Origin: Novosphingobium marinum
Lineage (GTDB): Bacteria > Pseudomonadota > Alphaproteobacteria > Sphingomonadales > Sphingomonadaceae
Assembly: GCF_013408095.1 (NCBI RefSeq)
Contig: NZ_JACBZF010000005.1
Coordinates: 248,001 to 312,000, forward strand
DNA: 64,000 nucleotides
Direction of reading: 5' to 3'
The notes beneath the pieces were generated by a model. The model saw nothing but the letters and a program-made list of their open reading frames with translations. It ran no database searches and was not told the origin of the DNA. Within the stretch, counting starts at the first letter, position 1; each line of letters begins with the position of its first letter. A program made the position numbers and the translations under genes. This document shows positions 1 through 64,000 of the stretch, piece after piece.

Positions 1-370
1 AGCGCTGATGCGCAATGCCGCGATCACGTTCGTTTGTCGCGATGCACGCCTCAAGGTCGAAAACTCGCAATCGCTTTTCACGTCCGGCTTCGGCGCGGGC
101 GACGAAATCGTCATCCCAGTCGCGCACCATGACGGCAATTATTTCGCCGACGATGGAACGCTCGACCGGATCGAGGGCGAGGGCAGGGTGGCGTTCCGCT
201 ATCTGGACAACGTCAACGGTTCCGCGCGATCCATCGCCGGCGTCCTTGGCGAAGCAGGCAATGTTCTTGGCATGATGCCTCACCCCGAACGTGCGATCGA
301 AGACGCGCAGGGCGGTTCGGATGGCCGGATTCTGTTCGAAAGCGCGGTGAAGGGCCTCGTCGGCGCCTGA
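1..370 (+). CDS. purQ: Phosphoribosylformylglycinamidine synthase glutaminase subunit, 3' part
   Basis: C-terminal part of the class I glutaminase subunit that supplies ammonia for the fourth step of purine synthesis. The frame is open from base 2 to the TGA at 368-370, so the start and the nucleophilic cysteine lie before the window. The MPHPER motif (codons near 272-289) carries the histidine and glutamate of the glutaminase triad. About 122 codons of a usual 220-230 are present. Its stop directly abuts the stop of the opposite-strand gene (TGA then TCA), leaving no room for a terminator between them. Assignment is firm. Confidence 0.93.
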
Positions 371-2734
371 TCAGGCGGCGTTCGCTTCTTTGCGCCGCTG
401 GCGTTCGTCGAACAGCCTGCGGGCGTCGGGCGCGGGCATCGGGCGGCCAAAGTAGTAGCCCTGGACTTTCTTGCAGCCGAGCGAGCGAACCGTCGCAAGC
501 TCGCGCTCGTCCTCTACGCCCTCGGCCGTCGTCGACATCTCGAGGCTGTCCGCCATCGCGACCACGGCACGAATGATTGCCAGGCTTTCCGGATTGCCGG
601 TCGCCGCGCCCTGAACGAAGCTGCGGTCCACCTTGATGTTGGAAAAGCGCAGCTTGCGCAGGTATCCCAGCGACGAGTAGCCGGTCCCGAAATCGTCCAG
701 CGCCACGCCGCAGCCCAGCGCCATGACCTGTTCGAGCGCCGCACGCGCCTGGGCCGCGTCGCGCACGAAGATGCTCTCGGTGACTTCGAGTTCCAGCCTG
801 CTGGCTTGCAGGCGGCTCATGGAAAGCGCACCGACCACGCTCGCGGCGAAATTCGGCTCCAGAAGCTGCTCTCCCGAAACGTTGACGGCTACGCGGACAT
901 GACCTGGCCAGCGCGCGGCTTCCTTGCAGGCCTCGCGAAGGACCCACTCGCCGATGGGGACGATGAGCCGCGTATCTTCGGACAGCGGGATGAACTTGGC
1001 CGGGCTGACGAACCCGTGTTCTTCGCTGTTCCAGCGCAGCAGCGCCTCGAAACTGACGATGGCTTCGCTTTCGGCATCGACGACGGGCTGGAAGTTCAGG
1101 CTGAATTCGTTGCGTTCGAGCGCACGGCGAAGGGAAAACTCCAGCCTGCGTCGCTCCTCGGCATGGGCGTGCAGGGCCGGCTCGTAGGTGTAGTGCTGGC
1201 CGCCGCCTTCGTCCTTGGACCGATAGAGCGCAAGGTCGGCGTTGCGCATCAGCGTTTCCACCGTCGAGCCGTCGCGCGGGCCGACTGCCGAACCGATGCT
1301 GGCACCGACGAACAGCGTGTGATGATCGACATCGTAGGGCTGCGAAAGGCGTTCGATCACTCGCTCGGCGATACGATTGACGCGGTCCATGTCGGAAGCG
1401 TCGCGGACGACGATGGCAAACTCGTCGCCGCCAAGCCGCCCGCAAAGCTCGTTGCGGCTGAGCTGTTCCTTCAGGCGTTCCGAGACCCGTGCCAGCAGCT
1501 GGTCGCCGACGAGATGGCCGAGAGTATCGTTGACCGCCTTGAAGCGATCGAGGTCGATCATCAGGAAGGCACAGCGCGTGCGCCACTGCTCGGCATAGCT
1601 GAGCGCATCGCCCAGTGCCTCGGTCAGCATCATGCGGTTGGGCAGGCCGGTCAGCGTGTCGTAGCGCGCCATGTGCGCGATCTTGTCGGAGCTTTCGCGC
1701 TGCTCGGTCACGTCCGAGCCGACACCGCGAAAACCGTCGAACACCCCGTTCTCGTCGAGTTTGGGAGTGCCCGAAAGCTCCCACCAGCGTTGTTCGCCAT
1801 TGATCGTGACGCGCACCAGCAGGTTCGAGAAGCTTTCCCGTCGCTTTAGCCGCTCCGCGAGGTCGTGGAGGCTCGACGGGAACTGACCCGTGTCCCAGGC
1901 AGGTCCGGCAACGAGCTGGATGAATGGCTTGCCTTCGATCGAGCGGGGCTCCTGGCCCAGCGCATAGGCGAAACGGGGGCTGACCGACCGGACCCTGCGC
2001 GACGTATCGATCTGCCACAGCCAGTCGGCCGCGCCTTCCTCGAACTCGCGCAGCAGCAGCGATACGACCTCGTTCTTCTCGATCATCCCGGCTTCGGCGA
2101 TCTTGGTGCGCAGATAGCGCCTTGCACCTTCGATCGCGCCGATTCCGACCGTGAAGACAAAGGCGAGCGAGACCAGCGCGACATCGTAGCTGCCGTTGAG
2201 GAGGAAGCCCACGATCATCGAGCCGCCGGCAATCGCCGTGAACATCAGCGTTCCGAGGGGAACCGCCGGCAGCAGGATCGCCGATGCCGTCATCAGCATC
2301 GCCATGACCGTCCACAACTTCAGTTCGGTCTCGACCCCGACGAAGCGGGTGAAAAACGCCGCCGGAACTACCCAGACGAGCGCCTTGACGATCGAGCTGA
2401 AGGTCTGGCGATTCACTTCCTCGCTGGTCATGCGGCGCCTGTCCGCATCGACGAGAGAGACGTCGATCCGCATGCCGTAGTACAACGACCCCATGAGCGC
2501 GGCCGACCAGGCCACGAGCGCGGTCGCCGCGACATGTCCGAAGAACAGAGCGAAAGTCGCAAGCGCGGCAACCGAGTGAATGATGATTCGCGCCAGGGTG
2601 GCCGTGGCAAGACTGGAATACTGGAGTCCGCGCAGCCGTGCCCAGTCGCCTTCGGCGGGGTCGGAAAGCCCTAGAACCGCAAGGACCGGAAGATCCTTCG
2701 GAAGGCTGGAGGAGGCGGCGGTGTCCCTGTTCAC
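371..2734 (-). CDS. Membrane GGDEF/EAL cyclic-di-GMP protein with PAS domain
   Basis: A 787-residue protein. The N-terminal third has about five hydrophobic segments, then a PAS-like sensor (around residues 260-370, ending in a PAC-type stretch), a GGDEF domain and a C-terminal EAL domain. GGDEF is intact (RLGGDEFA) but RNEL stands where the inhibitory RxxD site would be. The phosphodiesterase motifs look intact: EALLRW, DDFGTGYSSL and KVDRSF. It could make or degrade cyclic di-GMP; the complete EAL set favours a phosphodiesterase regulated by the GGDEF domain. The start is taken as the GTG at 2732-2734. The frame continues upstream into glmS, but that part is antisense-like. It follows glmS by 65 bases and may be co-transcribed with it. 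Confidence 0.85.
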   Translation of the reverse strand: MNRDTAASSSLPKDLPVLAVLGLSDPAEGDWARLRGLQYSSLATATLARIIIHSVAALATFALFFGHVAATALVAWSAALMGSLYYGMRIDVSLVDADRRRMTSEEVNRQTFSSIVKALVWVVPAAFFTRFVGVETELKLWTVMAMLMTASAILLPAVPLGTLMFTAIAGGSMIVGFLLNGSYDVALVSLAFVFTVGIGAIEGARRYLRTKIAEAGMIEKNEVVSLLLREFEEGAADWLWQIDTSRRVRSVSPRFAYALGQEPRSIEGKPFIQLVAGPAWDTGQFPSSLHDLAERLKRRESFSNLLVRVTINGEQRWWELSGTPKLDENGVFDGFRGVGSDVTEQRESSDKIAHMARYDTLTGLPNRMMLTEALGDALSYAEQWRTRCAFLMIDLDRFKAVNDTLGHLVGDQLLARVSERLKEQLSRNELCGRLGGDEFAIVVRDASDMDRVNRIAERVIERLSQPYDVDHHTLFVGASIGSAVGPRDGSTVETLMRNADLALYRSKDEGGGQHYTYEPALHAHAEERRRLEFSLRRALERNEFSLNFQPVVDAESEAIVSFEALLRWNSEEHGFVSPAKFIPLSEDTRLIVPIGEWVLREACKEAARWPGHVRVAVNVSGEQLLEPNFAASVVGALSMSRLQASRLELEVTESIFVRDAAQARAALEQVMALGCGVALDDFGTGYSSLGYLRKLRFSNIKVDRSFVQGAATGNPESLAIIRAVVAMADSLEMSTTAEGVEDERELATVRSLGCKKVQGYYFGRPMPAPDARRLFDERQRRKEANAA

Positions 2735-2799
2735 CGGCCCGCTATCGCAGCAACAGGTTAGCAGCCCGTAAAATCTTCGCGATTCAATCGGCTTGCCGG

Positions 2800-4623
2800 C
2801 TATTCGACCGTGACGCTCTTGGCCAGGTTCCGGGGCTGGTCGACGTCCGTACCTTTGACGCAGGCGACGTGATACGCGAGCAATTGCACCGGTACGGCGT
2901 AAACGATCGGCGCGATGAGGGGGTGCACCCTGGGCATCTCGATTGTCGCGATACAGCCTTCGCCCGCATCGGCGATGCCTTCCGCGTCCGAAATCAGCAC
3001 GATCTTGCCGCCGCGGGCGCTCACTTCCTGCATGTTGCTCACCGTCTTCTCGAACAGCGGGCCGGACGGCGCGATTACGATCACAGGGACAGCATCGTCG
3101 ATTAGCGCGATCGGGCCGTGCTTCATCTCTCCCGATGCATAGCCCTCGGCATGTATATAGCTGATTTCCTTGAGTTTCAGCGCACCTTCCAGCGCAAGCG
3201 GATAGTCGGGGCCGCGCCCGAGGTAGAGCACGTCGCGCGCCGGCGCGATCAGGTGCGCCATTTCCGAAATGGCCTCGTCGTAATCGAGAGCGGCATTGAG
3301 GCAGGCGGGCGCCTCGATCAGGTGGCGAACGATTTCGGCCTCTTCCTCGCGACCGAGCCGGCCACGCAGGACCGCGAGGTTGGCGGCGAGTGCGGCGAGA
3401 ACCGCAAGCTGGCAGGTGAACGCCTTGGTCGACGCGACGCCGATCTCGGGTCCGGCGTGCGTGGGCAGCAGCAGATCGGCCTCGCGCGCCATCGAGCTTG
3501 TCGGAACGTTGACGACGACCGCGATGGTCTGCCCTTCGGCCCGGCAATGACGCAGCGCTGCCAGAGTGTCGGCGGTCTCGCCCGACTGCGAGATGAACAG
3601 CGCAAGGCCGCCGGGTTCGAGCACGGGATCGCGATAGCGGAACTCGCTGGCGACATCGATGTCGACGGGCAGCCGGGCGAATTGCTCGAACCAGTATTTC
3701 GCCACGAGACCCGCATAGTAGCTGGTGCCGCACGCGACGATCGTAACGCGATTGATCTGGGACAGGTCGTAGTCGATCTGCGGCAGCGCGACCGACTGGT
3801 CGACCTGCCGGATGTAGCTGTTGAGCGTCTGGGCAACGACGGTCGGCTGCTCGAAGATCTCCTTCTGCATGAAGTGCCGGTAATTGCCCTTCTCGATGGC
3901 GGCGGCGGACGCCCCCGAGGTGGTGACCTCCCGATCCACGGGATTGTTGTTCGAATCGTAGATCTGCGCCCCTTCGCGGGTGACGACGACCCAGTCGCCT
4001 TCCTCGAGATAGCTGATCCTCTGGGTGAGTGGCGCCAGCGCCAGTGCGTCGGACCCGAGATAGGTCTCTCCGTCACCGTAGCCGATGACCAGCGGCGAGC
4101 CGAGGCGTGCACCGATGAGCATGTCTGGATGCGCGCGAAAGGCGATCGCCAGCGCGAACGCGCCACGTAGCCGGGGCAGCGCGGCCTTCACCGCGTCCTC
4201 TGGTGAGGCGCCTTTTTCGATGGCGTCAGAAACGAGGTGCGCGACGACCTCGCTGTCGGTTTCGCTTTCGAAGGTTCGCCCGGCCGCCTTCAGCTCCTCG
4301 CGAAGCTGGCGGAAATTCTCGATGATGCCGTTGTGTACGAGTGCGACTTCGTCCGTTGCATGCGGGTGGGCGTTTGCAGCGGTCGGAGCGCCATGAGTCG
4401 CCCAGCGCGTGTGCGCGATGCCGACTGTCCCCGGCGCGGGGTGCGATGCGAGTTCCTTGACGAGGTTGGCAAGCTTGCCTTCCGCGCGCCTGCGTACAAG
4501 TTCACCGGCTTCGACAGTGCAGATGCCGGCGCTGTCGTACCCGCGATATTCCATGCGGCGCAGGCCATCGACCAGCCGATCGGATACTTCTTCCTTGCCG
4601 ACAATGCCTATGATTCCGCACAT
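2800..4623 (-). CDS. glmS: Glutamine--fructose-6-phosphate aminotransferase
   Basis: Cytoplasmic enzyme converting fructose-6-phosphate and glutamine to glucosamine-6-phosphate, the entry step to peptidoglycan and lipopolysaccharide amino sugars. 607 residues, the normal length. The protein begins MCGIIGIVG, so Cys2 becomes the N-terminal nucleophile after Met removal. The glutaminase domain fills the first 220 residues and two SIS domains follow (CGTSYYAG, SQSGETADT). It ends in AKSVTVE as usual for the family. ATG start at 4621-4623. It lies 114 bases downstream of glmU on the same strand, so the two steps of UDP-GlcNAc synthesis are clustered. No glmS ribozyme is seen upstream. Confidence 0.97.
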   Translation of the reverse strand: MCGIIGIVGKEEVSDRLVDGLRRMEYRGYDSAGICTVEAGELVRRRAEGKLANLVKELASHPAPGTVGIAHTRWATHGAPTAANAHPHATDEVALVHNGIIENFRQLREELKAAGRTFESETDSEVVAHLVSDAIEKGASPEDAVKAALPRLRGAFALAIAFRAHPDMLIGARLGSPLVIGYGDGETYLGSDALALAPLTQRISYLEEGDWVVVTREGAQIYDSNNNPVDREVTTSGASAAAIEKGNYRHFMQKEIFEQPTVVAQTLNSYIRQVDQSVALPQIDYDLSQINRVTIVACGTSYYAGLVAKYWFEQFARLPVDIDVASEFRYRDPVLEPGGLALFISQSGETADTLAALRHCRAEGQTIAVVVNVPTSSMAREADLLLPTHAGPEIGVASTKAFTCQLAVLAALAANLAVLRGRLGREEEAEIVRHLIEAPACLNAALDYDEAISEMAHLIAPARDVLYLGRGPDYPLALEGALKLKEISYIHAEGYASGEMKHGPIALIDDAVPVIVIAPSGPLFEKTVSNMQEVSARGGKIVLISDAEGIADAGEGCIATIEMPRVHPLIAPIVYAVPVQLLAYHVACVKGTDVDQPRNLAKSVTVE

Positions 4624-4737
4624 GAACGTTCGATCCCTGCTGAATGAAAGCGGTTAACGGGTCGATGCGGGGATGGCACCGATTCGTTTATTTTCCGACA
4701 AGCGTGGCGGCGGATACAGCCGCGCCAGCGCTTTGTG

Positions 4738-6114
4738 TCAGGCCTTCTTCTCGGCCTTCTTCTTTTTCTTCATCGCATCGTGAAAGCGATCCGCCCAGCC
4801 CGGTTTCACGAGCTGTTCGGCCCGCACGAGGCGCAGTTCGCCGGCGGCAACGTCGCGGGATACCGCGCTGCCCGCCGCCACGATGGCGTCGGCGCCTATC
4901 CGGACCGGGGCGATCAGGGCGCTGTTCGAGCCGATGAAGGCCCGTTCGCCGATCTGCGTCTTGTGCTTGAAATAACCGTCGTAGTTGCACGTGATCGTCC
5001 CTGCGCCCACGTTCGCCCCCGCACCGACTTCGGCATCGCCGAGGTAGGTGAGGTGATTGGCCTTCGCACCCGGGCCGAGCACGGTCTTCTTCATCTCGAC
5101 GAAATTGCCGACCTTGGATTTCTCCTCGAGGATCGAGCCGGGGCGTAGCCGCGCGTAGGGGCCGATCTCGACGCCCGCCTCCAGGCGCGCGCCCTCGACA
5201 TGGCAGAATGCGCGGATCGTGACGCCGTCGGCAACGGACACGTCAGGGCCGAAGAACACGTTCGGTTCGATCGTGACGTCGCGGCCGATTTGCGTGTCCC
5301 ACGAAAACCAGACGGTTTCGGGGGCTACGAGCGTGGCGCCTTCGGACATCGCCCGCTCGCGGCGATCTTCCTGCCAGCGCGCTTCGGCCGCAGCGAGTTC
5401 GGCGCGGCTGTTGATGCCTGCTACCTCGTCGGGATCGTCGGTCACCACGACGGCGCAGGTCCTGCCGTCCCCGATGGCGAGGTTGACGATATCGGGGAGG
5501 TAGTACTCGCCTTGCGCATTGTCATTCCCGACGCGCGCCAGCAACGCGAAGAGGTCCTGCGCGCGTGCCGCCAGCAGCCCTGAATTGCACAGCCGCGAGG
5601 CGCGTTCCTCCTCGGTTGCGTCCTTGTGCTCGACCATCTTCAGGATGCGGCCCTGCATCGCGATGACGCGGCCATACTGCAACGGATCGTCGGGCTCGAA
5701 GGCCAGCACGACGGCTCCCGGCTCGTCGGTCGCATGAAGCCTCTCGATCATCGCACGCATCGTCCGCGTCGAAACGAATGGCACGTCGCCGTAAAGCACG
5801 AGGACATCGCCGTCGAAACCCGCCAGCGTTTCCTCGGCCTGCTGCACCGCATGCCCGGTGCCGAGTTGCGGTTCCTGCAAGGCTATCGTCGCGCGATCGG
5901 CCATCGCGGCTTCCAACTGCTCCCGGCCATGGCCGGCGACGACGACGGTGCGTTCCGGTGAGAGCCCGGCGGCGCTCGCCATGAGGTGCTCGATCATCGG
6001 GCGACCGGCGATCGGGTGGAGCACCTTGTGCAGGTCGCTCTTCATGCGCGTACCCTTGCCGGCGGCAAGGATCACGACGGCAAGCGGCGGGCGGGACTGT
6101 TCGGGCTCGGTCAT
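4738..6114 (-). CDS. glmU: Bifunctional GlcNAc-1-P uridyltransferase / GlcN-1-P acetyltransferase
   Basis: Bifunctional cytoplasmic enzyme making UDP-N-acetylglucosamine. 458 residues. The N-terminal uridyltransferase domain shows the nucleotide-binding LAAGKGTRM motif at the start. The C-terminal half is a left-handed beta-helix with hexapeptide repeats (for example VEIGPYARLRPGS, NVGAGTITCNYDG) forming the acetyltransferase site. A lysine-rich tail (KKKKKAEKKA) ends the protein. ATG start at 6112-6114. The gene is divergent from gph with only 59 bases between the start codons, so both promoters must sit in that short gap. The gene order glmU then glmS suggests joint transcription. Confidence 0.96.
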   Translation of the reverse strand: MTEPEQSRPPLAVVILAAGKGTRMKSDLHKVLHPIAGRPMIEHLMASAAGLSPERTVVVAGHGREQLEAAMADRATIALQEPQLGTGHAVQQAEETLAGFDGDVLVLYGDVPFVSTRTMRAMIERLHATDEPGAVVLAFEPDDPLQYGRVIAMQGRILKMVEHKDATEEERASRLCNSGLLAARAQDLFALLARVGNDNAQGEYYLPDIVNLAIGDGRTCAVVVTDDPDEVAGINSRAELAAAEARWQEDRRERAMSEGATLVAPETVWFSWDTQIGRDVTIEPNVFFGPDVSVADGVTIRAFCHVEGARLEAGVEIGPYARLRPGSILEEKSKVGNFVEMKKTVLGPGAKANHLTYLGDAEVGAGANVGAGTITCNYDGYFKHKTQIGERAFIGSNSALIAPVRIGADAIVAAGSAVSRDVAAGELRLVRAEQLVKPGWADRFHDAMKKKKKAEKKA

Positions 6115-6173
6115 GGGGTTCGTGTGCCAGCTAATTCTTGCGGTTTCCAGAAGGTCTCGCCATCAGGCCGGGG

Positions 6174-6851
6174 ATGAACGACTTTCCTTTCGACATCGTG
6201 GGGTTCGACCTTGACGGGACGCTTCTCGACACGCACGGCGATCTGGCCGACGCGCTCAATCACGCCATGGCAAAGGCCGGCCGTCCACCCGTTCCGCACG
6301 CCGAAACGCGCGACCTTATCGGCGGTGGCTCGAAAAAGATGCTCGGCCGTGCGCTCGACTTGACCGGCGGGCGTCCTTCGGACGCGGAGTTCGGAAGGCT
6401 GCACGCGGCTCTGCTCGATCACTACAGCCGCAACATCGCCAACCACACGAAGCCGTTTCCCGGTGCGGTAGCGGCGCTCGATGCGCTTCAGGAACGTGGG
6501 GTCCGGCTTGCGGTGGTCACCAACAAGTACGAGCGGTTCGCGCGCGAGGTGCTCGGCACCCTCGGGCTGGCCGAACGTTTCTTTGTCATTCTCGGCGGAG
6601 ACACGCTCGGCCCGGAACGTTCGAAACCGAGCCCGGACCTTCTCATCGAAATGACCGAACGCGGCGGCAGCGCCAATTGCGCGTACGTTGGCGACACGAC
6701 GTACGACACCCAAGCCGCACGCGCAGCCGGTATGCCATGCGTGGCCGTGCGCTTCGGGTTTTGCGACAGGGAGCCGGAGCAACTCGGTGCCGATGCGCTC
6801 ATTGACCACTTCGACGACCTGATCCCCGCGCTCGCCTCGCTGTCACGCTGA
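6174..6851 (+). CDS. gph: Phosphoglycolate phosphatase, HAD family
   Basis: 225-residue HAD-superfamily hydrolase that dephosphorylates 2-phosphoglycolate. Motif I is DLDGTLLDT near residue 10 with the nucleophilic aspartate. Motif II is VTNKYER, motif III is KPSPDLL, and motif IV is VGDTTYDTQAA. The helical cap lies between residues 15 and 90. I chose the ATG at 6174 because the HAD fold starts directly after it. An upstream start at 6138 would add 12 residues without family support. The 3' end overlaps the convergent antiporter gene by nine bases. The substrate is inferred from the family; related HAD enzymes act on other sugar phosphates. Confidence 0.87.
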   Translation: MNDFPFDIVGFDLDGTLLDTHGDLADALNHAMAKAGRPPVPHAETRDLIGGGSKKMLGRALDLTGGRPSDAEFGRLHAALLDHYSRNIANHTKPFPGAVAALDALQERGVRLAVVTNKYERFAREVLGTLGLAERFFVILGGDTLGPERSKPSPDLLIEMTERGGSANCAYVGDTTYDTQAARAAGMPCVAVRFGFCDREPEQLGADALIDHFDDLIPALASLSR

Positions 6852-8684
6852 GGACGGTTGCGGCCCGTTCGCGTTCTGGGTCTTGGCCTCGCGCTTCGCC
6901 TTGTGGTCTTCGGCGGTTTCCGGCGGGTAGAAGCCGACAATGGTGTCCCCGTCTCCGACGCTCGGCGTGTTGATCGAGGAGAAGAAGGTGTAGTTGCCGT
7001 CGGGGCGCACCACGGCCACCGGCATCGCCCCTTCCTCCAGTTGCGACTTGAACTGGTCGAAGGTGAACTGGTCGGTGATCTTGGTGCGGCTGAGATACCA
7101 GCCTTCGGCAATGCGGGTCTGGAGGTCGTAGATGGTCAGCGGTTCCTTGAACATCATGCCGGCGCGTGGCGTCGTCATCCCGCCACGCTGGTCGGGCGCG
7201 ACCTGCAGCACCTTGTCGAAGCCGAGTTCCGGGCCGAGTTCCGAGCAGACAAGCGCGTTATAGGCGTCGCTGTCCGACAGCGCGGCGACCTTGCTGAAGC
7301 TGCCCCAGTCGAAATGGTGCCGGAAATTGTCGTCGAGCATGTCGCCCATGTGGGCATCGAGCTCCTTCTTCCGGGCCGCGCGCAGCTTGAACTTGCTGCT
7401 GTCCGCCACCGCGACGGGCACGCCTGCTTTCTGCATCGCTTCGGCAAGAGCGACCGACCAGTCGTTGATGCCGATCAGCATCAGCCCGTTGCCCTGGCCG
7501 CGATCGATCCCGAGGTAGCGCGCCCACCACTTTGCGGTGAAGCCATGTGCGGTGATGGTGGCGATGGCGGTGATGAAGGCGAGGGGTACCAGCAGCTCGG
7601 CCCCCGGCACGCCGCGTTCGGTCAGGCGGAGCGCGAACAGGCCGGTGATGGCGACCGCAACGATACCGCGCGGCGCGATCCAGGCGATGAACAGCCGCTC
7701 CTTCCACGGCATGTCGGACCACATGAGGCTGACCAGCACGGTCAGTGGACGCGCGACGAACATCAGGAGCACGAGGAACAGGAGGGAGCGCACCGGCAGG
7801 AGCGTGAGGTTCTCCCACGTAAGCTGCGCCGAAAGGATGATGAACACACCCGCGATCAACAGGACCGCAAGATCCTCCTTGAACCGCCGAAGCGTGTTGG
7901 TGGCGAAGGTCTGGCGATTGCCCATGACCATGCCCATCACCGTCACGGTGACGAGTCCGCTTTCGTGCTGAACGAAATCGGCGACGACGAAACCGGCGAT
8001 GACAGTCACCAGCAGGACCGGCGCCTTGAGGTACTCGGGTACGTATCCGCGCGGAAAGGCCCACGTCAGCAGCCAGCCGAGCGCGAAACCCAGCGCGCCA
8101 GCCCCGAGCGAGGCTATGGCGACGCTCAGCAGGCTGCCATGTCCTTCCTCGCCGCTGCCGAAGGTCATTTCGGCGAAGATGACGATGGCGAGCAGCGCGC
8201 CGATGGGATCGTTTATGATCGCTTCCCACTTGAGCGTATCGCCCACGCGCCTGGGCACGTTGATGGCGCGCAGCATCGGGCCGATCACGGTAGGGCCGGT
8301 GACGACGAGGATGCCGCCGAACAGCATCGATATCTCCCAGCTCAGCCCCGCGCCGAAATGGACCGCGGCGGAGCACGCCATCCATCCTATCGGCACGCCG
8401 AGCAGGATAAGTCTTCGGACCGAATTGCCCGCTTCGCGAAGGTCCCGAAGGTTGAGTTGCAAGCCGCCTTCGAACAGGATCACCGCCACGGCGAGCTTTA
8501 TTATCGGATCTCTCAACTCGCCGAAATCGACCTGCGGGTCGAGAATGCCGACGATCGGACCGACGATGATGCCGGCGGCAAGCAGGAAAACGATCGCCGG
8601 ACGCCCGGTTCGCCACGCGACCCACTGGGCAGTCACGCCCAGGACGCCGATCATGGCGATCTTCATCATCAGGGGTTCGGCCAT
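6843..8684 (-). CDS. CPA1-type sodium(potassium)/proton antiporter with TrkA-N-like domain
   Basis: 613 residues. The first 400 hold about 12 transmembrane segments with the antiporter signatures VTGPTVIGPML and EAIINDPIGALLAIV (the ND pair of the transport site). The last 200 residues are cytoplasmic and begin with GLMLIGINDWSVALAEA, which resembles a TrkA-N nucleotide-binding fold. This layout fits the NhaP-like group exchanging sodium or potassium for protons at the inner membrane. The exact ion cannot be told from sequence. I use the ATG at 8682-8684 (MAEPLMMK); a further start 33 bases upstream is possible. It follows the M16 peptidase gene by 126 bases on the same strand. Confidence 0.85.
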   Translation of the reverse strand: MAEPLMMKIAMIGVLGVTAQWVAWRTGRPAIVFLLAAGIIVGPIVGILDPQVDFGELRDPIIKLAVAVILFEGGLQLNLRDLREAGNSVRRLILLGVPIGWMACSAAVHFGAGLSWEISMLFGGILVVTGPTVIGPMLRAINVPRRVGDTLKWEAIINDPIGALLAIVIFAEMTFGSGEEGHGSLLSVAIASLGAGALGFALGWLLTWAFPRGYVPEYLKAPVLLVTVIAGFVVADFVQHESGLVTVTVMGMVMGNRQTFATNTLRRFKEDLAVLLIAGVFIILSAQLTWENLTLLPVRSLLFLVLLMFVARPLTVLVSLMWSDMPWKERLFIAWIAPRGIVAVAITGLFALRLTERGVPGAELLVPLAFITAIATITAHGFTAKWWARYLGIDRGQGNGLMLIGINDWSVALAEAMQKAGVPVAVADSSKFKLRAARKKELDAHMGDMLDDNFRHHFDWGSFSKVAALSDSDAYNALVCSELGPELGFDKVLQVAPDQRGGMTTPRAGMMFKEPLTIYDLQTRIAEGWYLSRTKITDQFTFDQFKSQLEEGAMPVAVVRPDGNYTFFSSINTPSVGDGDTIVGFYPPETAEDHKAKREAKTQNANGPQPSSA

Positions 8685-8763
8685 ACGTCCTGATATCCTA
8701 TCGCAACGCAGGAGCAAGGGCGCGTTGCGCCTTGGGCGGTGGGGGCGAACCGTGGATCGGCAT

Positions 8764-8803
8764 GCGGAACCTATGCAACCCGGCTGAGGGCGGCTGGTTC
8801 CGC
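8764..8803. other. Hairpin-forming inverted repeat between peptidase and antiporter genes
   Basis: GCGGAACC at 8764-8771 and its inverted copy GGTTCCGC at 8796-8803 form an eight-base-pair stem. They lie just downstream of the M16 peptidase stop and upstream of the antiporter start. No run of T follows on either strand, so this could be a processing or partial attenuation signal rather than a simple terminator. Confidence 0.35.
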
Positions 8804-8810
8804 ACGACGA

Positions 8811-11666
8811 TCAATCGGGCGCTGGTGTACCTTCGGGAAGGACAAGGACTTCCAGCCGTTTTTCCGGGACGAGCCACCGGGCCGCAGCCGACTGTACATC
8901 CGCAGGCATGAGTGCCCTGAGCCGGTCTTCGGCCATGAGGAAGCGCTCTATCCGGTCGGGCTGGGACTGCGCGCGGTCGACCAGCGTCAGCCAGCCTCCG
9001 TTCGATTTCAGCGCGTTCTGGAAGGTTTCGACCATCGGCTGGCGGGCGCGCTGCAACAGGTCCGCATCGACGGGAGCCGAACGAAGCCGCTCGACGGTAT
9101 CGACGAGTGCGTCCCTTGTCTCCGCTATTTCCCGCACGTCGACCGATGCCGCGATGCCGAAGGTGCCGTAACCGTCCCAGTATCGCGACATCGAGCTCGC
9201 AGCGCTCGGCGAATAGGCCTTGCCGAGACGTTCGCGCAGCGTCTCGGTCAGCTCGATCCGCATGATCCGTTCGAGCAGTTCCATGGTGATCGTCTCGACC
9301 GGATCGCCGTCGTCGGTCGTCGGCCAGGTGAAGCGCAGGAGTGCCTGGTCCTCGGGACCCTCGTGACGCAGGATCCTCCGGCTGAAATCCGCGGTGAACG
9401 GCCGGGGCTGCTGCGCGGCATAGTCGCGAAAGGATGCCTCGCGCCCGGGCAGCGCGCCGAGCGAGTGGGCGACGAGCGCAATGGCCTGATCTTCCGGAAT
9501 GTCGCCGACGATGCCGATCTCGATCGCGCCATTGCCAAGCCGCTCGGAGATGTCGGCGCGCAGTTTCTCGAAGGTCAGGTCGCGATAGTCCTGGCGTTCC
9601 AGGATCGTGAATCGCGGGTCTTCGTCCGACAGGATGCCCCCGATCCGCGTCTGCAGGGCCGAAGAGGGCGTTGCGTCGCGCCGCGCGAAGAAGTCATTGA
9701 TGTTCTGGCGGTACTGGACTTCGCCTTCGAGCCGGTAGCCCGGATCCGAGAGGTAGGCGGCGAGCACGTCGAGTTGCAGGCCGAGGTCGCGCGGCGTTGT
9801 CCGGGCGTTCACGGTGAAGCCTTCGGCAGTGCTGGATACCGAACTGCCGATCGTGCGCCCGGCAAGTATTGTTTGCAATTCGTCGCGGCTGTGCTGTCCG
9901 AGGCCGCCAAGGCTGAAAACCTGCATCATCTGCGTTGCCAGCGGATTCTCGCGGGTATTGAGCATGTCGCCGCCGTCGACCGTGAGGTCCACGAGCACCC
10001 GGTCTTTCTCGAGTTTGGTGCGCTTGATGTTGAGCATCACGTTGTTGTCGAAGCGAACTCTCCTGATGCCGAGGTCCTCGATCCGGTCGTCCTCGACGAT
10101 TTTGCCTGGCTCGCCGAAATCGCCATAGGCAAACTCCGAACTGGTCTGCGCATCGCCGCGTGCAAGCTGCTCTGCCATCGCCGCGTTCCAGGCGGCGCGG
10201 ATCGCGTCGGCTCCCCCGGCCGGTGTCGTGCGGCCCCTGAATCGCAGGAGCGGGTCGTCGAGCGGGACGGCCTCGCGCTTCATGGCGGCGAGCACCCGGT
10301 CCGGCGTGATCTGCGGAATGAACGTTTCGAGCCTTTCGAGCACCGAGCGCGGACCGGACGGAACCATGTCCTCGCGCAGCAGCCCGAAGGCCAGGCCCTC
10401 CCACGTCTGGTGGTTGAGCGTATCGGCGGAAGCCGCCGTGTTCTCGGTGGCAGTGCGGATGTTTGCGACCTGTTCGGCAACTTCGGCTTCGGTAAAGCCG
10501 AAGGCGAGCGCACGGCGATATTCCTGCACAGCGGCTTCCAGCCCGCGTTTCCACTTGCCGTCCGCCGTATCGACGATGATGCGGGTCGATCGACCGTCCT
10601 CGAAAACGTCGCCCGTGCCGAAACCCGCGCCGCGGAAGGGAGGGTCGGTCAGGCGTGAGAGACGCTGCAGCCTGCGATTTACGATGTTGTAGCCGATCTG
10701 GCGCAGCAGGCCTTCCTGCCGCTGCGCGACCGTATCGGGCTTGTCGAGCCACGGGCCGTGTCGCGTCGCGGTAATGCGCTCGGACAGGGCGGGATCGACG
10801 TAGACATCGGTCCGGCCGGCGGTCGAGGGATCGACCGGACCGCCACCCGGCTGAGGCTCGGGGGCAGGGCCGGTCCAGCCGGAAAAGGTGTCGCGAATGC
10901 GCGCTTCCACAAGGTCGGGGTCGAAATCGCCGATCACGACGATCGTCGTGTGCTCCGGCACGTATTCGCGCGACCAGAAGGCGCGCAAGGCATCCGCGCT
11001 CGCACCGGCGATGGTTTCGGCTGCCCCGATGGGAAAACGGTCCGGGTAGCGCGCGCCGGGATGGAGGAACTGCGTGTCGTCGAGGGCATTTCGCAACGTG
11101 TACGTGTTGCGGTCGCGACGTTCGGCGAGGATCACGCCCTTCTCGCGCTCCACCGCCTGCGGATCGAAACCGAGCTCGCTCGCCGTCTCGCGCATAAGGT
11201 GGAGCGCGACGTCGAGCAGTTCGGTGTCGTTACGCGGGAGGTCCAGCTTGTAGGTCGTACGGTCGAAACCCGTCGATGCGTTGGTATCGGCTCCGAACGC
11301 CAGGCCGTTGCGTTCGAGGAGACGCACCATTTCGCCTTCGGGCACATTGGTGCTGCCGTTGAAGGCCATGTGCTCGACGAAATGCGCGAAGCCGAGTTCG
11401 TCGACTTCCTCGTCGAGCGAACCTGCTTCTATCTCCATGCGCACGATGGCAGTGCCTGCGGGCGTCGCGTTCTGCCGGACGATATAGCGCATGCCGTTTG
11501 GCAGTTGCCCGAAGCGGAAGCCCTCGTCAGGCGGGATGTCGCTTTCCTCGAACGCCCAGACCGGTCCGGCCCTTTGCGCGGGAGCCGAGGCGACGTCCTG
11601 CGCGAGCGGTGCGCAGGCGGCGAGGATGGCCAGAAACGCGGCGGTCGCGGCTGCGCGCAGGCGCAA
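8811..11666 (-). CDS. M16-family zinc metallopeptidase, lipoprotein
   Basis: 951 residues. It begins with a lipoprotein signal (hydrophobic run ending LAAC, predicted lipid-modified cysteine near residue 18). The inverted zinc site HFVEH lies near residue 93, and the downstream glutamate region (VEREKGVILAE) is present. M16 peptidases of this length carry two tandem halves, the second lacking the zinc site; the C-terminal half here fits that. The likely place is the periplasm or outer membrane, cutting peptides. The start is a TTG at 11664-11666, preceded by GGGGGAAG at good spacing. Only two bases separate it from the purC stop, so it is very likely co-transcribed with and coupled to purC. 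Confidence 0.9.
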   Translation of the reverse strand: MRLRAAATAAFLAILAACAPLAQDVASAPAQRAGPVWAFEESDIPPDEGFRFGQLPNGMRYIVRQNATPAGTAIVRMEIEAGSLDEEVDELGFAHFVEHMAFNGSTNVPEGEMVRLLERNGLAFGADTNASTGFDRTTYKLDLPRNDTELLDVALHLMRETASELGFDPQAVEREKGVILAERRDRNTYTLRNALDDTQFLHPGARYPDRFPIGAAETIAGASADALRAFWSREYVPEHTTIVVIGDFDPDLVEARIRDTFSGWTGPAPEPQPGGGPVDPSTAGRTDVYVDPALSERITATRHGPWLDKPDTVAQRQEGLLRQIGYNIVNRRLQRLSRLTDPPFRGAGFGTGDVFEDGRSTRIIVDTADGKWKRGLEAAVQEYRRALAFGFTEAEVAEQVANIRTATENTAASADTLNHQTWEGLAFGLLREDMVPSGPRSVLERLETFIPQITPDRVLAAMKREAVPLDDPLLRFRGRTTPAGGADAIRAAWNAAMAEQLARGDAQTSSEFAYGDFGEPGKIVEDDRIEDLGIRRVRFDNNVMLNIKRTKLEKDRVLVDLTVDGGDMLNTRENPLATQMMQVFSLGGLGQHSRDELQTILAGRTIGSSVSSTAEGFTVNARTTPRDLGLQLDVLAAYLSDPGYRLEGEVQYRQNINDFFARRDATPSSALQTRIGGILSDEDPRFTILERQDYRDLTFEKLRADISERLGNGAIEIGIVGDIPEDQAIALVAHSLGALPGREASFRDYAAQQPRPFTADFSRRILRHEGPEDQALLRFTWPTTDDGDPVETITMELLERIMRIELTETLRERLGKAYSPSAASSMSRYWDGYGTFGIAASVDVREIAETRDALVDTVERLRSAPVDADLLQRARQPMVETFQNALKSNGGWLTLVDRAQSQPDRIERFLMAEDRLRALMPADVQSAAARWLVPEKRLEVLVLPEGTPAPD

Positions 11667-11668
11667 GA

Positions 11669-12451
11669 TTACTTCCCCCTGCGCTTCCTGTGCTTGGCAA
11701 GGTCGAAGACCTCGCTCGGCCCGGCATCGTCCTGGAGCAGGCCGAGGCGCCGCGCGACTTCCTGGTAAGCCTCTTCCTCACCGCCGAGATCGCGGCGGAA
11801 GCGGTCCTTGTCGAGCTTTTCGCCGGTGTTGATGTCCCACAGACGACAGCCGTCGGGGCTGATCTCGTCGGCGAGGATCACGCGGCTGTAATCGCCGTCC
11901 CAGATGCGCCCGAACTCCAGCTTGAAGTCGACGAGGCGGATGTCGATGGCCGCGAACATGCCGCACATGAAATCGTTCACGCGGATCGCCATCGAGGACA
12001 TGTCCTGCATTTCCTCGTTCGAGGCCCAGCCGAAACAGGCGATGTGCTCCTCTGCGATCAGCGGATCGCCCAGCGCGTCGTCCTTGAAGTAGTACTCGAT
12101 CAGGGTATGCGGAAGCTGCTCGCCCTCGTCGATGCCAAGGCGCTTGGAAAGCGAGCCGGCAGCCACGTTGCGCACGACAACCTCGATCGGGATGATCTCG
12201 ACCTGCCGGACGAGTTGCTCGCGCATGTTGAGGCGGCGGATGAAGTGATTGGGCACACCGATGTGGTTGAGACGCGTGAACACGTACTCGCTGATGCGGT
12301 TGTTGATGACGCCCTTGCCCTGGATCGTGCCTTTCTTCTGCGCATTGAACGCAGTGGCATCGTCCTTGAAATACTGGATGAGCGTGCCCGGTTCGGGGCC
12401 CTCGTACAGGATCTTGGCCTTGCCTTCGTAGATCTGGCGGCGACGGGACAT
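11669..12451 (-). CDS. purC: Phosphoribosylaminoimidazole-succinocarboxamide synthase
   Basis: SAICAR synthase of purine biosynthesis, joining aspartate to CAIR with ATP. 260 residues, slightly longer than usual because of a basic tail (KHRKRRGK). Family signatures are [13 protein letters not shown] at the N-terminus (ATP site) and the conserved block [10 protein letters not shown] followed by ADEISPD (metal and substrate site). ATG start at 12449-12451; the upstream extension of the frame shows no family similarity. It lies immediately before the M16 peptidase gene. A good promoter is visible about 100 bases upstream (separate entry). Confidence 0.95.
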
Positions 12452-12547
12452 GGGGCGAACCTCGGGAAAGTCGGAAGCTGGAACAACAAGCCCCGGCGCG
12501 AACAGAACGCGGTCGCGAACTGCACGGGTCCGGGGCACGGTTCCTCG

Positions 12548-12576
12548 CATATAATCGACGGTCCGGGAATTGCCAA
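12548..12576 (-). promoter_or_regulatory. Predicted sigma-70 promoter of purC
   Basis: On the minus strand TTGGCA (bases 12576-12571) is followed after exactly 17 bases by TATATG (bases 12553-12548). This is close to the housekeeping consensus, and it lies about 97 bases before the purC start codon. No other gene start lies nearby. Called by eye from consensus and spacing only. Confidence 0.5.
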
Positions 12577-12639
12577 CCGATGGCGAAGTCGCGGCGAAAC
12601 GCGGATGCTGCGACGCCAGGCTTTGGCGACGGAGCGGGG

Positions 12640-13107
12640 TCAGCCGGCCTTTATGCCTTCCACGATCGCATGTGCGGCTTCGCTGACATCGTTCCATGTG
12701 GCGGCGAACCCGTCCTCGCCGCCGAAGTATGGGTCCGCTACTGCCTCGCCCGCGCGTCCGGGGACCTGGTCGAGCAGCAGAGCCAGCCGTGCGCCGCCAT
12801 CGGCAGGGCGGAGTTTGCGCAGGTTCGACAGATTTTCGGCATCCAGCGCGAGGATGAGATCGAATTCGTGGAAATCGGCTCGGGTCACCTGCCGTCCGCG
12901 GTACGCCGAGATGTCGAGGCCGTTGCGCCGGGCTTCGGCCTGCGCACGCGGATCGGGCGCCTCGCCGATGTGCCAGTCGCCGGTGCCCGCCGAGTCGATG
13001 CGCAGCGAAAGACCGGCGCGCCCGGCCTCGTGCCGCAATGCCGCTTCCGCGAGAGGTGAGCGGCAGATATTGCCAAGGCAGACGAAAAGAACGGACCGGA
13101 CGGGCAT
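12640..13107 (-). CDS. Low-molecular-weight protein-tyrosine phosphatase
   Basis: 155-residue cytoplasmic phosphatase. The active-site P-loop CLGNICRS lies at residues 10-17, and the general-acid motif DPYFGG lies in the C-terminal third (Asp near residue 125). These are the hallmarks of the family that dephosphorylates phosphotyrosine. No exopolysaccharide kinase or export gene is nearby, so its partner is unknown. It lies upstream of purC on the same strand with a 188-base gap that holds the purC promoter, so it is probably a separate unit. ATG start at 13105-13107. Confidence 0.92.
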
Positions 13108-13205
13108 TCTCAGGCCGTCGGTCCGTTCGGATGCGTCGTCAAGATGTTTCGGACCTGTGGTCTGTCAGTCCAACCGTCGAATTCGAACCCTTCAGGACGC
13201 TGTTC

Positions 13206-13355
13206 TCAACGAATTCCGAACAGCTTCTGGAACAGCGACGGGCCTTCCATCGGCTGGATCGGTCCATAAGTACGAAAGCGCTGGTGCGCGTCCCGGTGCG
13301 GCCTCGGCATTACCCAGGAATTGGGCCGGCTGCTTCGAAAGCTCATTGCAGACAT
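13206..13355 (-). CDS. Small conserved-looking protein of 49 residues
   Basis: A short minus-strand frame in an otherwise empty 441-base gap. The start I prefer is the ATG at 13353-13355, preceded by GGAG six bases away; other in-frame ATGs are at 13367 and 13346. The predicted protein is basic and proline-rich and ends RFRTYGPIQPMEGPSLFQKLFGIR when read in two pieces (RFRTYGPIQPMEG, then PSLFQKLFGIR). This C-terminus resembles small hypothetical proteins of sphingomonads as I remember them. No membrane segment or known domain is seen. An alternative 67-codon frame (13192-13395) overlaps it but has no recognisable protein character. Function unknown. Confidence 0.5.
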   Translation of the reverse strand: MSAMSFRSSRPNSWVMPRPHRDAHQRFRTYGPIQPMEGPSLFQKLFGIR

Positions 13356-13489
13356 AGTCAACTCCATCCGTGTCCCCCGCGGGTGTGTCTCTCAAAATGC
13401 ACGTGTCGTCGTATGGTTCCCGAAGACCGAGACCAGGCCCATGCGGTGTGTCAAACCGGGTAGGTTTACAAACTTCTGTTTCATAACGG

Positions 13490-13526
13490 AAAAGGGCCCC
13501 GCAACCGGGTTGCGGGGCCTTTCTCG
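13490..13526 (-). terminator. Rho-independent terminator
   Basis: A GC-rich hairpin: GGCCCCGCAA and its inverted copy TTGCGGGGCC flank a five-base loop. On the minus strand it continues into CCCTTTTCC, giving the U tract. It lies 23-60 bases after the stop of the small secreted protein gene at 13549 and would end that transcript. The A/T tracts on both sides could let it work in both directions. Confidence 0.75.
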
Positions 13527-13548
13527 GATTGTCATGGGTCAGGAGCGG

Positions 13549-13839
13549 TCAGCCGCCGTAACTGTCGTCGTGATCGTGGCCCTTGTGCCAGCCGTAGTGG
13601 TTGCCCTTGCCTTGCTCGGGGAAGCCGTCGTGACCCTTGCCCCTGTATTTGCCCTTGCCATCTTTCCCTTTCGAATGGGCCGACATCACTTCGTCGTAGA
13701 AGCCGCCGTCCTCTTTCACATCCCTGGACTTTTCGGGGAGCTCCTTGTCGCCGGCACGCGTGCCGGCCATCGCTGAACTACTTGCAAGGAGTGCGCCGGA
13801 AAGAAGAAGCGTCCCACCGATATTTCGCAGTCTGGCCAT
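13549..13839 (-). CDS. Small secreted Gly/Lys/His-rich protein
   Basis: 96 residues. A Sec signal peptide is clear (basic MARLRN, hydrophobic core, predicted cleavage after SSAMA). The mature part is very hydrophilic and ends in a low-complexity tail rich in glycine, lysine, histidine and aspartate (HKGHDHDDSYGG), which might bind metal. No family is recognised. The ATG at 13837-13839 has a strong GAGGTGGAG ribosome site. The frame stays open upstream but without signal-peptide logic. A strong terminator follows, and a perfect palindrome lies about 60 bases upstream, so the gene looks like a regulated single-gene unit. Confidence 0.72.
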   Translation of the reverse strand: MARLRNIGGTLLLSGALLASSSAMAGTRAGDKELPEKSRDVKEDGGFYDEVMSAHSKGKDGKGKYRGKGHDGFPEQGKGNHYGWHKGHDHDDSYGG

Positions 13840-13899
13840 GGTGTCATCTCCACCTCGTGTGACTGCCCCCTTCTGTCGCCCACAATGGTTTACCCCGCC

Positions 13900-13914
13900 T
13901 GTTGCAATGCAACA
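13900..13914. promoter_or_regulatory. Perfect palindrome upstream of small secreted protein gene
   Basis: TGTTGCA-A-TGCAACA, two seven-base arms around one base, 61 bases before the start codon of the gene ending at 13549. Its symmetry and place suggest an operator for a dimeric regulator, but the regulator is unknown. Confidence 0.4.
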
Positions 13915-14080
13915 AACGAACGGGGTTAATCCTGTCCCGTATTCTGCACACCATGTCGCGCCGGGTCTCACGCCTACTCGAAAGTACCGGAAAAACTTCG
14001 ATTAGCTAACAGGTAAGCATATCGACGAACCGTCCGACACGCGCGCCGGGCTGTTGTGCGTTGCAGCGCGACGGTAACAA

Positions 14081-16072
14081 TCAGGCGATGGCGCGCGCCG
14101 CCATGTGTCCTTCGCGGATCGCGACCTGCAGATAGCGCGGGCTGAGGACGTCGCCGACCGCGACAACTTCGGGTCCGGCCCCCTTCAGCTCGGCGAGCAG
14201 CGAGTCGTTCGGCTGGTTGTGCGACACGAACACCACCGTATCGGCGGGAAGCGATTCGGCCGTCCCGCCGTACCTTCGACCAAGGGTCGCACCCTCGTCG
14301 GAAACGGAAAGCAGCTTGCCGTGCGTGACGAGCCGGAAGTCGCCCAGCGCGGCAAGCCGCTCGAGCGCGGCATCGTCTGAAAGCGCCGGTTCGAGCTTTG
14401 GCGCGAACGACTTGTGCGCCGCGACGAAAGTCACGCCCACGCCTTGCGTAAGCAGGAACTCCGCTGCTGCCACTGCCTCGTAATGCCCGGTATCGTCGAA
14501 CACGACCGCGCGGGTTCCCCAGTCGCGATTGGTCCCCTCGGTCAGCAATTCGTGGCTCGAGACTACCGAGCGGTGCTCCATCCCGCCGGCTGCATGGCCC
14601 GGCGCAAGGTGCTGCCCGCCGTCCATGCGCGGAAGCGAGCCGGTCGCGACGATGACCGCGTCGGGCGCGATCCCTGCGATGTCGTCCGCTTCGATATATG
14701 TCGAAAGGCGCAGGTCGACGCCGAGGCGCAGGACTTCGGCCTCGAGCCAGTGCACGATGTCGAAGATGCCGCCGCGCCGCGGGGCGAGCGCGGCGATCGC
14801 CAGAGACCCGCCCAGCCGCGGCGCTGCCTCTGCGAGGATCACTTCGTGCCCGCGCAGCGCAGCGACGCGCGCTGCCTCGAGCCCCGCCGGGCCGCCGCCG
14901 ACCACGAGCACGCGGCGCTTATGCTCCGCCGGTTCGATCAGGTCCTCGGACAAGGTCCCCTCGAGGCCGACGGCGACGTTTACCGCGCAGCCGATCTGCC
15001 CGACCGTAAGCAATCCGCCGATGCAGCCGTGGTTGCAGCCGATGCAGGGCCGCACGCTGTCCGAACCGCTTTCGAGCGTCTTTCGCACAATCGCTGCGTC
15101 GGCGATGTGCGCCCGGGTCATGCCGACAAGGTCGGCATAGCCCTCGCGAATGACCTGCTCGGCTTCTTCGAGGGTGCGGAAACGCCCGGTCACGATTGAA
15201 GGCACATTCGCAGCGCGCGACGGGCGTTCGTCGTATTCGAGCTCGTATCCGGCCGCCTCGTGCATCGCGCCGATGATCTTGTGCGGATTGTAGTCGGTGC
15301 CGATTGACAGGTTGAGGAAGTCGATGAGGCCGCGTTCCTCGAAGAGGCCGGCCAGCCGGGAGACATCCTCGGGGCTCATGCCGCCTTCCAGCGCCTCGCT
15401 TCCCAGCCGCACGCCAAGGGCCATGGTATCGGGTATCGCGCCGCGCACGCGTTCGAGCAGGCGGATCGGCAGGCGCGCCCGGTTCTCGAAGCTGCCGCCG
15501 TATTCGTCGTCGCGGCGATTGTGGACCGGCGAGAGGAACTGTTGGAGAAGGTAGCCGTGCGCCATGTGCAGTTCGACGCCGTGCAGCCCGCCCGACACGC
15601 AATCGCGCGCCGCCTTCTCGTAGCAGTCGACGAGGAAATCGATCTGCGCATGGGTCATGGCGCGCGCAGGCACGCCGACCATGGCTCCCACCGAGTCCGA
15701 GGACGACCACGGCGGCGACCCGTCAAGTTCCGGGATTTCGTTGCCGAGATGGCCGATCTGCTGGAAGATCTTCATGTCGTACGGCTCGGACTGCTCGACG
15801 AGCTTCCGGTATCCCTCGACCAGCCCTTCCGCGCCCGAAACCAGGAAAGGATAGGCGCTCGATCCGACCGCGAGCGCCTCGATGATGGTAAGGCCGACCC
15901 CGCCTTTCGCGCGCTCGACATGATAGCCGACCAGCGCATCGTTCATCGTGCCCTTGCCGATGCCGGTGCCGTGCCCGGTGCGCACGACCCGGTTCTTGAT
16001 ACGGACAGGCCCGATGTCGATAGGCGACAATACGCGAGCGAGGTTCGCGGGCGGCGCGGCTTCTGGCTTCAA
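14081..16072 (-). CDS. FMN/4Fe-4S NADH:flavin oxidoreductase, 2,4-dienoyl-CoA reductase/trimethylamine dehydrogenase family
   Basis: 663 residues in three parts. An N-terminal Old-Yellow-Enzyme TIM barrel (residues 1-350, with HMAHGYLLQQFLSP and RRDDEYGGS) would bind FMN. A cysteine cluster CIGCNHGC followed by a fourth Cys (IGCAVN) would bind one 4Fe-4S centre. A C-terminal FAD/NAD domain contains VLVVGGGPAGLEAA. This is the layout of 2,4-dienoyl-CoA reductase, trimethylamine dehydrogenase and N-methylproline demethylase; the sequence does not decide the substrate. I chose the TTG at 16070-16072 because CGGAGAG precedes it and the family N-terminus begins close by. An upstream ATG at 16129 is the alternative. 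Confidence 0.85.
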   Translation of the reverse strand: MKPEAAPPANLARVLSPIDIGPVRIKNRVVRTGHGTGIGKGTMNDALVGYHVERAKGGVGLTIIEALAVGSSAYPFLVSGAEGLVEGYRKLVEQSEPYDMKIFQQIGHLGNEIPELDGSPPWSSSDSVGAMVGVPARAMTHAQIDFLVDCYEKAARDCVSGGLHGVELHMAHGYLLQQFLSPVHNRRDDEYGGSFENRARLPIRLLERVRGAIPDTMALGVRLGSEALEGGMSPEDVSRLAGLFEERGLIDFLNLSIGTDYNPHKIIGAMHEAAGYELEYDERPSRAANVPSIVTGRFRTLEEAEQVIREGYADLVGMTRAHIADAAIVRKTLESGSDSVRPCIGCNHGCIGGLLTVGQIGCAVNVAVGLEGTLSEDLIEPAEHKRRVLVVGGGPAGLEAARVAALRGHEVILAEAAPRLGGSLAIAALAPRRGGIFDIVHWLEAEVLRLGVDLRLSTYIEADDIAGIAPDAVIVATGSLPRMDGGQHLAPGHAAGGMEHRSVVSSHELLTEGTNRDWGTRAVVFDDTGHYEAVAAAEFLLTQGVGVTFVAAHKSFAPKLEPALSDDAALERLAALGDFRLVTHGKLLSVSDEGATLGRRYGGTAESLPADTVVFVSHNQPNDSLLAELKGAGPEVVAVGDVLSPRYLQVAIREGHMAARAIA

Positions 16073-16185
16073 TGCAACTCTCCGGTGTTGCCGGCTGAAT
16101 GTCCGGCGCTTTTGCGGGAGGCTATGCAAGGCGGTGCCTTGGCAAAACTGTCAGAAAGACCAAGCCGAGCGCACTCGGCAGGTGT

Positions 16186-16262
<77 letters not shown>

Positions 16263-16305
16263 ACCCTTTGCCGGATGGTCCGGCCGAACCGGCGATCTCG
16301 GTCGG

Positions 16306-16381
16306 TGGTGGGCCCGGCAGGATTCGAACCCGCGACCTAGCCGTTATGAGCGGCCAGCTCTAACCGCTGAGCTACAGGCCC
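16306..16381 (-). tRNA. tRNA with CAT anticodon (Ile2 or Met)
   Basis: 76 bases with encoded CCA. The acceptor GGGCCTG pairs with CGGGCCC, the D arm is GCTCAGCGGTTAGAGC, and the anticodon loop CTCATAA gives CAT. The D-arm form and body resemble tRNA-Ile2, whose C34 is converted to lysidine by TilS to read AUA. Elongator tRNA-Met cannot be excluded by eye. It is not an initiator tRNA, because the first acceptor pair is intact. Confidence 0.85.
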
Positions 16382-16466
16382 CGATAACCCTACCGATGTC
16401 GCCGTGCCTGCATCGGACCGCAAGGACCGGCGCAGGGCACGATGCCCGTTACAGCGCCCCCGGGCA

Positions 16467-17471
16467 CTAGGCAAGCACGACGGCGTCCATGATGTCGCGC
16501 ACGGATGCAGGCGCGACACCGCGTTGCGCGAGGTATCCCAGGATCGTCCGCCACCAGTCGTAGAAGGCGTCGAGATCTTGCTCGTTGCGTACGTAGGGCG
16601 TGTGGCCGGGCGCGATCGAGGGGCTGTGGAACGAGAGCACCAGCAACGGCAACCCGTCGTCGAGCGCGATGTCGATGCCGCGAATGGCTTCCTCGGCGGT
16701 TATGCCTTCGGGGGTCAGCGCGATGCGCTCCAGCATTCCGGCGCGCGACAGGACGCCGCGCAGCGACGGCGCACGCCAGAGCAGGGGATAGATGAGGGGA
16801 CCGAGCTGGCGCAGCATGCCCCACCAGACCGTCGTCAGCGGCAGCTCCATCAGCCCGCCGGGCTCGCCGGTCCAGTATGGTCGCAAGGGATGCTCGCGAA
16901 AGTTGGGGCCGCCCATGTAGCTGTAATCGAATTGCGAACGCACCGAAGTGTCGATCGCGATGCCGCCCTCGACCAGCATTCCTGCGGTATTGGGCCCGAT
17001 ACCGTATCGGCCCGCACGATAGATGAGCGGCGCTGCGCCGAACGACTTTTCGATGAGGTCGCGAAGACGGCTGAACTTCTCCCGTTCGAGGTCCGGCGGC
17101 AGATTGCCCGCGAAGCTGTTACGGTCGCTCAGTTCCTCGTCGAACGGCGGGTTCACCCACGGGTGGAGCTGTACCCCGATATCGGCCCGGCCTTCGCGCA
17201 CCGCTTCGCCGAGGACTTCGATCGCCGCGGGCGAACTGGCGACGGGGTAGTCGACGAGGTATATGGGCGCGACCGCGAAGCCTTCGCAGAACTGCTGGAA
17301 CTTGCGCAGGGTCGGTACGGTCAGGAGGCTGTGGCTGGAGCGGTCGAGCGGCGCCGACCAGTCGAATTCCTCCTCGGTGTCCACCGTCAGGATGAAGCGT
17401 TTTCCGAAGCCCCTGGCAAATTGCACGAAGTCCGGTCGTTGCGGCGGAACTGAAATGTCGATCCCGGCCAA
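16467..17471 (-). CDS. WalW-type polysaccharide deacetylase family protein
   Basis: 334 residues. Motifs [10 protein letters not shown] (residues 28-37), [10 protein letters not shown] and [14 protein letters not shown] supply the Asp and His residues expected of an NodB-like deacetylase fold. The substrate is probably a surface polysaccharide, but no capsule cluster lies nearby. No signal peptide is evident. The start is a TTG at 17469-17471 with AGAGGG upstream. It follows the histidine-kinase-like gene by 30 bases, so the two are probably translated from one message, a pairing common in sphingomonads. The pairing suggests envelope or polysaccharide control, which is an inference. Confidence 0.78.
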
Positions 17472-17501
17472 GTCCCGATCCCTCTTGCAACAACACCAGC
17501 G

Positions 17502-19232
17502 TCAGCCTCCCCCCGAGGCTGCCGATGCGACGGGTTCCTCGCTATGGAGTGCTTCCGACGCGGTCAAGCGTGGCAAGGTTAGGCGCAAAGTGTTGCTTTC
17601 GACTGAAAGCGATCCTCCTGCGGCGTCGAGCTCGCTAGCGGCGAGCCGCAGGGCGAAACCCGTGCCGAAAATGCTGGCGACAAGCGCACTGTTCTGGATC
17701 GCGGGGTTGGCGGCGAACAGGTCGGATTCCGGCAGGTGCGCGAGCGAAGAGGGCAGGTCGGCTGCAAACGCCGCAAAGCCCCCTTCGCCCTCGATCCGGA
17801 CATCGAGCGTTTCGCCGGGCACCATCGCTCCGGCCAGCGATGCGAGGATCCGCCATGCGAGCTGCCGTGCTTCCCGCGGACAAAGGCCAACGGGTTGCTC
17901 GCCCGCGACGTGGAGCTTGAAACCGCTGTTGCGAGAGGCGGAATAGGCTTCAAGCTGGCTGATGGTTTCGGCGACTATGGCCCCGAAGTCGCATTGTCCG
18001 GGTTCGAGATCGAGGGCGCCGGCATCGAGCTTCACCATGCGTTCGATCTCGTCGAACCCGGCCATGATCCGCGCCGCATCGGCTGCGATTCCGGCGGCGA
18101 GCGCGCGATAGTTGTGAGTGATCGGTCCGAACAGGGCCTGCTGTATAGCCTCGGCGAACCCGTGGATCGCGTTCACCGGTGTGCGCAGTTCGTGCAGGAC
18201 CTGACGGATGCGGTCGGCCTCCCGCACGCGTGGATCGGGTGCTTCTTCGGGCGACGTTTCGATAGGCCGCCGCATGCGTCCCGCGTAGCCCTGGAAGCCG
18301 CCTCCCGTGCCGGCGAAGCGCGGATGTGCGTCGATCCGCCATTCGCCGGAAAGGACAGGCGCACCGCTGATCTTGACACGCGAACCCAGGATGGGCTGGC
18401 GGCGCTGGAATGCGGCGACGAGCGCCTCGTCCCCTTCGAGCGGTGCGCCCTCGAACGTCGATGCAAGCGATGTCCCCACGATCATCGGAGCCGCCGCGGA
18501 TTCCGCCCAGGCGATCCGACCGTCGCTGCCGGTCGTGAAATCGAATGCCTTCAATCGACGGTATCCGGAATCTTCCTCGAGTCCGTCGAGAGGAAGTGGC
18601 GGCGAATCGTCGTTGAGCGAAATTTCCTTCTCGCGCCGCGCACGGCTCAGCTTCTCGATCCGCTCGACGATGGCGCGGATGCCGCTTTCATCCCCGGTTT
18701 GCCGCGCAGGAGCCGCGCTGTCGGGCTGCACATGCGATGGCAACGGCGCTTGCGAGGGCTCGGGTGGTGATTCTTCGACCGCCGGTATCGTCGCGGGCGG
18801 GAGGCTCCGGCTGCGAATACCGAGGCGGTCCAGCAGTTCCAGTGCGCGAGGCGGAAGGTGCCCGCTGTCCCTCAGCGCTCCGCGCGCTGCAAGCGGAAGG
18901 GCCGGGATGAGGTCCAGCCACTGCTCCTCATCCAGCCGTGCCGACGATATTGCCGCCGACGCGACCTGCGGCTGGTCGGCGGCAAGTTGCGCAAGCAATC
19001 GCGGATTGCGCAGACGCAGGCCCGGTTCGCGAAGGATACTCGCGCGGGACCCGGAAGGCACCAGCCCGGACAATTCGGCCAGCCGGATATAGGCGGCGTC
19101 GATGTGCTCACCGCGGCCCTCGGCGCCAGCGGTGCCGAGAAGATCGACAAGCTGACGGTACTGGACGCGCACCATGCCTTCGCCGCGTGGCGGCTGCCGC
19201 AGGACAGTGGCAAGGCGGTCGTCGAAATGCAT
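17502..19232 (-). CDS. Histidine kinase-like protein with degenerate ATPase domain
   Basis: 576 residues, no clear membrane segment. An unrecognised helical N-terminal region (1-190) and a PAS-like segment (about 230-330) precede a good dimerization/phosphoacceptor box, VLHELRTPVNAIHGFAEAI (His near residue 361). The catalytic domain is poor: where the N box asparagine should be there is RILASLAGAMV, and no D-box DxG is visible. Only the G2-like IFGTGFALRLAASEL remains. It may be a pseudokinase, a phosphatase or a scaffold in a phosphorelay. The ATG at 19230-19232 is preferred over an upstream in-frame start at 19313. It is divergent from the Lrp gene and upstream of the WalW-type gene. Confidence 0.75.
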   Translation of the reverse strand: MHFDDRLATVLRQPPRGEGMVRVQYRQLVDLLGTAGAEGRGEHIDAAYIRLAELSGLVPSGSRASILREPGLRLRNPRLLAQLAADQPQVASAAISSARLDEEQWLDLIPALPLAARGALRDSGHLPPRALELLDRLGIRSRSLPPATIPAVEESPPEPSQAPLPSHVQPDSAAPARQTGDESGIRAIVERIEKLSRARREKEISLNDDSPPLPLDGLEEDSGYRRLKAFDFTTGSDGRIAWAESAAAPMIVGTSLASTFEGAPLEGDEALVAAFQRRQPILGSRVKISGAPVLSGEWRIDAHPRFAGTGGGFQGYAGRMRRPIETSPEEAPDPRVREADRIRQVLHELRTPVNAIHGFAEAIQQALFGPITHNYRALAAGIAADAARIMAGFDEIERMVKLDAGALDLEPGQCDFGAIVAETISQLEAYSASRNSGFKLHVAGEQPVGLCPREARQLAWRILASLAGAMVPGETLDVRIEGEGGFAAFAADLPSSLAHLPESDLFAANPAIQNSALVASIFGTGFALRLAASELDAAGGSLSVESNTLRLTLPRLTASEALHSEEPVASAASGGG

Positions 19233-19348
19233 CGGGCTCCATCGGGTCTGTCGGGCTGTTGGCAGACGAGGTCTTAGCTTGCTCCTACCACGATGTCCCT
19301 GTGGCAAAAGCATTGCCCCCAGTTGCGTTGCAAAGCGGGACGATTACG

Positions 19349-19362
19349 TTATTAGATAATAA
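19349..19362. promoter_or_regulatory. AT-rich palindrome in kinase/Lrp intergenic region
   Basis: TTATTA-GA-TAATAA within an unusually AT-rich patch about 85 bases before the Lrp-family start. Lrp/AsnC regulators often bind AT-rich palindromes at their own promoters, so autoregulation is plausible. Alternatively it is only the promoter -10 area. Confidence 0.3.
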
Positions 19363-19444
19363 AATTAGCGCAGCACATGGTTCTTGGCCGTCGATGTTAC
19401 CCAAGAAGGCCGTGTGACGAAACAGCGGGGCAAGGAACGACGAC

Positions 19445-19915
19445 ATGCCGAATCTCGACCAGATCGACCGCCGTCTGCTGGCCGAACTCCAGGCCGAGGG
19501 GCGAATCACCAACGTCGAACTCGCGCAGCGTGTCGGCCTCACGGCTCCGCCTTGTCTTCGCAGGGTTCGCGCGCTCGAGGAAGAGGGCGTCATCAAGGGC
19601 TATCATGCCGAGCTAGACGCGCTGATGCTGGGCTATGCGATCACGGTCTTCGCGCTCGTCAGCCTGAAGAGCCAGGCCGAGGATTCGCTTCGCCAGTTCG
19701 AGGAGCACATGCGCGACCTTCCCGAAGTGCGCGAATGCCACATGCTCAATGGCGAGATCGACTTCATCCTCAAGATCGTGAGCAAGGACCTGCAAAGCTT
19801 CCAGGAATTCCTGACATCCAAGCTTACGCCCGCGCCGAACGTGGCGAGCGTGAAGACGTCGCTGACGATCAGGACATCGAAAAAGCTGCCCGGCGTCCCG
19901 CTCGAAGGCGCCTAG
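19445..19915 (+). CDS. Lrp/AsnC-family transcriptional regulator
   Basis: 156 residues, typical length. The N-terminal AsnC helix-turn-helix (residues 4-60; [23 protein letters not shown], read as two pieces [11 protein letters not shown] and [12 protein letters not shown]) is followed by the RAM ligand-binding domain ([29 protein letters not shown]). It probably senses an amino acid and controls transport or metabolism genes. No such gene lies beside it. ATG at 19445. Its stop overlaps the convergent aroQ stop by four bases. It resembles leucine-responsive Lrp more than AsnC, but the effector is not certain. Confidence 0.9.
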
Positions 19916-20349
19916 AGCGCGGCCGCCGCGTCGAGCGCGATGCGATAGCTCGCGGCGCCGAAACCCGAGACCGATCCCTTCGCGGCCATTCCGATCCACG
20001 ACTTGTGCCTGAACGGCTCGCGCGCGTGCGGATTGGACAGGTGCACTTCAATTACCGGCACTTCGATCGCCCGGATCGCATCGTGCAACGCAACGCTGGT
20101 GTGCGTATAGGCGCCGGCGTTCAGCAGCACGGCATGCGCACCCTCGGCCTGCGCCTCGTGCATCCAGTCGACGAGGTGGCCTTCGTGGTTCGACTGGCGC
20201 ACCTCGACGGAAACGCCGAGTTCGCGCGCGCGGTCTTCGAGCATCGAAGCGATGTCGTCGAGTGTCTCGCTCCCGTAGATGCCGGGCTCCCGCATGCCGA
20301 GCAGGTTCAGGTTCGGTCCGTTGAGAACGTAGATCCGCTTGTCCGCCAT
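19912..20349 (-). CDS. aroQ: 3-Dehydroquinate dehydratase, type II
   Basis: 145-residue dodecameric enzyme of the shikimate pathway, converting 3-dehydroquinate to 3-dehydroshikimate. The N-terminus [17 protein letters not shown] holds the catalytic tyrosine and the lid arginine. [13 protein letters not shown] and the [11 protein letters not shown] histidine motif are present. ATG at 20347-20349. It is convergent with the Lrp gene (four-base overlap). In many alphaproteobacteria aroQ is followed by accB/accC, which is not the case here. Confidence 0.95.
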
Positions 20350-20457
20350 GATCCCCCCAGTCTTCGTGGGCGAGGGGTAGGGCGCACCCGGCTTGCTGGC
20401 AAGCGCGATGTCGCCCCCCGGCGCGGGCGGGGGCGCTTTCGTCGCGACTGAAGTGGC

Positions 20458-20871
20458 CTAGCGGTCGGTCCCCTTCGCCTTGCCCCACTGGCGGGCGACG
20501 GTGTAGCCGAGATACCCTGTGCCGAACAGCGCGTAGAGCGGTTCGGGCAGCGAGCCGAGGTAGGCGTTCATGCCTTCCGAAACGGCGCGGGCGGTTGCGG
20601 GATGCAACGCCGACAGGATGCCCATCGGCAGCGCCCACAGAATCATCGCGTACATGACGTACAGGAACGTCGGGCGGGCGCGGCTCGTCCAGGGATCGGC
20701 CGAATGTGCCTCGGCCACGATCGCGGACATGCGCGTTTCGAGGATCTGCATCTCCTGCGAACCTTGCAACTGCAGCAGTTCCAGCTTCGCACGGTCGCGG
20801 GCCGCGCGATCCGGGATGACCTTGTCGATGATGGAAACGAGGGGACCGATAAGCGAATCGAGGATCGGCAT
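20458..20871 (-). CDS. Holin of the GTA 3TM type
   Basis: 137 residues. After an amphipathic N-terminal helix, there are two strong hydrophobic segments (FLYVMYAMILWALPMGIL and PLYALFGTGYLGYTVARQW) and a charged tail (GKAKGTDR). The motif ADPWTSRARPTFLY before the first segment is the signature I associate with the gene-transfer-agent holin family (3TM holins). Such holins release gene transfer agents or phage by opening the inner membrane. No capsid or portal gene is in the window; in alphaproteobacteria the lysis genes are often apart from the GTA head-tail cluster. The ATG at 20869-20871 is chosen because the family begins at MPILDSLIG. Confidence 0.75.
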   Translation of the reverse strand: MPILDSLIGPLVSIIDKVIPDRAARDRAKLELLQLQGSQEMQILETRMSAIVAEAHSADPWTSRARPTFLYVMYAMILWALPMGILSALHPATARAVSEGMNAYLGSLPEPLYALFGTGYLGYTVARQWGKAKGTDR

Positions 20872-20985
20872 GGCATGGCTCCGTACAGAGGACAGGAGCC
20901 GCCGCATCTAACCAGATCGGTTCAGGTAGGAAAATTCTTTCGCCATACCGGCGCGATGATCGCGTGATCCGCCGAAAGCAGAGAT

Positions 20986-21062
20986 TGGTCGGGACGAGAG
21001 GATTCGAACCTCCGACCCCCACACCCCCAGTGTGATGCGCTACCAGGCTGCGCTACGTCCCG
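20986..21062 (-). tRNA. tRNA-Pro (anticodon GGG)
   Basis: 77 bases with encoded CCA. The gene begins CGGGACGTAGCGCAG on the minus strand, its T arm is GGTTCGAATCC, and the anticodon loop CTGGGGG gives GGG. Body and discriminator match bacterial tRNA-Pro, and it is close to the tRNA-Pro(TGG) at 16186. Confidence 0.94.
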
Positions 21063-21263
21063 ACCGAGGCCAGCGCCTATAGGGCCGCTCCGATGCGATG
21101 GCAAGCCGGTGCGGTCGCACGAATGCACCGCATCGACCCGAGCGGCTTGCGTTGCCACGCCGGTTCTTTGTTGCTAACCGCGCGCCTTCAAACGTGGCCG
21201 CACCGTTCAAGCCCGGTAAACGGATGGGCGGGCAACGGCCGCGTCTCCTATTCGAAAGCCGTC

Positions 21264-21605
21264 ATGCCGATGAACAGCGAAATCCTTTCCCTCCTGTCCG
21301 CTGCCGCTGCCGGCGGTGCACCGCCTGCCTGGCTGCAGTTCCTGCCGCTGGTCGCGATGGGCCTGATCTTCTGGTTCCTGATCCTTCGCCCGCAGATGCG
21401 CCGCCAGAAGGAACACCAGGCCAAGATCGGCGCGATGCGCAAGGGCGATCAGGTCGTTACCGGCGGTGGCCTTGTCGGCAAGGTGGTCAAGGTCGACGAG
21501 CACTATGCCGATATCGAACTGGCGCAGGGAATGCGCGTGAAAGCGGTCAAGTCGACGATCTCGGACGTCATCCCGCCCGGCTCGGGCGCTCCTGCGAATG
21601 ACTGA
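21264..21605 (+). CDS. yajC: Preprotein translocase subunit YajC
   Basis: 113 residues. A single transmembrane helix (LQFLPLVAMGLIFWFLIL) is followed by RPQMRRQKEH and a small cytoplasmic domain with GDQVVTGGGLVGKV, the family signature. It is the accessory subunit of the SecDF complex at the inner membrane. ATG at 21264 (a second ATG two codons on). It is followed by secD after 51 bases and then secF, the classical operon order. Confidence 0.95.
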   Translation: MPMNSEILSLLSAAAAGGAPPAWLQFLPLVAMGLIFWFLILRPQMRRQKEHQAKIGAMRKGDQVVTGGGLVGKVVKVDEHYADIELAQGMRVKAVKSTISDVIPPGSGAPAND

Positions 21606-21656
21606 GCGGCAATGACCGACCGTACTACCGTTTCGCCAAGCAAGCGCGGAGCCTGA

Positions 21657-23264
21657 ATGCTCGATTTCCCCGTCTGGAAGAGGGTCTGGTACTGGGGGCT
21701 TGCGCTTCTTGCCGCCGCTGCCGCGCTTCCCTCGATCCTCTCGCTGGCCAACATCTCGTGGCCCTCGGCGCTGCCCGATCCGATGGTCAATCTCGGCCTC
21801 GACCTTGCGGGCGGCAGCCATATACTGCTCGAGGCCGACCCCGCGCAAGTTGGGCGCCAGCGTCTCGAGACAATGGAAGAGAGCGTGCGCACCGCGCTTT
21901 CGGATGCCGAGCCGCGCATCCGGATCGGCGACCTTTCGACCAGCGACGGGCGGCTCAGCTTCATGCTCGACGATGCCACGCAGGTGGATGCCGCGCGCGA
22001 GGAAATCCTGCCGCTCACCTACGGCGCGGGCCTGACCGGGCAGCGCGACTGGGAAATCAACGTGGTCGACGGCAATCGCTTCATCGTTTCGCCGACCGAG
22101 GAAGGCCTCGAGCAGGCCGTCAGCCTTGCGATGGATTCGGCGACCGAAGTCGTCCGAAAGCGCATCGATGCGCTCGGCACTCGCGAGCCGACGATCATCC
22201 GGCAAGGCGATGAACGCATCGTGGTCCAGGTGCCCGGACTCGAGGATCCCGAAGCGCTGAAGGCGTTGCTCGGCCAGACCGCGAAGCTCGAATTCAAGCT
22301 CGTCGATACGAACGCCGCGCCGTCCGACCTCGCGCAGGGGATCGTTCCGCCGGGCAGCGAGCTGGTACCCTACGCCGATCCGGCCGAAGCAGGCGGCGTT
22401 CCCGCGCTTGCAGTGCGCAGGCTCGGCGGGATCAAGGGCGACCAGCTTACCGACGCGCGGCAGACCTTCGATTCCCAGACCAACGAACCGGTGGTATCGA
22501 TCACCTTCAACCAGCAGGGCGGCGCCAAGTTCGCCAAGCTGACGACCGAGAACGTCAACCGGCCCTTCGCGATCATCCTCGACGGACAGGTCCTGTCGGC
22601 ACCCAACATCAACGAACCGATCCTGGGCGGCAGCGCGCAGATCTCCGGCAGCTTCACCGTCGATACGGCAAACCAGCTGGCCATCTCGCTGCGTTCGGGC
22701 GCGCTCCCTGTGGACCTGAAGGTGATCGAGGAACGGACCGTCGGGCCGGACCTCGGCGCGGATTCGATCCGCAAGGGCATGATCGCGATGGGCGTCGGCA
22801 CGCTCCTCGTCATCCTGCTGATGATCGCCACCTACGGCCGCTTCGGCCTCTACGCGACGGCGGCGCTCGTCATCAACGTGATGATGATCCTCGGCATCAT
22901 GGCGGTGCTCGGGGCCACGCTGACTCTGCCCGGCCTGGCCGGTTTCGTGCTTACGATCGGCGCGGCGGTCGATGCCAACGTGCTGATCAACGAGCGCATC
23001 CGCGAGGAGCGAAAGAAGGGGCGCCGCGTCGTCGCCGCCGTGGAGAACGGGTACAAGGAAGCCAGCCGCGCCATCTACGACGCCAACGTCACGAACTTCA
23101 TCGCCGGCGTGCTGCTGTTTCTGTTCGGTTCGGGACCGATCCGCGGTTTCGCGGTCGTCCTCATCATCGGCCTGTTCACGTCCGTTTTCACCGCCGTCGC
23201 GCTTACACGCATGTGGGTCGCGCGCTGGCTGCGCAAGGCGCGGCCGAGCGAACTGCATATCTGA
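21657..23264 (+). CDS. secD: Protein translocase subunit SecD
   Basis: 535 residues, six transmembrane helices: one at residues 10-28 and five in the last 180. GLDLAGGSHILLE near residue 45 and the large periplasmic P1 domain are typical. The RND-type core contains TLPGLAGFVLTIGAAVDANVLI with the conserved aspartate used for proton transfer. With SecF it uses the proton gradient to pull exported proteins out on the periplasmic side. ATG at 21657. Only 12 bases separate it from secF. Confidence 0.97.
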   Translation: MLDFPVWKRVWYWGLALLAAAAALPSILSLANISWPSALPDPMVNLGLDLAGGSHILLEADPAQVGRQRLETMEESVRTALSDAEPRIRIGDLSTSDGRLSFMLDDATQVDAAREEILPLTYGAGLTGQRDWEINVVDGNRFIVSPTEEGLEQAVSLAMDSATEVVRKRIDALGTREPTIIRQGDERIVVQVPGLEDPEALKALLGQTAKLEFKLVDTNAAPSDLAQGIVPPGSELVPYADPAEAGGVPALAVRRLGGIKGDQLTDARQTFDSQTNEPVVSITFNQQGGAKFAKLTTENVNRPFAIILDGQVLSAPNINEPILGGSAQISGSFTVDTANQLAISLRSGALPVDLKVIEERTVGPDLGADSIRKGMIAMGVGTLLVILLMIATYGRFGLYATAALVINVMMILGIMAVLGATLTLPGLAGFVLTIGAAVDANVLINERIREERKKGRRVVAAVENGYKEASRAIYDANVTNFIAGVLLFLFGSGPIRGFAVVLIIGLFTSVFTAVALTRMWVARWLRKARPSELHI

Positions 23265-23276
23265 GGGACCGAAACG

Positions 23277-24260
23277 ATGCGCCTTCTCAAGCTCGTCCCC
23301 GAAGACACCAACATCCGCTTCCTGAAGTGGCGGGTGCCGTTCTACATCGTCAGCCTGCTGCTGATTGCGGCAAGCTGGGCGCTCGTGTTCACGCAGGGCC
23401 TGAACTATGGCGTCGACTTCTCGGGCGGGCAGGAGATCCGCGCGACTTTCGTCGGGCAGGCGGAAGCGCCGGTCGCCGACCTTCGCGAGACGGTGGGCGG
23501 GCTTGGCTACGGCGAGCCGATAATCCAGCGGTTCGGCAACCCGAACGAGGTCTCGATCCGGACGAAGCTTCCGGCGGAGGTCGAAGGCCAGCCGGGTGCA
23601 GCCGACCGCATCACCAGCCAGATCGTCGCCGCGATGCAGAACCAGTACCCCGATATCCGCATCGACGGCGTCGACAGCGTTTCGGGCAAGGTTTCGGGCG
23701 AATTCCGTACCAAGGCCTTCTACGCGCTGCTTGCCGCCATGCTTGCCATCGCGATCTACATCTGGGTGCGTTTCGAATGGCAGTTCGGCGTAGGGGCACT
23801 CTTCGCGCTTTTCCACGACGTGTCGCTGACGCTGGGCATGTTCGCGCTGTTCCAGATGGAGTTCAGCCTGCAGATCATCGCCGCGGTGCTTGCCATCATC
23901 GGCTATTCGCTGAACGACACGATCGTGGTCTACGACCGCATTCGCGAGAACCTGAAGAAGTACCGTCGCATGCCGATCGCGGAACTGCTCGACCTGTCGG
24001 TGAACGAGACGCTGGCGCGCACGGTGATGACGTCGCTGACCTTGCTCGTCGCGCTGATACCGTTGCTCTTCTTCGGGCCGGACAGCCTCTTCGGGCTCGC
24101 CGCCGCGATCACGCTCGGCATCTTCGTAGGCACCTACAGCTCTGTCTACATGGCGGCGCCGATCCTGATCTGGCTTAAAGTCAGCTCCGACAGCTTCGTG
24201 CCAAGGGAGACCGAGGCGGACCGGCAGGAACGGATCGCGCGGGAGCGCAGCTCGGTCTGA
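23277..24260 (+). CDS. secF: Protein translocase subunit SecF
   Basis: 327 residues with six transmembrane helices. GVDFSGGQEIRA near residue 45 is the family motif, and GYSLNDTIVVYDRIREN holds the conserved aspartate and arginine of the transport core. It partners SecD and YajC. ATG at 23277 with GAGGGACC upstream. The gene ends four bases before the convergent glycosyltransferase stop, so termination of this operon must occur within or beyond that gene. Confidence 0.97.
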   Translation: MRLLKLVPEDTNIRFLKWRVPFYIVSLLLIAASWALVFTQGLNYGVDFSGGQEIRATFVGQAEAPVADLRETVGGLGYGEPIIQRFGNPNEVSIRTKLPAEVEGQPGAADRITSQIVAAMQNQYPDIRIDGVDSVSGKVSGEFRTKAFYALLAAMLAIAIYIWVRFEWQFGVGALFALFHDVSLTLGMFALFQMEFSLQIIAAVLAIIGYSLNDTIVVYDRIRENLKKYRRMPIAELLDLSVNETLARTVMTSLTLLVALIPLLFFGPDSLFGLAAAITLGIFVGTYSSVYMAAPILIWLKVSSDSFVPRETEADRQERIARERSSV

Positions 24261-24264
24261 GCGA

Positions 24265-25476
24265 TCAATCGGCGGGCAGCGCTCCTTCGCGATGCGCCAG
24301 TGCCCGCCATATCTCGACGATTTCGGCTGCGTTCGTCTCCCAGCAGAACCGCGCGACGTTTTGCGCCACGGCATCCTGATCGGGCTGGTTTTTCAGGATT
24401 TCGCGGATCGCCGATGCGATGGCGTGCGGTTCGCGCACAGCGATCCGCCCTGCGCCGGGATTCGTCACGACTTCGACCGCACCGCCGATGTCGGGAATGA
24501 CGAGCGGCGCGCCGCAGGCCATCGCCTCGATCCACACGTTGGCGAGTCCCTCGCGCTCGGAAGGCAGCGCGACGACATTGGCGGCGGAGAACAGCTGCGG
24601 GAGGACATCGTGAGAAACGTGGCCGAGGAACTGCACCCGGTCCGCGACGCCCAGTTCTTTCGCATGCGCCCGAAGCGCCTGCTCGTCCTCGCCGGTACCC
24701 GCGATTGCCAGCGTCGCTTCCTCGAGTTCGGGCAGGGCCTCTATCACCAGCCGCTGTCCCTTGATCTGGATGAGCGATCCGGGCGTGACGATCAGCGGGC
24801 CGCGCGTCCAGACGCCAAGCTCGGGAATCGCCGAGACCAGTGCGCGCGCGGCTGCGCGGTCCATCACCTTGAAACGGGACCGGTCGAGCCCCGTGTAGTG
24901 CACCGCGATCTTATCCTTCGCCATCCCGAGCCGGGCCATGTCGGAGCGCAGCGCGCAGGACACGGCGAGCAGCCTGTCCGCTTGCCTTGCGGCGCCGAGC
25001 ATCTGCTCGAGCGCTCTCGGGCGCCCGCCCCAGTAATGGATGTCGGACCCGCGGGCCTTGATTGTCAGCGGTACGCCGAGATCGGCAGCGATGCGGGCGG
25101 CAGCCGGGCCGTCGGGGAAGAAGAACTGCGCGTCGACGATGTCGAAGGGCTGCTCCGCATGCAACCTGCGCGCGAGTGGCATGATCGCTTCGGCGATACG
25201 GCCAGGGTTGCCGTCCCCGCCGATCTTGGGGATCGTCGTGAACTGCGGGTGCAGGATGCGCATGCCCTCGAGCGTCGTTTCCGCCGGAGTGTGCCTGAGC
25301 TTGCTGTAACGGCGCCGCAGGCTCAGCGGCCAGGGAGGTATCCCGATGGGATTGACCATCGTGACCTCGACATCGCCGCGCGAAGCGACGCCGGCCATCT
25401 GGTTGGCGACGAACTTGCCGAAAGTGGGGCGTTCGGGGCTGGGGAACAGGGTGCTCAGCGAAAGTATGCGGATCAT
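24265..25476 (-). CDS. Glycosyltransferase, GT4 family
   Basis: 403 residues, GT-B fold. The N-terminal acceptor domain includes FFFPDGPAAARIA and KARGSDIHYWG. The C-terminal donor domain has PGSLIQIKGQRLVIEAL and the EX7E retaining motif SEREGLANVWIEAMACG. It would move a sugar from a nucleotide donor to a lipid or polysaccharide acceptor at the cytoplasmic face; donor and acceptor are not predictable. ATG at 25474-25476. The HTH regulator gene lies 12 bases upstream on the same strand, so the two may share a message. Confidence 0.87.
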   Translation of the reverse strand: MIRILSLSTLFPSPERPTFGKFVANQMAGVASRGDVEVTMVNPIGIPPWPLSLRRRYSKLRHTPAETTLEGMRILHPQFTTIPKIGGDGNPGRIAEAIMPLARRLHAEQPFDIVDAQFFFPDGPAAARIAADLGVPLTIKARGSDIHYWGGRPRALEQMLGAARQADRLLAVSCALRSDMARLGMAKDKIAVHYTGLDRSRFKVMDRAAARALVSAIPELGVWTRGPLIVTPGSLIQIKGQRLVIEALPELEEATLAIAGTGEDEQALRAHAKELGVADRVQFLGHVSHDVLPQLFSAANVVALPSEREGLANVWIEAMACGAPLVIPDIGGAVEVVTNPGAGRIAVREPHAIASAIREILKNQPDQDAVAQNVARFCWETNAAEIVEIWRALAHREGALPAD

Positions 25477-25488
25477 GCGCTGGCTTCC

Positions 25489-26061
25489 CTACAGCTTTCT
25501 CACCAGCATTTCACTAGCCGCGATCCATGGCGGATTCTCGATGACGACCTGACGCTGGCCCTGGCCAGGCGGGAGAATCGCGATGCGTGCGGCGTCCCGG
25601 TCGATCATCCTGCCGAACGCGAACCGCCCGCCCGGACGGGGAGCGAGGACATCGCGGTTGAGGAGCCGCGGATAGTCTTCGGGGGCATGCTCGCGCAGCC
25701 AGACCTGGTCGCCGGTGCGGTAGTCTCCCGCGCTGGCCTCTACGGTCATGGCGACCAGCGGAGCGTCCCCGCCGAGACTGGTAGGCAGGATCGCATCGCG
25801 CGGCGAGGTGAGGGCTTCGGCTCCGGCCTCGACCAGCCGGGCGACGACCCTGGGCTGCACCGCGTCTTCCGAAGTGAGAAGCACTTCCGGGTCTACTTCC
25901 AGTGCGGCGGCGATCCGGTTCATCCAGCCCAGCGAGAGGTTGCGCATGCCGGTTTCCAGCCGTCCGATGGTCTGTGCGGTCGTCGGCGGTTCGCAGCGCT
26001 CCGCCACGTCGGCCAGCGTCAGCCCTTTCTGGGTACGAACGTCTCGGATGCGATTGATCAC
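25489..26061 (-). CDS. XRE-type helix-turn-helix regulator
   Basis: 190 residues. The N-terminal HTH_3 domain (residues 1-60: INRIRDVRTQKGLTLADVAE, then TIGRLETGMRNLSL) is followed by a 120-residue C-terminal part resembling the S24/LexA-like or cupin-like sensor half of such regulators (VWLREHAPEDYPRLLNRDV), but no Ser-Lys protease pair is evident. I prefer the GTG at 26059-26061, which has GGGAGG six bases before it; a longer version from a GTG at 26094 is possible. It is divergent from the DUF6456 gene and upstream of a glycosyltransferase. Target unknown; autoregulation of the 93-base gap is plausible. Confidence 0.78.
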   Translation of the reverse strand: MINRIRDVRTQKGLTLADVAERCEPPTTAQTIGRLETGMRNLSLGWMNRIAAALEVDPEVLLTSEDAVQPRVVARLVEAGAEALTSPRDAILPTSLGGDAPLVAMTVEASAGDYRTGDQVWLREHAPEDYPRLLNRDVLAPRPGGRFAFGRMIDRDAARIAILPPGQGQRQVVIENPPWIAASEMLVRKL

Positions 26062-26154
26062 AGGCCGCCTCCCGGTAACCGTATAGGTTTTCACCTTTCC
26101 TACAGGACCACCTTTTTGGCAAGTCCCGCGCGAAAGTCAGCCAGGGAGTATTTC

Positions 26155-26628
26155 ATGAAGCAGGTTCTCGAGGAACGCGAACTCACCGCAGAAGGCCCGA
26201 CGCGCCGCAAGGCGGGCCGCCGCGGTCGGAGCGTCACCGTCAATGTTGCCGAATCGCCGCTTAGCTGGCTGCATGCGCGCGGTCATCTTTCGGGCCGCCA
26301 GTTCGATGCGGGCGAGAGGCTGAGGGCGGACTGGGAGTTCGCGCAGCTCTCGCCCGGCGTGACGATGCGCTGGGTCCCGGTTCGCATCAAGGGAAGCGGG
26401 CGCGACGCAGGTCTCAGCCCGACCGAGCGCCAGATGGCGGCGAAACAGCGTTACGAGGGCGCCGTTGCGCAAGCAGGGTCCGGCCTGTCGGACATCCTGT
26501 GGCGCGTGGTCTGCGCGGGCGAGGGGCTGCCCGATGCGGAAAAGGCGCTCGCCTGGCCGTCGCGCAGCGGAAAGCTCGTCCTGAAACTTGCGCTCGACCG
26601 CGTGGCGGACTTCTACCGGATCGTCTGA
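26155..26628 (+). CDS. DUF6456-type protein
   Basis: 157 residues, basic, no signal or membrane segment. The region SPLSWLHARGHLSGRQFDAGERLRADWE (as SPLSWLHARG then HLSGRQFDAGERL) and the C-terminal half (GLSDILWRVVCAGEGLPDAEKAL, then LKLALDRVADFYRI) match what I know as DUF6456, an alphaproteobacterial domain of predicted helix-turn-helix fold. It may bind DNA; no function is established. ATG at 26155 with a nearby CAGGGAG ribosome site. It starts 93 bases from the divergent XRE regulator and may be its target. Confidence 0.68.
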   Translation: MKQVLEERELTAEGPTRRKAGRRGRSVTVNVAESPLSWLHARGHLSGRQFDAGERLRADWEFAQLSPGVTMRWVPVRIKGSGRDAGLSPTERQMAAKQRYEGAVAQAGSGLSDILWRVVCAGEGLPDAEKALAWPSRSGKLVLKLALDRVADFYRIV

Positions 26629-26743
26629 ACAGGGCGCGTGTCGATCGGTGATCATTGCCTGTTGTGGGCCGCTCTCCGCCGTGCTGTTCTGCGGTCGGGG
26701 GGCGCATGAAGGATCCGACGCGTAACCCTGAGAGGGGACACCG

Positions 26744-27214
26744 ATGACTGAATACGAACGCGCATGCCGCGAGATCGCCAACCTGAAGGCGCACTATTTC
26801 TACTGCCTCGATCACAAGGATTTCGACGGTTTCGACAAGCTGGTCGCCGATGATGCCGAGATCGATTTCCGCAACGTCACCTCGTCGGGCGATGCCAGCG
26901 CCATGCCGCAGATCGACGGCGACGCGGGCCTGATGACGGGCAGCGAGTTCAAGGCGTTCCTGCGAGATGTCGTTCCCGGCCTCGTAACGGTGCACCAGGG
27001 TTACATGCCGGAATTCTCGGACCCCGGAGACGGGACGATGCAATGCATCTGGGGGATGGAGGACAACGTCTGGTTTCCAGAAGGCAGCGATCCTGCCTAC
27101 CTGCACGGCTGGGGCCACTATCACGAACGCTACCGCCGCGAAGGCGATGGCTGGATCATCGACCGGCTGAGGCTGACCCGCCTGAAGGTGATCCTGTCCG
27201 GCACAGCGCCCTGA
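26744..27214 (+). CDS. SnoaL-like/NTF2-superfamily protein
   Basis: 156 residues with the cone-shaped alpha+beta barrel pattern of the NTF2 superfamily: an N-terminal helix (IANLKAHYFYCLDHKDF) followed by FDKLVADDAEIDF, and a C-terminal sheet (HGWGHYHERYRREGDGWIIDRLRLTRL). Such proteins are isomerases, dehydratases, hydrolases or binding proteins; the sequence does not tell which. ATG at 26744 with GAGAGGGGAC before it. It is convergent with the ABC-F gene (19-base gap) and has no operon partner. Confidence 0.8.
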   Translation: MTEYERACREIANLKAHYFYCLDHKDFDGFDKLVADDAEIDFRNVTSSGDASAMPQIDGDAGLMTGSEFKAFLRDVVPGLVTVHQGYMPEFSDPGDGTMQCIWGMEDNVWFPEGSDPAYLHGWGHYHERYRREGDGWIIDRLRLTRLKVILSGTAP

Positions 27215-27233
27215 TCATAAGGCTGCCGGTTTC

Positions 27234-29030
27234 CTAGCCCTCGACCTGTTCGGCAAGTTCGAGCCAGCGTTCCTCTGCCGTTTCCTTTTCCGTGCGCGCC
27301 TTTTCGAGAGCTTCGGTGAGTTTCGCGAAGCGGTCGGGATCGCGGTTGTAGAGTTCGGGGTCGGCCAGCGCCGCCTCGTCGCGCGCGATCGCGGCTTCCA
27401 GTTCTTCGATGCGGTCCGGCAGCAGGTCGTAATCGCGCTGGTCGTTGTAGGTCAGCTTGGTGCTTTTGGGCTTGGGCGGGGGAGGCGCTGTGCCGGAACC
27501 GGCCGAAGACTTTGCCCTCGACGGCGCGGATCGGCGCTTGCGCTTGGCTTCCCAGTCGGCATAGCCGCCCGCAACGATGTCGACATGGCCCGATCCGTCG
27601 AGCCCGAGCGTTACGGAGACCGTGCGGTCGAGGAAGTCGCGGTCGTGGCTGACGATCAGCACCGTGCCTTCGTAGTCGGCGATGACTTCCTGGAGGAGGT
27701 CAAGCGTTTCGAGGTCGAGGTCGTTGGTCGGCTCGTCGAGTACCAGAAGGTTCGACTTGCGGGCGAATTCGCGGGCGAGCAGCAGGCGCGAACGTTCTCC
27801 GCCCGACAGCGTGCCGACTTTCGCATCAACGAGGCCGGGATCGAACAGGAATTCCTTGAGGTAGCCCTGCACGTGCTTTCGCACGCCGCGCACGTCGATC
27901 CAGTCGCCGCCTTCCGCCAGCACGTCGCGCAGGCGCTTTTCGGGCGAAAGCAGGCTGCGCTGCTGATCGATGACCGTACCGGTCAGCGTCTTTGCCAGCA
28001 TGACCTCGCCCTCGTCGGGTTCGAGTTCGCCGGTGAGCAACTTCAGCAACGTGGTCTTGCCCGATCCGTTCGCGCCGACGATGCCGATACGGTCGCCGCG
28101 CTGGATGCGCAGGTTGAAGTCGCGGATGATCGTGCGTTCGTCCTCGCCCTTGCCGAACCGCTTGGTGACGTGTTCGGCGACGATCACCGACTTGGTCTTC
28201 ACGTCGTCGGCCACGACTTTGAGCTTTGCGGCACCCTGCGGGCTGAGCATCGCGGCACGCTGGGCGCGCATCTCGTAGAGCTTTTCCAGCCGGCCCTGGT
28301 TGCGCTTGCGGCGCGCGGTCACTCCGCGTTCCAGCCAGTGCGCCTCGATCTTCAGTTTGGCTTCCAGTTTCTCGGCGGCGCGGGCCTCTTCGGAATAGAC
28401 CTGCTCTTCCCAGGCCTCGTATCCGCCGAAACCCACTTCCTTGCGCCGCAGGTTGCCGCGGTCGAGCCTTAGCGTCGCGCGGGTCAGGCGGGTGAGGAAC
28501 GTCCGGTCGTGACTGATGACGATGAAAGCGCCGGTAAAACGCTGCAGCCAGCCTTCCAGCCAGTCGATCGCGGCAAGGTCGAGGTGGTTGGTCGGCTCGT
28601 CGAGGAGCAGCAGATCGGGTTCCGATGCAAGCGCCCGGCACAGCGCAGCGCGCCGTCGCTCACCACCGCTCGCACTGTCGGCCTCGCGCGAGAGGTCTAT
28701 GCCGAGTTGGTCGGCGATCGCCTCGACCGCGTGCTGCGGCGGCGCGTCGTCGCCGTCGAGCGTGAAATCGAGCAGCGTGTCGTAGCCCCTGAAGAACGGG
28801 TCCTGCTCCAGCGTCACGATCTTCGTCCCGGGCTGGACCGAGCGCAGGCCGCGGTCCGCCTCGATGCGATCGGCGATAAGGCGCAGGAGCGTCGTCTTGC
28901 CCGCGCCGTTACGCCCGATCAGCGCCAGCCGGTCACGCGGGCCGATATGCAGGTCGATGTCCTGGAAGAGCCAGCCGGAGCCCTGGATCAGGCCGAGGCC
29001 TTCCCAGCTGAGGATCGGGGGTGTCGCCAT
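27234..29030 (-). CDS. ABC-F family ATPase
   Basis: 598 residues, two ABC ATPase domains in one chain and no membrane segment. Walker A motifs are GRNGAGKTTLL and GANGSGKTTLL, the signature motifs are SGGERRRAALCRA and LSGGERSRLLLA, and Walker B is LLLLDEPTNHLD and LLVLDEPTNDLD. The linker and a coiled-coil C-terminal extension (residues 530-595) match the Uup subfamily, which acts on ribosomes or DNA structures. ATG at 29028-29030. The gene is divergent from the small PepSY-like gene with 127 bases between starts. Confidence 0.9.
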   Translation of the reverse strand: MATPPILSWEGLGLIQGSGWLFQDIDLHIGPRDRLALIGRNGAGKTTLLRLIADRIEADRGLRSVQPGTKIVTLEQDPFFRGYDTLLDFTLDGDDAPPQHAVEAIADQLGIDLSREADSASGGERRRAALCRALASEPDLLLLDEPTNHLDLAAIDWLEGWLQRFTGAFIVISHDRTFLTRLTRATLRLDRGNLRRKEVGFGGYEAWEEQVYSEEARAAEKLEAKLKIEAHWLERGVTARRKRNQGRLEKLYEMRAQRAAMLSPQGAAKLKVVADDVKTKSVIVAEHVTKRFGKGEDERTIIRDFNLRIQRGDRIGIVGANGSGKTTLLKLLTGELEPDEGEVMLAKTLTGTVIDQQRSLLSPEKRLRDVLAEGGDWIDVRGVRKHVQGYLKEFLFDPGLVDAKVGTLSGGERSRLLLAREFARKSNLLVLDEPTNDLDLETLDLLQEVIADYEGTVLIVSHDRDFLDRTVSVTLGLDGSGHVDIVAGGYADWEAKRKRRSAPSRAKSSAGSGTAPPPPKPKSTKLTYNDQRDYDLLPDRIEELEAAIARDEAALADPELYNRDPDRFAKLTEALEKARTEKETAEERWLELAEQVEG

Positions 29031-29157
29031 GCGCGGGCACCTATACCCGGCGGTGAGGGGCGGCAACCGCTTTGCACGTGGCCGCCCGAACCTTGCCGCT
29101 TCGCAACTGCGGCATTCACACCTTGTTCAACGCCTTGGGGCTAGGCACCATGGCGTC

Positions 29158-29451
29158 ATGAAATGGCTGCTCTTCCCGATATCGCTGGCTCTCGTCATGT
29201 CGGCCGCGCCGGCGCTGGGAGAGCCGCGTTCGGAACAGAGCCAGGTGCGCAAGGAGCGCAAGGAGGGCAACGTCCGCCCCCTGCGCGAGATCGAGCGCCG
29301 CGTACTCCCGATGATGAAGGGCATGCAGTATCTCGGCCCTGAATACGATCCCACCGCAATGGCTTACCGGCTGAAGTTCATCCGCGCCGGCAAGGTCATG
29401 TTCGTGGACGTGGATGCCCGCACCGGGCGGATCATCAACCAGTCGCGCTGA
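29158..29451 (+). CDS. Small exported PepSY-like protein
   Basis: 97 residues. A signal peptide (MKWLLFPISLALVMSAAPALG) is followed by a charged linker and a short PepSY-like fold ending FVDVDARTGRIINQSR, which is the typical C-terminus. PepSY proteins inhibit peptidases or sense envelope state. It sits 68 bases ahead of the response regulator and kinase genes, an arrangement that suggests a role in sensing for that two-component system (inference). The ATG at 29158 is the only start that gives the signal peptide. Confidence 0.75.
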   Translation: MKWLLFPISLALVMSAAPALGEPRSEQSQVRKERKEGNVRPLREIERRVLPMMKGMQYLGPEYDPTAMAYRLKFIRAGKVMFVDVDARTGRIINQSR

Positions 29452-29519
29452 AGTTTGGCCCGCTTGACCGAAACATCCTTTCGCCTCATGGCTTTTCCCA
29501 ACAAACGGGGAACCTGACC

Positions 29520-30197
29520 ATGCGCATTCTGATCGTCGAGGACGAGCCCACGCTGGGCCAGCAACTGAAGTCCACGCTCGAACAGAACGGCTATGCCGTC
29601 GACCTGTCGACCGATGGCGAGGACGGCCATTTCCTGGGCTCTACCGAAGAGTACGACGCGGTTATCCTCGACCTCGGCCTGCCGGAGATCGACGGGCTGA
29701 CCGTGCTTGGCATGTGGCGCAAGGAGGGCCGCGACTTTCCCGTGCTCGTGCTTACCGCACGTGACAGCTGGTCGGACAAGGTGGCCGGTCTCGATGCCGG
29801 CGCCGACGATTATCTTGCCAAGCCCTTCCAGACCGAAGAGCTCATCGCCCGGCTGCGCGCGCTGATCCGCCGCGCTTCGGGCAATACATCCTCGGAACTC
29901 GTCGCGGGCGACGTCAGGCTCGACACCCGTTCCGGGCGCGTTACGCTGGCGGGCGAGCCGGTGAAGCTGACCGCGCAGGAATACAAGCTGCTGTCCTACC
30001 TCATGCACCACAAGGGCAAGGTGGTCAGCCGCACCGAGCTCATCGAGCATATCTACGACCAGGATTTCGACCGCGATTCGAACACGATCGAGGTCTTCGT
30101 AACCCGCATCCGCAAGAAGCTGGGCGCGGACGTCATCACCACAATCCGTGGCCTCGGTTACAGCCTCGACGACCCCGCCGACCCGGCCCGCGGCTGA
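29520..30197 (+). CDS. OmpR-family response regulator
   Basis: 225 residues. The receiver domain (residues 1-115) has the acidic pair Glu7-Asp8, the phosphoacceptor Asp51 (VILDLGLPEIDG) and a lysine in YLAKPFQTEE. The C-terminal winged helix (125-220) has the OmpR/PhoB pattern (LTAQEYKLLSYL, DSNTIEVFVTRIRKKLG). It would be phosphorylated by the kinase encoded next. ATG at 29520. It overlaps the kinase frame by 50 bases if the GTG start at 30148 is used. It resembles PhoP and similar regulators of envelope stress. Confidence 0.92.
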   Translation: MRILIVEDEPTLGQQLKSTLEQNGYAVDLSTDGEDGHFLGSTEEYDAVILDLGLPEIDGLTVLGMWRKEGRDFPVLVLTARDSWSDKVAGLDAGADDYLAKPFQTEELIARLRALIRRASGNTSSELVAGDVRLDTRSGRVTLAGEPVKLTAQEYKLLSYLMHHKGKVVSRTELIEHIYDQDFDRDSNTIEVFVTRIRKKLGADVITTIRGLGYSLDDPADPARG

Positions 30198-31599
30198 TCC
30201 GGCGCCTCCCGCGCCCGCCGAAGAGGCGGTGACGCCGGAGCCCGAGGTGCGCCAGACGGGCTCGCTCGCCCAGCGCATGATGCTTATCGCGGCAGGCTGG
30301 ATCGCGATCCTGCTGTTCGTCGGCGGCTTCGCGCTCGACCGCACGCTGACCTCTCTCATCACCCGCAACTTCGACGAGCAGCTCGGCTACATGCTTACCG
30401 CGATGGTCGGGTCGGCGGAGATCGGTCCTGACGGCGAGGTGTTCTTCAACCGTCCGCTCGGCGACCAGCGCTTCCTCGAGCCGAACAGCGGTCTCTACTG
30501 GCAGATAAGGGGTGAAGGGCATGAGGACTTTCCGTCCCGCTCGCTGTGGGATCGCAGCCTCGACGTGCGCCTCGATCACTTCGACCCCGAGCCGCATGTC
30601 TACGACAGCGACCAGTTCGCAGGCGAGCCGCTGCGGGTGATGGAGCGTTCGATCATCCTGCCGGGCAGCGATACCGAATGGTGGTTCAGCGTCGCTGCCA
30701 GCCGCGCCGAACTCGACGAGCAGATCAGCCAGATCCGCTCGATTCTGCTTTACAGCTTCCTGGCGCTCGGCCTCGGCCTGTTCGTCATGGCCGGGCTGCA
30801 GACATGGTACGGCCTGTTTCCGCTGCGCCATGTCCGTCGCGGCATCCAGAAGATGCGTGCGACCGGCGCCAACCGCCTGACGGAGCCGCTACCGCTCGAA
30901 GTTCTTCCACTGGTCGAGGAGCTCAACGCGCTTCTTGCCCATACAGAACGCCAGGCGGAAGAGGCGCGGACCCATGCCGGCAACCTGGCCCATGCGCTGA
31001 AGACGCCGCTGACCGTGGTGATGAACGCGGCGACCGCGCGCGCGCCCGATCTTTCGGACACGGTGATACGCGAGGCTGCGGTCATGCGCCGGCAGGTCGA
31101 CCACCACCTGGCCCGCGCCAGGGCAGTCGGGCGACGTGCGGCGGGGATGTCGCGCGCGAGCGTCTGGACGAGCCTCGAAGCCGTGCTGCGCGCGGTCGAA
31201 CGGCTGTACGAGAACACCCGCTTCGACCTCGACGGCAAGCGCGATGCGACCGTCGCGATCGAGCGGCAGGACCTTGAGGAAGTGCTCGGCAACCTGATCG
31301 AGAATGCCGCAAAGTACGGCGGCGGAAGCGTGTTCGTGACGGTCGACGTCGCCGACGATCCCGATGTCTGCGAAGTCTGGGTGGAGGACGACGGCGCGGG
31401 TATCCCCCAGTCGGAATGGCCGCGCATCTTCGACCGGGGCGCAAGGCTCGACACAGGAAAGCCCGGAACCGGCCTTGGCCTCGCCATCGTTCGTGACGTG
31501 GTAGAGATCTACGGCGGCACCGTCGAACTCGCCGAAAGCGAGGACCTTGGCGGGTTGCTGGTGAGGATCAGGCTCCCGCGTGCGAGCGGTCCGGGCTGA
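30148..31599 (+). CDS. PhoQ-like sensor histidine kinase
   Basis: 483 residues. A proline-rich N-terminus is followed by a transmembrane helix (around 43-62), a periplasmic sensor, a second helix (about residues 200-218), a HAMP-like linker, the H box NLAHALKTPLTVVMNAA and a complete ATPase domain (NLIENAAKYG, VEDDGAGIP, GTGLGLAIVRDVVEIYGG). The LAHALKTPL box is typical of PhoQ-type kinases. The GTG at 30148 overlaps the response regulator by 50 bases. A later ATG in the MMLIAAGW region (30277 onward) would still keep the first helix, so the true start is uncertain. Confidence 0.85.
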   Translation: MASVTASTTPPTRPAADPAPPAPAEEAVTPEPEVRQTGSLAQRMMLIAAGWIAILLFVGGFALDRTLTSLITRNFDEQLGYMLTAMVGSAEIGPDGEVFFNRPLGDQRFLEPNSGLYWQIRGEGHEDFPSRSLWDRSLDVRLDHFDPEPHVYDSDQFAGEPLRVMERSIILPGSDTEWWFSVAASRAELDEQISQIRSILLYSFLALGLGLFVMAGLQTWYGLFPLRHVRRGIQKMRATGANRLTEPLPLEVLPLVEELNALLAHTERQAEEARTHAGNLAHALKTPLTVVMNAATARAPDLSDTVIREAAVMRRQVDHHLARARAVGRRAAGMSRASVWTSLEAVLRAVERLYENTRFDLDGKRDATVAIERQDLEEVLGNLIENAAKYGGGSVFVTVDVADDPDVCEVWVEDDGAGIPQSEWPRIFDRGARLDTGKPGTGLGLAIVRDVVEIYGGTVELAESEDLGGLLVRIRLPRASGPG

Positions 31600-31604
31600 C
31601 GCAG

Positions 31605-31690
31605 GAAGACCGGGACGGCGCATGCGGCGCTGCCCGGTCTTCATGGTCACTCGGTGATGAGGCCGGGACCCCTCAGGGGAGACCCCGGCC
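31605..31690. terminator. Two hairpins between convergent kinase and adhesin genes
   Basis: GAAGACCGGG (31605-31614) pairs with CCCGGTCTTC (31633-31642), a ten-base-pair stem. A second structure follows at 31661-31690 (GGCCGGG with CCCGGCC around an inner CCCC/GGGG). Neither has a long T tract, but the position between convergent gene ends suggests bidirectional termination or transcript end protection. Confidence 0.45.
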
Positions 31691-31719
31691 TCCTGCCCCC
31701 GTCCCAGGGCAGCTCGTGA

Positions 31720-33972
31720 TTACCAGCTAGTCTGGAAACCGGCGCGCGCGCCGACTTCGCCGCTGTCCGCACCGACGCCGATGCCGGCGTTGAAGGCGCT
31801 GTTTTCTCCGACGCGGGCCGCGAAGGCGACCGCACCGGCGACGCGTTCGTTATAGTAGCCGAACCCGCCCGACAGGCCGAAGCTCGTGCCCGGCATCAGC
31901 ACCGGCGATTCCATGGCAAGGGCCAGCGCGACGCCCTCGTGCGCCTTGCGGATGCCGCGGCGGTTGGTGTCGGCAAGGTCGAACAGCGTGGTCACCTGGT
32001 CGTTCAGCGCTCCGAGTTGCCCGCCGAAGTTGCTCACCTGGTTGCTCAGCGCACCGACGTGCTCGGCAGTCGCCAGGCTCGTCGTGCTGCTGCGACCGAT
32101 GGTGCCCGACTGGTCGACCGTGGCGATGTAGACGGGACCCGCCTGCGCGGCGGTGCTGGCGTCGATATCGCCGACCGTGACCGAGCTTCCCGATCCGCCG
32201 AGCACGACCTGGTTGTCGCGCGTCGTGGTCGCGGAGAAGCCGACTGCGGTCGAGTTCGCATTGGAAGCCTGTGCAGCCTCGCCCACCGCGACCGAGTTCT
32301 CGCCGCTGGCCACCGCAATATGGCCAAGCGCGGTCGCCTTCACGCCGCTGGCGACGGCACGCCAGCCATAGGCGGTCGCGCCGGCCTCGGTGGCCTGCGA
32401 CTGCCCGCCGACGGCCGTGGTCGAAGGTGCGGTCGCGATCGTCTGCATGCCATTCTCACCGTCGCGATTGCCGCCGATGGCGATGGCATCGCCGCCGCTG
32501 GCCAGCGCGGTGTTGCCGATGGCGATGGCATTGTTGCCCGATGCGACGGCGTCCTCGGCACCCGCGAAGCTCTGGTCGCCCGAGGCCGTGGTCTGGTGGC
32601 CTACCGCCGTGCCCATCGCGCCCGAAGCAACCGCCTGCCAGCCGACCGCCGTTGCGCCGGGCGTGCTGGCAATGCTTTCGCCGCCGATTGCGGTGGTCGA
32701 ATTGCCGAGCGCCTGCGCGCCGCCCGAACCGTCCACGCCGCCGCCGATGGCAACGGCATCCACGCCATTGGCGATGGCCGCTTCGCCGACCGCGGTCGAG
32801 GCAAGGCCGGTTGCCGATGCAAGGTGGCCAAGCGCCGTCGAGCGCTCGCTGGCGGCTTCGGAGCGCCAGCCGTATGCAGTTGCGCCCGGTCCGGTCGCGG
32901 TTGCCTGTCCGCCCACGACGGTCGTCGAAGGACCGTTGGCGACCGTCATGATGCCGTCCTCGCCGTCACGGTTGCCGCCGATGGCGATGGCGTCGCCGCC
33001 GGTCGCCATGGCGGTGTTGCCGATGGCGATGGCGTTCGTCGAATCGGCCACGGCGTCCTCACCGACCGCGACCGACTGATCGCCCGACGCGGTGGTCTGG
33101 TGACCGAGCGCCGTGCCCATGGCGCCCGATGCCTCGGCCTGCCAGCCGATAGCGGTAGCGCCGGGCGTGCTGGCTATGCTTTCGCCGCCCACTGCCGTCG
33201 TCGAATTGCCGATCGCCTGCGCGCCGCCCGATCCGTCGACGCCGCCGCCGATTGCGACTGCATCAACGCCGTTGGCAACCGCTGCTTCGCCCACGGCCGT
33301 GGAAGCGAGGCCGGTCGCGGAGGCGAGGTGGCCAAGCGCGGTTGCGCGCTCGTCGTTCGCTTCGGAGCGCCAGCCGTAGGCGGTCGCACCGGGGCCGGTC
33401 GCGACGGCCTGGCCGCCGACCGCGGTGGTCGACGGGCCGGAAGCAGTGGTCGGCGTTCCGTCCTCGCCATCGCGGTTGCCGCCGATGGCGATGGCATCGC
33501 CGCCGTCCGCGTTCGCGGTGTTGCCGATGGCGATGGCGTTGACGTCGCTTGCCACCGCATCCTCGCCGACCGCGACCGACTGGTCGCCCGATGCCGTGGT
33601 CTGGTGTCCGAGGGCGGTGCCCATCATGCCCGAAGCTTCAGCCTGCCAGCCGACCGCCGTTGCGCCGGGGGTGGTGGCGTCGCTTTCCCCGCCAATCGCG
33701 ACAGTCGAGGGGCCGGAAGCCGTTGCCGGTTCGGCGCCGTCGTTGTCGCTGCCGATGGCGACCGCGTCGGTTCCCGTCGCGCTGGCACCGGTGCCGACCG
33801 CGATTGCGCCATCGGCGTCGGTCGTCGCGTTCGATCCGCACTCGGTACTGTTGGTACCTGAGCCATCGTTGCAGGGTGCGGTCGCATCGGCAAAGGCCGG
33901 TCCGGCGAGCGTGATCGAAGCGGTGCCGGCGAGCAGTGCTGCGGCAAGACGGGGTAGCTTGTAATTCTGCAT
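31720..33972 (-). CDS. YadA-like trimeric autotransporter adhesin
   Basis: 750 residues. A signal peptide (predicted cleavage after GPAFA) leads to a passenger of about 550 residues made of YadA-head 14-residue motifs (repeated AxAIGxxAxAxG patterns). The C-terminal 90 residues carry a neck/coiled-coil (LGALNDQVTTLFDLADTN) and the four-strand anchor ending GARAGFQTSW with a terminal aromatic, as required for BAM insertion. Three such chains form one outer-membrane pore that displays the head. The head contains a 168-residue superrepeat (see the repeat entry). The ATG at 33970-33972 is chosen for the signal peptide. It is convergent with the kinase gene and downstream of the sigma/anti-sigma pair. 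Confidence 0.9.
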   Translation of the reverse strand: MQNYKLPRLAAALLAGTASITLAGPAFADATAPCNDGSGTNSTECGSNATTDADGAIAVGTGASATGTDAVAIGSDNDGAEPATASGPSTVAIGGESDATTPGATAVGWQAEASGMMGTALGHQTTASGDQSVAVGEDAVASDVNAIAIGNTANADGGDAIAIGGNRDGEDGTPTTASGPSTTAVGGQAVATGPGATAYGWRSEANDERATALGHLASATGLASTAVGEAAVANGVDAVAIGGGVDGSGGAQAIGNSTTAVGGESIASTPGATAIGWQAEASGAMGTALGHQTTASGDQSVAVGEDAVADSTNAIAIGNTAMATGGDAIAIGGNRDGEDGIMTVANGPSTTVVGGQATATGPGATAYGWRSEAASERSTALGHLASATGLASTAVGEAAIANGVDAVAIGGGVDGSGGAQALGNSTTAIGGESIASTPGATAVGWQAVASGAMGTAVGHQTTASGDQSFAGAEDAVASGNNAIAIGNTALASGGDAIAIGGNRDGENGMQTIATAPSTTAVGGQSQATEAGATAYGWRAVASGVKATALGHIAVASGENSVAVGEAAQASNANSTAVGFSATTTRDNQVVLGGSGSSVTVGDIDASTAAQAGPVYIATVDQSGTIGRSSTTSLATAEHVGALSNQVSNFGGQLGALNDQVTTLFDLADTNRRGIRKAHEGVALALAMESPVLMPGTSFGLSGGFGYYNERVAGAVAFAARVGENSAFNAGIGVGADSGEVGARAGFQTSW
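32250..33700 (-). repeat. 504-base tandem superrepeat in adhesin head
   Basis: Landmark sites with GCTTTC recur at 32674, 33178 and 33682, exactly 504 bases (168 codons) apart. The protein unit begins GESxA(S/T)TPGATA and ends GNSTTAIG. Two full copies and a third, partly diverged copy are present. By eye the copies are about 80% alike in DNA with many silent changes, so they are old duplications held by selection on the protein rather than a recent expansion. Confidence 0.8.
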
Positions 33973-34227
33973 AGGTCGAAGCCTCTTCAGGTACAAAAGA
34001 AGCGCCGTCCTGAAATGAGAAATGAACCCATTGCGGAGAACATGAAAACAAAAGTTAATGCTTGAACGGGGGTCTTGAGATCGTTCTCCCGAGTACACGG
34101 CTCAATTATTTCGGTTACGGCGCACCGAGCCAATCTGGAACGGTGGCCAAGTAACGTTGCAGTCCTCGAATTGGATGCATCGGCGTGTAAATTAATTCAA
34201 TTGCAGTATCGCGCCGCGGGTCGCCCC

Positions 34228-34986
34228 TTACAGCCGCGACAATGGCCCGGCGAGGAGGATTGGAGGGGTCGGGGCCTCGTGCGGGGCGCCGGCGCGGTCT
34301 TCGTGCGTCACCGCCAGGGTAGCGCCCTCGATCAGCAGCGAGGCTTCCTCGGCGCTCAGCGAGCGGGTCACTTCGCCGTCGCCCGGGATGAGGCCGAGCG
34401 AGCGCGGTGCGCCGCCTTCCGGTATGACCCAAAGCTCGGCGGAGCGTGCCTCGTCCTCGGGCGTGAGGCCCGCTATCGACAGATTCAGCCTGCCGGTGTC
34501 GGGGTCGATGCGCGATGCGATGCGCGATTCGCCGTCCTCGGACTGGAGCTGGGCGATGATCTGCGGTCCGGCTTCGCGCGTGACCGGCTCGACAGGGCGG
34601 GGCGGGCCGCCCGGCGTCGCGACGAACAGTGTCACCGCTGCAGCGATCGCCGCTGCCGTAGCCAGCGCCGCCAGCAGTTTCCAGCCGCCGATACCCGAAG
34701 GCTCTGCCGGGTGGGCAGGCGTGGGCACTTCGTCCGTGGCGCGCGAGGGCAGGCGGAGCGCGATGGCGTTCCAGACCCCTGTCGAAGGCACCAGCGAACC
34801 GGCTTCCTCGGCCAGCGCGGCGAACTTTTGCTGCCACCATGCCACGGCTGCCGCGAAGTCGCCGCCGGCGATTGCCTCGCGCTGCGCCGCCGCCAGTTCC
34901 TCGCCCTCGAGCACGCCGAGCGCGTATTCCCCGGCGCGGATCACCGGATCGTCGGGCAGGTCAGAGCCGTCGTCAGGCGGTGCCAT
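34228..34986 (-). CDS. Anti-sigma factor, RskA type
   Basis: 252 residues. A cytoplasmic N-terminal anti-sigma domain (residues 10-70; GEYALGVLEGEELAAAQREA) is followed by one transmembrane helix (KLLAALATAAAIAAAVTLFVA, about residues 102-122) and a periplasmic RskA domain (LWVIPEGGAPRSLGLI). It would hold the partner sigma factor at the membrane until released by a signal. ATG at 34984-34986, overlapping the sigma gene by 14 bases, so the two are coupled. Confidence 0.88.
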   Translation of the reverse strand: MAPPDDGSDLPDDPVIRAGEYALGVLEGEELAAAQREAIAGGDFAAAVAWWQQKFAALAEEAGSLVPSTGVWNAIALRLPSRATDEVPTPAHPAEPSGIGGWKLLAALATAAAIAAAVTLFVATPGGPPRPVEPVTREAGPQIIAQLQSEDGESRIASRIDPDTGRLNLSIAGLTPEDEARSAELWVIPEGGAPRSLGLIPGDGEVTRSLSAEEASLLIEGATLAVTHEDRAGAPHEAPTPPILLAGPLSRL

Positions 34987-35551
34987 GGCCGAGGCATCCC
35001 TTCAGGTTGGCGAGCCCGCGCCGGATCCAGCTCTTCATCGTGCCCAGCGGCACCGCCAGCGCCTCGGCGAGCTGCGAGTGGGTCAGCCCGCCGAAGAATG
35101 CCATGCGGATCGAGCGGCGCTGGTTTTCTTCCAGCTCGTCGAGGCAGCGGCGGACTTCGGCGTGCATCTCGGCTTCGCACAGGAAATCGTCGGGAAGCTG
35201 CGCGTCGTCGACGATGTTTTCCAGTTCCCCGTCCTCGCTTGCCGGTGTTCGGCCGTTGCGCCGCGCCTCGTCGACGGCGGCGTTGCGGGCGATCACCGCG
35301 AGCCACGAGATCGGGCTGCCCAGCGAGGCGTCGTAGCGGCCCGCGCGCCGCCAGACCTTGAAGTACACGTCCTGCAGTACGTCCTCGGCCTGTTCGCGGT
35401 CGGGCAGGATGCGCACGATGATGCCGAGCAGCTTGGCCGAGGTCATCTCGTAGACTTGCCGCAGCGCGTCGCGGTCGCCGGTCGCCACGCGCTCCAGCGC
35501 CAAGACCAGCTGCTGGCGCCGTGCGGCGGCTTCGTCTGTCCCCTGTGCCAT
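34973..35551 (-). CDS. ECF RNA polymerase sigma factor, SigK-like
   Basis: 192 residues with sigma-70 region 2 (AEDVLQDVYFKVWRRAGRYD) and region 4 (SIRMAFFGGLTHSQLAEAL, then GTMKSWIRRGL). It belongs to the SigK-type ECF group that pairs with RskA. The ATG at 35549-35551 is chosen because the sigma domain begins soon after; the frame upstream belongs to the antisense of another gene. It would turn on its own operon and perhaps envelope genes such as the adhesin downstream. That link is a guess from position. Confidence 0.9.
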   Translation of the reverse strand: MAQGTDEAAARRQQLVLALERVATGDRDALRQVYEMTSAKLLGIIVRILPDREQAEDVLQDVYFKVWRRAGRYDASLGSPISWLAVIARNAAVDEARRNGRTPASEDGELENIVDDAQLPDDFLCEAEMHAEVRRCLDELEENQRRSIRMAFFGGLTHSQLAEALAVPLGTMKSWIRRGLANLKGCLGHGTA

Positions 35552-35609
35552 TGGCGGGAAGGTTAGCGGGCCGGCCCGGATAGTCCAGCGATTTGAGTGC
35601 CCTGCGTCG

Positions 35610-35969
35610 TCAGCGCGGTGGTACCGCGGTTGCCGGACGGGGCGGAGACCCCGGGTTCTGACCGCGTGCCTGCTCGTGGTGGCGGATAACTTCCTGGATG
35701 ATGAAGCGCAGGAACTTCTCGGAAAACTCGGGGTCGAGGTTGGCTTCCTCGGCCAGTTTGCGCAGCCGCGCGATCTGGCGCTGCTCGCGACCCGGATCGG
35801 AGGGCGGCAGCTCCTGATCGGCCTTGTAGGCTCCCACTGCCTTGGTGATCCGGAACCGCTCGGCGAGCATGTGGATGAGCGCGGCATCGATGTTGTCGAT
35901 GCTAGAGCGATAGCCGGCGAGCACCTGGTCGGCTGGCATCCGGTCGGCAGGGGACGGGGAGTCGGTCAT
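35610..35969 (-). CDS. Chorismate mutase, AroQ class
   Basis: 119 residues, all helical. YRSSIDNIDAALIHMLAERF and KAVGAYKADQELPPSDPGRE match the AroQ-fold mutase that converts chorismate to prephenate for phenylalanine and tyrosine. Active-site Arg, Lys and Glu positions fit the family (in RSSID, KAVGAYK, EQRQ). A proline-rich tail is extra. ATG at 35967-35969; it is divergent from the polyprenyl synthase gene with 89 bases between starts. Confidence 0.88.
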   Translation of the reverse strand: MTDSPSPADRMPADQVLAGYRSSIDNIDAALIHMLAERFRITKAVGAYKADQELPPSDPGREQRQIARLRKLAEEANLDPEFSEKFLRFIIQEVIRHHEQARGQNPGSPPRPATAVPPR

Positions 35970-36058
35970 GCCCGACGCGCTAGCACGGGCTTCGCACGGC
36001 TGCCAACTGCCCGCTTCGCACTTGCCTTCGCAGGCGCGAAACCCCATGTCGCTCGGGC

Positions 36059-37075
36059 ATGAGTGCCGATGTCGTTCCGCTGCGCCCCAAGGGAGGTCCG
36101 CCCTCGCTCGACCCGATGCTTTCGCTGACGGCGAGCGGGATGAACAGCGTGAATGCCGTCATCCTGGAACGGATGCAAAGCAAGATTCCGCTCATCCCCG
36201 CGCTGGCCGGGCACCTGATCTCGGGCGGCGGAAAGCGCCTGCGCCCGATGCTGACAATCGCGGGCGCCGAGCTGTGCGGCTACGAAGGTTCGCGCCACCA
36301 CAAGCTCGCCGCTGCGGTCGAGTTCATCCATACCGCGACCCTGCTGCACGACGACGTGGTCGACGGTTCCGAACTGCGCCGGGGCAAGGAAGCTGCCAAC
36401 ATCGTGTTCGGCAATCCGGCGACGGTGCTGGTCGGAGACTTCCTGTTCAGCCGCGCCTTCGAACTGATGGTCGAGGACGGCAGCCTCAAGGTGCTCAAGA
36501 TCCTGAGCAGCGCATCCGCCGTAATCGCGGAGGGCGAAGTCGACCAGCTCGTTGCCCAGCGCGAGATCGAGACGAGCGAGGAACGCTACCTCTCGATCAT
36601 CGGCGCCAAGACCGCCGCGCTTTTCGCTGCCGCCACCCGCATCGCCGCCGTCGTCGCCGAACGGTCGGAGGCCGAGGAGCGCGCGCTCGACGAATACGGT
36701 CGTAACCTCGGCATCGCGTTCCAGCTTGTCGACGATGCCATCGACTACGATTCCGAGGCTGCCGAATCGGGCAAGGGCCGGGGCGACGACTTCCGCGAGG
36801 GCAAGATGACGCTCCCCGTCATCCTCGCCTATGCGCGCGGTACGCCCGATGAGCGCAAGTTCTGGGAAGACGCGATCGCCGGTTTCTGCACCGAGGACGA
36901 AGACCTCGCCCGCGCCGTCGAGCTCATCAACCGCCACGATGCCGTCTCCGCCACGCGTGAGCGCGCCCGGCATTTCGCCCAGCGCGCAATCGATGCCATC
37001 GCTGGTTTTCCCGCCGGAGCCGCGCGCTCCGCGATGGCGCAGGCCGCCGAATTCGCGGTTGCCCGCCGCTACTGA
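36059..37075 (+). CDS. Polyprenyl (octaprenyl-type) diphosphate synthase
   Basis: 338 residues. The two aspartate-rich motifs are LLHDDVVDGSELRRG (first DDxxD) and QLVDDAIDYD (second), with GGGKRLRP near the N-terminus for isopentenyl diphosphate binding. The long-chain (solanesyl/octaprenyl/decaprenyl) group makes the ubiquinone side chain. In sphingomonads Q-10 is usual, so decaprenyl is likely, but chain length cannot be read with certainty. ATG at 36059. No partner gene follows within 300 bases. Confidence 0.92.
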   Translation: MSADVVPLRPKGGPPSLDPMLSLTASGMNSVNAVILERMQSKIPLIPALAGHLISGGGKRLRPMLTIAGAELCGYEGSRHHKLAAAVEFIHTATLLHDDVVDGSELRRGKEAANIVFGNPATVLVGDFLFSRAFELMVEDGSLKVLKILSSASAVIAEGEVDQLVAQREIETSEERYLSIIGAKTAALFAAATRIAAVVAERSEAEERALDEYGRNLGIAFQLVDDAIDYDSEAAESGKGRGDDFREGKMTLPVILAYARGTPDERKFWEDAIAGFCTEDEDLARAVELINRHDAVSATRERARHFAQRAIDAIAGFPAGAARSAMAQAAEFAVARRY

Positions 37076-37397
37076 TCCCGCAAATCCGAAGTTGACGAAG
37101 TTGACAGGGTGTCGCCCACGCCCTGCGACGATTTGTGCCCTGTTTACAAGGCGATGCAACCGATTTGCGAAGTTGACGGTTGTCATGGGCGTTTTTCGCG
37201 TTCTCAGGAGGGAAGAGGTATCCGGCAGGTAGCGGGTCGAGGCGGAGTAGGACAGCGTCGGGACCGGCCCGCGCCGGATTTCGACCTGCGGGAACTTTGC
37301 GGCGCGAACGGATTTCATCTCCGGTCGAAGGGCCCGACAGGGCTTCGCATTCGCGCCTGTGTCGAATAGAGGGGCGCATCAAAGAAAGAGGTAATAC
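37076..37397. other. 322-base intergenic region with GAAGTTGAC repeats
   Basis: No convincing gene is seen here. GAAGTTGAC occurs three times: 37088-37096 and 37097-37105 in perfect tandem, then 37169-37177. The second copy runs into TTGACA (37101-37106), a possible -35 element. The last 60 bases carry the ribosome site (AAGAGG) of the lipoprotein gene. A possible 86-codon frame (37109-37369) has low-quality composition and is not called. Confidence 0.5.
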
Positions 37398-37907
37398 ATG
37401 CGCAATATCGTACTCGCCGCCGCGTTCGCCGGTGCCACGCTCACGCTTGCTGCCTGCTCGCAGGAAGCCGCCGAGGCTCCCGCCGAGGATGCTATGGCCG
37501 ATGCCGCGGTCGCGTCGGAAAGCGCTTCGGAAGCGGCCATGACCGTCCTCGACGCGAGCACCGCCACGGCCGAACAACTGTCCGCCGTCGAGGGCGTGTC
37601 GCCCGAACTCGCCGCGGCGATCGTTGCCGGACAGCCCTATGCCAGCGTGACCGACCTCAACGCCCGGCTGCTCGAGACGCTGTCCGAGCAAGAGGCCGAG
37701 GCAGTCCGCGCGAAGGTTTTCGTGCCGGTCAATCTCGACACCGGCAGCGAAGAGGAACTGCGCCTCATTCCCGGCATGACCGACCGCATGGTCCGCGAGT
37801 TCGAGGAATACCGCCCCTACGAGGACATGGCCGAGTTCGACCGCGAGATCGGCAAGTACGTCGACGAGGCCGAAGTCGCGCGGTTCCGCAACTACGTCAC
37901 TCTCTGA
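37398..37907 (+). CDS. Lipoprotein with helix-hairpin-helix repeats
   Basis: 169 residues. A lipoprotein signal ends LTLAACS (lipid-modified Cys near residue 20). An alanine-rich linker follows, and then two helix-hairpin-helix-like units (TAEQLSAVEGVSPELAAAIVAG; GSEEELRLIPGMTDRMVREFEE), a fold common in ComEA-like and DNA-binding proteins. Here it is exported, so it may bind DNA outside the inner membrane or act as a scaffold. No competence gene is nearby. ATG at 37398. It overlaps the convergent MsrQ-like gene by 16 bases. Confidence 0.78.
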   Translation: MRNIVLAAAFAGATLTLAACSQEAAEAPAEDAMADAAVASESASEAAMTVLDASTATAEQLSAVEGVSPELAAAIVAGQPYASVTDLNARLLETLSEQEAEAVRAKVFVPVNLDTGSEEELRLIPGMTDRMVREFEEYRPYEDMAEFDREIGKYVDEAEVARFRNYVTL

Positions 37908-38476
37908 CGGCGCTGCAGCGCCACCCGCGTCGTTTCGATGGCGGCCAGTATCCCGATGTGGATCCAGGCCGTCGTCGGATCGAACGCGGCGAGCGCCCAG
38001 TGCACGAAGGTCAGCACCGCTGCCGGGTAGACCAGCCGGTGCAGCCGTTTCCATGACCGCCTGAGCGCGCGAACCGCGATGTCGTTCGACGTCGCGGCCA
38101 GCGGCGCGAACAGGGCGAGCGCCAGCCAGCCGACGAACATGTCGGGCGAACCGAGATCGTCGAGGACGAGCGATAGCGACGCCTTCTTCTCCAGGTAGAT
38201 CACGGTGTGGCCCGCTGCGTAGGCGAAGCTTGCGACCCCGATGTCGCGGCGTCGCCGAAGCAGCCAGCCCGTCCACTTCCGCGCCCCGAACAGCAACCGG
38301 ACCGGCGTGACGGCGAGCGTCAGCAGCAGCAACCACGCCGCCCAGTCGCCGCTGTCACCGATGGCATGGCCGTACCCGTACGCCTGGGGAACGGTGGCCC
38401 AGCGTCCGATTATCCAGAGGCCGGGCAGGGCAAGCACGAGCCAGAGCAGCGGTCGGGAAGCGGCGAGCGTCTTCAT
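37892..38476 (-). CDS. MsrQ-like heme membrane protein
   Basis: 194 residues and about six transmembrane helices of the ferric-reductase-like family. Conserved histidines occur in FAYAAGHTVIYLEK, RLHRLVYPAAVLTFVHWALA and other helices and could bind heme. MsrQ feeds electrons to the periplasmic methionine sulfoxide reductase MsrP. No msrP gene lies in the window, so the partner may be elsewhere or the role differs. ATG at 38474-38476. It is downstream of the arsenic operon by 81 bases on the same strand but probably separate. Confidence 0.75.
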   Translation of the reverse strand: MKTLAASRPLLWLVLALPGLWIIGRWATVPQAYGYGHAIGDSGDWAAWLLLLTLAVTPVRLLFGARKWTGWLLRRRRDIGVASFAYAAGHTVIYLEKKASLSLVLDDLGSPDMFVGWLALALFAPLAATSNDIAVRALRRSWKRLHRLVYPAAVLTFVHWALAAFDPTTAWIHIGILAAIETTRVALQRRQRVT

Positions 38477-38557
38477 CGGCTCCGCATGACCGCAACTGAG
38501 CGACAATGGCAACCGGAGTCTTCCGACGGCGTACGATGCCGTGGTTTGCTGCGACCG

Positions 38558-39628
38558 TCACTCCGCCGCGAAGCTTCCCCGCGTGCGGTTGGCAAGCGCG
38601 ACGAGCGAAAGCATGACAGGCACTTCCACCAGCACGCCGACCACCGTCGCCAGCGCCGCTCCGCTGCCGAGGCCGAACAGGCCGATCGCCACCGCCACCG
38701 CCAGCTCGAAGAAGTTCGAGGTGCCGATCAGCGCGCACGGGGCGGCGATGGCGTGCGGTACCTTCCACGCCTTTGCCGCGCCGTATGCAATCAGGAAGAT
38801 GCCGTAGCTCTGGATCACGATCGGCACCGCGATCAGGGCGATCAGCAGCGGGCGCGACACGATCGTCCCGGCCTGGAAGCCGAACAGCAGCAGCACGGTC
38901 AGCAGCAGGCCGACGATGGACAGCGGCTTGAGCCGCGCCGTGAAGTCCGACACCGCCGCCTCGTTGCCGCCATGGCTTGCCAGAAGGCGTCGGCGCACCA
39001 GCGCACCCGCCGCCAGCGGCACGACGACATAGAGCAGGACCGACAGCAGCAGCGTCTCCCACGGCACCGCGATGTCGGTCACGCCCAGGAGCAGCGCGAC
39101 GATGGGCGCGAAGGCGACGATCATGATGAGGTCGTTCGCCGCCACCTGCACCAGCGTGTAGGCGGGGTCTCCCTTCGTGAGCTGCGACCAGACGAAGACC
39201 ATCGCGGTGCACGGCGCCGCACCCAGCAGGATCAGTCCGGCGATGTACTGCTGCGCGTCGGCGGGCGCGATCAGGTCGGCAAAGACGACCTCGAAGAACA
39301 GCACGCCGAGCGCCGCCATCGTGAACGGCTTGACGAGCCAGTTGACGACGAGGGTGATGATGAGTCCCTTGGGCTTGTCGCCCGCGCGCCGAACCGCGCC
39401 GAAATCGACCGCGACCATCATCGGGAAGATCATCGCCCAGATCAGCACCGCGACGACGAGGTTGACCGAGGCGTACTCCACCGCCGCCAGCGCCGCGAAA
39501 GTTCCGGGCGCAAGGTTGCCCAGCACGATCCCCGCCAGGATCGCGGCGGCGACCCAGACCGAAAGCCACTTCTCGAACAGCCCGAGCCCCGCCGCGCGGG
39601 CATCGATTTCGGCCACGGTAGCGGTCAT
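38558..39628 (-). CDS. Arsenite efflux permease, ACR3 family
   Basis: 356 residues and ten transmembrane helices. [22 protein letters not shown] contains the cysteine essential in ACR3 proteins, and [15 protein letters not shown] contains the conserved glutamate position. It exports As(III) using the proton gradient. ATG at 39626-39628. Its start overlaps the arsC stop by four bases, so the two are translated together. It is the last gene of the arsR-arsI-arsC-acr3 operon. Confidence 0.93.
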
Positions 39629-40110
39629 TGCGCGTCGGCCTCTTGCCCGATGGCGTGGAGCTTGTCGCGCAGTGCTATCCGTTCGAGGCTGGCGACGGGC
39701 AGCGCCAGCAAGAGGTCGATGCGCCGCTTGAGCATTCCGAAGGCATCAAGGAAGGCCGCGGCCTTTTCAGCATCGCTGCCCTCGACTGCCGCCGGGTCGG
39801 GAATGCCCCAGTGTGCGGTCGTCGGGTGGCCGGGCCAGACCGGGCAGGTCTCTTCCGCGGCGTTCCCGCAGACGGTGAAGATCAGGTCGAACTCGGGCTC
39901 TGTGGCGAACTCGTCCCAGCTCTTCGAGCGATGGCCCTGCGCCGGGTAGCCCAGCGTCTCGAGCGTGTGGATCGCCCAAGGATTGACCTTGCCGGTCGGG
40001 TTGCTCCCGGCGCTGAAGGCCCGGAACCGGCCCGCGCCGTCGTGGTTGAGGATCGCTTCGCCCAGGATCGAGCGCGCGGAGTTGCCCGTGCACAGGAAGA
40101 GCACGTTCAT
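39625..40110 (-). CDS. arsC: Arsenate reductase, thioredoxin-linked LMW-phosphatase type
   Basis: 161 residues. The P-loop CTGNSARS near residue 7 starts catalysis, and the second and third cysteines lie in [15 protein letters not shown]. It reduces arsenate to arsenite for export by ACR3. The ATG at 40108-40110 gives the normal N-terminus. An upstream GTG five codons earlier (near 40125) is possible. It follows arsI by 25 bases and overlaps acr3 by four. Confidence 0.92.
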
Positions 40111-40135
40111 CGGATCGTCCGCCACGTTCCCGCCC

Positions 40136-40606
40136 TCAGCAGCAGGAGGTCTTGGCGAGCGGGGTTCCGGGCGCGCAGCAGGCGCCCTCGGCGGCATTGT
40201 CCGAGGCGAGCCGGTCGAGTTCCGGGTTGTCGCCGTAGGTCGTGCTGTCGCCTTGGGTCAGGAAGGCTTCCCAGACCACCCCGTCGGGATCGGCGATCCA
40301 GCTCTTTTCGGACCTGGCGTAGCAGCAGGTCGTCGCGCCCTCCTCGAGCACCGGGCGGTCGGCGGCGCGCAGGCGGCCGTAGACTTCGGCGAGTTCGTCC
40401 CGGTCATCTACCTGCATCCCGACATGCTCGATGCCCTTCGCGGCATCCGCGCGCATCGAGATCGCGAAGTTGATGCGCGGGTCCTCGAGCATCCACTTGG
40501 CGTAGTCCGGCTTGGTCACGGTCGGCCCGGTGCCGAACAGCGCGGTGTAGAAGGTAACGGAGGCATCGAGGTCGGCAACGCCGACATGGAGGTGGAAGCG
40601 TTTCAT
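40136..40606 (-). CDS. arsI: ArsI/CadI-family dioxygenase (C-As lyase)
   Basis: 156 residues, a two-domain glyoxalase/bleomycin-resistance-like metalloenzyme. His5, the His of GIEHVGMQVD and the Glu of VVWEAF fit the iron site. The vicinal cysteines in ATTCCYA fit the organoarsenical-binding site of ArsI. ArsI splits the C-As bond of trivalent methylarsenic. The CadI name covers the same fold, so the substrate is not certain. A C-terminal extension carries two further cysteine pairs (GACCAPG, TSCC). The start ATG overlaps the arsR stop by one base (TGATG). Confidence 0.88.
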   Translation of the reverse strand: MKRFHLHVGVADLDASVTFYTALFGTGPTVTKPDYAKWMLEDPRINFAISMRADAAKGIEHVGMQVDDRDELAEVYGRLRAADRPVLEEGATTCCYARSEKSWIADPDGVVWEAFLTQGDSTTYGDNPELDRLASDNAAEGACCAPGTPLAKTSCC

Positions 40607-40959
40607 CAGGCGCTCTTTCTTGCAGCAGGCGGGTTTGCGGGGGAGGGAGTGCATGCGGCCTCGTCCGAGCAGGGCACGCCGCCACAGCAATTCTCGGTCA
40701 GGTAGCCCATCAGGCCGTTCATCGCGGCATAGTCCGCCGAATAGATGATCGACCGGCTCTCCCGCCGCTGGGTGACGAGGCCGGCGTTGGCAAGCTGGGC
40801 GAGGTGGAAGCTCATCGAGGAGGGCGGCACGTCCAGCCGCTCGGCAAGGACGCCCGCCGCCAGCCCGTCCCGGCCCGCCTGCACGAGCAGCCGGAACGCG
40901 GCGAGGCGATGCTCCTGCGCAAGGGCGGACAAGGCACGGATGACGCGGTCGGGCTGCAT
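40606..40959 (-). CDS. arsR: ArsR-family metal-responsive repressor
   Basis: 117 residues. The winged helix (VIRALSALAQEHRLAAFRLL, then PPSSMSFHLAQLANAGLVTQ) is typical of ArsR. The C-terminal tail has several cysteines (ENCCGGVPCSDEAAC) that could bind arsenite or antimonite. The ATG at 40957-40959 has GGAG six bases upstream; the TTG at 40971 is unlikely. The predicted operator lies 25-46 bases upstream of the start. Confidence 0.9.
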   Translation of the reverse strand: MQPDRVIRALSALAQEHRLAAFRLLVQAGRDGLAAGVLAERLDVPPSSMSFHLAQLANAGLVTQRRESRSIIYSADYAAMNGLMGYLTENCCGGVPCSDEAACTPSPANPPAARKSA

Positions 40960-40983
40960 TGCTCGCTCCAAGGATTCGATAAA

Positions 40984-41017
40984 TATAGAAATATGGAACT
41001 ATATCGCGGTCGTCAAG
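40984..41017 (-). promoter_or_regulatory. arsR promoter and operator-like inverted repeat
   Basis: ATATAG (40984-40989) and CTATAT (41000-41005) form an inverted repeat around ten AT-rich bases. On the minus strand TTGACG (41017-41012) lies 17 bases before TATTTC, so the repeat covers the space where polymerase binds. ArsR proteins bind AT-rich inverted repeats at this position in other bacteria. Confidence 0.6.
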
Positions 41018-41088
41018 TCGCTTCGGGAAAAGAGTGCAGTGAAGCGGTGTCAAAAATTCTTGACATCAGGGGTGGCTCCCGCCACGGA

Positions 41089-41106
41089 TGTAAAAGATGT
41101 TTTACA
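41089..41106 (+). promoter_or_regulatory. Palindrome before membrane protein/XRE/hrpB operon
   Basis: TGTAAAA-GATG-TTTTACA: seven-base arms around four bases. It lies 20 bases before the start of the membrane protein gene, with TTGACA at 41060-41065 as a possible -35 element. The operon encodes a 72-residue XRE regulator, a natural candidate to bind this site and repress its own operon. Confidence 0.6.
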
Positions 41107-41125
41107 CAAGGCATGGAGGCCTGGA

Positions 41126-41530
41126 GTGTCGTTTCGCGAAAAGTCGGCTTGGGTGATGGCGGCGGTGATGGTGCTGACCGGTCTCTATTACGGGAAGCTG
41201 GCGCTGGCCGCGCCCGACGCGCCGGCAGGGGCAACGCTGGTGCCCTACGTCGTCGTGGTGGTCGTGCTCTCGGTCGTCGTCCAGATCGTGCTGGCAGTCG
41301 CCAATCCGAAAGAGGCGGACGCTCCCGCTGACGAGCGCGAACGGGCGATCATCGCGAGGGCGGGCAACTGGTCGGGGATCGCGCTCGGGGCCGGGGTGAT
41401 CTCGGCGGCGATCGGTTTCACCGCTCACGGCAACGGCACGCTTTTCTTCCACCTGGTCATCGGCGCGCTTATCGCCTCGCAAGTGCTGGAATATCTGTTC
41501 CAGATCGTCCTCTATCGCCGCGGAGTCTGA
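41126..41530 (+). CDS. Four-helix integral membrane protein of unknown function
   Basis: 134 residues. About four hydrophobic segments (WVMAAVMVLTGLYYGKLAL; LVPYVVVVVVLSVVVQIVLAV; SGIALGAGVISAAIGFTA; HLVIGALIASQVLEYLFQIV) with a charged loop NPKEADAPADERERAIIARAGN. It resembles small DUF2178-like membrane proteins that usually lie beside a YozG-like XRE regulator, as here. The start is a GTG at 41126 with GGAGG seven bases before. The XRE gene follows after three bases. Function unknown. Confidence 0.72.
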   Translation: MSFREKSAWVMAAVMVLTGLYYGKLALAAPDAPAGATLVPYVVVVVVLSVVVQIVLAVANPKEADAPADERERAIIARAGNWSGIALGAGVISAAIGFTAHGNGTLFFHLVIGALIASQVLEYLFQIVLYRRGV

Positions 41531-41533
41531 GGC

Positions 41534-41752
41534 GTGGCCAGACGCCCGCCGATAACCAACCGGGTAAGGGAGCTGCGCGAGGCGAACGGACAGCTGAGCC
41601 AGGCCGCGCTGGGCGAGGCGGTGGGCGTCACTCGCCAGACGATCATCGCCATCGAGCAGGGCCGCTATTCGCCAAGCCTCGAAACCAGCTTTCGCATTGC
41701 CCGTCGTTTCGGCGTCGGCGTCGAAGACGTCTTCGGGTGGGAAGACGAGTGA
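41534..41752 (+). CDS. Small XRE-family regulator
   Basis: 72 residues, essentially one helix-turn-helix domain (NRVRELREANGQLSQAALGE, then VTRQTIIAIEQGRYSPSLET). YozG-like proteins of this size commonly repress the operon they share with a small membrane protein. The start is a GTG at 41534, three bases after the membrane protein stop. Its TGA overlaps the GTG start of the helicase gene (GTGA), so all three are coupled. Confidence 0.88.
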   Translation: MARRPPITNRVRELREANGQLSQAALGEAVGVTRQTIIAIEQGRYSPSLETSFRIARRFGVGVEDVFGWEDE

Positions 41753-44205
41753 CGAAGGGCAGCGATCTTCCCGTCCATGCCGTGCTGCCCGAACTGCTCG
41801 GCGCGCTGGGCGAGGGGACGGGCGCGGTGCTGGTGGCGCCACCGGGGGCGGGCAAGACCACGGCGGTCGCACCGGCGCTGATCGGCGAGGAGTGGTGCAC
41901 GGGCACGGTCGTGATGCTCAGTCCGCGCCGGGTGGCCGCGCGCGCCGCTGCCGAGCGCATGGCGGAGATGCTGGGCGAGAAGCCGGGCGCGACCGTCGGC
42001 TACCTCACCCGGCTCGACAGCCGCCGCTCCGCCGATACGCGCATCCTTGTCATGACCGAGGCGATCTTCGTGGCGACCGTGCTCGACGATCCCGAACTTT
42101 CGGGCGTGAGCGCGGTGCTGTTCGACGAAGCGCACGAACGGCATCTCGATTCGGACCTTGGGCTCGCGCTCGCGATCGAGGCTCGCGAGGTGCTGCGTCC
42201 CGACCTGCGGCTGCTCGTGATGTCGGCGACGATCGACGGCGCGCGTTTTGCCGGCCTGCTCGGCGACGCGCCGGTGATCGAGAGCGAGGGCAAGGCGCAT
42301 CCGCTGGCGATCCGCTGGCTGGGTGCCTCGCCCGAACTGCGTGTCGAAGAGGCGATGGCCTCGGCGATCCTGACCGCCTGGCGCGAGGAGGCGGGCGACA
42401 TCCTGGCTTTCCTTCCGGGCGTGCGCGAGATCGAACGGACGCGCGAGCGGCTGGAAGCACGGCTGCCCGGCGTCCCGGTGTTGCCCCTGCACGGACAGGT
42501 CGAACCCGCCGCGCAGCGCGCCGCAATCCGCCGCGATCCCGACGGGCGGCGGCGGATCGTGCTGGCGACCGCGATTGCCGAGACTTCGCTGACGCTCGAC
42601 GGGGTGTCGGTGGTCGTCGATGCCGGGCTGTCGCGCCGGGCCGAGTTCGACAAGGCGGCAGGCGTCACGCGGCTCGTCACGCACCGGGCGAGCCGGGCGG
42701 CGGCGGCACAGCGCGCCGGACGTGCCGCGCGGCAGGGACCGGGTGTCGCCTGTCGGCTGTGGGAGGAGGCGGCGCATGCCGGAAGGCCGGCCTTCGATCC
42801 GCCCGAGATCGAGACGTCGGACCTGGCGCCGCTCGTCCTGTCGCTCGCCTCGTGGGGGACGGCGGAGCCCGAGGCGATGGCCTGGCTCGATCCGCCGCCC
42901 GGCGCGTCGGTCGAGGCGGCGCGGGGCCGGCTCGTCACTCTGGGCGCGCTCGATGCCGAAGGGCGGATCACGCCGCACGGCAAGGCGGTGGCGGCGCTGC
43001 CGATGGACCCGGCGCTGGCGCACATGCTGCTGTACGCCGCCGGGCGCGGCGCGGCGCGCGATGCCGCGCGGCTGGCGCTGCTGCTGCAGGAGCGCGGCCT
43101 TGGCGGCAGGGGAGAAGACCTTGCCGCCCGTCTCGACCGCTGGAACGGCGATCACGGGGCGCGCGCCAAAGCCTCGCGTAAGCTCGCCGCGCGCTGGGCG
43201 GACCGGGCAGGGCGGCTGGTCGGGGACGAGGGCGGCGAGGCCCCGCCGCTCGGCATCCTGCTTGCCGAGGCCTTTCCCGACAATATCGCAAGGGCGCGCG
43301 GCAGCGACGGCGAGTATTGGCTGGCAGCGGGCGGGCGCGGGCTTCGTCTCGACCCTGCATCGCCGCTTGCCCGCGCCGAATGGCTTGCGGTCGGCGACGC
43401 GACCGGCGAGGCGAAGGGCGCGCGCATCACCGGCGCGGTTGCGCTGACCCAGGCGGAGGTCGAGCGCTGGCTCGGTCACAGGATCGAGAGCCGGGGCCAC
43501 TTGCGCTGGATCGCGGGCGAGCGCCGCGTCGAGGCCTTGCGACAGCGTCGGCTCGGCGCGATCGTGCTGGGCGGCGGTCCCGATCCGGATCCCGACGAGG
43601 ACGCGATCCGCGCATTCCTGATCGAGCGGATTCGCTCCGACGGCCTCGACCTCCTGCCGCTTTCGAAGGCGAGCCATTCGCTGCTGAAGCGCGCGCGGTT
43701 TGCAGGGATCGAAGCCCTGTCGGAGGAGGCGCTTCTCGATACGCTCGAACAGTGGGCCGGGCCGTTTCTCAAACGGCGGCTCGACCAGGTGAACGCGGGC
43801 GCGCTGCATGACGGCTTGCGCGGTCTTCCGGGCTGGGACGCGGTGAAGGCGCTCGACCGGCTGGCCCCGCCCGAATTCGTCAGCCCGGCGGGCACGCACC
43901 ACGCGATCGACTACGATGACGAAGGCGGCCCCTCGGTCGAAGTGCGCGTGCAGGCGCTGTTCGGCCTCGATACGCATCCCGTTTTCGGCCAGCCGCCGCA
44001 GCCGCTCCTCCTCAAGCTGACATCGCCCGCGGGCCGCCCGATCCAGGCGACGCGCGACCTGCCGGGCTTCTGGCGCGGATCGTGGGCGGACGTCGCGCGC
44101 GAGATGAAGGGGCGCTATCCCAGGCACCGCTGGCCCGACGAGCCGTGGGCCGAGGATCCCAGCCTCAAGACCAAGAATGCATTCGCGGCCCAGAAGCGCT
44201 CTTGA
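41749..44205 (+). CDS. hrpB: ATP-dependent helicase HrpB
   Basis: 818 residues, a DEAH/RHA-type helicase. Motifs: Walker A APPGAGKTT near residue 30, DEAH in FDEAHERHLDSDLG, motif III SATID, motif VI QRAGRAARQGPG. The C-terminal HrpB domain includes YPRHRWPDEPW. The cell role is poorly known; HrpB is related to RNA helicases such as HrpA. The GTG at 41749 overlaps the XRE stop by four bases. Its linkage to a small regulator and membrane protein is unusual and may reflect chance coupling. Confidence 0.9.
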   Translation: MTKGSDLPVHAVLPELLGALGEGTGAVLVAPPGAGKTTAVAPALIGEEWCTGTVVMLSPRRVAARAAAERMAEMLGEKPGATVGYLTRLDSRRSADTRILVMTEAIFVATVLDDPELSGVSAVLFDEAHERHLDSDLGLALAIEAREVLRPDLRLLVMSATIDGARFAGLLGDAPVIESEGKAHPLAIRWLGASPELRVEEAMASAILTAWREEAGDILAFLPGVREIERTRERLEARLPGVPVLPLHGQVEPAAQRAAIRRDPDGRRRIVLATAIAETSLTLDGVSVVVDAGLSRRAEFDKAAGVTRLVTHRASRAAAAQRAGRAARQGPGVACRLWEEAAHAGRPAFDPPEIETSDLAPLVLSLASWGTAEPEAMAWLDPPPGASVEAARGRLVTLGALDAEGRITPHGKAVAALPMDPALAHMLLYAAGRGAARDAARLALLLQERGLGGRGEDLAARLDRWNGDHGARAKASRKLAARWADRAGRLVGDEGGEAPPLGILLAEAFPDNIARARGSDGEYWLAAGGRGLRLDPASPLARAEWLAVGDATGEAKGARITGAVALTQAEVERWLGHRIESRGHLRWIAGERRVEALRQRRLGAIVLGGGPDPDPDEDAIRAFLIERIRSDGLDLLPLSKASHSLLKRARFAGIEALSEEALLDTLEQWAGPFLKRRLDQVNAGALHDGLRGLPGWDAVKALDRLAPPEFVSPAGTHHAIDYDDEGGPSVEVRVQALFGLDTHPVFGQPPQPLLLKLTSPAGRPIQATRDLPGFWRGSWADVAREMKGRYPRHRWPDEPWAEDPSLKTKNAFAAQKRS

Positions 44206-44238
44206 TTTGCGCGGCGATTCGCAGGAAAGCGCTTTGCC

Positions 44239-44517
44239 ATGACCGCACGCATCTACCAGCGCCCGAAAACCGCCATGCAGTCCGGCAAGGCGCTTACCGA
44301 CACGTGGATCCTCGAATTCGAGCAGTCGGAGGCGAGGAAGCCCGATCCGCTGATGGGCTGGACCGGCTCTGGCGACACGCAGGCGCAGGTCCAGTTGCGC
44401 TTTCCCACGAAGGACGAGGCGATCGGCTACGCGCGGAAGTACGGCATCGCCGCGCGCGTTCATACGCCGCCCGCCAGGCGCCTGAAGCTGCAGGCCTACG
44501 CCGACAATTTCCGCTGA
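44239..44517 (+). CDS. NDUFS4-like complex I accessory protein
   Basis: 92 residues. RIYQRPKTAMQSGKA and the C-terminal block (GWTGSGDTQAQVQLRF, then KDEAIGYARKYGI) match the ETC complex I accessory (NDUFS4/AQDQ) family, found in alphaproteobacteria and mitochondria. It helps assemble or stabilise the N module of NADH dehydrogenase. ATG at 44239. It follows hrpB by 33 bases and precedes the SRP RNA. Confidence 0.88.
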   Translation: MTARIYQRPKTAMQSGKALTDTWILEFEQSEARKPDPLMGWTGSGDTQAQVQLRFPTKDEAIGYARKYGIAARVHTPPARRLKLQAYADNFR

Positions 44518-44566
44518 GCGCGCGCGCTTCGCGCCGACGCTTGAAATCGCGGGCCGATCCCGCCAT

Positions 44567-44664
44567 ATGCCGGGCCGGGAGTCGGGTGGACGTTTGCGTT
44601 CGCGAACCTGGTCAGGTCCGGAAGGAAGCAGCCATAACGGATTGCGACGGGTCGCCCGGCTCCT
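44567..44664 (+). ncRNA. ffs: Signal recognition particle RNA, small bacterial type
   Basis: The conserved loop region GGTCAGGTCCGGAAGGAAGC (44610-44629) is the SRP RNA core that binds Ffh. GCCGGGC at 44569-44575 pairs with GCCCGGC at 44654-44660 to close the hairpin. The exact ends are estimated. The gene lies between the NDUFS4-like gene and dnaX, a common place in alphaproteobacteria. Confidence 0.9.
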
Positions 44665-44713
44665 TCTCCTTTTCCCCTGACAATCCGCCCGCCAGCTTCT
44701 ACCTTCGCCGGTG

Positions 44714-46537
44714 ATGTCCGATTCCAACGACATGTTCGGTAACGCCGCCCCCGATGACGAGGGCGACGACGAGGCCGGGGATAGCCAACCCAGCGCCGGG
44801 GAGCTTGAAGCTGCCGGCCAGTCCGCGCTGTTCGGCGGGGACGAAGTCGCGTCCGATCCGCCTGCCGTCGATGCCGTGCCCGATCCGGCGCCCGTCCAGC
44901 CGCCCGCCACCGATACGCCGTCGACGGGAACGCCGGTGCAGCCCTATCGCGTGCTTGCCCGCAAGTACCGTCCGCAGACCTTCGGGGAACTGATCGGGCA
45001 GGAAGCGATGGTGCGGACGCTGGCCAACGCTATCCGGCGCAACCGGCTGGCGCACGCATTCCTGATGACCGGCGTGCGCGGGGTGGGCAAGACCTCCACC
45101 GCAAGGCTGATCGCCAAGGCGCTCAACTGCATCGGGCCGGACGGGCAGGGCGGTCCGACGATCGACCCGTGCGGTATGTGCGAACCGTGCGTCGCCATCG
45201 CCGAGGGCCGCCACATCGACGTGATCGAGATGGACGCAGCCAGTCACACCGGTGTCGACGACGTGCGCGAGATCATCGAGGCGGTGCGCTATGCCGCCGT
45301 CTCGGCGCGCTACAAGATCTACATCATCGACGAGGTCCACATGCTCTCGCGCAATGCGTTCAACGCGTTGCTCAAGACGCTGGAGGAACCGCCCGCGCAC
45401 GTGAAGTTCCTGTTCGCGACGACCGAGGCGGACAAGCTGCCGGTCACCGTCCTGTCGCGCTGCCAGCGTTTCGACCTGCGCCGCATCCCGGCGCCGATGC
45501 TGGCCGGACATTTCGAGGCGATCTGCGACAAGGAGGACGTCGAGGCCGAGGACGAGGCGCTGGCGATGATCGCGGCCGCCGCCGAAGGCTCGGTGCGCGA
45601 CGGACTGTCGATCCTCGACCAGGCGATCGCGCATGCCGACATGGATGCCCAGGGCAGGGTTACGGCGGCGCAGGTGCGCGACATGCTCGGCCTTGCCGAC
45701 AACACCGCGCAGCGCGACCTGTTCGACGCGGTCCTGAACGGCGAGGGTGCGCGGCTTCTCGAGCTCGTCGACCGGCAGTTCTCGCTCGGCGTGGAGCCGC
45801 TGGCGCTGCTGCGCGGCGCAATGGGACTTACCCACCGCATTACCGTGGCGCAGATCGCGGGCAATGCCGATGATATCCCCTCCGTCGAGGAGCGCACCGC
45901 CATCGAGGGCTGGTCGCAGCGGCTGACGGCGGCGCAACTGCATCGGCTCTGGCAGCTGCTGCTCAAGGGCTTCGAGGAAGTGCGCATGGCGCCCGATCCG
46001 CTCGTTGCCGCGCGCATGGCGCTGCTGCGCGTGATGCACGCCTCGGACATGCCCGATCCCGGGACGCTCGCGAAAAAGCTGGCGAGCCTGCCGGCCGATG
46101 CGCCTGCTCCGGCCACCAACGCAGCGCCCGCACCTGCCGCAAGCGACACGCCGCCGTGGAACGCGCTCGTCGACAGGATCGAGGATGCGTGCGGTATCGG
46201 GCTTGCCGAACGGCTGCGCTTCCAGGTCCGCGTCGTCGATTTCGCGCCCGGTCGCTTCGTCTATTCGCAAGCCCCCGGGATCAGCGACGATCCGACGCAG
46301 GAGCTGCGCCGCGCGCTCGAGACCGTGCTTGGCGGTGCATGGACGGTCGAGCGGGTCGAGGAGGGCGGCGCGCCGACCCTCGTCGAACAGGACGAGGCGG
46401 AAAAGAAGGCGCAGGCCGATGCGATCCGGCAGGCCCCGATCGTCGCCGCCGCCTTCGCCGCCTTTCCCGACGCCGAGATGATCGAGGGTGACAGCCGCGC
46501 CGCCGCAGGCGGAGGCAACCGAAACTGGAGACGATGA
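44714..46537 (+). CDS. dnaX: DNA polymerase III subunits tau/gamma
   Basis: 607 residues. A 75-residue acidic and proline-rich N-terminal extension precedes the conserved core PYRVLARKYRPQTFGELIGQ. The clamp-loader ATPase has Walker A GVRGVGKTSTA, a zinc site (LNCIGPD, then CGMCEPC) and the sensor box LFATTEADKLP. The C-terminal part would be the tau-specific polymerase- and helicase-contact region. I use the ATG at 44714; a GTG lies one codon before. No typical A-AAA-AAG slippery site is seen, so a separate gamma form is unproven. The 3' end overlaps ebfC by four bases. Confidence 0.94.
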   Translation: MSDSNDMFGNAAPDDEGDDEAGDSQPSAGELEAAGQSALFGGDEVASDPPAVDAVPDPAPVQPPATDTPSTGTPVQPYRVLARKYRPQTFGELIGQEAMVRTLANAIRRNRLAHAFLMTGVRGVGKTSTARLIAKALNCIGPDGQGGPTIDPCGMCEPCVAIAEGRHIDVIEMDAASHTGVDDVREIIEAVRYAAVSARYKIYIIDEVHMLSRNAFNALLKTLEEPPAHVKFLFATTEADKLPVTVLSRCQRFDLRRIPAPMLAGHFEAICDKEDVEAEDEALAMIAAAAEGSVRDGLSILDQAIAHADMDAQGRVTAAQVRDMLGLADNTAQRDLFDAVLNGEGARLLELVDRQFSLGVEPLALLRGAMGLTHRITVAQIAGNADDIPSVEERTAIEGWSQRLTAAQLHRLWQLLLKGFEEVRMAPDPLVAARMALLRVMHASDMPDPGTLAKKLASLPADAPAPATNAAPAPAASDTPPWNALVDRIEDACGIGLAERLRFQVRVVDFAPGRFVYSQAPGISDDPTQELRRALETVLGGAWTVERVEEGGAPTLVEQDEAEKKAQADAIRQAPIVAAAFAAFPDAEMIEGDSRAAAGGGNRNWRR

Positions 46538-46878
46538 TGAAATCGATGGAAGAGATGATCCAGGCCGCCCAGCAGGCCGCCGAGACGATCCAGAAGCAGA
46601 TGAACGAAACGCAGGCCAAGCTCGACGCGATCGAGGTCGAAGGCGTCGCCGGCGGCGGGCTGGTGAAAATCCGCTGTTCGGCCAAAGGCCGCGTGGTCGC
46701 GGTCAACATCGACGACAGCCTGATGAAGCCCGAGGAAAAACCGATCCTCGAGGACCTGATCGCCGCTGCCTACAACGATGCGCGGACGAAAGCCGACCAG
46801 GTCGCCAACGAGGAAATGCAGAAGGCGCAGCAGGGCATGGGCCTGCCGCCGGGCTTCAACCTTCCGGGAATGGGCTGA
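46534..46878 (+). CDS. YbaB/EbfC-family nucleoid-associated protein
   Basis: 114 residues. The N-terminal helix (EMIQAAQQAAETIQKQMNET) and the core GVAGGGLVKIRCSAKGRVVAVNI match the family, which binds DNA as dimers. Placement right after dnaX, with ATGATGA overlap, is the classic order. ATG at 46534, with a second ATG at 46537. A hairpin (GAAGCGAC at 46879-46886 with GTCGCTTC at 46903-46910) follows, without a T tract. Confidence 0.94.
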   Translation: MMKSMEEMIQAAQQAAETIQKQMNETQAKLDAIEVEGVAGGGLVKIRCSAKGRVVAVNIDDSLMKPEEKPILEDLIAAAYNDARTKADQVANEEMQKAQQGMGLPPGFNLPGMG

Positions 46879-46910
46879 GAAGCGACCGCCTCTAGCCTGA
46901 ACGTCGCTTC
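46879..46910 (+). terminator. Possible terminator hairpin after ebfC
   Basis: GAAGCGAC and GTCGCTTC form an eight-base-pair stem around 16 bases, starting just after the ebfC stop. There is no U tract, so it may act in transcript stability instead. Confidence 0.35.
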
Positions 46911-47031
46911 AGGCCAGCCTTCGCGCCGCCGTCTTCCACAGTTGCGGGCGGCGGCGGCATTGCACCTGCGAACGGGCGATCCCATATCCTGACCGAACAC
47001 CGGCAGCGCGCTCGCGCGCCCGGCAGAAAGA

Positions 47032-49452
47032 ATGGATGAGCCCGTGAACACATTTCCCCTCCTTCCCCTCCGCGACATCGTCGTCTTTCCCGGCATGGTC
47101 GTTCCCCTGTTCGTGGGGCGCGAGAAGTCGGTGGCGGCACTCGAGACGGCGATGGCCGGCCAGAAGGACATATTTCTTCTCGCCCAGCTCGATCCGGGTT
47201 GCGACGATCCGGGCCGCGACGACCTCTACGACACCGGCGTGGTGGCAAGCGTCCTGCAGCTCCTGAAGCTGCCCGACGGCACCGTGCGCGTCCTCGTCGA
47301 AGGCCAGCAGCGCGCGCGGATCGAGGAACTGCGTACCGAGGATACCGACGACGGCAAGCTGCTGCTCGCCGATATCGAGGAGATCGAGCCGGTCACCGCC
47401 TCGGGCACCGAAGTCGCAGCGATGATGCGCAGCGTGGTCGAGCAGTTCAACGAATACGCCAAGCTCAACAAGAAGCTCTCGCAGGAAGCGGGCGACAGCC
47501 TTGGCGAGATCGACGATGCCTCGAAGCTGGCCGACGCGGTCGCCGCGCAGCTTGCCGCCAAGGTGTCCGACAAGCAGGCGCTGCTGTCCGAGGCCGATCC
47601 GCACAAGCGGCTGGAAATGGCGCTGAGCTTCATGGAGGGCGAGCTCGGCGTGCTGCAGGTCGAGCGCAAGATCCGCGGCCGCGTGAAGCGTCAGATGGAG
47701 AAGACGCAGCGCGAATACTACCTCAACGAGCAGCTCAAGGCGATCCAGAACGAGCTGGGCGGCGGCGACGGCGAGGAAGCCAACGAAATCGCCGAACTGC
47801 AGGAAAAGATCGAGAAGCTGAAGCTGTCGAAGGAGGCGCGCGCCAAGGCGCAGGCCGAACTCAAGAAGCTGAAGTCGATGCAGCCGATGAGCGCCGAGGC
47901 GACCGTCATCCGCAACTACCTCGATGTCCTGCTCGGCCTGCCCTGGGGCAAGAAGTCGCGGCTCAAGAAGGACATCGGCAAGGCGCAGGAAGTGCTCGAT
48001 GCCGATCACTACGCGCTCGAGAAGGTCAAGGACCGCATCGTCGAATACCTTGCCGTGCAGGCGCGCACCAACAAGCTGAAGGGGCCGATCCTGTGCCTCG
48101 TCGGTCCTCCGGGCGTCGGCAAGACCTCGCTCGGCAAGTCGATCGCGCGGGCCACGGGTCGCAACTTCGTGCGCCAGTCACTGGGCGGCGTGCGCGACGA
48201 GGCTGAAATCCGCGGCCACCGGCGCACCTACATCGGCTCGCTGCCGGGCAAGATCGTGTCGAACCTGCGCAAGGCCGAGACCGCCAACCCGCTGTTCCTG
48301 CTCGACGAGATCGACAAGCTCGGCCAGGATTTCCGGGGCGACCCGGCGTCGGCGCTGCTCGAAGTGCTCGATCCCGAGCAGAACTCGAAGTTCCAGGACC
48401 ACTACCTCGAACTCGATTTCGACCTGTCCGACGTGATGTTCGTGTGCACCGCGAACAGCCTCAACCTGCCGCAGGCACTGCTCGACCGCATGGAGATCAT
48501 CCGGCTCGAAGGCTACACCGAGGACGAGAAGGTCGAGATCGCCGAACGCCACCTGATTCCCAAGCAGATCGAGGCGCATGGGCTTAAGGATGGCGAATTC
48601 GAGCTGACCAACGAGGGACTGCGCGACCTCATTCGCTACTACACGCGCGAGGCGGGCGTTCGTACACTGGAGCGCGAGATCGCGCGGCTGGCGCGCAAGA
48701 GCCTGCGCAAGATTCTCGAAAAGGAAGCGTCGAGCGTCATCGTCACCCCCGAAAATCTCGGAGACTTCGCCGGCGTGCGCAAGTTCCGCCACGGCATGTC
48801 GGAGGAAGAGGCGCAGGTCGGCGCGGTCACCGGACTTGCCTGGACCGAGGTTGGCGGCGAACTGCTGACCATCGAGAGCGTCACCACGATGGGCAAGGGC
48901 GAGATCAAGACGACCGGCAAGCTGGGCGACGTGATGAACGAGTCGGTCGCGGCCGCGTTCAGCTTCGTCAAGGCGCGCAGCCCGGCCTACGGCATCAAGC
49001 CGTCGATCTTCCAGCGCAAGAACATCCACATCCACCTGCCCGAAGGCGCCGTGCCCAAGGACGGGCCGAGCGCGGGCATCGGCATGGTCACCTCCATCGT
49101 CTCCACGCTCACCGCGATTCCCGTGCGCGCCGATGTGGCGATGACCGGCGAGGTCACGCTGCGCGGTCGGGTGCTGCCGATCGGCGGCCTCAAGGAGAAA
49201 CTGCTCGCAGCGCTCCGCGGCGGCATCAAGACGGTGCTGATCCCCGAGGAGAACGAGAAGGACCTGGCCGAGATTCCCGATAACGTGAAGGAGGGGCTGG
49301 AGATCATCCCCGTCAGCCACGTCGACGAAGTTCTTGCCCGGGCGCTCACCCGCAAGCTCGAGCCGATCGAATGGACCGAAGCGGACGAAATCGCGAGCCA
49401 GGCCGCGGCTCCCCAGATGGGACCGTCGCCGACCTCGACCACCGCGCACTGA
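47032..49452 (+). CDS. lon: ATP-dependent protease Lon
   Basis: 806 residues. The N-terminal substrate domain ([15 protein letters not shown]), AAA+ ATPase (Walker [12 protein letters not shown], Walker [12 protein letters not shown]) and C-terminal protease with Ser-Lys dyad ([11 protein letters not shown] and [10 protein letters not shown]) are all present. It degrades damaged and regulatory proteins in the cytoplasm. ATG at 47032. HU, a known Lon substrate in other bacteria, is encoded 240 bases downstream, the usual order. Confidence 0.97.
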
Positions 49453-49692
49453 TCCATGTTGCACTGCGGCGACTCGGCGGCATCGCCGGGTCATCCCGCG
49501 TGCGTCCTTCGTGCAGAAGTGCAAAAGCGTGCCTCGGTTTGTCGAAATTGGCCCATAAACGGGGAATTTTCGGGCCTTACCCGCCCATTTCGCTTTGACA
49601 GGCGCGCCAAAAGTCGCTCAATTCGCGCGTCATATACCGAGGCGATTCCAGACGTATTCCGGTTTCACAGAAAGCTAAGGGGGGTTCCCATA

Positions 49693-49965
49693 ATGAACAA
49701 GAATGACCTGATCAGTTCCGTTGCCGATTCCAGCGGCCTTTCGCGCAGCGACGCCACCAAGGCGGTCGAAGGCGTATTCGACGCCATCACCGGCGCGCTG
49801 AAGAGCGGCGACGAAGTTCGCCTCGTCGGTTTCGGCACCTTCTCGGTCGCCAAGCGCAAGGCCTCGACTGGCCGTAACCCGCGCACCGGCGAGCCGATGG
49901 AGATCAAGGCCTCGACCCAGCCGAAGTTCAAGGCCGGCAAGGGCCTCAAGGACGCGGTCAACTAA
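49693..49965 (+). CDS. DNA-binding protein HU
   Basis: 90 residues, full length. The dimer core (MNKNDLISSVADSSGLSRSD) and the DNA-binding arm (VAKRKASTGRNPRTGEPMEI) are typical, with the conserved Pro in RNPRTGE that wedges into DNA. It compacts and bends DNA. The ATG at 49693 has AAGGGGG upstream. TTGACA at 49595-49600 may be the -35 of its own promoter. A strong terminator follows. Confidence 0.95.
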   Translation: MNKNDLISSVADSSGLSRSDATKAVEGVFDAITGALKSGDEVRLVGFGTFSVAKRKASTGRNPRTGEPMEIKASTQPKFKAGKGLKDAVN

Positions 49966-50017
49966 ACATCGCCGGTCAGGCCGGGCCGCTACGCCTCGCG
50001 GCCCGCCGATCCCGATG

Positions 50018-50057
50018 AAAAAAGCGCCGTACCGGGAAGCCGGTGCGGCGCTTTTTT
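50018..50057. terminator. Strong bidirectional rho-independent terminator
   Basis: AAAAAAGCGCCG and its inverted copy CGGCGCTTTTTT close a long GC-rich stem with a GAAG loop. It lies about 50 bases after the HU stop and 28 bases after the stop of the convergent lipoprotein gene, and serves both. Confidence 0.9.
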
Positions 50058-50084
50058 CGTGTGCGCGCCTCGCGTCCGGCGCGG

Positions 50085-50930
50085 TCAGCGGGCCGTGCGC
50101 GGCGCCAGCTGGACGAGGGCGGTGGGCGCGGTGGTGCCGGCCGACGAAACCTCCCAGGTCATGACCTGGCCGGAGGGATCGGGCGCAGGCCCTTCCTCGG
50201 TATTGTTCGCGCGGATCTCGCCGTCGGTGCGCACGACGAAGGTGCCTTCCATCTCCGGCAGGTTCGTCGTCGTCTTGCCGCCCTGTTCCTCGGCAGCCGC
50301 AGCCGCCGCCATCATCAGGCCCTGCATCGGCATGCCCGATCCGCCGGGACCGAAGCCGGGCGCATCGATGCGCACGGTGCCGTCGTCGCGCAGGCTCAGC
50401 GTCACGAACGCGTTCGCCATCGGAAAGCGCTCGATCGTCGGGAAGACGAAGTCGTGGTCGAGCGTGCCGTTGATCGCGAAGTCCACATCGAAGCGGCCGT
50501 CGCCCCTGTATTCGACCTTGCGCCAGCCCGCCTGCCGCCGCAGCCGCTCGGCGAATTCCTGCGCGGCCTTGGGGTCGGAAGGATCGAGACCGCCGAGGAA
50601 GGCCTTGGCCATCTCGGCCTCGCCCTGCGCCTTCGACGCGCGCGAGCGTTCCCAGTCCTCTCGCTGAGCGGCGATCTCTGCCTCGGTGCAGGCGCGCGTC
50701 TCGCCGTCGTCGTCGCACTCCTCCGGTTCAAACGCGCCGGCCCCGTCGGGCTTCTTGGCGAGCGGGAGAAGGTACAACTCGCCGGTGTAGCGAAAGGCGA
50801 AGCGTCCATCCTGCCGCAGGTCCAGCTCCGAGCCGAACCTGCCCGGCGCAAGCAGGCAGCCGGCCAGCAGCAGCAGGCCCGCAACCGCCGCGATCGCCGG
50901 TGCGGCGCGTTTCACGTCGAAATGCTTCAT
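50085..50930 (-). CDS. Lipoprotein of unknown function
   Basis: 281 residues. A lipoprotein signal (hydrophobic run, LLLLAGC; Cys near residue 25) is followed by a beta-rich region with RFGSELDLRQDGRFAFRYTGELYLL and a middle helix. No recognised domain. The protein would lie at the inner or outer membrane facing the periplasm. ATG at 50928-50930. It follows the methyltransferase gene by 32 bases on the same strand and shares the terminator at 50018. Confidence 0.75.
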   Translation of the reverse strand: MKHFDVKRAAPAIAAVAGLLLLAGCLLAPGRFGSELDLRQDGRFAFRYTGELYLLPLAKKPDGAGAFEPEECDDDGETRACTEAEIAAQREDWERSRASKAQGEAEMAKAFLGGLDPSDPKAAQEFAERLRRQAGWRKVEYRGDGRFDVDFAINGTLDHDFVFPTIERFPMANAFVTLSLRDDGTVRIDAPGFGPGGSGMPMQGLMMAAAAAAEEQGGKTTTNLPEMEGTFVVRTDGEIRANNTEEGPAPDPSGQVMTWEVSSAGTTAPTALVQLAPRTAR

Positions 50931-50962
50931 CGTTTCCCCCGTTCGATTGGCATCGGCCCCCT

Positions 50963-51769
50963 CTAGGGACCCGGTCTCGTCGCCACGGCATAAAGTGAAA
51001 TTGCTGCGGCGTTGCTAACGTTCAGGCTTTCCATGTCGGCCGCGATCGGCAGGCGGGCATGCGCATCGCAGTGCTGCATGACATTGTGCCGCATGCCTTC
51101 GCCCTCCGCGCCGAGCACCAGCGCCACCGGGCCCGCCGGCAGCACGTCGGCGAGGACCGCCTCCGCTTCGCCGTCGAGCCCCAGCCGCCAGTATCCCGCT
51201 TCGGCCACTTCCTCGAGCGCGCGCGACAGGTTCACCACGCGCACCCAGGGGACGATCTCGAGAGCGCCCGATGCCGACTTGGCGAGCGCGCCGGATTCGG
51301 GCGGCGCATGCCGGTCCTGCGTCAGCAGCGCGCAGGCCCCGAACGCCGCGGCGGAGCGCATGATGGCGCCGACATTGTGCGGGTCGGTCACCTGGTCGAG
51401 CACGACCAGCGGGCGCGCCGGATCGCCATCGAGCACGTCGCCCAGGAAAAGGTCGGGCAGGGGGTCGCATTCCAGCACCAGCCCCTGGTGCGGCGCGTCG
51501 CGCGCGACCAGCCGGGCAAGGTCGGGCGCCTCGGCGTATTCGACAGGGAAGTCCGGCGGCAGTTCGCCGTCGAGGCCGGCGATCGCCTCGCGCGTGGCCC
51601 ACAGCTTGCGATGGCTGCGCTCCGGATTCCTGAGCGCGGCCTCGACCGCGTGGTGGCCCCAGAGGCGGACCGCGCCCTTGCTCGCGCGTCCGCTGCCGCG
51701 CCCGCCCTGCATGCGTCCCGCGCGCCCGCGCAATGCCCGTTTCGGCTTGCCGCCACCGCCCTTCGACAT
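50963..51769 (-). CDS. rlmB: SpoU-family RNA 2'-O-methyltransferase (RlmB-like)
   Basis: 268 residues. A basic N-terminal tail and substrate-binding region (RLWGHHAVEAAL) precede the SPOUT knot with motif 1 VTDPHNVGAIMRSAAAFGA, motif 2 VALVLGAEGEGM and motif 3 LNVSNAAAISLY. RlmB methylates G2251 of 23S rRNA; TrmH-type tRNA methylation is the alternative. ATG at 51767-51769. It is the last chromosomal gene before tRNA-Tyr, transcribed away from it. Confidence 0.86.
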   Translation of the reverse strand: MSKGGGGKPKRALRGRAGRMQGGRGSGRASKGAVRLWGHHAVEAALRNPERSHRKLWATREAIAGLDGELPPDFPVEYAEAPDLARLVARDAPHQGLVLECDPLPDLFLGDVLDGDPARPLVVLDQVTDPHNVGAIMRSAAAFGACALLTQDRHAPPESGALAKSASGALEIVPWVRVVNLSRALEEVAEAGYWRLGLDGEAEAVLADVLPAGPVALVLGAEGEGMRHNVMQHCDAHARLPIAADMESLNVSNAAAISLYAVATRPGP

Positions 51770-51924
51770 GAAAATCCCTTCGCCGGTCCAACCTTCGTGC
51801 CGCTCCTGCCAGTCACCCCATTGACAGGCAAGGCTCGCTTCGCCATTGAGCGCGCCTCTCGGCAAGCCGCTTCGCCAAGAAGCGGCCTCCGGCGGGGCCT
51901 CCCGCCGACCACTAAGACCGGTGT

Positions 51925-52010
51925 GGACAGGTGGCCGAGTGGTTAAAGGCAGCAGACTGTAAATCTGCCCGCGCAAGCGTACGTTGGTTCGAATCCAGCC
52001 CTGTCCACCA
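51925..52010 (+). tRNA. tRNA-Tyr (anticodon GTA), insertion target
   Basis: 86 bases with a long variable arm (class II) and encoded CCA. The acceptor GGACAGG pairs with CCTGTCC, the anticodon region CAGACTGTAAATCTG gives GTA, and the T arm is TTGGTTCGAATCCAG. The gene is complete. An integrase gene follows within 200 bases on the same strand, so the 3' end is the probable attachment site. Confidence 0.96.
51985..52010 (+). other. Probable attachment site (attL) in tRNA-Tyr 3' end
   Basis: P4-type integrases usually recombine at the T arm and acceptor end of a tRNA gene, and the island begins right after it. No second copy of the tRNA 3' end was seen in the window, so the right junction (attR) would lie beyond base 64,000. 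The exact core is unknown. Confidence 0.6.
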
Positions 52011-52123
52011 CCGCCCTTTCTCAGCACATCCCCGAAAAGCCCTAGAAATCGCAGAAAACCAAGGGTATTCTGCCTTCCGATGGCCGCTCCTGTTCGCTGT
52101 TATTTGCCTGCAACCGGCAGTGA

Positions 52124-52164
52124 GTGTGGGGAAGGTGTGGGGAAGAGAGCGGGCTTCCCCACAC
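52124..52164 (+). repeat. 11-base direct and inverted repeats before integrase
   Basis: GTGTGGGGAAG occurs twice in perfect tandem (52124-52134 and 52135-52145). Its exact inverted copy CTTCCCCACAC follows at 52154-52164, making a hairpin with an eight-base loop. Placed between the tRNA and the integrase, these could be arm-type binding sites for the integrase or a terminator of tRNA read-through. Confidence 0.65.
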
Positions 52165-52206
52165 CGCGGCTCTCTCAATTGGCCTCCAGAAATATGGGGA
52201 ACGAGA

Positions 52207-53391
52207 ATGGGCAAACTTACAGCAGTGGCGGTCAAGGCCGCCTTGGCGAATCCGGGCACCTATCAGGATGGCGACGGTCTTTTCCTGAAAGTTGGAAAAA
52301 CTGGTGCGGCTTCCTGGCTCCTGCGACTCCAGCGCGATGGCAAACGTCAGGACATTGGTTTGGGTAGTGCGAAGCTGGTGACGCTGGCCGATGCGCGCGC
52401 GAAGGCCGCCGAACTCCGCAAGGCGGTGAAGGTCGAGAAACGCGATGTGTTGACGGAGAGGAAGGATGAGGAAGCTGCCAAGGTTACTTTCCGCGAAGCC
52501 GCTACCCAATATCATTCCGAAAACGAGGCAGGCTGGAAGAGTGATGTCTACGGTCGCCAATGGCTCGCCAGTCTGGAGAACTACGCCTTCCCGAAACTGG
52601 GCGATATGACGACTGGCGGAATCACCGCTGCGGACATTATCGGGGTGCTCACGCCGATTTGGCAGGAAATTCCGGAAACGGCTCGCCAGGTCCGCAACCG
52701 GATTTGCGCCGTGCTCGATTACTCCCATGCAAAGGGATGGCGCTCCACCGAAGCTCCATCGGGCAATAGCAGCCTTAAGGCGGGCCGAGGGCTGCCGCGA
52801 CAGATCAAGAAACCGGCCAACCGCAAGGCAATGCCGTACGTCGCCGTTCCTCCATTCCTCACCGCGTTGCGGCGCAAGCCATCCTATTCGCGCCTCGCGC
52901 TCGACCTTCTCATTTTGACGGGCGTTCGCTCGCAGGAAGTGCGGCTTGCTAAATGGGGTGAATTCGATCTGGACCAGCGCCTTTGGACAATCCCAGCCGA
53001 ACACATGAAGCGCAGCAGGGCGCACATCGTGCCGCTGTCAGAAGCGGCGATGGCGGTCCTTTCGAGGGCAGAAGCCATGCAGATGGAGGGAGCCGAAGTG
53101 GTTTTCCCCGGCATGACCGGCAAGGCCATGTCCAACATGACGCTGCTGAAGGTCATGCGAGACATGCAGGAGCCTTTCCACGTTCATGGTTTCCGCTCCA
53201 GCTTTACTGACTGGGCCGCGAATGAAGGCTTCCCCAATGCGGTTGTCGAAGCGGCATTGGCGCACAAGACGCCGGATGCTGTGCAGGCCGCGTATCGGCG
53301 AACGACCTATCTCGGCACGTCCGAGAATCCAGGCGCGAGAGTGAAGCTGATGGATGCGTGGGGAGAATACTGTTCTGGTGCCCATGCTTAA
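52207..53391 (+). CDS. P4-type tyrosine site-specific integrase
   Basis: 394 residues. The N-terminal arm-binding domain (DUF4102-like, YQDGDGLFLKVGKTGAASW, residues 18-36) and SAM-like core (90-190) precede the catalytic domain with Arg241 (LTGVRSQE), His327 and Arg330 (HVHGFRSSF), His353 (LAHK) and the nucleophile Tyr363 (AAYRRTTY). It would insert and excise the element at tRNA-Tyr. ATG at 52207; the open frame upstream runs through the tRNA and is not coding. No excisionase gene is recognised nearby. Confidence 0.93.
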   Translation: MGKLTAVAVKAALANPGTYQDGDGLFLKVGKTGAASWLLRLQRDGKRQDIGLGSAKLVTLADARAKAAELRKAVKVEKRDVLTERKDEEAAKVTFREAATQYHSENEAGWKSDVYGRQWLASLENYAFPKLGDMTTGGITAADIIGVLTPIWQEIPETARQVRNRICAVLDYSHAKGWRSTEAPSGNSSLKAGRGLPRQIKKPANRKAMPYVAVPPFLTALRRKPSYSRLALDLLILTGVRSQEVRLAKWGEFDLDQRLWTIPAEHMKRSRAHIVPLSEAAMAVLSRAEAMQMEGAEVVFPGMTGKAMSNMTLLKVMRDMQEPFHVHGFRSSFTDWAANEGFPNAVVEAALAHKTPDAVQAAYRRTTYLGTSENPGARVKLMDAWGEYCSGAHA

Positions 53392-53488
53392 GCCGGTATG
53401 CCCAAAATTGATCCTCCACCTAGGTGACATTGTAGATATCGCATCTTAAGCCACTTGCAGCTTTGATTTGAATCGGAAGGGTTTAGTT

Positions 53489-54229
53489 TTGTTCAGAAAA
53501 TTGTTTGGCGGAGGCGCGCCTCAATCGCCCGCGTACGAAGCCGGTCAGCACCTTTTCGAGCAGGGTATGAGAGCGGCCAGCGAGTATCGTACCGCCGACG
53601 CGATAGCGCTCTACACGGGGTCGATTGAAGCAAACCCGAATCCTGCACCGCTCATCAACCGAGCGAAGTTGTATCGCTGGCGACTGATGTTCGAAGACGC
53701 GATCACCGATCTAGAAACTGCTGTGAAGCTCGATAAGCAACAAGGCGACGAATTTGCTGCTCCGTTAGCACAGGAACTGCGCGAATGTAGGATTCTTGCT
53801 GAAAACCGATTTAATGGAAAGCGACCGCTTTTCATCGCGGATCTCAATGACAAAGGCTTCGATCATGTTGCGGGCCGAATTGCGGACACAATCTTTCAAG
53901 GCAACGGCCAACTTCTAGCGTATCACATGGTGAATGAAGTCGATAACGCGAAAAAGTTCGAAAATCTGTCTGATTTCCCTTCAGTGAAAACGCTTCTAAA
54001 CAATTGGATGAAAGATCAAAATGTCATAGATCAAGCTCTGGCTGACCAACGCATCCACGCCGAATACGAACCAAAGCGCGGCATCTTCGAAGCGATGGTT
54101 TGCGTATATGACTACCCCGACATGGCAAAACTGCGTGATACGATCGTGCGAAAGATATGGTGCTTGTTAAACCCGCCAAGCCAAATGCAAGCGATTTGGG
54201 AAGCGAGTCTTCGTGATCCAGTTCAGTAA
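53489..54229 (+). CDS. Orphan island protein with TPR-like N-terminus
   Basis: 246 residues. Residues 15-90 show two or three tetratricopeptide-like helices (EQGMRAASEYRTADAIALYT; INRAKLYRWRLMFEDAITDLETA, read as two pieces). The C-terminal 140 residues (RPLFIADLNDKGFDHVAGRIAD onward) match no family I know. No signal or membrane segment. The start is probably the TTG at 53489 (GGAAGG upstream); a TTG 21 bases earlier is possible. The gene is visibly richer in A and T than its neighbours, a sign of separate acquisition. It lies in the cargo spot next to the integrase, convergent with the next gene. Confidence 0.7.
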   Translation: MFRKLFGGGAPQSPAYEAGQHLFEQGMRAASEYRTADAIALYTGSIEANPNPAPLINRAKLYRWRLMFEDAITDLETAVKLDKQQGDEFAAPLAQELRECRILAENRFNGKRPLFIADLNDKGFDHVAGRIADTIFQGNGQLLAYHMVNEVDNAKKFENLSDFPSVKTLLNNWMKDQNVIDQALADQRIHAEYEPKRGIFEAMVCVYDYPDMAKLRDTIVRKIWCLLNPPSQMQAIWEASLRDPVQ

Positions 54230-54308
54230 ATGATCCCGCGATAACGAATCGAGCGCAAATGGGCTGTAGGGCCAAGAGAGTATAGTATTCGGCGATTGCG
54301 ATAGCGCC

Positions 54309-55067
54309 CTACGGTGCCACTTGGATCGCACAACTGACCGAATGCCCCACTTCTCGCGCCCGCTCGTTGCAGTGTTCGAGCACCTCGCGGTTTGCACTGA
54401 GGATGCGCTGCGCTGTAGCCAGTTCCTCCCAAGCTTCGGGGTTCTGAGAACGGATCAACCGTATTCCGGCGTCCACGATTGTCGGCTCTCCAACGGCTTT
54501 GCGAGCCATTCGTTCGGGCCAGTGCCAGCTTTCGGGCATGGTGCGTGCAATGGTGCCGGGCAGGATCGACCATAGCAGGATACCGACAGCCAGCCCTAAG
54601 CCTGCAAAGCGCCAGGTCTGGCGCGTCTGTTCGGCCTCTGCGCGGACGCGCCCGACAATAACCGCGAGCCGACCGGTTACATTGTCCAGGTCTTTGCGGC
54701 CCTGCCGGAATAGGTCGCTACTGTCGCGCAGCATGTCGAGAGAGGCGCGCTTGATCTGAACCGCGATATCTTCCGGCGTCAGCTCGATGGCGGGCTTGTT
54801 GCCGATTGCGGTCAGCGTCTTGGAGACCTGTGCCAGTTGATCGGCCATCTGGCCGAGCGTGGCCGTGTAGTCCGGAATCACGATGTCGGCTCGTTCCCTG
54901 GCCATGTTCTGGACTGTATGGCGTACCATCGCCATCTCGCCTTCAAGACGAGCGAAGGCTTCCGTTGCCGGGTCGGACTCGGTCACCGGCTCCGGTTCTG
55001 GTCTCGGCGCGGGCGGTTCCTCGACTTCGAGGTCCAGTTGCACTTCTTCGATGTGGTCTTCTTCCAT
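54309..55067 (-). CDS. Coiled-coil membrane protein (DUF6118-like)
   Basis: 252 residues. An acidic, proline-rich N-terminus (residues 1-35) is followed by a predicted coiled coil (about 40-145), one transmembrane helix (FAGLGLAVGILLWSIL, near residue 155) and a C-terminal region ending SVSCAIQVAP. I match it with moderate certainty to DUF6118, a family seen beside TraA relaxases in sphingomonads. It may act in transfer or surface exclusion (inference). ATG at 55065-55067. It follows the relaxase gene by ten bases, so they form an operon. Confidence 0.7.
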   Translation of the reverse strand: MEEDHIEEVQLDLEVEEPPAPRPEPEPVTESDPATEAFARLEGEMAMVRHTVQNMARERADIVIPDYTATLGQMADQLAQVSKTLTAIGNKPAIELTPEDIAVQIKRASLDMLRDSSDLFRQGRKDLDNVTGRLAVIVGRVRAEAEQTRQTWRFAGLGLAVGILLWSILPGTIARTMPESWHWPERMARKAVGEPTIVDAGIRLIRSQNPEAWEELATAQRILSANREVLEHCNERAREVGHSVSCAIQVAP

Positions 55068-55077
55068 TTCGTTTCTC

Positions 55078-57963
55078 CTAAATGCCCATGTCGAAAGCGC
55101 GGGTGCGCTCGCGGCTGAGAGTTGCGGTGAGTTCGTTTGCGATGCTGCGTTCGGGCTTCGGATTGATGCCGAGTTCGCGCGTCTTGCCGCGCAGCAGGCC
55201 TTCGATCTGGGGATCGCGTTCAAGCGACTTCGCCAGCTCGGCCAGCTTGGCCGATACGCGGGCAGCGCCTGCGCGGTCGCCCTGCTGTTCAAGCTGCTTG
55301 CGCGCCGTGCTCAGTCCCTGCCAGTCGCTGACAAAGCGCTCGGATCGCAGCGCCGGATCGGTGCGCACTGCGGCCTCTTGGCTCATGGCGCGCATGACTT
55401 CCTGGCTGCGCCCGCCAGCGGCCTTTGCAATCAGCTCAGGATGCCGCTCCAGCGCTTTGGCGAGATCGGCTGCGGCATGGGGCCGGATTGCATCGAGCGT
55501 CTTCCCTGCCTTCTCCAGCGCGTCTTTCTGGTGCGGAAGCACGGGCAAGCCATGAGCCTGCATCGTACCGATATCGCCAAGCGCACGGGCGTAGCGTTCG
55601 ACCGCGCGGTGCTGGTCGTTCTGCGTGTTTGCCTGGGCGGGAATCGGCTCAAGTGATCGGGCCTGCGGGCGGAAGTTTCCGAAGATCGATTTGGCCTTCT
55701 CCGGCACCTGCCGCACCATCTCCACGATCCGCTCGCGGAAGCTGATGCCGCGGAGTTCGGCAAAGGCCTGCTCGGGTTTGTAGTCGCCCGCCATGTCCTT
55801 CCCACGCTCACGGCTGAGCGTGCGAACCAGTCTGGACTGTTCGGCGAAGTCATCGCGCCCATAATGGAGGGCCAATCCGTCGCGATGACGCGACATGGCG
55901 ACATAGGCCGAATGACTGTCCATACCCGGCGTGGCGAGCACATGCGCGCGATCCACCGTCATGCCCTGCGCTTTGTGTATCGTAGCCGCGTAGCCATGAT
56001 CGATGTGGCCATAGTCCTTGGTGTCGAAGGCAACTTCGCGTCCATCTTCGGTGCGCACCGCCATGCGCTGCGGGCTGGCCATTGCGACCGTGCCAAGCGT
56101 CCCGTTCTTCACCCCAAGTCCGCGCTCGTTACGCAGGAAGATAATTCGGTCGCCGTTCGCGAACTGCCGCTCGCCGCGTGCCGCCTTGATCGTGGCATCG
56201 ACACCTAGTGCGCCAGCCTCGCGCATCTTCCCGCGCGCCATCTGGTTCAGCTCGCGCACCTCGTCATTCGTATGGGTTAGGATGATCCGGCTATCGCCGG
56301 GGCTGGCCTGCCGTTCCTGATTCCACCGCTCGATCAGTTCTGTCCGCGCGACCTCGCGCGTGTCAGCGGCATGGACCATGCCGCGCTCTTCATAGGAGCG
56401 GATCGCTTCGCCGGTCCGGCCCGTGGCGAGGTGCCGGGTCGCATCTTGCTGCCATGCGGAAAGCTGGCGGCGAACCTCGCTGATCTCGACCCCGCCGTGG
56501 CGCTCGTGGATCGCCCTGAACGCCGCGCCTGCTTCGATGGCCTGAAGCTGATGCTGGTCGCCAACCAGCACCACCTTCGCACCGGCCTTGGCTGCATGGG
56601 ACAGCACGCGCTCCATCTGGCGCGTGCCGACCATGCCCGCTTCGTCGATGACGAGCACGTCGCGCGAAGTGAGTTGCTCGCGTCCTTTGCCCCATTGATG
56701 CTCAAGGCTGGCGACGGTGCGCGATGCGATGCCGGAGCCGTTCCTCAGACCCTCGGCGGCAATGCCGGAAAGGGTTGCGCCGCGCACAGTGTAGCCTGCG
56801 TTTTCCCATGCCTCGCGCGCCACGCCCAGCATGGCGCTTTTGCCGGTTCCGGCGTAGCCAACGACAACCGCAAGACCACCATTCTTGGTGACGTGCTCGA
56901 AGGCAGATTTCTGCTCACCGGACAGGACCAGTCCGCGCTTCGCAGCACTGGCGAATGCGGCGTTTCGCTGGACATCGCTGAGGCTGTGCTTGGCGTGCCC
57001 GGCCATTGTGTCGGCGGCGCGGTGCAGGCGCTGTTCGGTCTCGATCATGGCGCGCGAAGTGAACCGATCCTGCTCGCGTCCATCTTTGCCAAGCGAAATC
57101 AGTTCGGGCGATGCGCGCACGGCACTGAAGACCGCATCGAACTGCTCCTTGCCGTCGCTGTGCCGGTGAACAAATGCGGCAAGATCGCGCTGCGTGAACG
57201 TCGCCTGCTGGTGCGTTATCGCATCCAATGCGAGCGCAGGGTTGGCGATGATCCGCTTGCCATTACGTTGAGAGATGGCGCGGTGCTCTTCGATCCGTTC
57301 GGCTTCCAGACCGCGCTCGCCAATGCGTGAGGCGGCAGGGCCGATCTTGTCCTGTGGTTCCAGCGCAATGCCCTGCGCCTCCAGGCTGCGGTGATCGATC
57401 CGCGCGTCGATGTCGCGTTCTGCCAGGGCGCGGTTCACATGATCGGCCCAGCGCTCGCGCCATTGTTCGATCAGCGCGGTCTTGTTCCAGCCGCGAACCT
57501 TTGCGCCAAAGCCATCCTTCGTCACTTCGCGCATCGTGAGCATGACATGCGCATGGGGCTTGGCCTTGCCGTCCTCACCAATATCCCAATGGACGTTGAG
57601 ATCGGCGATCATGCCTTTCTCGACGAACTCGGCTTTCACGAACTCGCGCGCCAGTTTGATGTTGTCCTTCTTGGAAAGCTCGCGTGGCAAAGCGAACTCG
57701 ACCTCGCGGGCGAGCTGGGCATCCTTGCGTTTCTCGGCGGTCTCGACCGCATTCCACAAGGTGGCGCGGTCGGCGAAGGCTTCGGGCGCGCCTTTGGGCA
57801 GCATCACTTCGGAATGAAGGACGCCTGCCTTGTTGGTGAAGTCGTGGTCACGGTCGATGCGCTCATCGTGCAATCTCTCGCCCGCACGATAGGCCGCCGC
57901 CGCAACAGCACTGCGTCCGCTCGACCTTCCGATGACCTTTGCGCTGAAGTGAAAGATTGCCAT
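55078..57963 (-). CDS. traA: TraA-type conjugative relaxase-helicase (MobQ family)
   Basis: 961 residues. The N-terminal relaxase has the nucleophile candidate Tyr25 (AAAAYRAGERL), His125 (NVHWD) and the metal pair His137/His139 (KPHAHVML). A RecD2-like helicase follows (Walker A GYAGTGKSAML at 369-379, Walker B VLVIDEAGMVG, SF1 motif HGYAATIHKAQGMT), then a long coiled-coil tail. It would nick at oriT and unwind the strand for transfer. ATG at 57961-57963. It is divergent from the traC/traD-like genes across the oriT-like site, exactly as in Ti-type plasmids. Confidence 0.92.
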   Translation of the reverse strand: MAIFHFSAKVIGRSSGRSAVAAAAYRAGERLHDERIDRDHDFTNKAGVLHSEVMLPKGAPEAFADRATLWNAVETAEKRKDAQLAREVEFALPRELSKKDNIKLAREFVKAEFVEKGMIADLNVHWDIGEDGKAKPHAHVMLTMREVTKDGFGAKVRGWNKTALIEQWRERWADHVNRALAERDIDARIDHRSLEAQGIALEPQDKIGPAASRIGERGLEAERIEEHRAISQRNGKRIIANPALALDAITHQQATFTQRDLAAFVHRHSDGKEQFDAVFSAVRASPELISLGKDGREQDRFTSRAMIETEQRLHRAADTMAGHAKHSLSDVQRNAAFASAAKRGLVLSGEQKSAFEHVTKNGGLAVVVGYAGTGKSAMLGVAREAWENAGYTVRGATLSGIAAEGLRNGSGIASRTVASLEHQWGKGREQLTSRDVLVIDEAGMVGTRQMERVLSHAAKAGAKVVLVGDQHQLQAIEAGAAFRAIHERHGGVEISEVRRQLSAWQQDATRHLATGRTGEAIRSYEERGMVHAADTREVARTELIERWNQERQASPGDSRIILTHTNDEVRELNQMARGKMREAGALGVDATIKAARGERQFANGDRIIFLRNERGLGVKNGTLGTVAMASPQRMAVRTEDGREVAFDTKDYGHIDHGYAATIHKAQGMTVDRAHVLATPGMDSHSAYVAMSRHRDGLALHYGRDDFAEQSRLVRTLSRERGKDMAGDYKPEQAFAELRGISFRERIVEMVRQVPEKAKSIFGNFRPQARSLEPIPAQANTQNDQHRAVERYARALGDIGTMQAHGLPVLPHQKDALEKAGKTLDAIRPHAAADLAKALERHPELIAKAAGGRSQEVMRAMSQEAAVRTDPALRSERFVSDWQGLSTARKQLEQQGDRAGAARVSAKLAELAKSLERDPQIEGLLRGKTRELGINPKPERSIANELTATLSRERTRAFDMGI

Positions 57964-57992
57964 GTCGGCAATCCAGTTACACTCCAAACGCC

Positions 57993-58020
57993 ACGTCGGC
58001 ACGACGTATAAGCGCGCCCT
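57993..58020 (+). other. Predicted origin of transfer (oriT) with nic consensus
   Basis: ACGTCG (57993-57998) and CGACGT (58002-58007) form a perfect inverted repeat with a three-base loop. Directly after it comes TAAGCGCGCCCT (58009-58020), one base different from the RSF1010 nic core TAAGTGCGCCCT, and Ti-plasmid oriTs are closely related. By analogy the nick would fall between 58016 and 58017. It lies between the divergent relaxase and accessory genes, the expected place. Confidence 0.82.
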
Positions 58021-58136
58021 CTCATGATAAAATCCTGATCGGGACTAGGCGGTATCACACTGTCCCGGCGACCTTACTGCATTGGATTACAAGCACGATT
58101 ATCATGGCTCCATCACACCAACGATGGAGACAACAC

Positions 58137-58442
58137 ATGCGCAAACCCCGCGATTTTGATTCGGAGCTGAAGGCGCTCGCCGAGAAGGCAAAGCAGTTGA
58201 AGGAACGCCGCGTGCGCGAGCTTGGCGCGCTGGTCACGGCAACCGGAGCCGACGCGCTCGATGCCGAAGTGCTGGCTGGCGCACTGCTCGACGCTGCCGC
58301 CAACACCGACAAGGCGACCGCGGAGGGCTGGCGCAGGCGTGGCGCGGCCTTCTTTCAGGGCAAGCAGCGCAACACTGCGAGCGGACCTCGCCAGCAGCCG
58401 GAAGGCATTCTCCCGCTCGACGGCGGCGCGGCATCGGCTTGA
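58137..58442 (+). CDS. TraC-like mobilization accessory protein
   Basis: 101 residues. The N-terminal helix KPRDFDSELKALAEKAKQL and the following RRVRELGALVTATGADALDAE match the small TraC/TraD conjugal-transfer proteins that help the relaxase at oriT. ATG at 58137. The TGA overlaps by none with the next gene but the two are only 22 bases apart. Divergent from traA. Confidence 0.78.
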   Translation: MRKPRDFDSELKALAEKAKQLKERRVRELGALVTATGADALDAEVLAGALLDAAANTDKATAEGWRRRGAAFFQGKQRNTASGPRQQPEGILPLDGGAASA

Positions 58443-58464
58443 GGCAGCAAAGGCGCGAACCGAC

Positions 58465-58698
58465 ATGCGCGAATGGCAGGTCAAACGACGCGAACGGACC
58501 CGGCGGCTTATCGAGCTGGGCGGCCTCGTCGCCAAGGCCGATCTGGTCGAACTAACCGATGATGATCGCGCTGCACTTTACGGAGCATTCCTCACCGTTG
58601 CCGCCAAGTTGCGTGGGCCTGATGGTGCGCAGGCGCTGGTGCTGTTCCGGCGCAAGGGGAAGAGGGCTTTCGAGGCTGAGCAATCGAATGATGGATAG
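58465..58698 (+). CDS. TraD-like mobilization accessory protein
   Basis: 77 residues, basic. RRERTRRLIELGGLVAKADL, then ELTDDDRAALYGAFLTVAAK, is the pattern of the TraD family that accompanies TraA in Ti-type systems. The ATG at 58465 is the best start, although similarity seems to extend a few residues upstream. It is convergent with the helicase gene, which ends 28 bases away. Confidence 0.75.
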   Translation: MREWQVKRRERTRRLIELGGLVAKADLVELTDDDRAALYGAFLTVAAKLRGPDGAQALVLFRRKGKRAFEAEQSNDG

Positions 58699-58726
58699 CG
58701 GCGCAGTCCGAACGGCAATTGGTGCG

Positions 58727-60901
58727 CTAATCCCGTCCTAAAATTGAGCTGGTCAACTCAGCCAATCCGCTAGCGTCTAGGTGAGCGGACAACGCATCTT
58801 TCTGCAGCAATTCCTCTGTCAAATGTGGATGGAATTTCTCGAACAAAAGGTTCGGTGAATGAGCAAATAGGTCCACCTCTTTGCCATCTGCCAGAGCTGA
58901 AAGTGCGTCGATCAACTCCGGACTGTTGTCCTTACCGAACACTTCCAGAAACCCGTCGTGTGTCTGCACGGTGAAGCCGTTGGCGCGAAGGGCGAGTGCC
59001 AAGGTCGTTGTCCGAACGGAACCTGTTTTGGTCGCTATGACAGCAGCATTGTCGCTGAGCTGCGCAATCCTTCCGGGGTCAAATTGCAGTTGGCCGTAGT
59101 TGCTGCGTGCCTCGTCGAGTAGCTCTAGCGCAGTCGGATCAAGATAGATCGGGCGCTTTTGTCCTTTTAGAACATCGAACATTCGCTCGATCACGCGGTC
59201 GTGGATGTTGCCAGGATCGCCCCCAAAAATGGGCGGCACTCCGGCTTTCGCTGGTGCAACCATAATGACACGATCCCGGTCGAGAACTTCTTGCACCAGC
59301 CAGCGCCTGCGCGAAAAAATGAGAAGCATTCCCGGCGCGATCATGTTGTCGATGGGAAGTGTCCCAAGCTCCTTACCGCCGGAAATCAGCCGGTATTCTT
59401 CGGGTGTCTGGAACACGGCATAGAAGCTGTAATGCTCGACCAAGTTCTCGCCCATTTCACCGAGCAGTAGCAGTCCATCACTGGCTTGCTCGATGAGCGC
59501 AGTTTCGGGATGTCCGAGCGTCCGCAAAACATCCAGGAACAGCTGTGTATCGACCTGACGGAATGGCCCGATCTGGCAGAGAATCCCGTAGAGTTGCTGC
59601 GCACGTATTCCGCCTCGCTCGGCGATCACTGAGAGGATTTGGTGAACGAGGGTCGAAAGGTGAAGGGCCTCGCGTTGCGGCGGTTCACACCAGCCCTCCA
59701 AAAGCAATTCGATCATCGCTATGGCCCGCACCATCCCAAGGCGAAGACGGTCCGAGAAATTGCTCGTCGGCGTAAGCTTCGCCTCGACTGCGTATTGTCG
59801 AAGGATGGCTGGCTTGCCCGGTCGCCGCCCTGATCGGCCAAGCCTTTGCCTGAGCGATGCGACGCTGAACGGTGCGCCAATCTGGCCGACACAGGTCACA
59901 TCGCCAATGTCGATTCCCAGTTCCAGCGTGGAAGTGCAGATGGCAGTCGTCGGCGCAGTACCATCTTTCAGGCGACGTTCGACGAAGTCTCGATGCTCGC
60001 GCGACAGGCTGGCGTGGTGAGGGTAAAACTCCTGCGGCAGGTGTTCCTTTTCGCAAAGTGCGCGCAACCGATCTGAGTAGATTTCAACTGCCTGACGCGC
60101 ACCGCCAAAGACAAGATTGTCGCTGCCTCTCAGGTGTTCGAATAGGTGCTGCGCGATGGCATCCGTCGCTGAAGGGCCTTCATCATCCTTGTCGCCTGCA
60201 ACGTAGCCACGAAGCTGAAGCTGCAATTCGGCTGATCCGCTCTCGGCAATGACCTGTTCGACTTCACTTGGGCTGTCAGGGCGAAGATAAGCCTTCGCCA
60301 GCTCCATATCTCCGAGTGTGGCCGACAAACCAACCCGGCGGATAGGTCTCTTGAGAGCAATTTCGAGGCGCGTGAGAAGCGAACGCATCTGGATGCCACG
60401 CTCACTGTCGAGGACCGAATGCAATTCATCGAGAATGACTGCGCGCGTCGCACCAAACAGCCTCGGAATCTCCAATCCGCGTCGAATGAAGAGAGCCTCA
60501 AGTGACTCCGGGGTGATAAGCAGCACGCCCCTCGGTCGCTTGGTAGCCTTTGCCTTTACCGATGACGAAACATCGCCATGCCACGGCGTAATAGGCAAGT
60601 CTGTATCGCGACATATGTCTTCAAGTCGCCGCGCCTGATCGGTGATGAGCGCCTTCAGCGGCGCGACATACAGGACATCAAATCCGGAGTCCTCACTGGG
60701 TTCGTCGAGCAATTGGGACAGTAGCGGGAGAAATGCGGCTTCGGTCTTACCTCCTGCGGTGCTGGCAGCGACAATCAGGTCACGATTGCCGTCCATAAGC
60801 ACGTTAGTTGCGCGCGCCTGAATATCGCGCAATTCCTTCCAGCCTTGCTGACGTATCCATTTCTGGATTGGTCGAGCCAGCTTGTCGAACGCAGTGCTCA
60901 C
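58727..60901 (-). CDS. sngC: DExH helicase, SngC-like (Shango)
   Basis: 724 residues, superfamily 2. Motif I AASTAGGKTEAA (about 45-56), motif II VILDELHSVLD (DELH at 158-161), motif III VGLSATLGD, motif VI QRLGRSGRR. The C-terminal half resembles the Lhr/BrxHI type. With the two upstream genes it makes the TerB/ATPase/helicase set of the Shango system; the BREX proteins BrxD and BrxHI are related. The GTG at 60901 overlaps the stop of the ATPase gene by four bases (GTGA), giving tight coupling. Confidence 0.8.
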   Translation of the reverse strand: MSTAFDKLARPIQKWIRQQGWKELRDIQARATNVLMDGNRDLIVAASTAGGKTEAAFLPLLSQLLDEPSEDSGFDVLYVAPLKALITDQARRLEDICRDTDLPITPWHGDVSSSVKAKATKRPRGVLLITPESLEALFIRRGLEIPRLFGATRAVILDELHSVLDSERGIQMRSLLTRLEIALKRPIRRVGLSATLGDMELAKAYLRPDSPSEVEQVIAESGSAELQLQLRGYVAGDKDDEGPSATDAIAQHLFEHLRGSDNLVFGGARQAVEIYSDRLRALCEKEHLPQEFYPHHASLSREHRDFVERRLKDGTAPTTAICTSTLELGIDIGDVTCVGQIGAPFSVASLRQRLGRSGRRPGKPAILRQYAVEAKLTPTSNFSDRLRLGMVRAIAMIELLLEGWCEPPQREALHLSTLVHQILSVIAERGGIRAQQLYGILCQIGPFRQVDTQLFLDVLRTLGHPETALIEQASDGLLLLGEMGENLVEHYSFYAVFQTPEEYRLISGGKELGTLPIDNMIAPGMLLIFSRRRWLVQEVLDRDRVIMVAPAKAGVPPIFGGDPGNIHDRVIERMFDVLKGQKRPIYLDPTALELLDEARSNYGQLQFDPGRIAQLSDNAAVIATKTGSVRTTTLALALRANGFTVQTHDGFLEVFGKDNSPELIDALSALADGKEVDLFAHSPNLLFEKFHPHLTEELLQKDALSAHLDASGLAELTSSILGRD

Positions 60902-62202
60902 AGTCGGAAGCTGGCTAGCTCGTCGCTCTCGGGAACAGCGCCAACGCTCTCATCCACGTCGCTCATGTCGTCACCAGAATCCTCCGCCACGTCGAGTTCT
61001 TCGATGAGGTCCGACCATTCGACGCCGGGGTTTTGTTCGAGCACCGCCAAAAGATTCACGAATGCCGTGACCGTGTTCCGGGGGGTTCTGAAATAGGCCT
61101 CCCCGATCCTGTCCGAACAGTGTGCCATAAACGCTTCCAAGGCGTTGTCTGGCAGGATTGCTTCATCGCCCTGCATAACGGTGCGAATGTTGGCCAGAAG
61201 CACGAACAAATCTTCGGGCGTAAGACTGGCTAGTCGAATGACCGGCCCGGAGAGATCGACCAGTCCGTCACGCGCAAAGGTGTTTTCTGCGAGGCGAGAC
61301 TGGAGTGCCTCATAGCTGTAGAGGCCGCGCCGCGTATTCATGAGGAATTCCGGCGTTCCTCCCATGAGGAAGCCAAGGTTCTCTGCGCTGCCTTGGAGCA
61401 CATCGTTCAGAATGCGCAGGATTTGCTCGTAGTTGGCATTGCGGGCTTGCGATGAAGTCAGCTTGTAAAGGTTGACCATCTCGTCAAGGCCGACGAGCAG
61501 GCCCTTGTAGCCCGCTTCACAGACAAATGCCGACATCAGTTTGAGGTGGTCGTAGACGCTGGCGTCATTGACGATGGTGCGAACACCTAGTGCCTTGCGA
61601 GCATCGGTCTTGGTCGCAAATTCGCCGCGCAGCCATCGAATTGCTGCCGATTTCAGTTCTTCATCGCCGGTTTCATGTCCCTCCCAATACCGGCGGATCA
61701 CCTGCGCGAAGTCGAAGCCTCCTGTCAGCTCCTCGAAGTGGGCAAGGCGCTGGCGAATGATGTCATCTGTCGATTGTTCTTGCGCCTCGGCATCGTGCTG
61801 GGCCTGGCTGACAAAGCGTTCGACAACATTCGACAACGCACCACCATCTGGCTTGGTCCGGGTGGCAAGATTTCGCGCCATCTCCGCGTAGAGGCCCCGT
61901 GCTTGCCCGCCGGTCGCGTGGATGCGTCGATCCGGGGCAAGGTCGGCAAACATGACGACCAGTCCCTTTTCGAGCGCCACAAGCCGGATCAGGTTCATGA
62001 AGAAGGTCTTGCCGGAGCCATACTCGCCGATGATGAAACGAATGGCTGAACCGCCATCGGCGATCCGGTCCATGTCCTTGACGAGTTCTTCGATCTCGCG
62101 CGCTCGTCCGACCTGGATGTGCCGAAGTCCCAATTTGGGAACAACACCCGCGCGTAGCGCCTGAACAATAGCGTCGCGTTCGCGCGGCTTCAGTCTCGAC
62201 AT
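60898..62202 (-). CDS. sngB: P-loop ATPase, SngB/BrxD-like (Shango)
   Basis: 434 residues. Walker A IIGEYGSGKTFF (residues 58-69) and Walker B LLVGLDEMVNLYK fit the DUF2791 (BrxD-like) ATPases. The N-terminus begins MSRLKPRERDAIVQALRAGV, typical of this group, and the acidic C-terminal tail (DVAEDSGDDMSDVDESVG) is low complexity. It would power or sense the system. ATG at 62200-62202; three bases after the TerB gene stop. Confidence 0.8.
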   Translation of the reverse strand: MSRLKPRERDAIVQALRAGVVPKLGLRHIQVGRAREIEELVKDMDRIADGGSAIRFIIGEYGSGKTFFMNLIRLVALEKGLVVMFADLAPDRRIHATGGQARGLYAEMARNLATRTKPDGGALSNVVERFVSQAQHDAEAQEQSTDDIIRQRLAHFEELTGGFDFAQVIRRYWEGHETGDEELKSAAIRWLRGEFATKTDARKALGVRTIVNDASVYDHLKLMSAFVCEAGYKGLLVGLDEMVNLYKLTSSQARNANYEQILRILNDVLQGSAENLGFLMGGTPEFLMNTRRGLYSYEALQSRLAENTFARDGLVDLSGPVIRLASLTPEDLFVLLANIRTVMQGDEAILPDNALEAFMAHCSDRIGEAYFRTPRNTVTAFVNLLAVLEQNPGVEWSDLIEELDVAEDSGDDMSDVDESVGAVPESDELASFRL

Positions 62203-62205
62203 AAT

Positions 62206-64000
62206 TTAATCCCCCTTCGCCATCTCGGCTCTCAACGTATCGGCTATGTCCGGCGATACGTCATATCCGTCATATTCATCGAGCAATGCTTCATCGAATT
62301 TATCGAAAGCCCACTCATTGACTACCTCAAGCGCGCCAGAGGGCATGAGCCCTTGCTTACCGGCGATCTCGTCAAACTCTTCGTCAGTCCAGTGTTCGCG
62401 CTGGATTATCTGCTCCACAAGCAACGCGTGCTTGGGATCGAGGCCAGCCATTGATGATGAAAGGGCATGTGCTGCGGTGGCTTGGTCGTCCACGTCGTCC
62501 TCGGTCGAAAAAATCTCGCCGAGTACGCTTGAAACGCGCTCGGTGTCATTTCGAATGGCGGCAATACGCGCTGCATCGAGCGAACCGGCTTTGGCTTTCC
62601 GCTCGTCCGGTATTTGTTCGCCTGGTGCTTCAGCTTCGGCGGCTTTGACGCGAACCGGGCCGTCTGGCACGTCGCCGGCATGGAGGTCGGCGTAAACGAG
62701 GCCAGCATCGATCCCCAGAGCCTTGTAGATCTTCTCGATGCAAGCCACTTCTTCAGACTGAATCACGCTGTCGGCGTGGGCTATCGCGACAACTGCCGCG
62801 CGCAGGGCTAGATGATGCTCAGTGTCCGCATCTTTCAGCTTGCTGCGCAGCCATGACATGTCTGGCGGAACATCGAGATACCATTCGAGGTTGGCGTGGA
62901 GACGCTTTCTTTCAAGCTCAGTCAGGCCGCTAACAGCGTCGATCTTTTCACGGAGTGCTCTGCGTTCGGCTTCCACAATTTTGCTGTCGGCATGTGCTAC
63001 GAAGGTCGCCAGCGCTAGTTCAAACAATTCGGTTCGATAGGCCGGGGAGACGTCTTCAAGCTGTTCGACCGGCTCGCCGAGTTCGAAGATCACAACGGGT
63101 TCGTCGATCTTCGGTCCGCGCAGCGAGAATCTTGGGTCTGGAGCCATACCGAACCCGATACGGGCGAGTGCATCCGCTGCGCCAGTCAGGTTCCGCTTGC
63201 CGAGCTTCTCCGGCGTTTCTCCTTCCAGGCGCGAGATCACATCAAGTGCTGGGACCAGCCCTCCCGTCGCTACTTGCTCGCGCGCCCAATCCTTGAGTTC
63301 TTCCAACTCGTCCGACGGGAACAGACGCCACAGCTCAGCAGGTAGGAGCGCCTGTGCTTCAATGCTCCCGCGGCCATCTGGATTTCGTCCAAGATACCGG
63401 CTGAACTTATCGAGTTCATCCATTGCCTCATCTGCGATTTTTTGCGCTGTCTGTACCGGCGACCGCAAATCAGTCACGTCGGGGATCGCCACATCTCCGC
63501 CATCTCCCGCCGTGAGATTGACCGAGCAATTGAACTCGCTGGATGCAGCACGATAGTCCATTTTCAGAAGCTTGCGAGGCGTTCGAACTTTCAAGCCATC
63601 AGGATAAAGCGCGTCGAACTTCAATTTGAAAAGTGCCTTGAATTCGTTGCCGCAACGCTCGGCTGGAGTGCGAAAGCGTCGCTCTGGGTGGCAATGCAGC
63701 CAGAGATGCAGCCATTCGGCATCAAAGGCTTTGCCTTCGGCGATCATGCCGCCGAGCGCGAACTTCAGCGAAAATGGCAAATCCCAGCTACGGTTCTCAA
63801 GGATCGTCTGCTTAAGTGTCGTATCGTCCAAGGAGATGCCGCCCATCGCCATGATACGCGCGATGTCGAGAAACTCACCGAGATACCTTTGTGCGGAGTA
63901 ATTGTGGGCGAAAAGAGCCTTCAGACGCTCCACCTCTGCAACGATTTCCTGCTTCTCATCGTCGGGTGGTTGGTCGATCAGAAACCTGCGCTCCAGACCA
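62206..64000 (-). CDS. sngA: TerB-domain protein, SngA-like (Shango), 5' end outside window
   Basis: At least 597 residues, the frame open to the window edge. The visible N-terminal part (FLIDQPPDDEKQEIVAEVER, then ALFAHNYSAQRYLGEFLDIA) fits the TerB_N type. A TerB core lies around 290-420 of the visible protein (LALATFVAHADSKIVEAE, AVVAIAHADSVIQSEEVA) with the paired aspartate/glutamate metal sites. The C-terminus (WTDEEFDEIAGKQGLMPSGA, then ALEVVNEWAFDKFDE) fits TerB-C. It is first in the operon. A GTG near 63933 is not the true start because the frame continues upstream. Confidence 0.8.
   Translation of the reverse strand, partial: GLERRFLIDQPPDDEKQEIVAEVERLKALFAHNYSAQRYLGEFLDIARIMAMGGISLDDTTLKQTILENRSWDLPFSLKFALGGMIAEGKAFDAEWLHLWLHCHPERRFRTPAERCGNEFKALFKLKFDALYPDGLKVRTPRKLLKMDYRAASSEFNCSVNLTAGDGGDVAIPDVTDLRSPVQTAQKIADEAMDELDKFSRYLGRNPDGRGSIEAQALLPAELWRLFPSDELEELKDWAREQVATGGLVPALDVISRLEGETPEKLGKRNLTGAADALARIGFGMAPDPRFSLRGPKIDEPVVIFELGEPVEQLEDVSPAYRTELFELALATFVAHADSKIVEAERRALREKIDAVSGLTELERKRLHANLEWYLDVPPDMSWLRSKLKDADTEHHLALRAAVVAIAHADSVIQSEEVACIEKIYKALGIDAGLVYADLHAGDVPDGPVRVKAAEAEAPGEQIPDERKAKAGSLDAARIAAIRNDTERVSSVLGEIFSTEDDVDDQATAAHALSSSMAGLDPKHALLVEQIIQREHWTDEEFDEIAGKQGLMPSGALEVVNEWAFDKFDEALLDEYDGYDVSPDIADTLRAEMAKGD

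Follow-up and report, generated by a model that had tools for sequence, protein, structure and literature searches.

A candidate single-gene cargo with a possible defence role in the variable integrase-side slot of a tRNA-Tyr element of Novosphingobium marinum

The stretch of DNA analysed here (hereafter the window) comprises 64,000 nucleotides of the Novosphingobium marinum genome and carries what is probably a mobilizable or conjugative element at a tRNA-Tyr gene (gta; 51925-52010, forward strand). This tRNA gene is the integration site, and its 3' end forms the left edge of the element. It is followed by a tyrosine integrase with arm-binding, central and catalytic domains (52207-53391, forward strand; PF13356, PF22022 and PF00589). 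The gene under study, hereafter the orphan gene, is a candidate cargo ORF of 246 codons at 53489-54229 on the forward strand, and a gap of 97 bp separates its start from the end of the integrase. Beyond it lies a backbone gene of the DUF6118 family (54309-55067, reverse strand; PF19613, E 1.9e-20), which forms the right edge of the cargo slot and whose start was placed, on visual inspection, at the ATG of MEEDHIEEVQ. The backbone continues with a TraA/MobQ-type relaxase-helicase (55078-57963, reverse strand; NF010464, TIGR02768, MobQ), the family match of which begins at residue 14 of an ORF starting at 58002, and with a small TraD-like conjugation protein (58222-58698, forward strand; PF06412, E 2.3e-18). 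The element also carries, as separate cargo, the Shango genes sngC (helicase; 58727-60901; PADLOC E 8.6e-272), sngB (ATPase; 60898-62202; E 2.4e-179) and sngA (TerB-like protein; 62206-63933; E 6.9e-69), all on the reverse strand. Since the SngA ORF begins inside the TerB_N profile, with the match starting at profile position 122, the gene probably extends past 63933.

Two further loci, L001 and L002, carry elements that likewise lie at tRNA-Tyr and share the gene order of the window. At L002, a PDC-S06-type AAA_13 ATPase and a DUF3320 protein are located downstream of the transfer genes instead of Shango, which suggests a second cargo region. The far end of the element in the window was sought by means of the tRNA end; its 20-mer occurs once in the genome when up to one mismatch is allowed, and only 721 bp of the contig lie beyond the window. 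Of six genomes scanned, one (G198) carries, about 32 kb from the tRNA gene, a directly repeated 20-bp copy of the tRNA-Tyr 3' end (L103, position 3098), which is likely to be attR; the other five showed no such repeat within about 44 kb. In one genome (G033; L095, 499-3169), the match to the integrase breaks off at residue 213 and passes straight into the traA match. The locus appears to be a form of the element that has lost the slot and the DUF6118 gene by deletion. The occurrence of DUF6118 next to TraA on a plasmid is mentioned in a published report (PMC10413263). Another sphingomonad integrative mobilizable element resides at a seryl tRNA, and the term traA is absent from the text that describes it (PMC3516476).

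The orphan gene was predicted to start with TTG and to be richer in AT than its neighbours, and both features were borne out. The sequence GGAAGG lies upstream of the TTG at 53489, and the proteins of relatives start in the same register (MVFGRLFGGG in Rhizobium against MFRKLFGGG of the orphan protein); for these two reasons this start is favoured over the upstream TTG at 53468. The GC content of the gene is 0.501 and its GC3 is 0.530. The corresponding values are 0.596 and 0.678 for the integrase, 0.613 and 0.695 for the DUF6118 gene, 0.638 and 0.751 for TraA, and 0.651 and 0.885 for the host gene lon, host genes including lon and dnaX having a GC content of 0.65-0.69. Among the 32 greedily selected ORFs of at least 200 residues in the window (mean GC 0.648, SD 0.045), the orphan gene, scored in this ranking with a longer start, has the lowest GC content.

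The TPR-like start proposed for the protein has some support. Pfam TPR_2 matched residues 55-83 at an E-value of 8e-4 (19.8 bits, below the curated cut-off of 27), and the TPR matches reached 1.7e-5 in three of the five aligned family members. When a profile of the five members was searched against the PDB, TPR proteins were matched with E-values down to 2e-10. In this profile search, the repeats of CHIP, SPAG1 and RPAP3 resembled the N-terminal 80 or so residues of the orphan protein. Unlike these proteins, the orphan protein showed no match to a U-box or other known partner domain, and its C-terminal domain resembled nothing that was matched. The N-termini of the family members, except for that of the Caballeronia member, begin with a short run of hydrophobic and basic residues. 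The Caballeronia relative (L005, 11539-12756) instead has an N-terminal extension of about 140 residues with a transmembrane-like hydrophobic segment.

The C-terminal domain had been described as unrecognised, and an HMM search agrees: the C-terminal 140 or so residues had no convincing match in Pfam, NCBIfam, PADLOC or PHROGs. The best match was phrog_18763, a family of unknown function, at E 0.0026 over residues 161-200. No PADLOC family matched the orphan protein or any of the five aligned members even at E<=1, and the protein gave no match to NADase or nuclease models and lacks a transmembrane-like segment. When aligned locally with three distant relatives, the C-terminal part nevertheless scored 126, 121 and 113, whereas the maxima of 300 shuffles each were 44, 48 and 48. 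Since these scores are far above those of the shuffles, the orphan protein belongs to a real protein family. Residues invariant in the five sequences include H146, N149, D152, N153, F157, C205, Y207, M212, L215 and R216, and the conserved motifs of the domain are [FY]H-x-x-N-[ED]-[LV]-D-N and C-x-Y...M-x-x-L-R. A structure predicted by AlphaFold on two sequences was set aside as unusable (mean pLDDT 45.0, with residues 110-246 below 50).

The family is thinly distributed. The orphan gene is about 99% identical to the copies in the two other sphingomonad elements, L001 and L002, which are Novosphingobium and Erythrobacter records. A word-based scan of one genome per species (84,980 species), which reaches close relatives only, found these two near-identical loci and no others. 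The gene was present in one of 298 genomes of the family, namely that of the window. Among 196 genomes of the order, one partial TPR match was found besides the own genome; among 337 of the class, one near full-length relative (in G727) and three partial matches were found besides the window. A profile search at E 1e-6 recovered only the own genome among 398 of the phylum. In the surroundings of G727, one of four genomes, G727 itself, carried a relative. Relatives were found in four of 72,556 plasmid records, three of Rhizobium (two strains, judging from the names) and one of Caballeronia. No relative was found with two queries in 50,697 phage records, and five scans of viral contigs gave no confirmed relative. 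Four partial matches (G335, G656, G558 and G625; E 2.8e-4 to 8.9e-4) were excluded as relatives; three of them span TPR residues only, and that in G625 covers residues 25-159 at 29% identity. With the gene in one of 298 family genomes, its homologues are not all vertically inherited housekeeping genes. The word orphan, which we keep as a label, held in part: two near-identical copies stand against it, and beyond them there is a thin set of relatives in Rhizobium, Caballeronia and G727 with overall identities of 29-34%.

The neighbourhoods of these relatives gave a mixed answer to the expectation of defence islands. On the Rhizobium plasmid pTA1_2, the relative WP_027688988.1, an uncharacterised hypothetical protein of about 34% identity to the orphan protein across the TPR part and the C-terminal domain, has an integrase on one side and, on the other, a block of NERD-helicase, DrmB, DrmA and UvrD-like genes; it thus adjoins DrmA, DrmB and NERD genes, not Shango. 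This adjoining four-gene block (L004, 10058-19094) is a DISARM-like variant, and no DrmC model was among the matches listed for it. In the Rhizobium strain RCAM0626, the relative, annotated as two ORFs, adjoins an integrase. Its 5-kb flanks, for which the gene table is incomplete, showed only a hypothetical protein beyond the relative and no DISARM-type block. The surroundings of the relative in G727 are ICE-like: it is situated between the genes for a DUF3363 relaxase and for ParB, with other ORFs intervening, and LmuB-like, GmrSD and HNH genes lie about 5-10 kb away from it. The Caballeronia relative is surrounded by metabolic and transport genes, and no integrase or defence gene was recognised by eye among the ORFs of at least 200 residues in the roughly 7.5 kb to either side. 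The expectation therefore held in G727, in one of the Rhizobium strains and in the lineage of the window, and it failed for Caballeronia, the neighbourhood of which counts against a general link to defence.

The slot itself was then compared among sister elements. Searches of the 298 family genomes gave matches to the integrase in 92 (E<=1e-80) and to DUF6118 in 47 (E<=1e-20). Twenty integrase loci were sampled, most of them among the highest-ranking matches; only G033 lies below about 79% identity, and a few loci of 78-81% were left out. Eight of the 20 showed the order integrase-slot-DUF6118-traA (G251, G102, G283, G258, G148, G198, G290 and G255), with integrase identities of 83-97% and slot lengths from 11 bp to 6.4 kb. 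One further locus (L080, in G070) retained a DUF6118 fragment only, another is the truncated integrase of G033 described above, and ten (L084, L085 and L087-L094; 79-88% identity) had no DUF6118 match in the stretch. In one of these ten (G207; L092, 5302-7664), PD-Lambda-2 B and C genes follow soon after an integrase of 79% identity. The orphan protein, used as a query at E 1e-8, matched none of the 20 loci, the eight integrase-DUF6118 loci included.

The contents of the eight slots differ. That of G255, with an integrase 83% identical to that in the window, is empty, only 11 bp separating the integrase stop from the DUF6118 match. The slot of G102 contains a 285-residue AbiC/putAbiC protein, and that of G148 an 810-residue SIR2-STAND protein. 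In G283 (L078, 1811-3037), a 408-residue protein shows a PDC-M34B match together with a sub-threshold match to HEPN_Swt1, so that its gene is a candidate for another defence gene. The slots of G251 and G258, with one and two genes, respectively, gave no Pfam or PADLOC match; that of G198 carries several genes that look transporter- and hydrolase-like by eye, and that of G290 contains no convincing gene. Of the seven non-empty slots, five have a GC content of 49-54% and the other two of 57% and 59%, against about 60% for the integrase. These data show that the contents of the integrase-adjacent slot vary among elements that share the backbone.

We also read all 14 matches to DUF6118 that lie in other genomes and reach 74-85% identity, seven of which belong to the eight sister loci and seven of which provide further flanks. 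Among the latter, G232 carries a full-length PD-Lambda-4_A, G116 shows partial PDC-M43B/M18B matches, and G136, G178 and G223 carry gene pairs, that of G223 being a near copy of that of G178; the pairs of G136 and G178 gave no PADLOC match. The flanks of G105 and of contig C30 of G258 look chromosomal by eye. There are thus 15 places in all: one empty, two chromosomal-looking and 12 occupied. The Pfam search covered the occupants of five slots, and the PADLOC search covered nine of the 12 occupied places, leaving out G198, G290, G223 and two further ORFs of G232. A known or candidate defence match was obtained by PADLOC in five of the nine loci and six of 14 ORFs. Of ten mid-stretch control ORFs, drawn from ten of the 12 stretches L096-L107 (without L105 and L107), one matched PADLOC at the cut-off of E 1e-3, and that partially (E 7e-6); these controls are partly chromosomal by eye, and two resemble reading-frame artefacts. 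A one-sided Fisher test of slot against control gave 0.05 by locus and 0.10 by ORF in this small sample, and it is worth noting that PADLOC models also match ordinary helicases such as TraA. These facts are only suggestive of an enrichment of defence genes in the slot over the controls.

Comparison with L001 and L002 bears on how the orphan gene came to its position. Between the window and L001, the 246 codons of the gene differ by three synonymous and five non-synonymous changes (dS 0.019), which are too few to show selection. The adjoining integrase, in contrast, shows a dS of 0.583 and a dN of 0.033 against L001 and a dS of 0.592 against L002. In the comparison with L002, a tract of about 1.1 kb (53260-54365) that covers the integrase 3' end, the orphan gene and the DUF6118 3' end has eight substitutions, apart from an assembly gap, whereas the flanks in 100-bp blocks are 74-93% identical in the integrase on the left and 78-91% in DUF6118/traA on the right. 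In the comparison with L001, only the left border is visible; identity stays at 95-100% through DUF6118 until the L001 contig ends. The alignments show an exchange of the orphan gene, with little flanking DNA, separately from the adjoining integrase. The integrases of L001 and L002 are close to each other (dS 0.12), and yet the borders of similarity to the window differ between the two loci, which suggests more than one exchange. The exchange may have proceeded by homologous recombination in the conserved 3' ends of the integrase and DUF6118 genes. The original prediction had placed the gene in a cargo position beside an integrase. This position was upheld, in that the slot varies among sister elements and is often defence-bearing, with the addition that the orphan gene has moved apart from the integrase.

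The best explanation, in our view, is that the orphan gene is single-gene cargo of the element integrated at tRNA-Tyr, filling the slot that is bounded by the integrase on one side and by the DUF6118-traA transfer module on the other, and that it belongs neither to the housekeeping genes nor to the transfer backbone; it would probably serve in defence against phages or mobile DNA and represent an undescribed family of TPR repeats joined to a new domain. We regard this reading as a whole as evenly poised. Its cargo part agrees with what had been predicted; the defence role, which is drawn from location and was accompanied by no match to a defence model, is plausible but unproven. The presence of Shango on the same element speaks for defence. 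The slot occupants of G198, G251, G258, G136 and G178, which are not defence-like or match nothing, speak against it.

It is also conceivable that the gene is adaptive or neutral cargo unrelated to conflict, acting in stress, complex assembly or metabolism, or that it encodes an immunity protein against a toxin. The similarity of its TPR part to the TPRs of co-chaperones would fit such a role, as would the Caballeronia copy amid metabolic genes, with its hydrophobic segment in the N-terminal extension, and a C-terminal domain that matched no known family. Its association with mobile and defence-bearing surroundings, seen in the lineage of the window, in one Rhizobium strain and in G727, points the other way, as does the rarity of the gene in the family, class and phylum genomes. 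We consider this explanation rather unlikely.

The gene might, alternatively, serve the biology of the element itself (excision, transfer, entry exclusion or maintenance) and merely happen to lie in the slot. Its place next to an integrase in the window, L001, L002 and the Rhizobium plasmids, and the position of the G727 copy between relaxase and ParB genes, could be understood in this way. Elements with a 93-97% identical integrase and the DUF6118-traA module, however, carry unrelated DNA in its place, the slot of one element with an 83% identical integrase is empty, and none of the 20 sister loci was matched by the orphan query. Since the backbone is found without the orphan gene, the gene is not needed for the backbone, and it is unlikely to be required for transfer; this explanation seems to us less probable than the preceding one. 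A fourth Shango component, about 4.5 kb away on the same element, is very improbable, because the L002 copy is accompanied by the PDC-S06-type ATPase and the DUF3320 protein instead, traA and DUF6118 intervene on the strand opposite to that of the orphan gene, and none of the genes read around the Rhizobium and G727 copies was Shango-like.

If the orphan gene is indeed defensive cargo, its product would shield the host or the element from phages or from rival mobile DNA, a task that several other occupants of the slot probably share, and we would give this about an even chance. The TPR part would act as a protein-binding sensor or scaffold for a partner or a phage protein, and the new C-terminal domain may be the acting part, or effector. 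A more specific proposal is that the gene is the founding member of an undescribed family of single-protein defence systems, consisting of a TPR sensor and a new effector domain with the motif [FY]HxxN[ED][LV]DN, which would have spread by recombination-driven exchange in the defence slot of sphingomonad tRNA-Tyr elements. This we put forward tentatively, at somewhat less than even strength.

Known single-gene defence cargo of the AbiC-like and SIR2-STAND types occupies the same slot in sister elements as the orphan gene, which itself matches neither family. In P4-like satellites, the region between psu and int is described as a hotspot for defence genes, where the system present changes from one element to the next (Rousset et al. 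2022; PMC9122126). As in the sphingomonad elements, this is a variable slot on the integrase side that often holds small defensive systems. The present backbone differs from that of the satellites, being that of a mobilizable or conjugative element at tRNA-Tyr of sphingomonads, with a TraA relaxase and DUF6118. The P4 hotspots, according to the same source, lie directly beside cos, whereas the borders of exchange observed here fall in the coding sequences of the integrase and DUF6118 (PMC9122126). The slot works like the psu-int hotspot of P4 on an unrelated backbone. Among the matches listed in a literature search, considered at the level of titles and the beginnings of abstracts, there was no description of this slot.

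Taken together, the comparisons indicate a compact and often defence-bearing slot in a family of sphingomonad mobile elements, and the sharp breakpoints indicate that its cargo moves between elements without the adjoining integrase. The slot offers a ready list of orphan genes, the one at 53489-54229 included, that could be screened singly. If it is true that the family defends, the combination of TPR repeats and a new domain would be a new entry among defence families.
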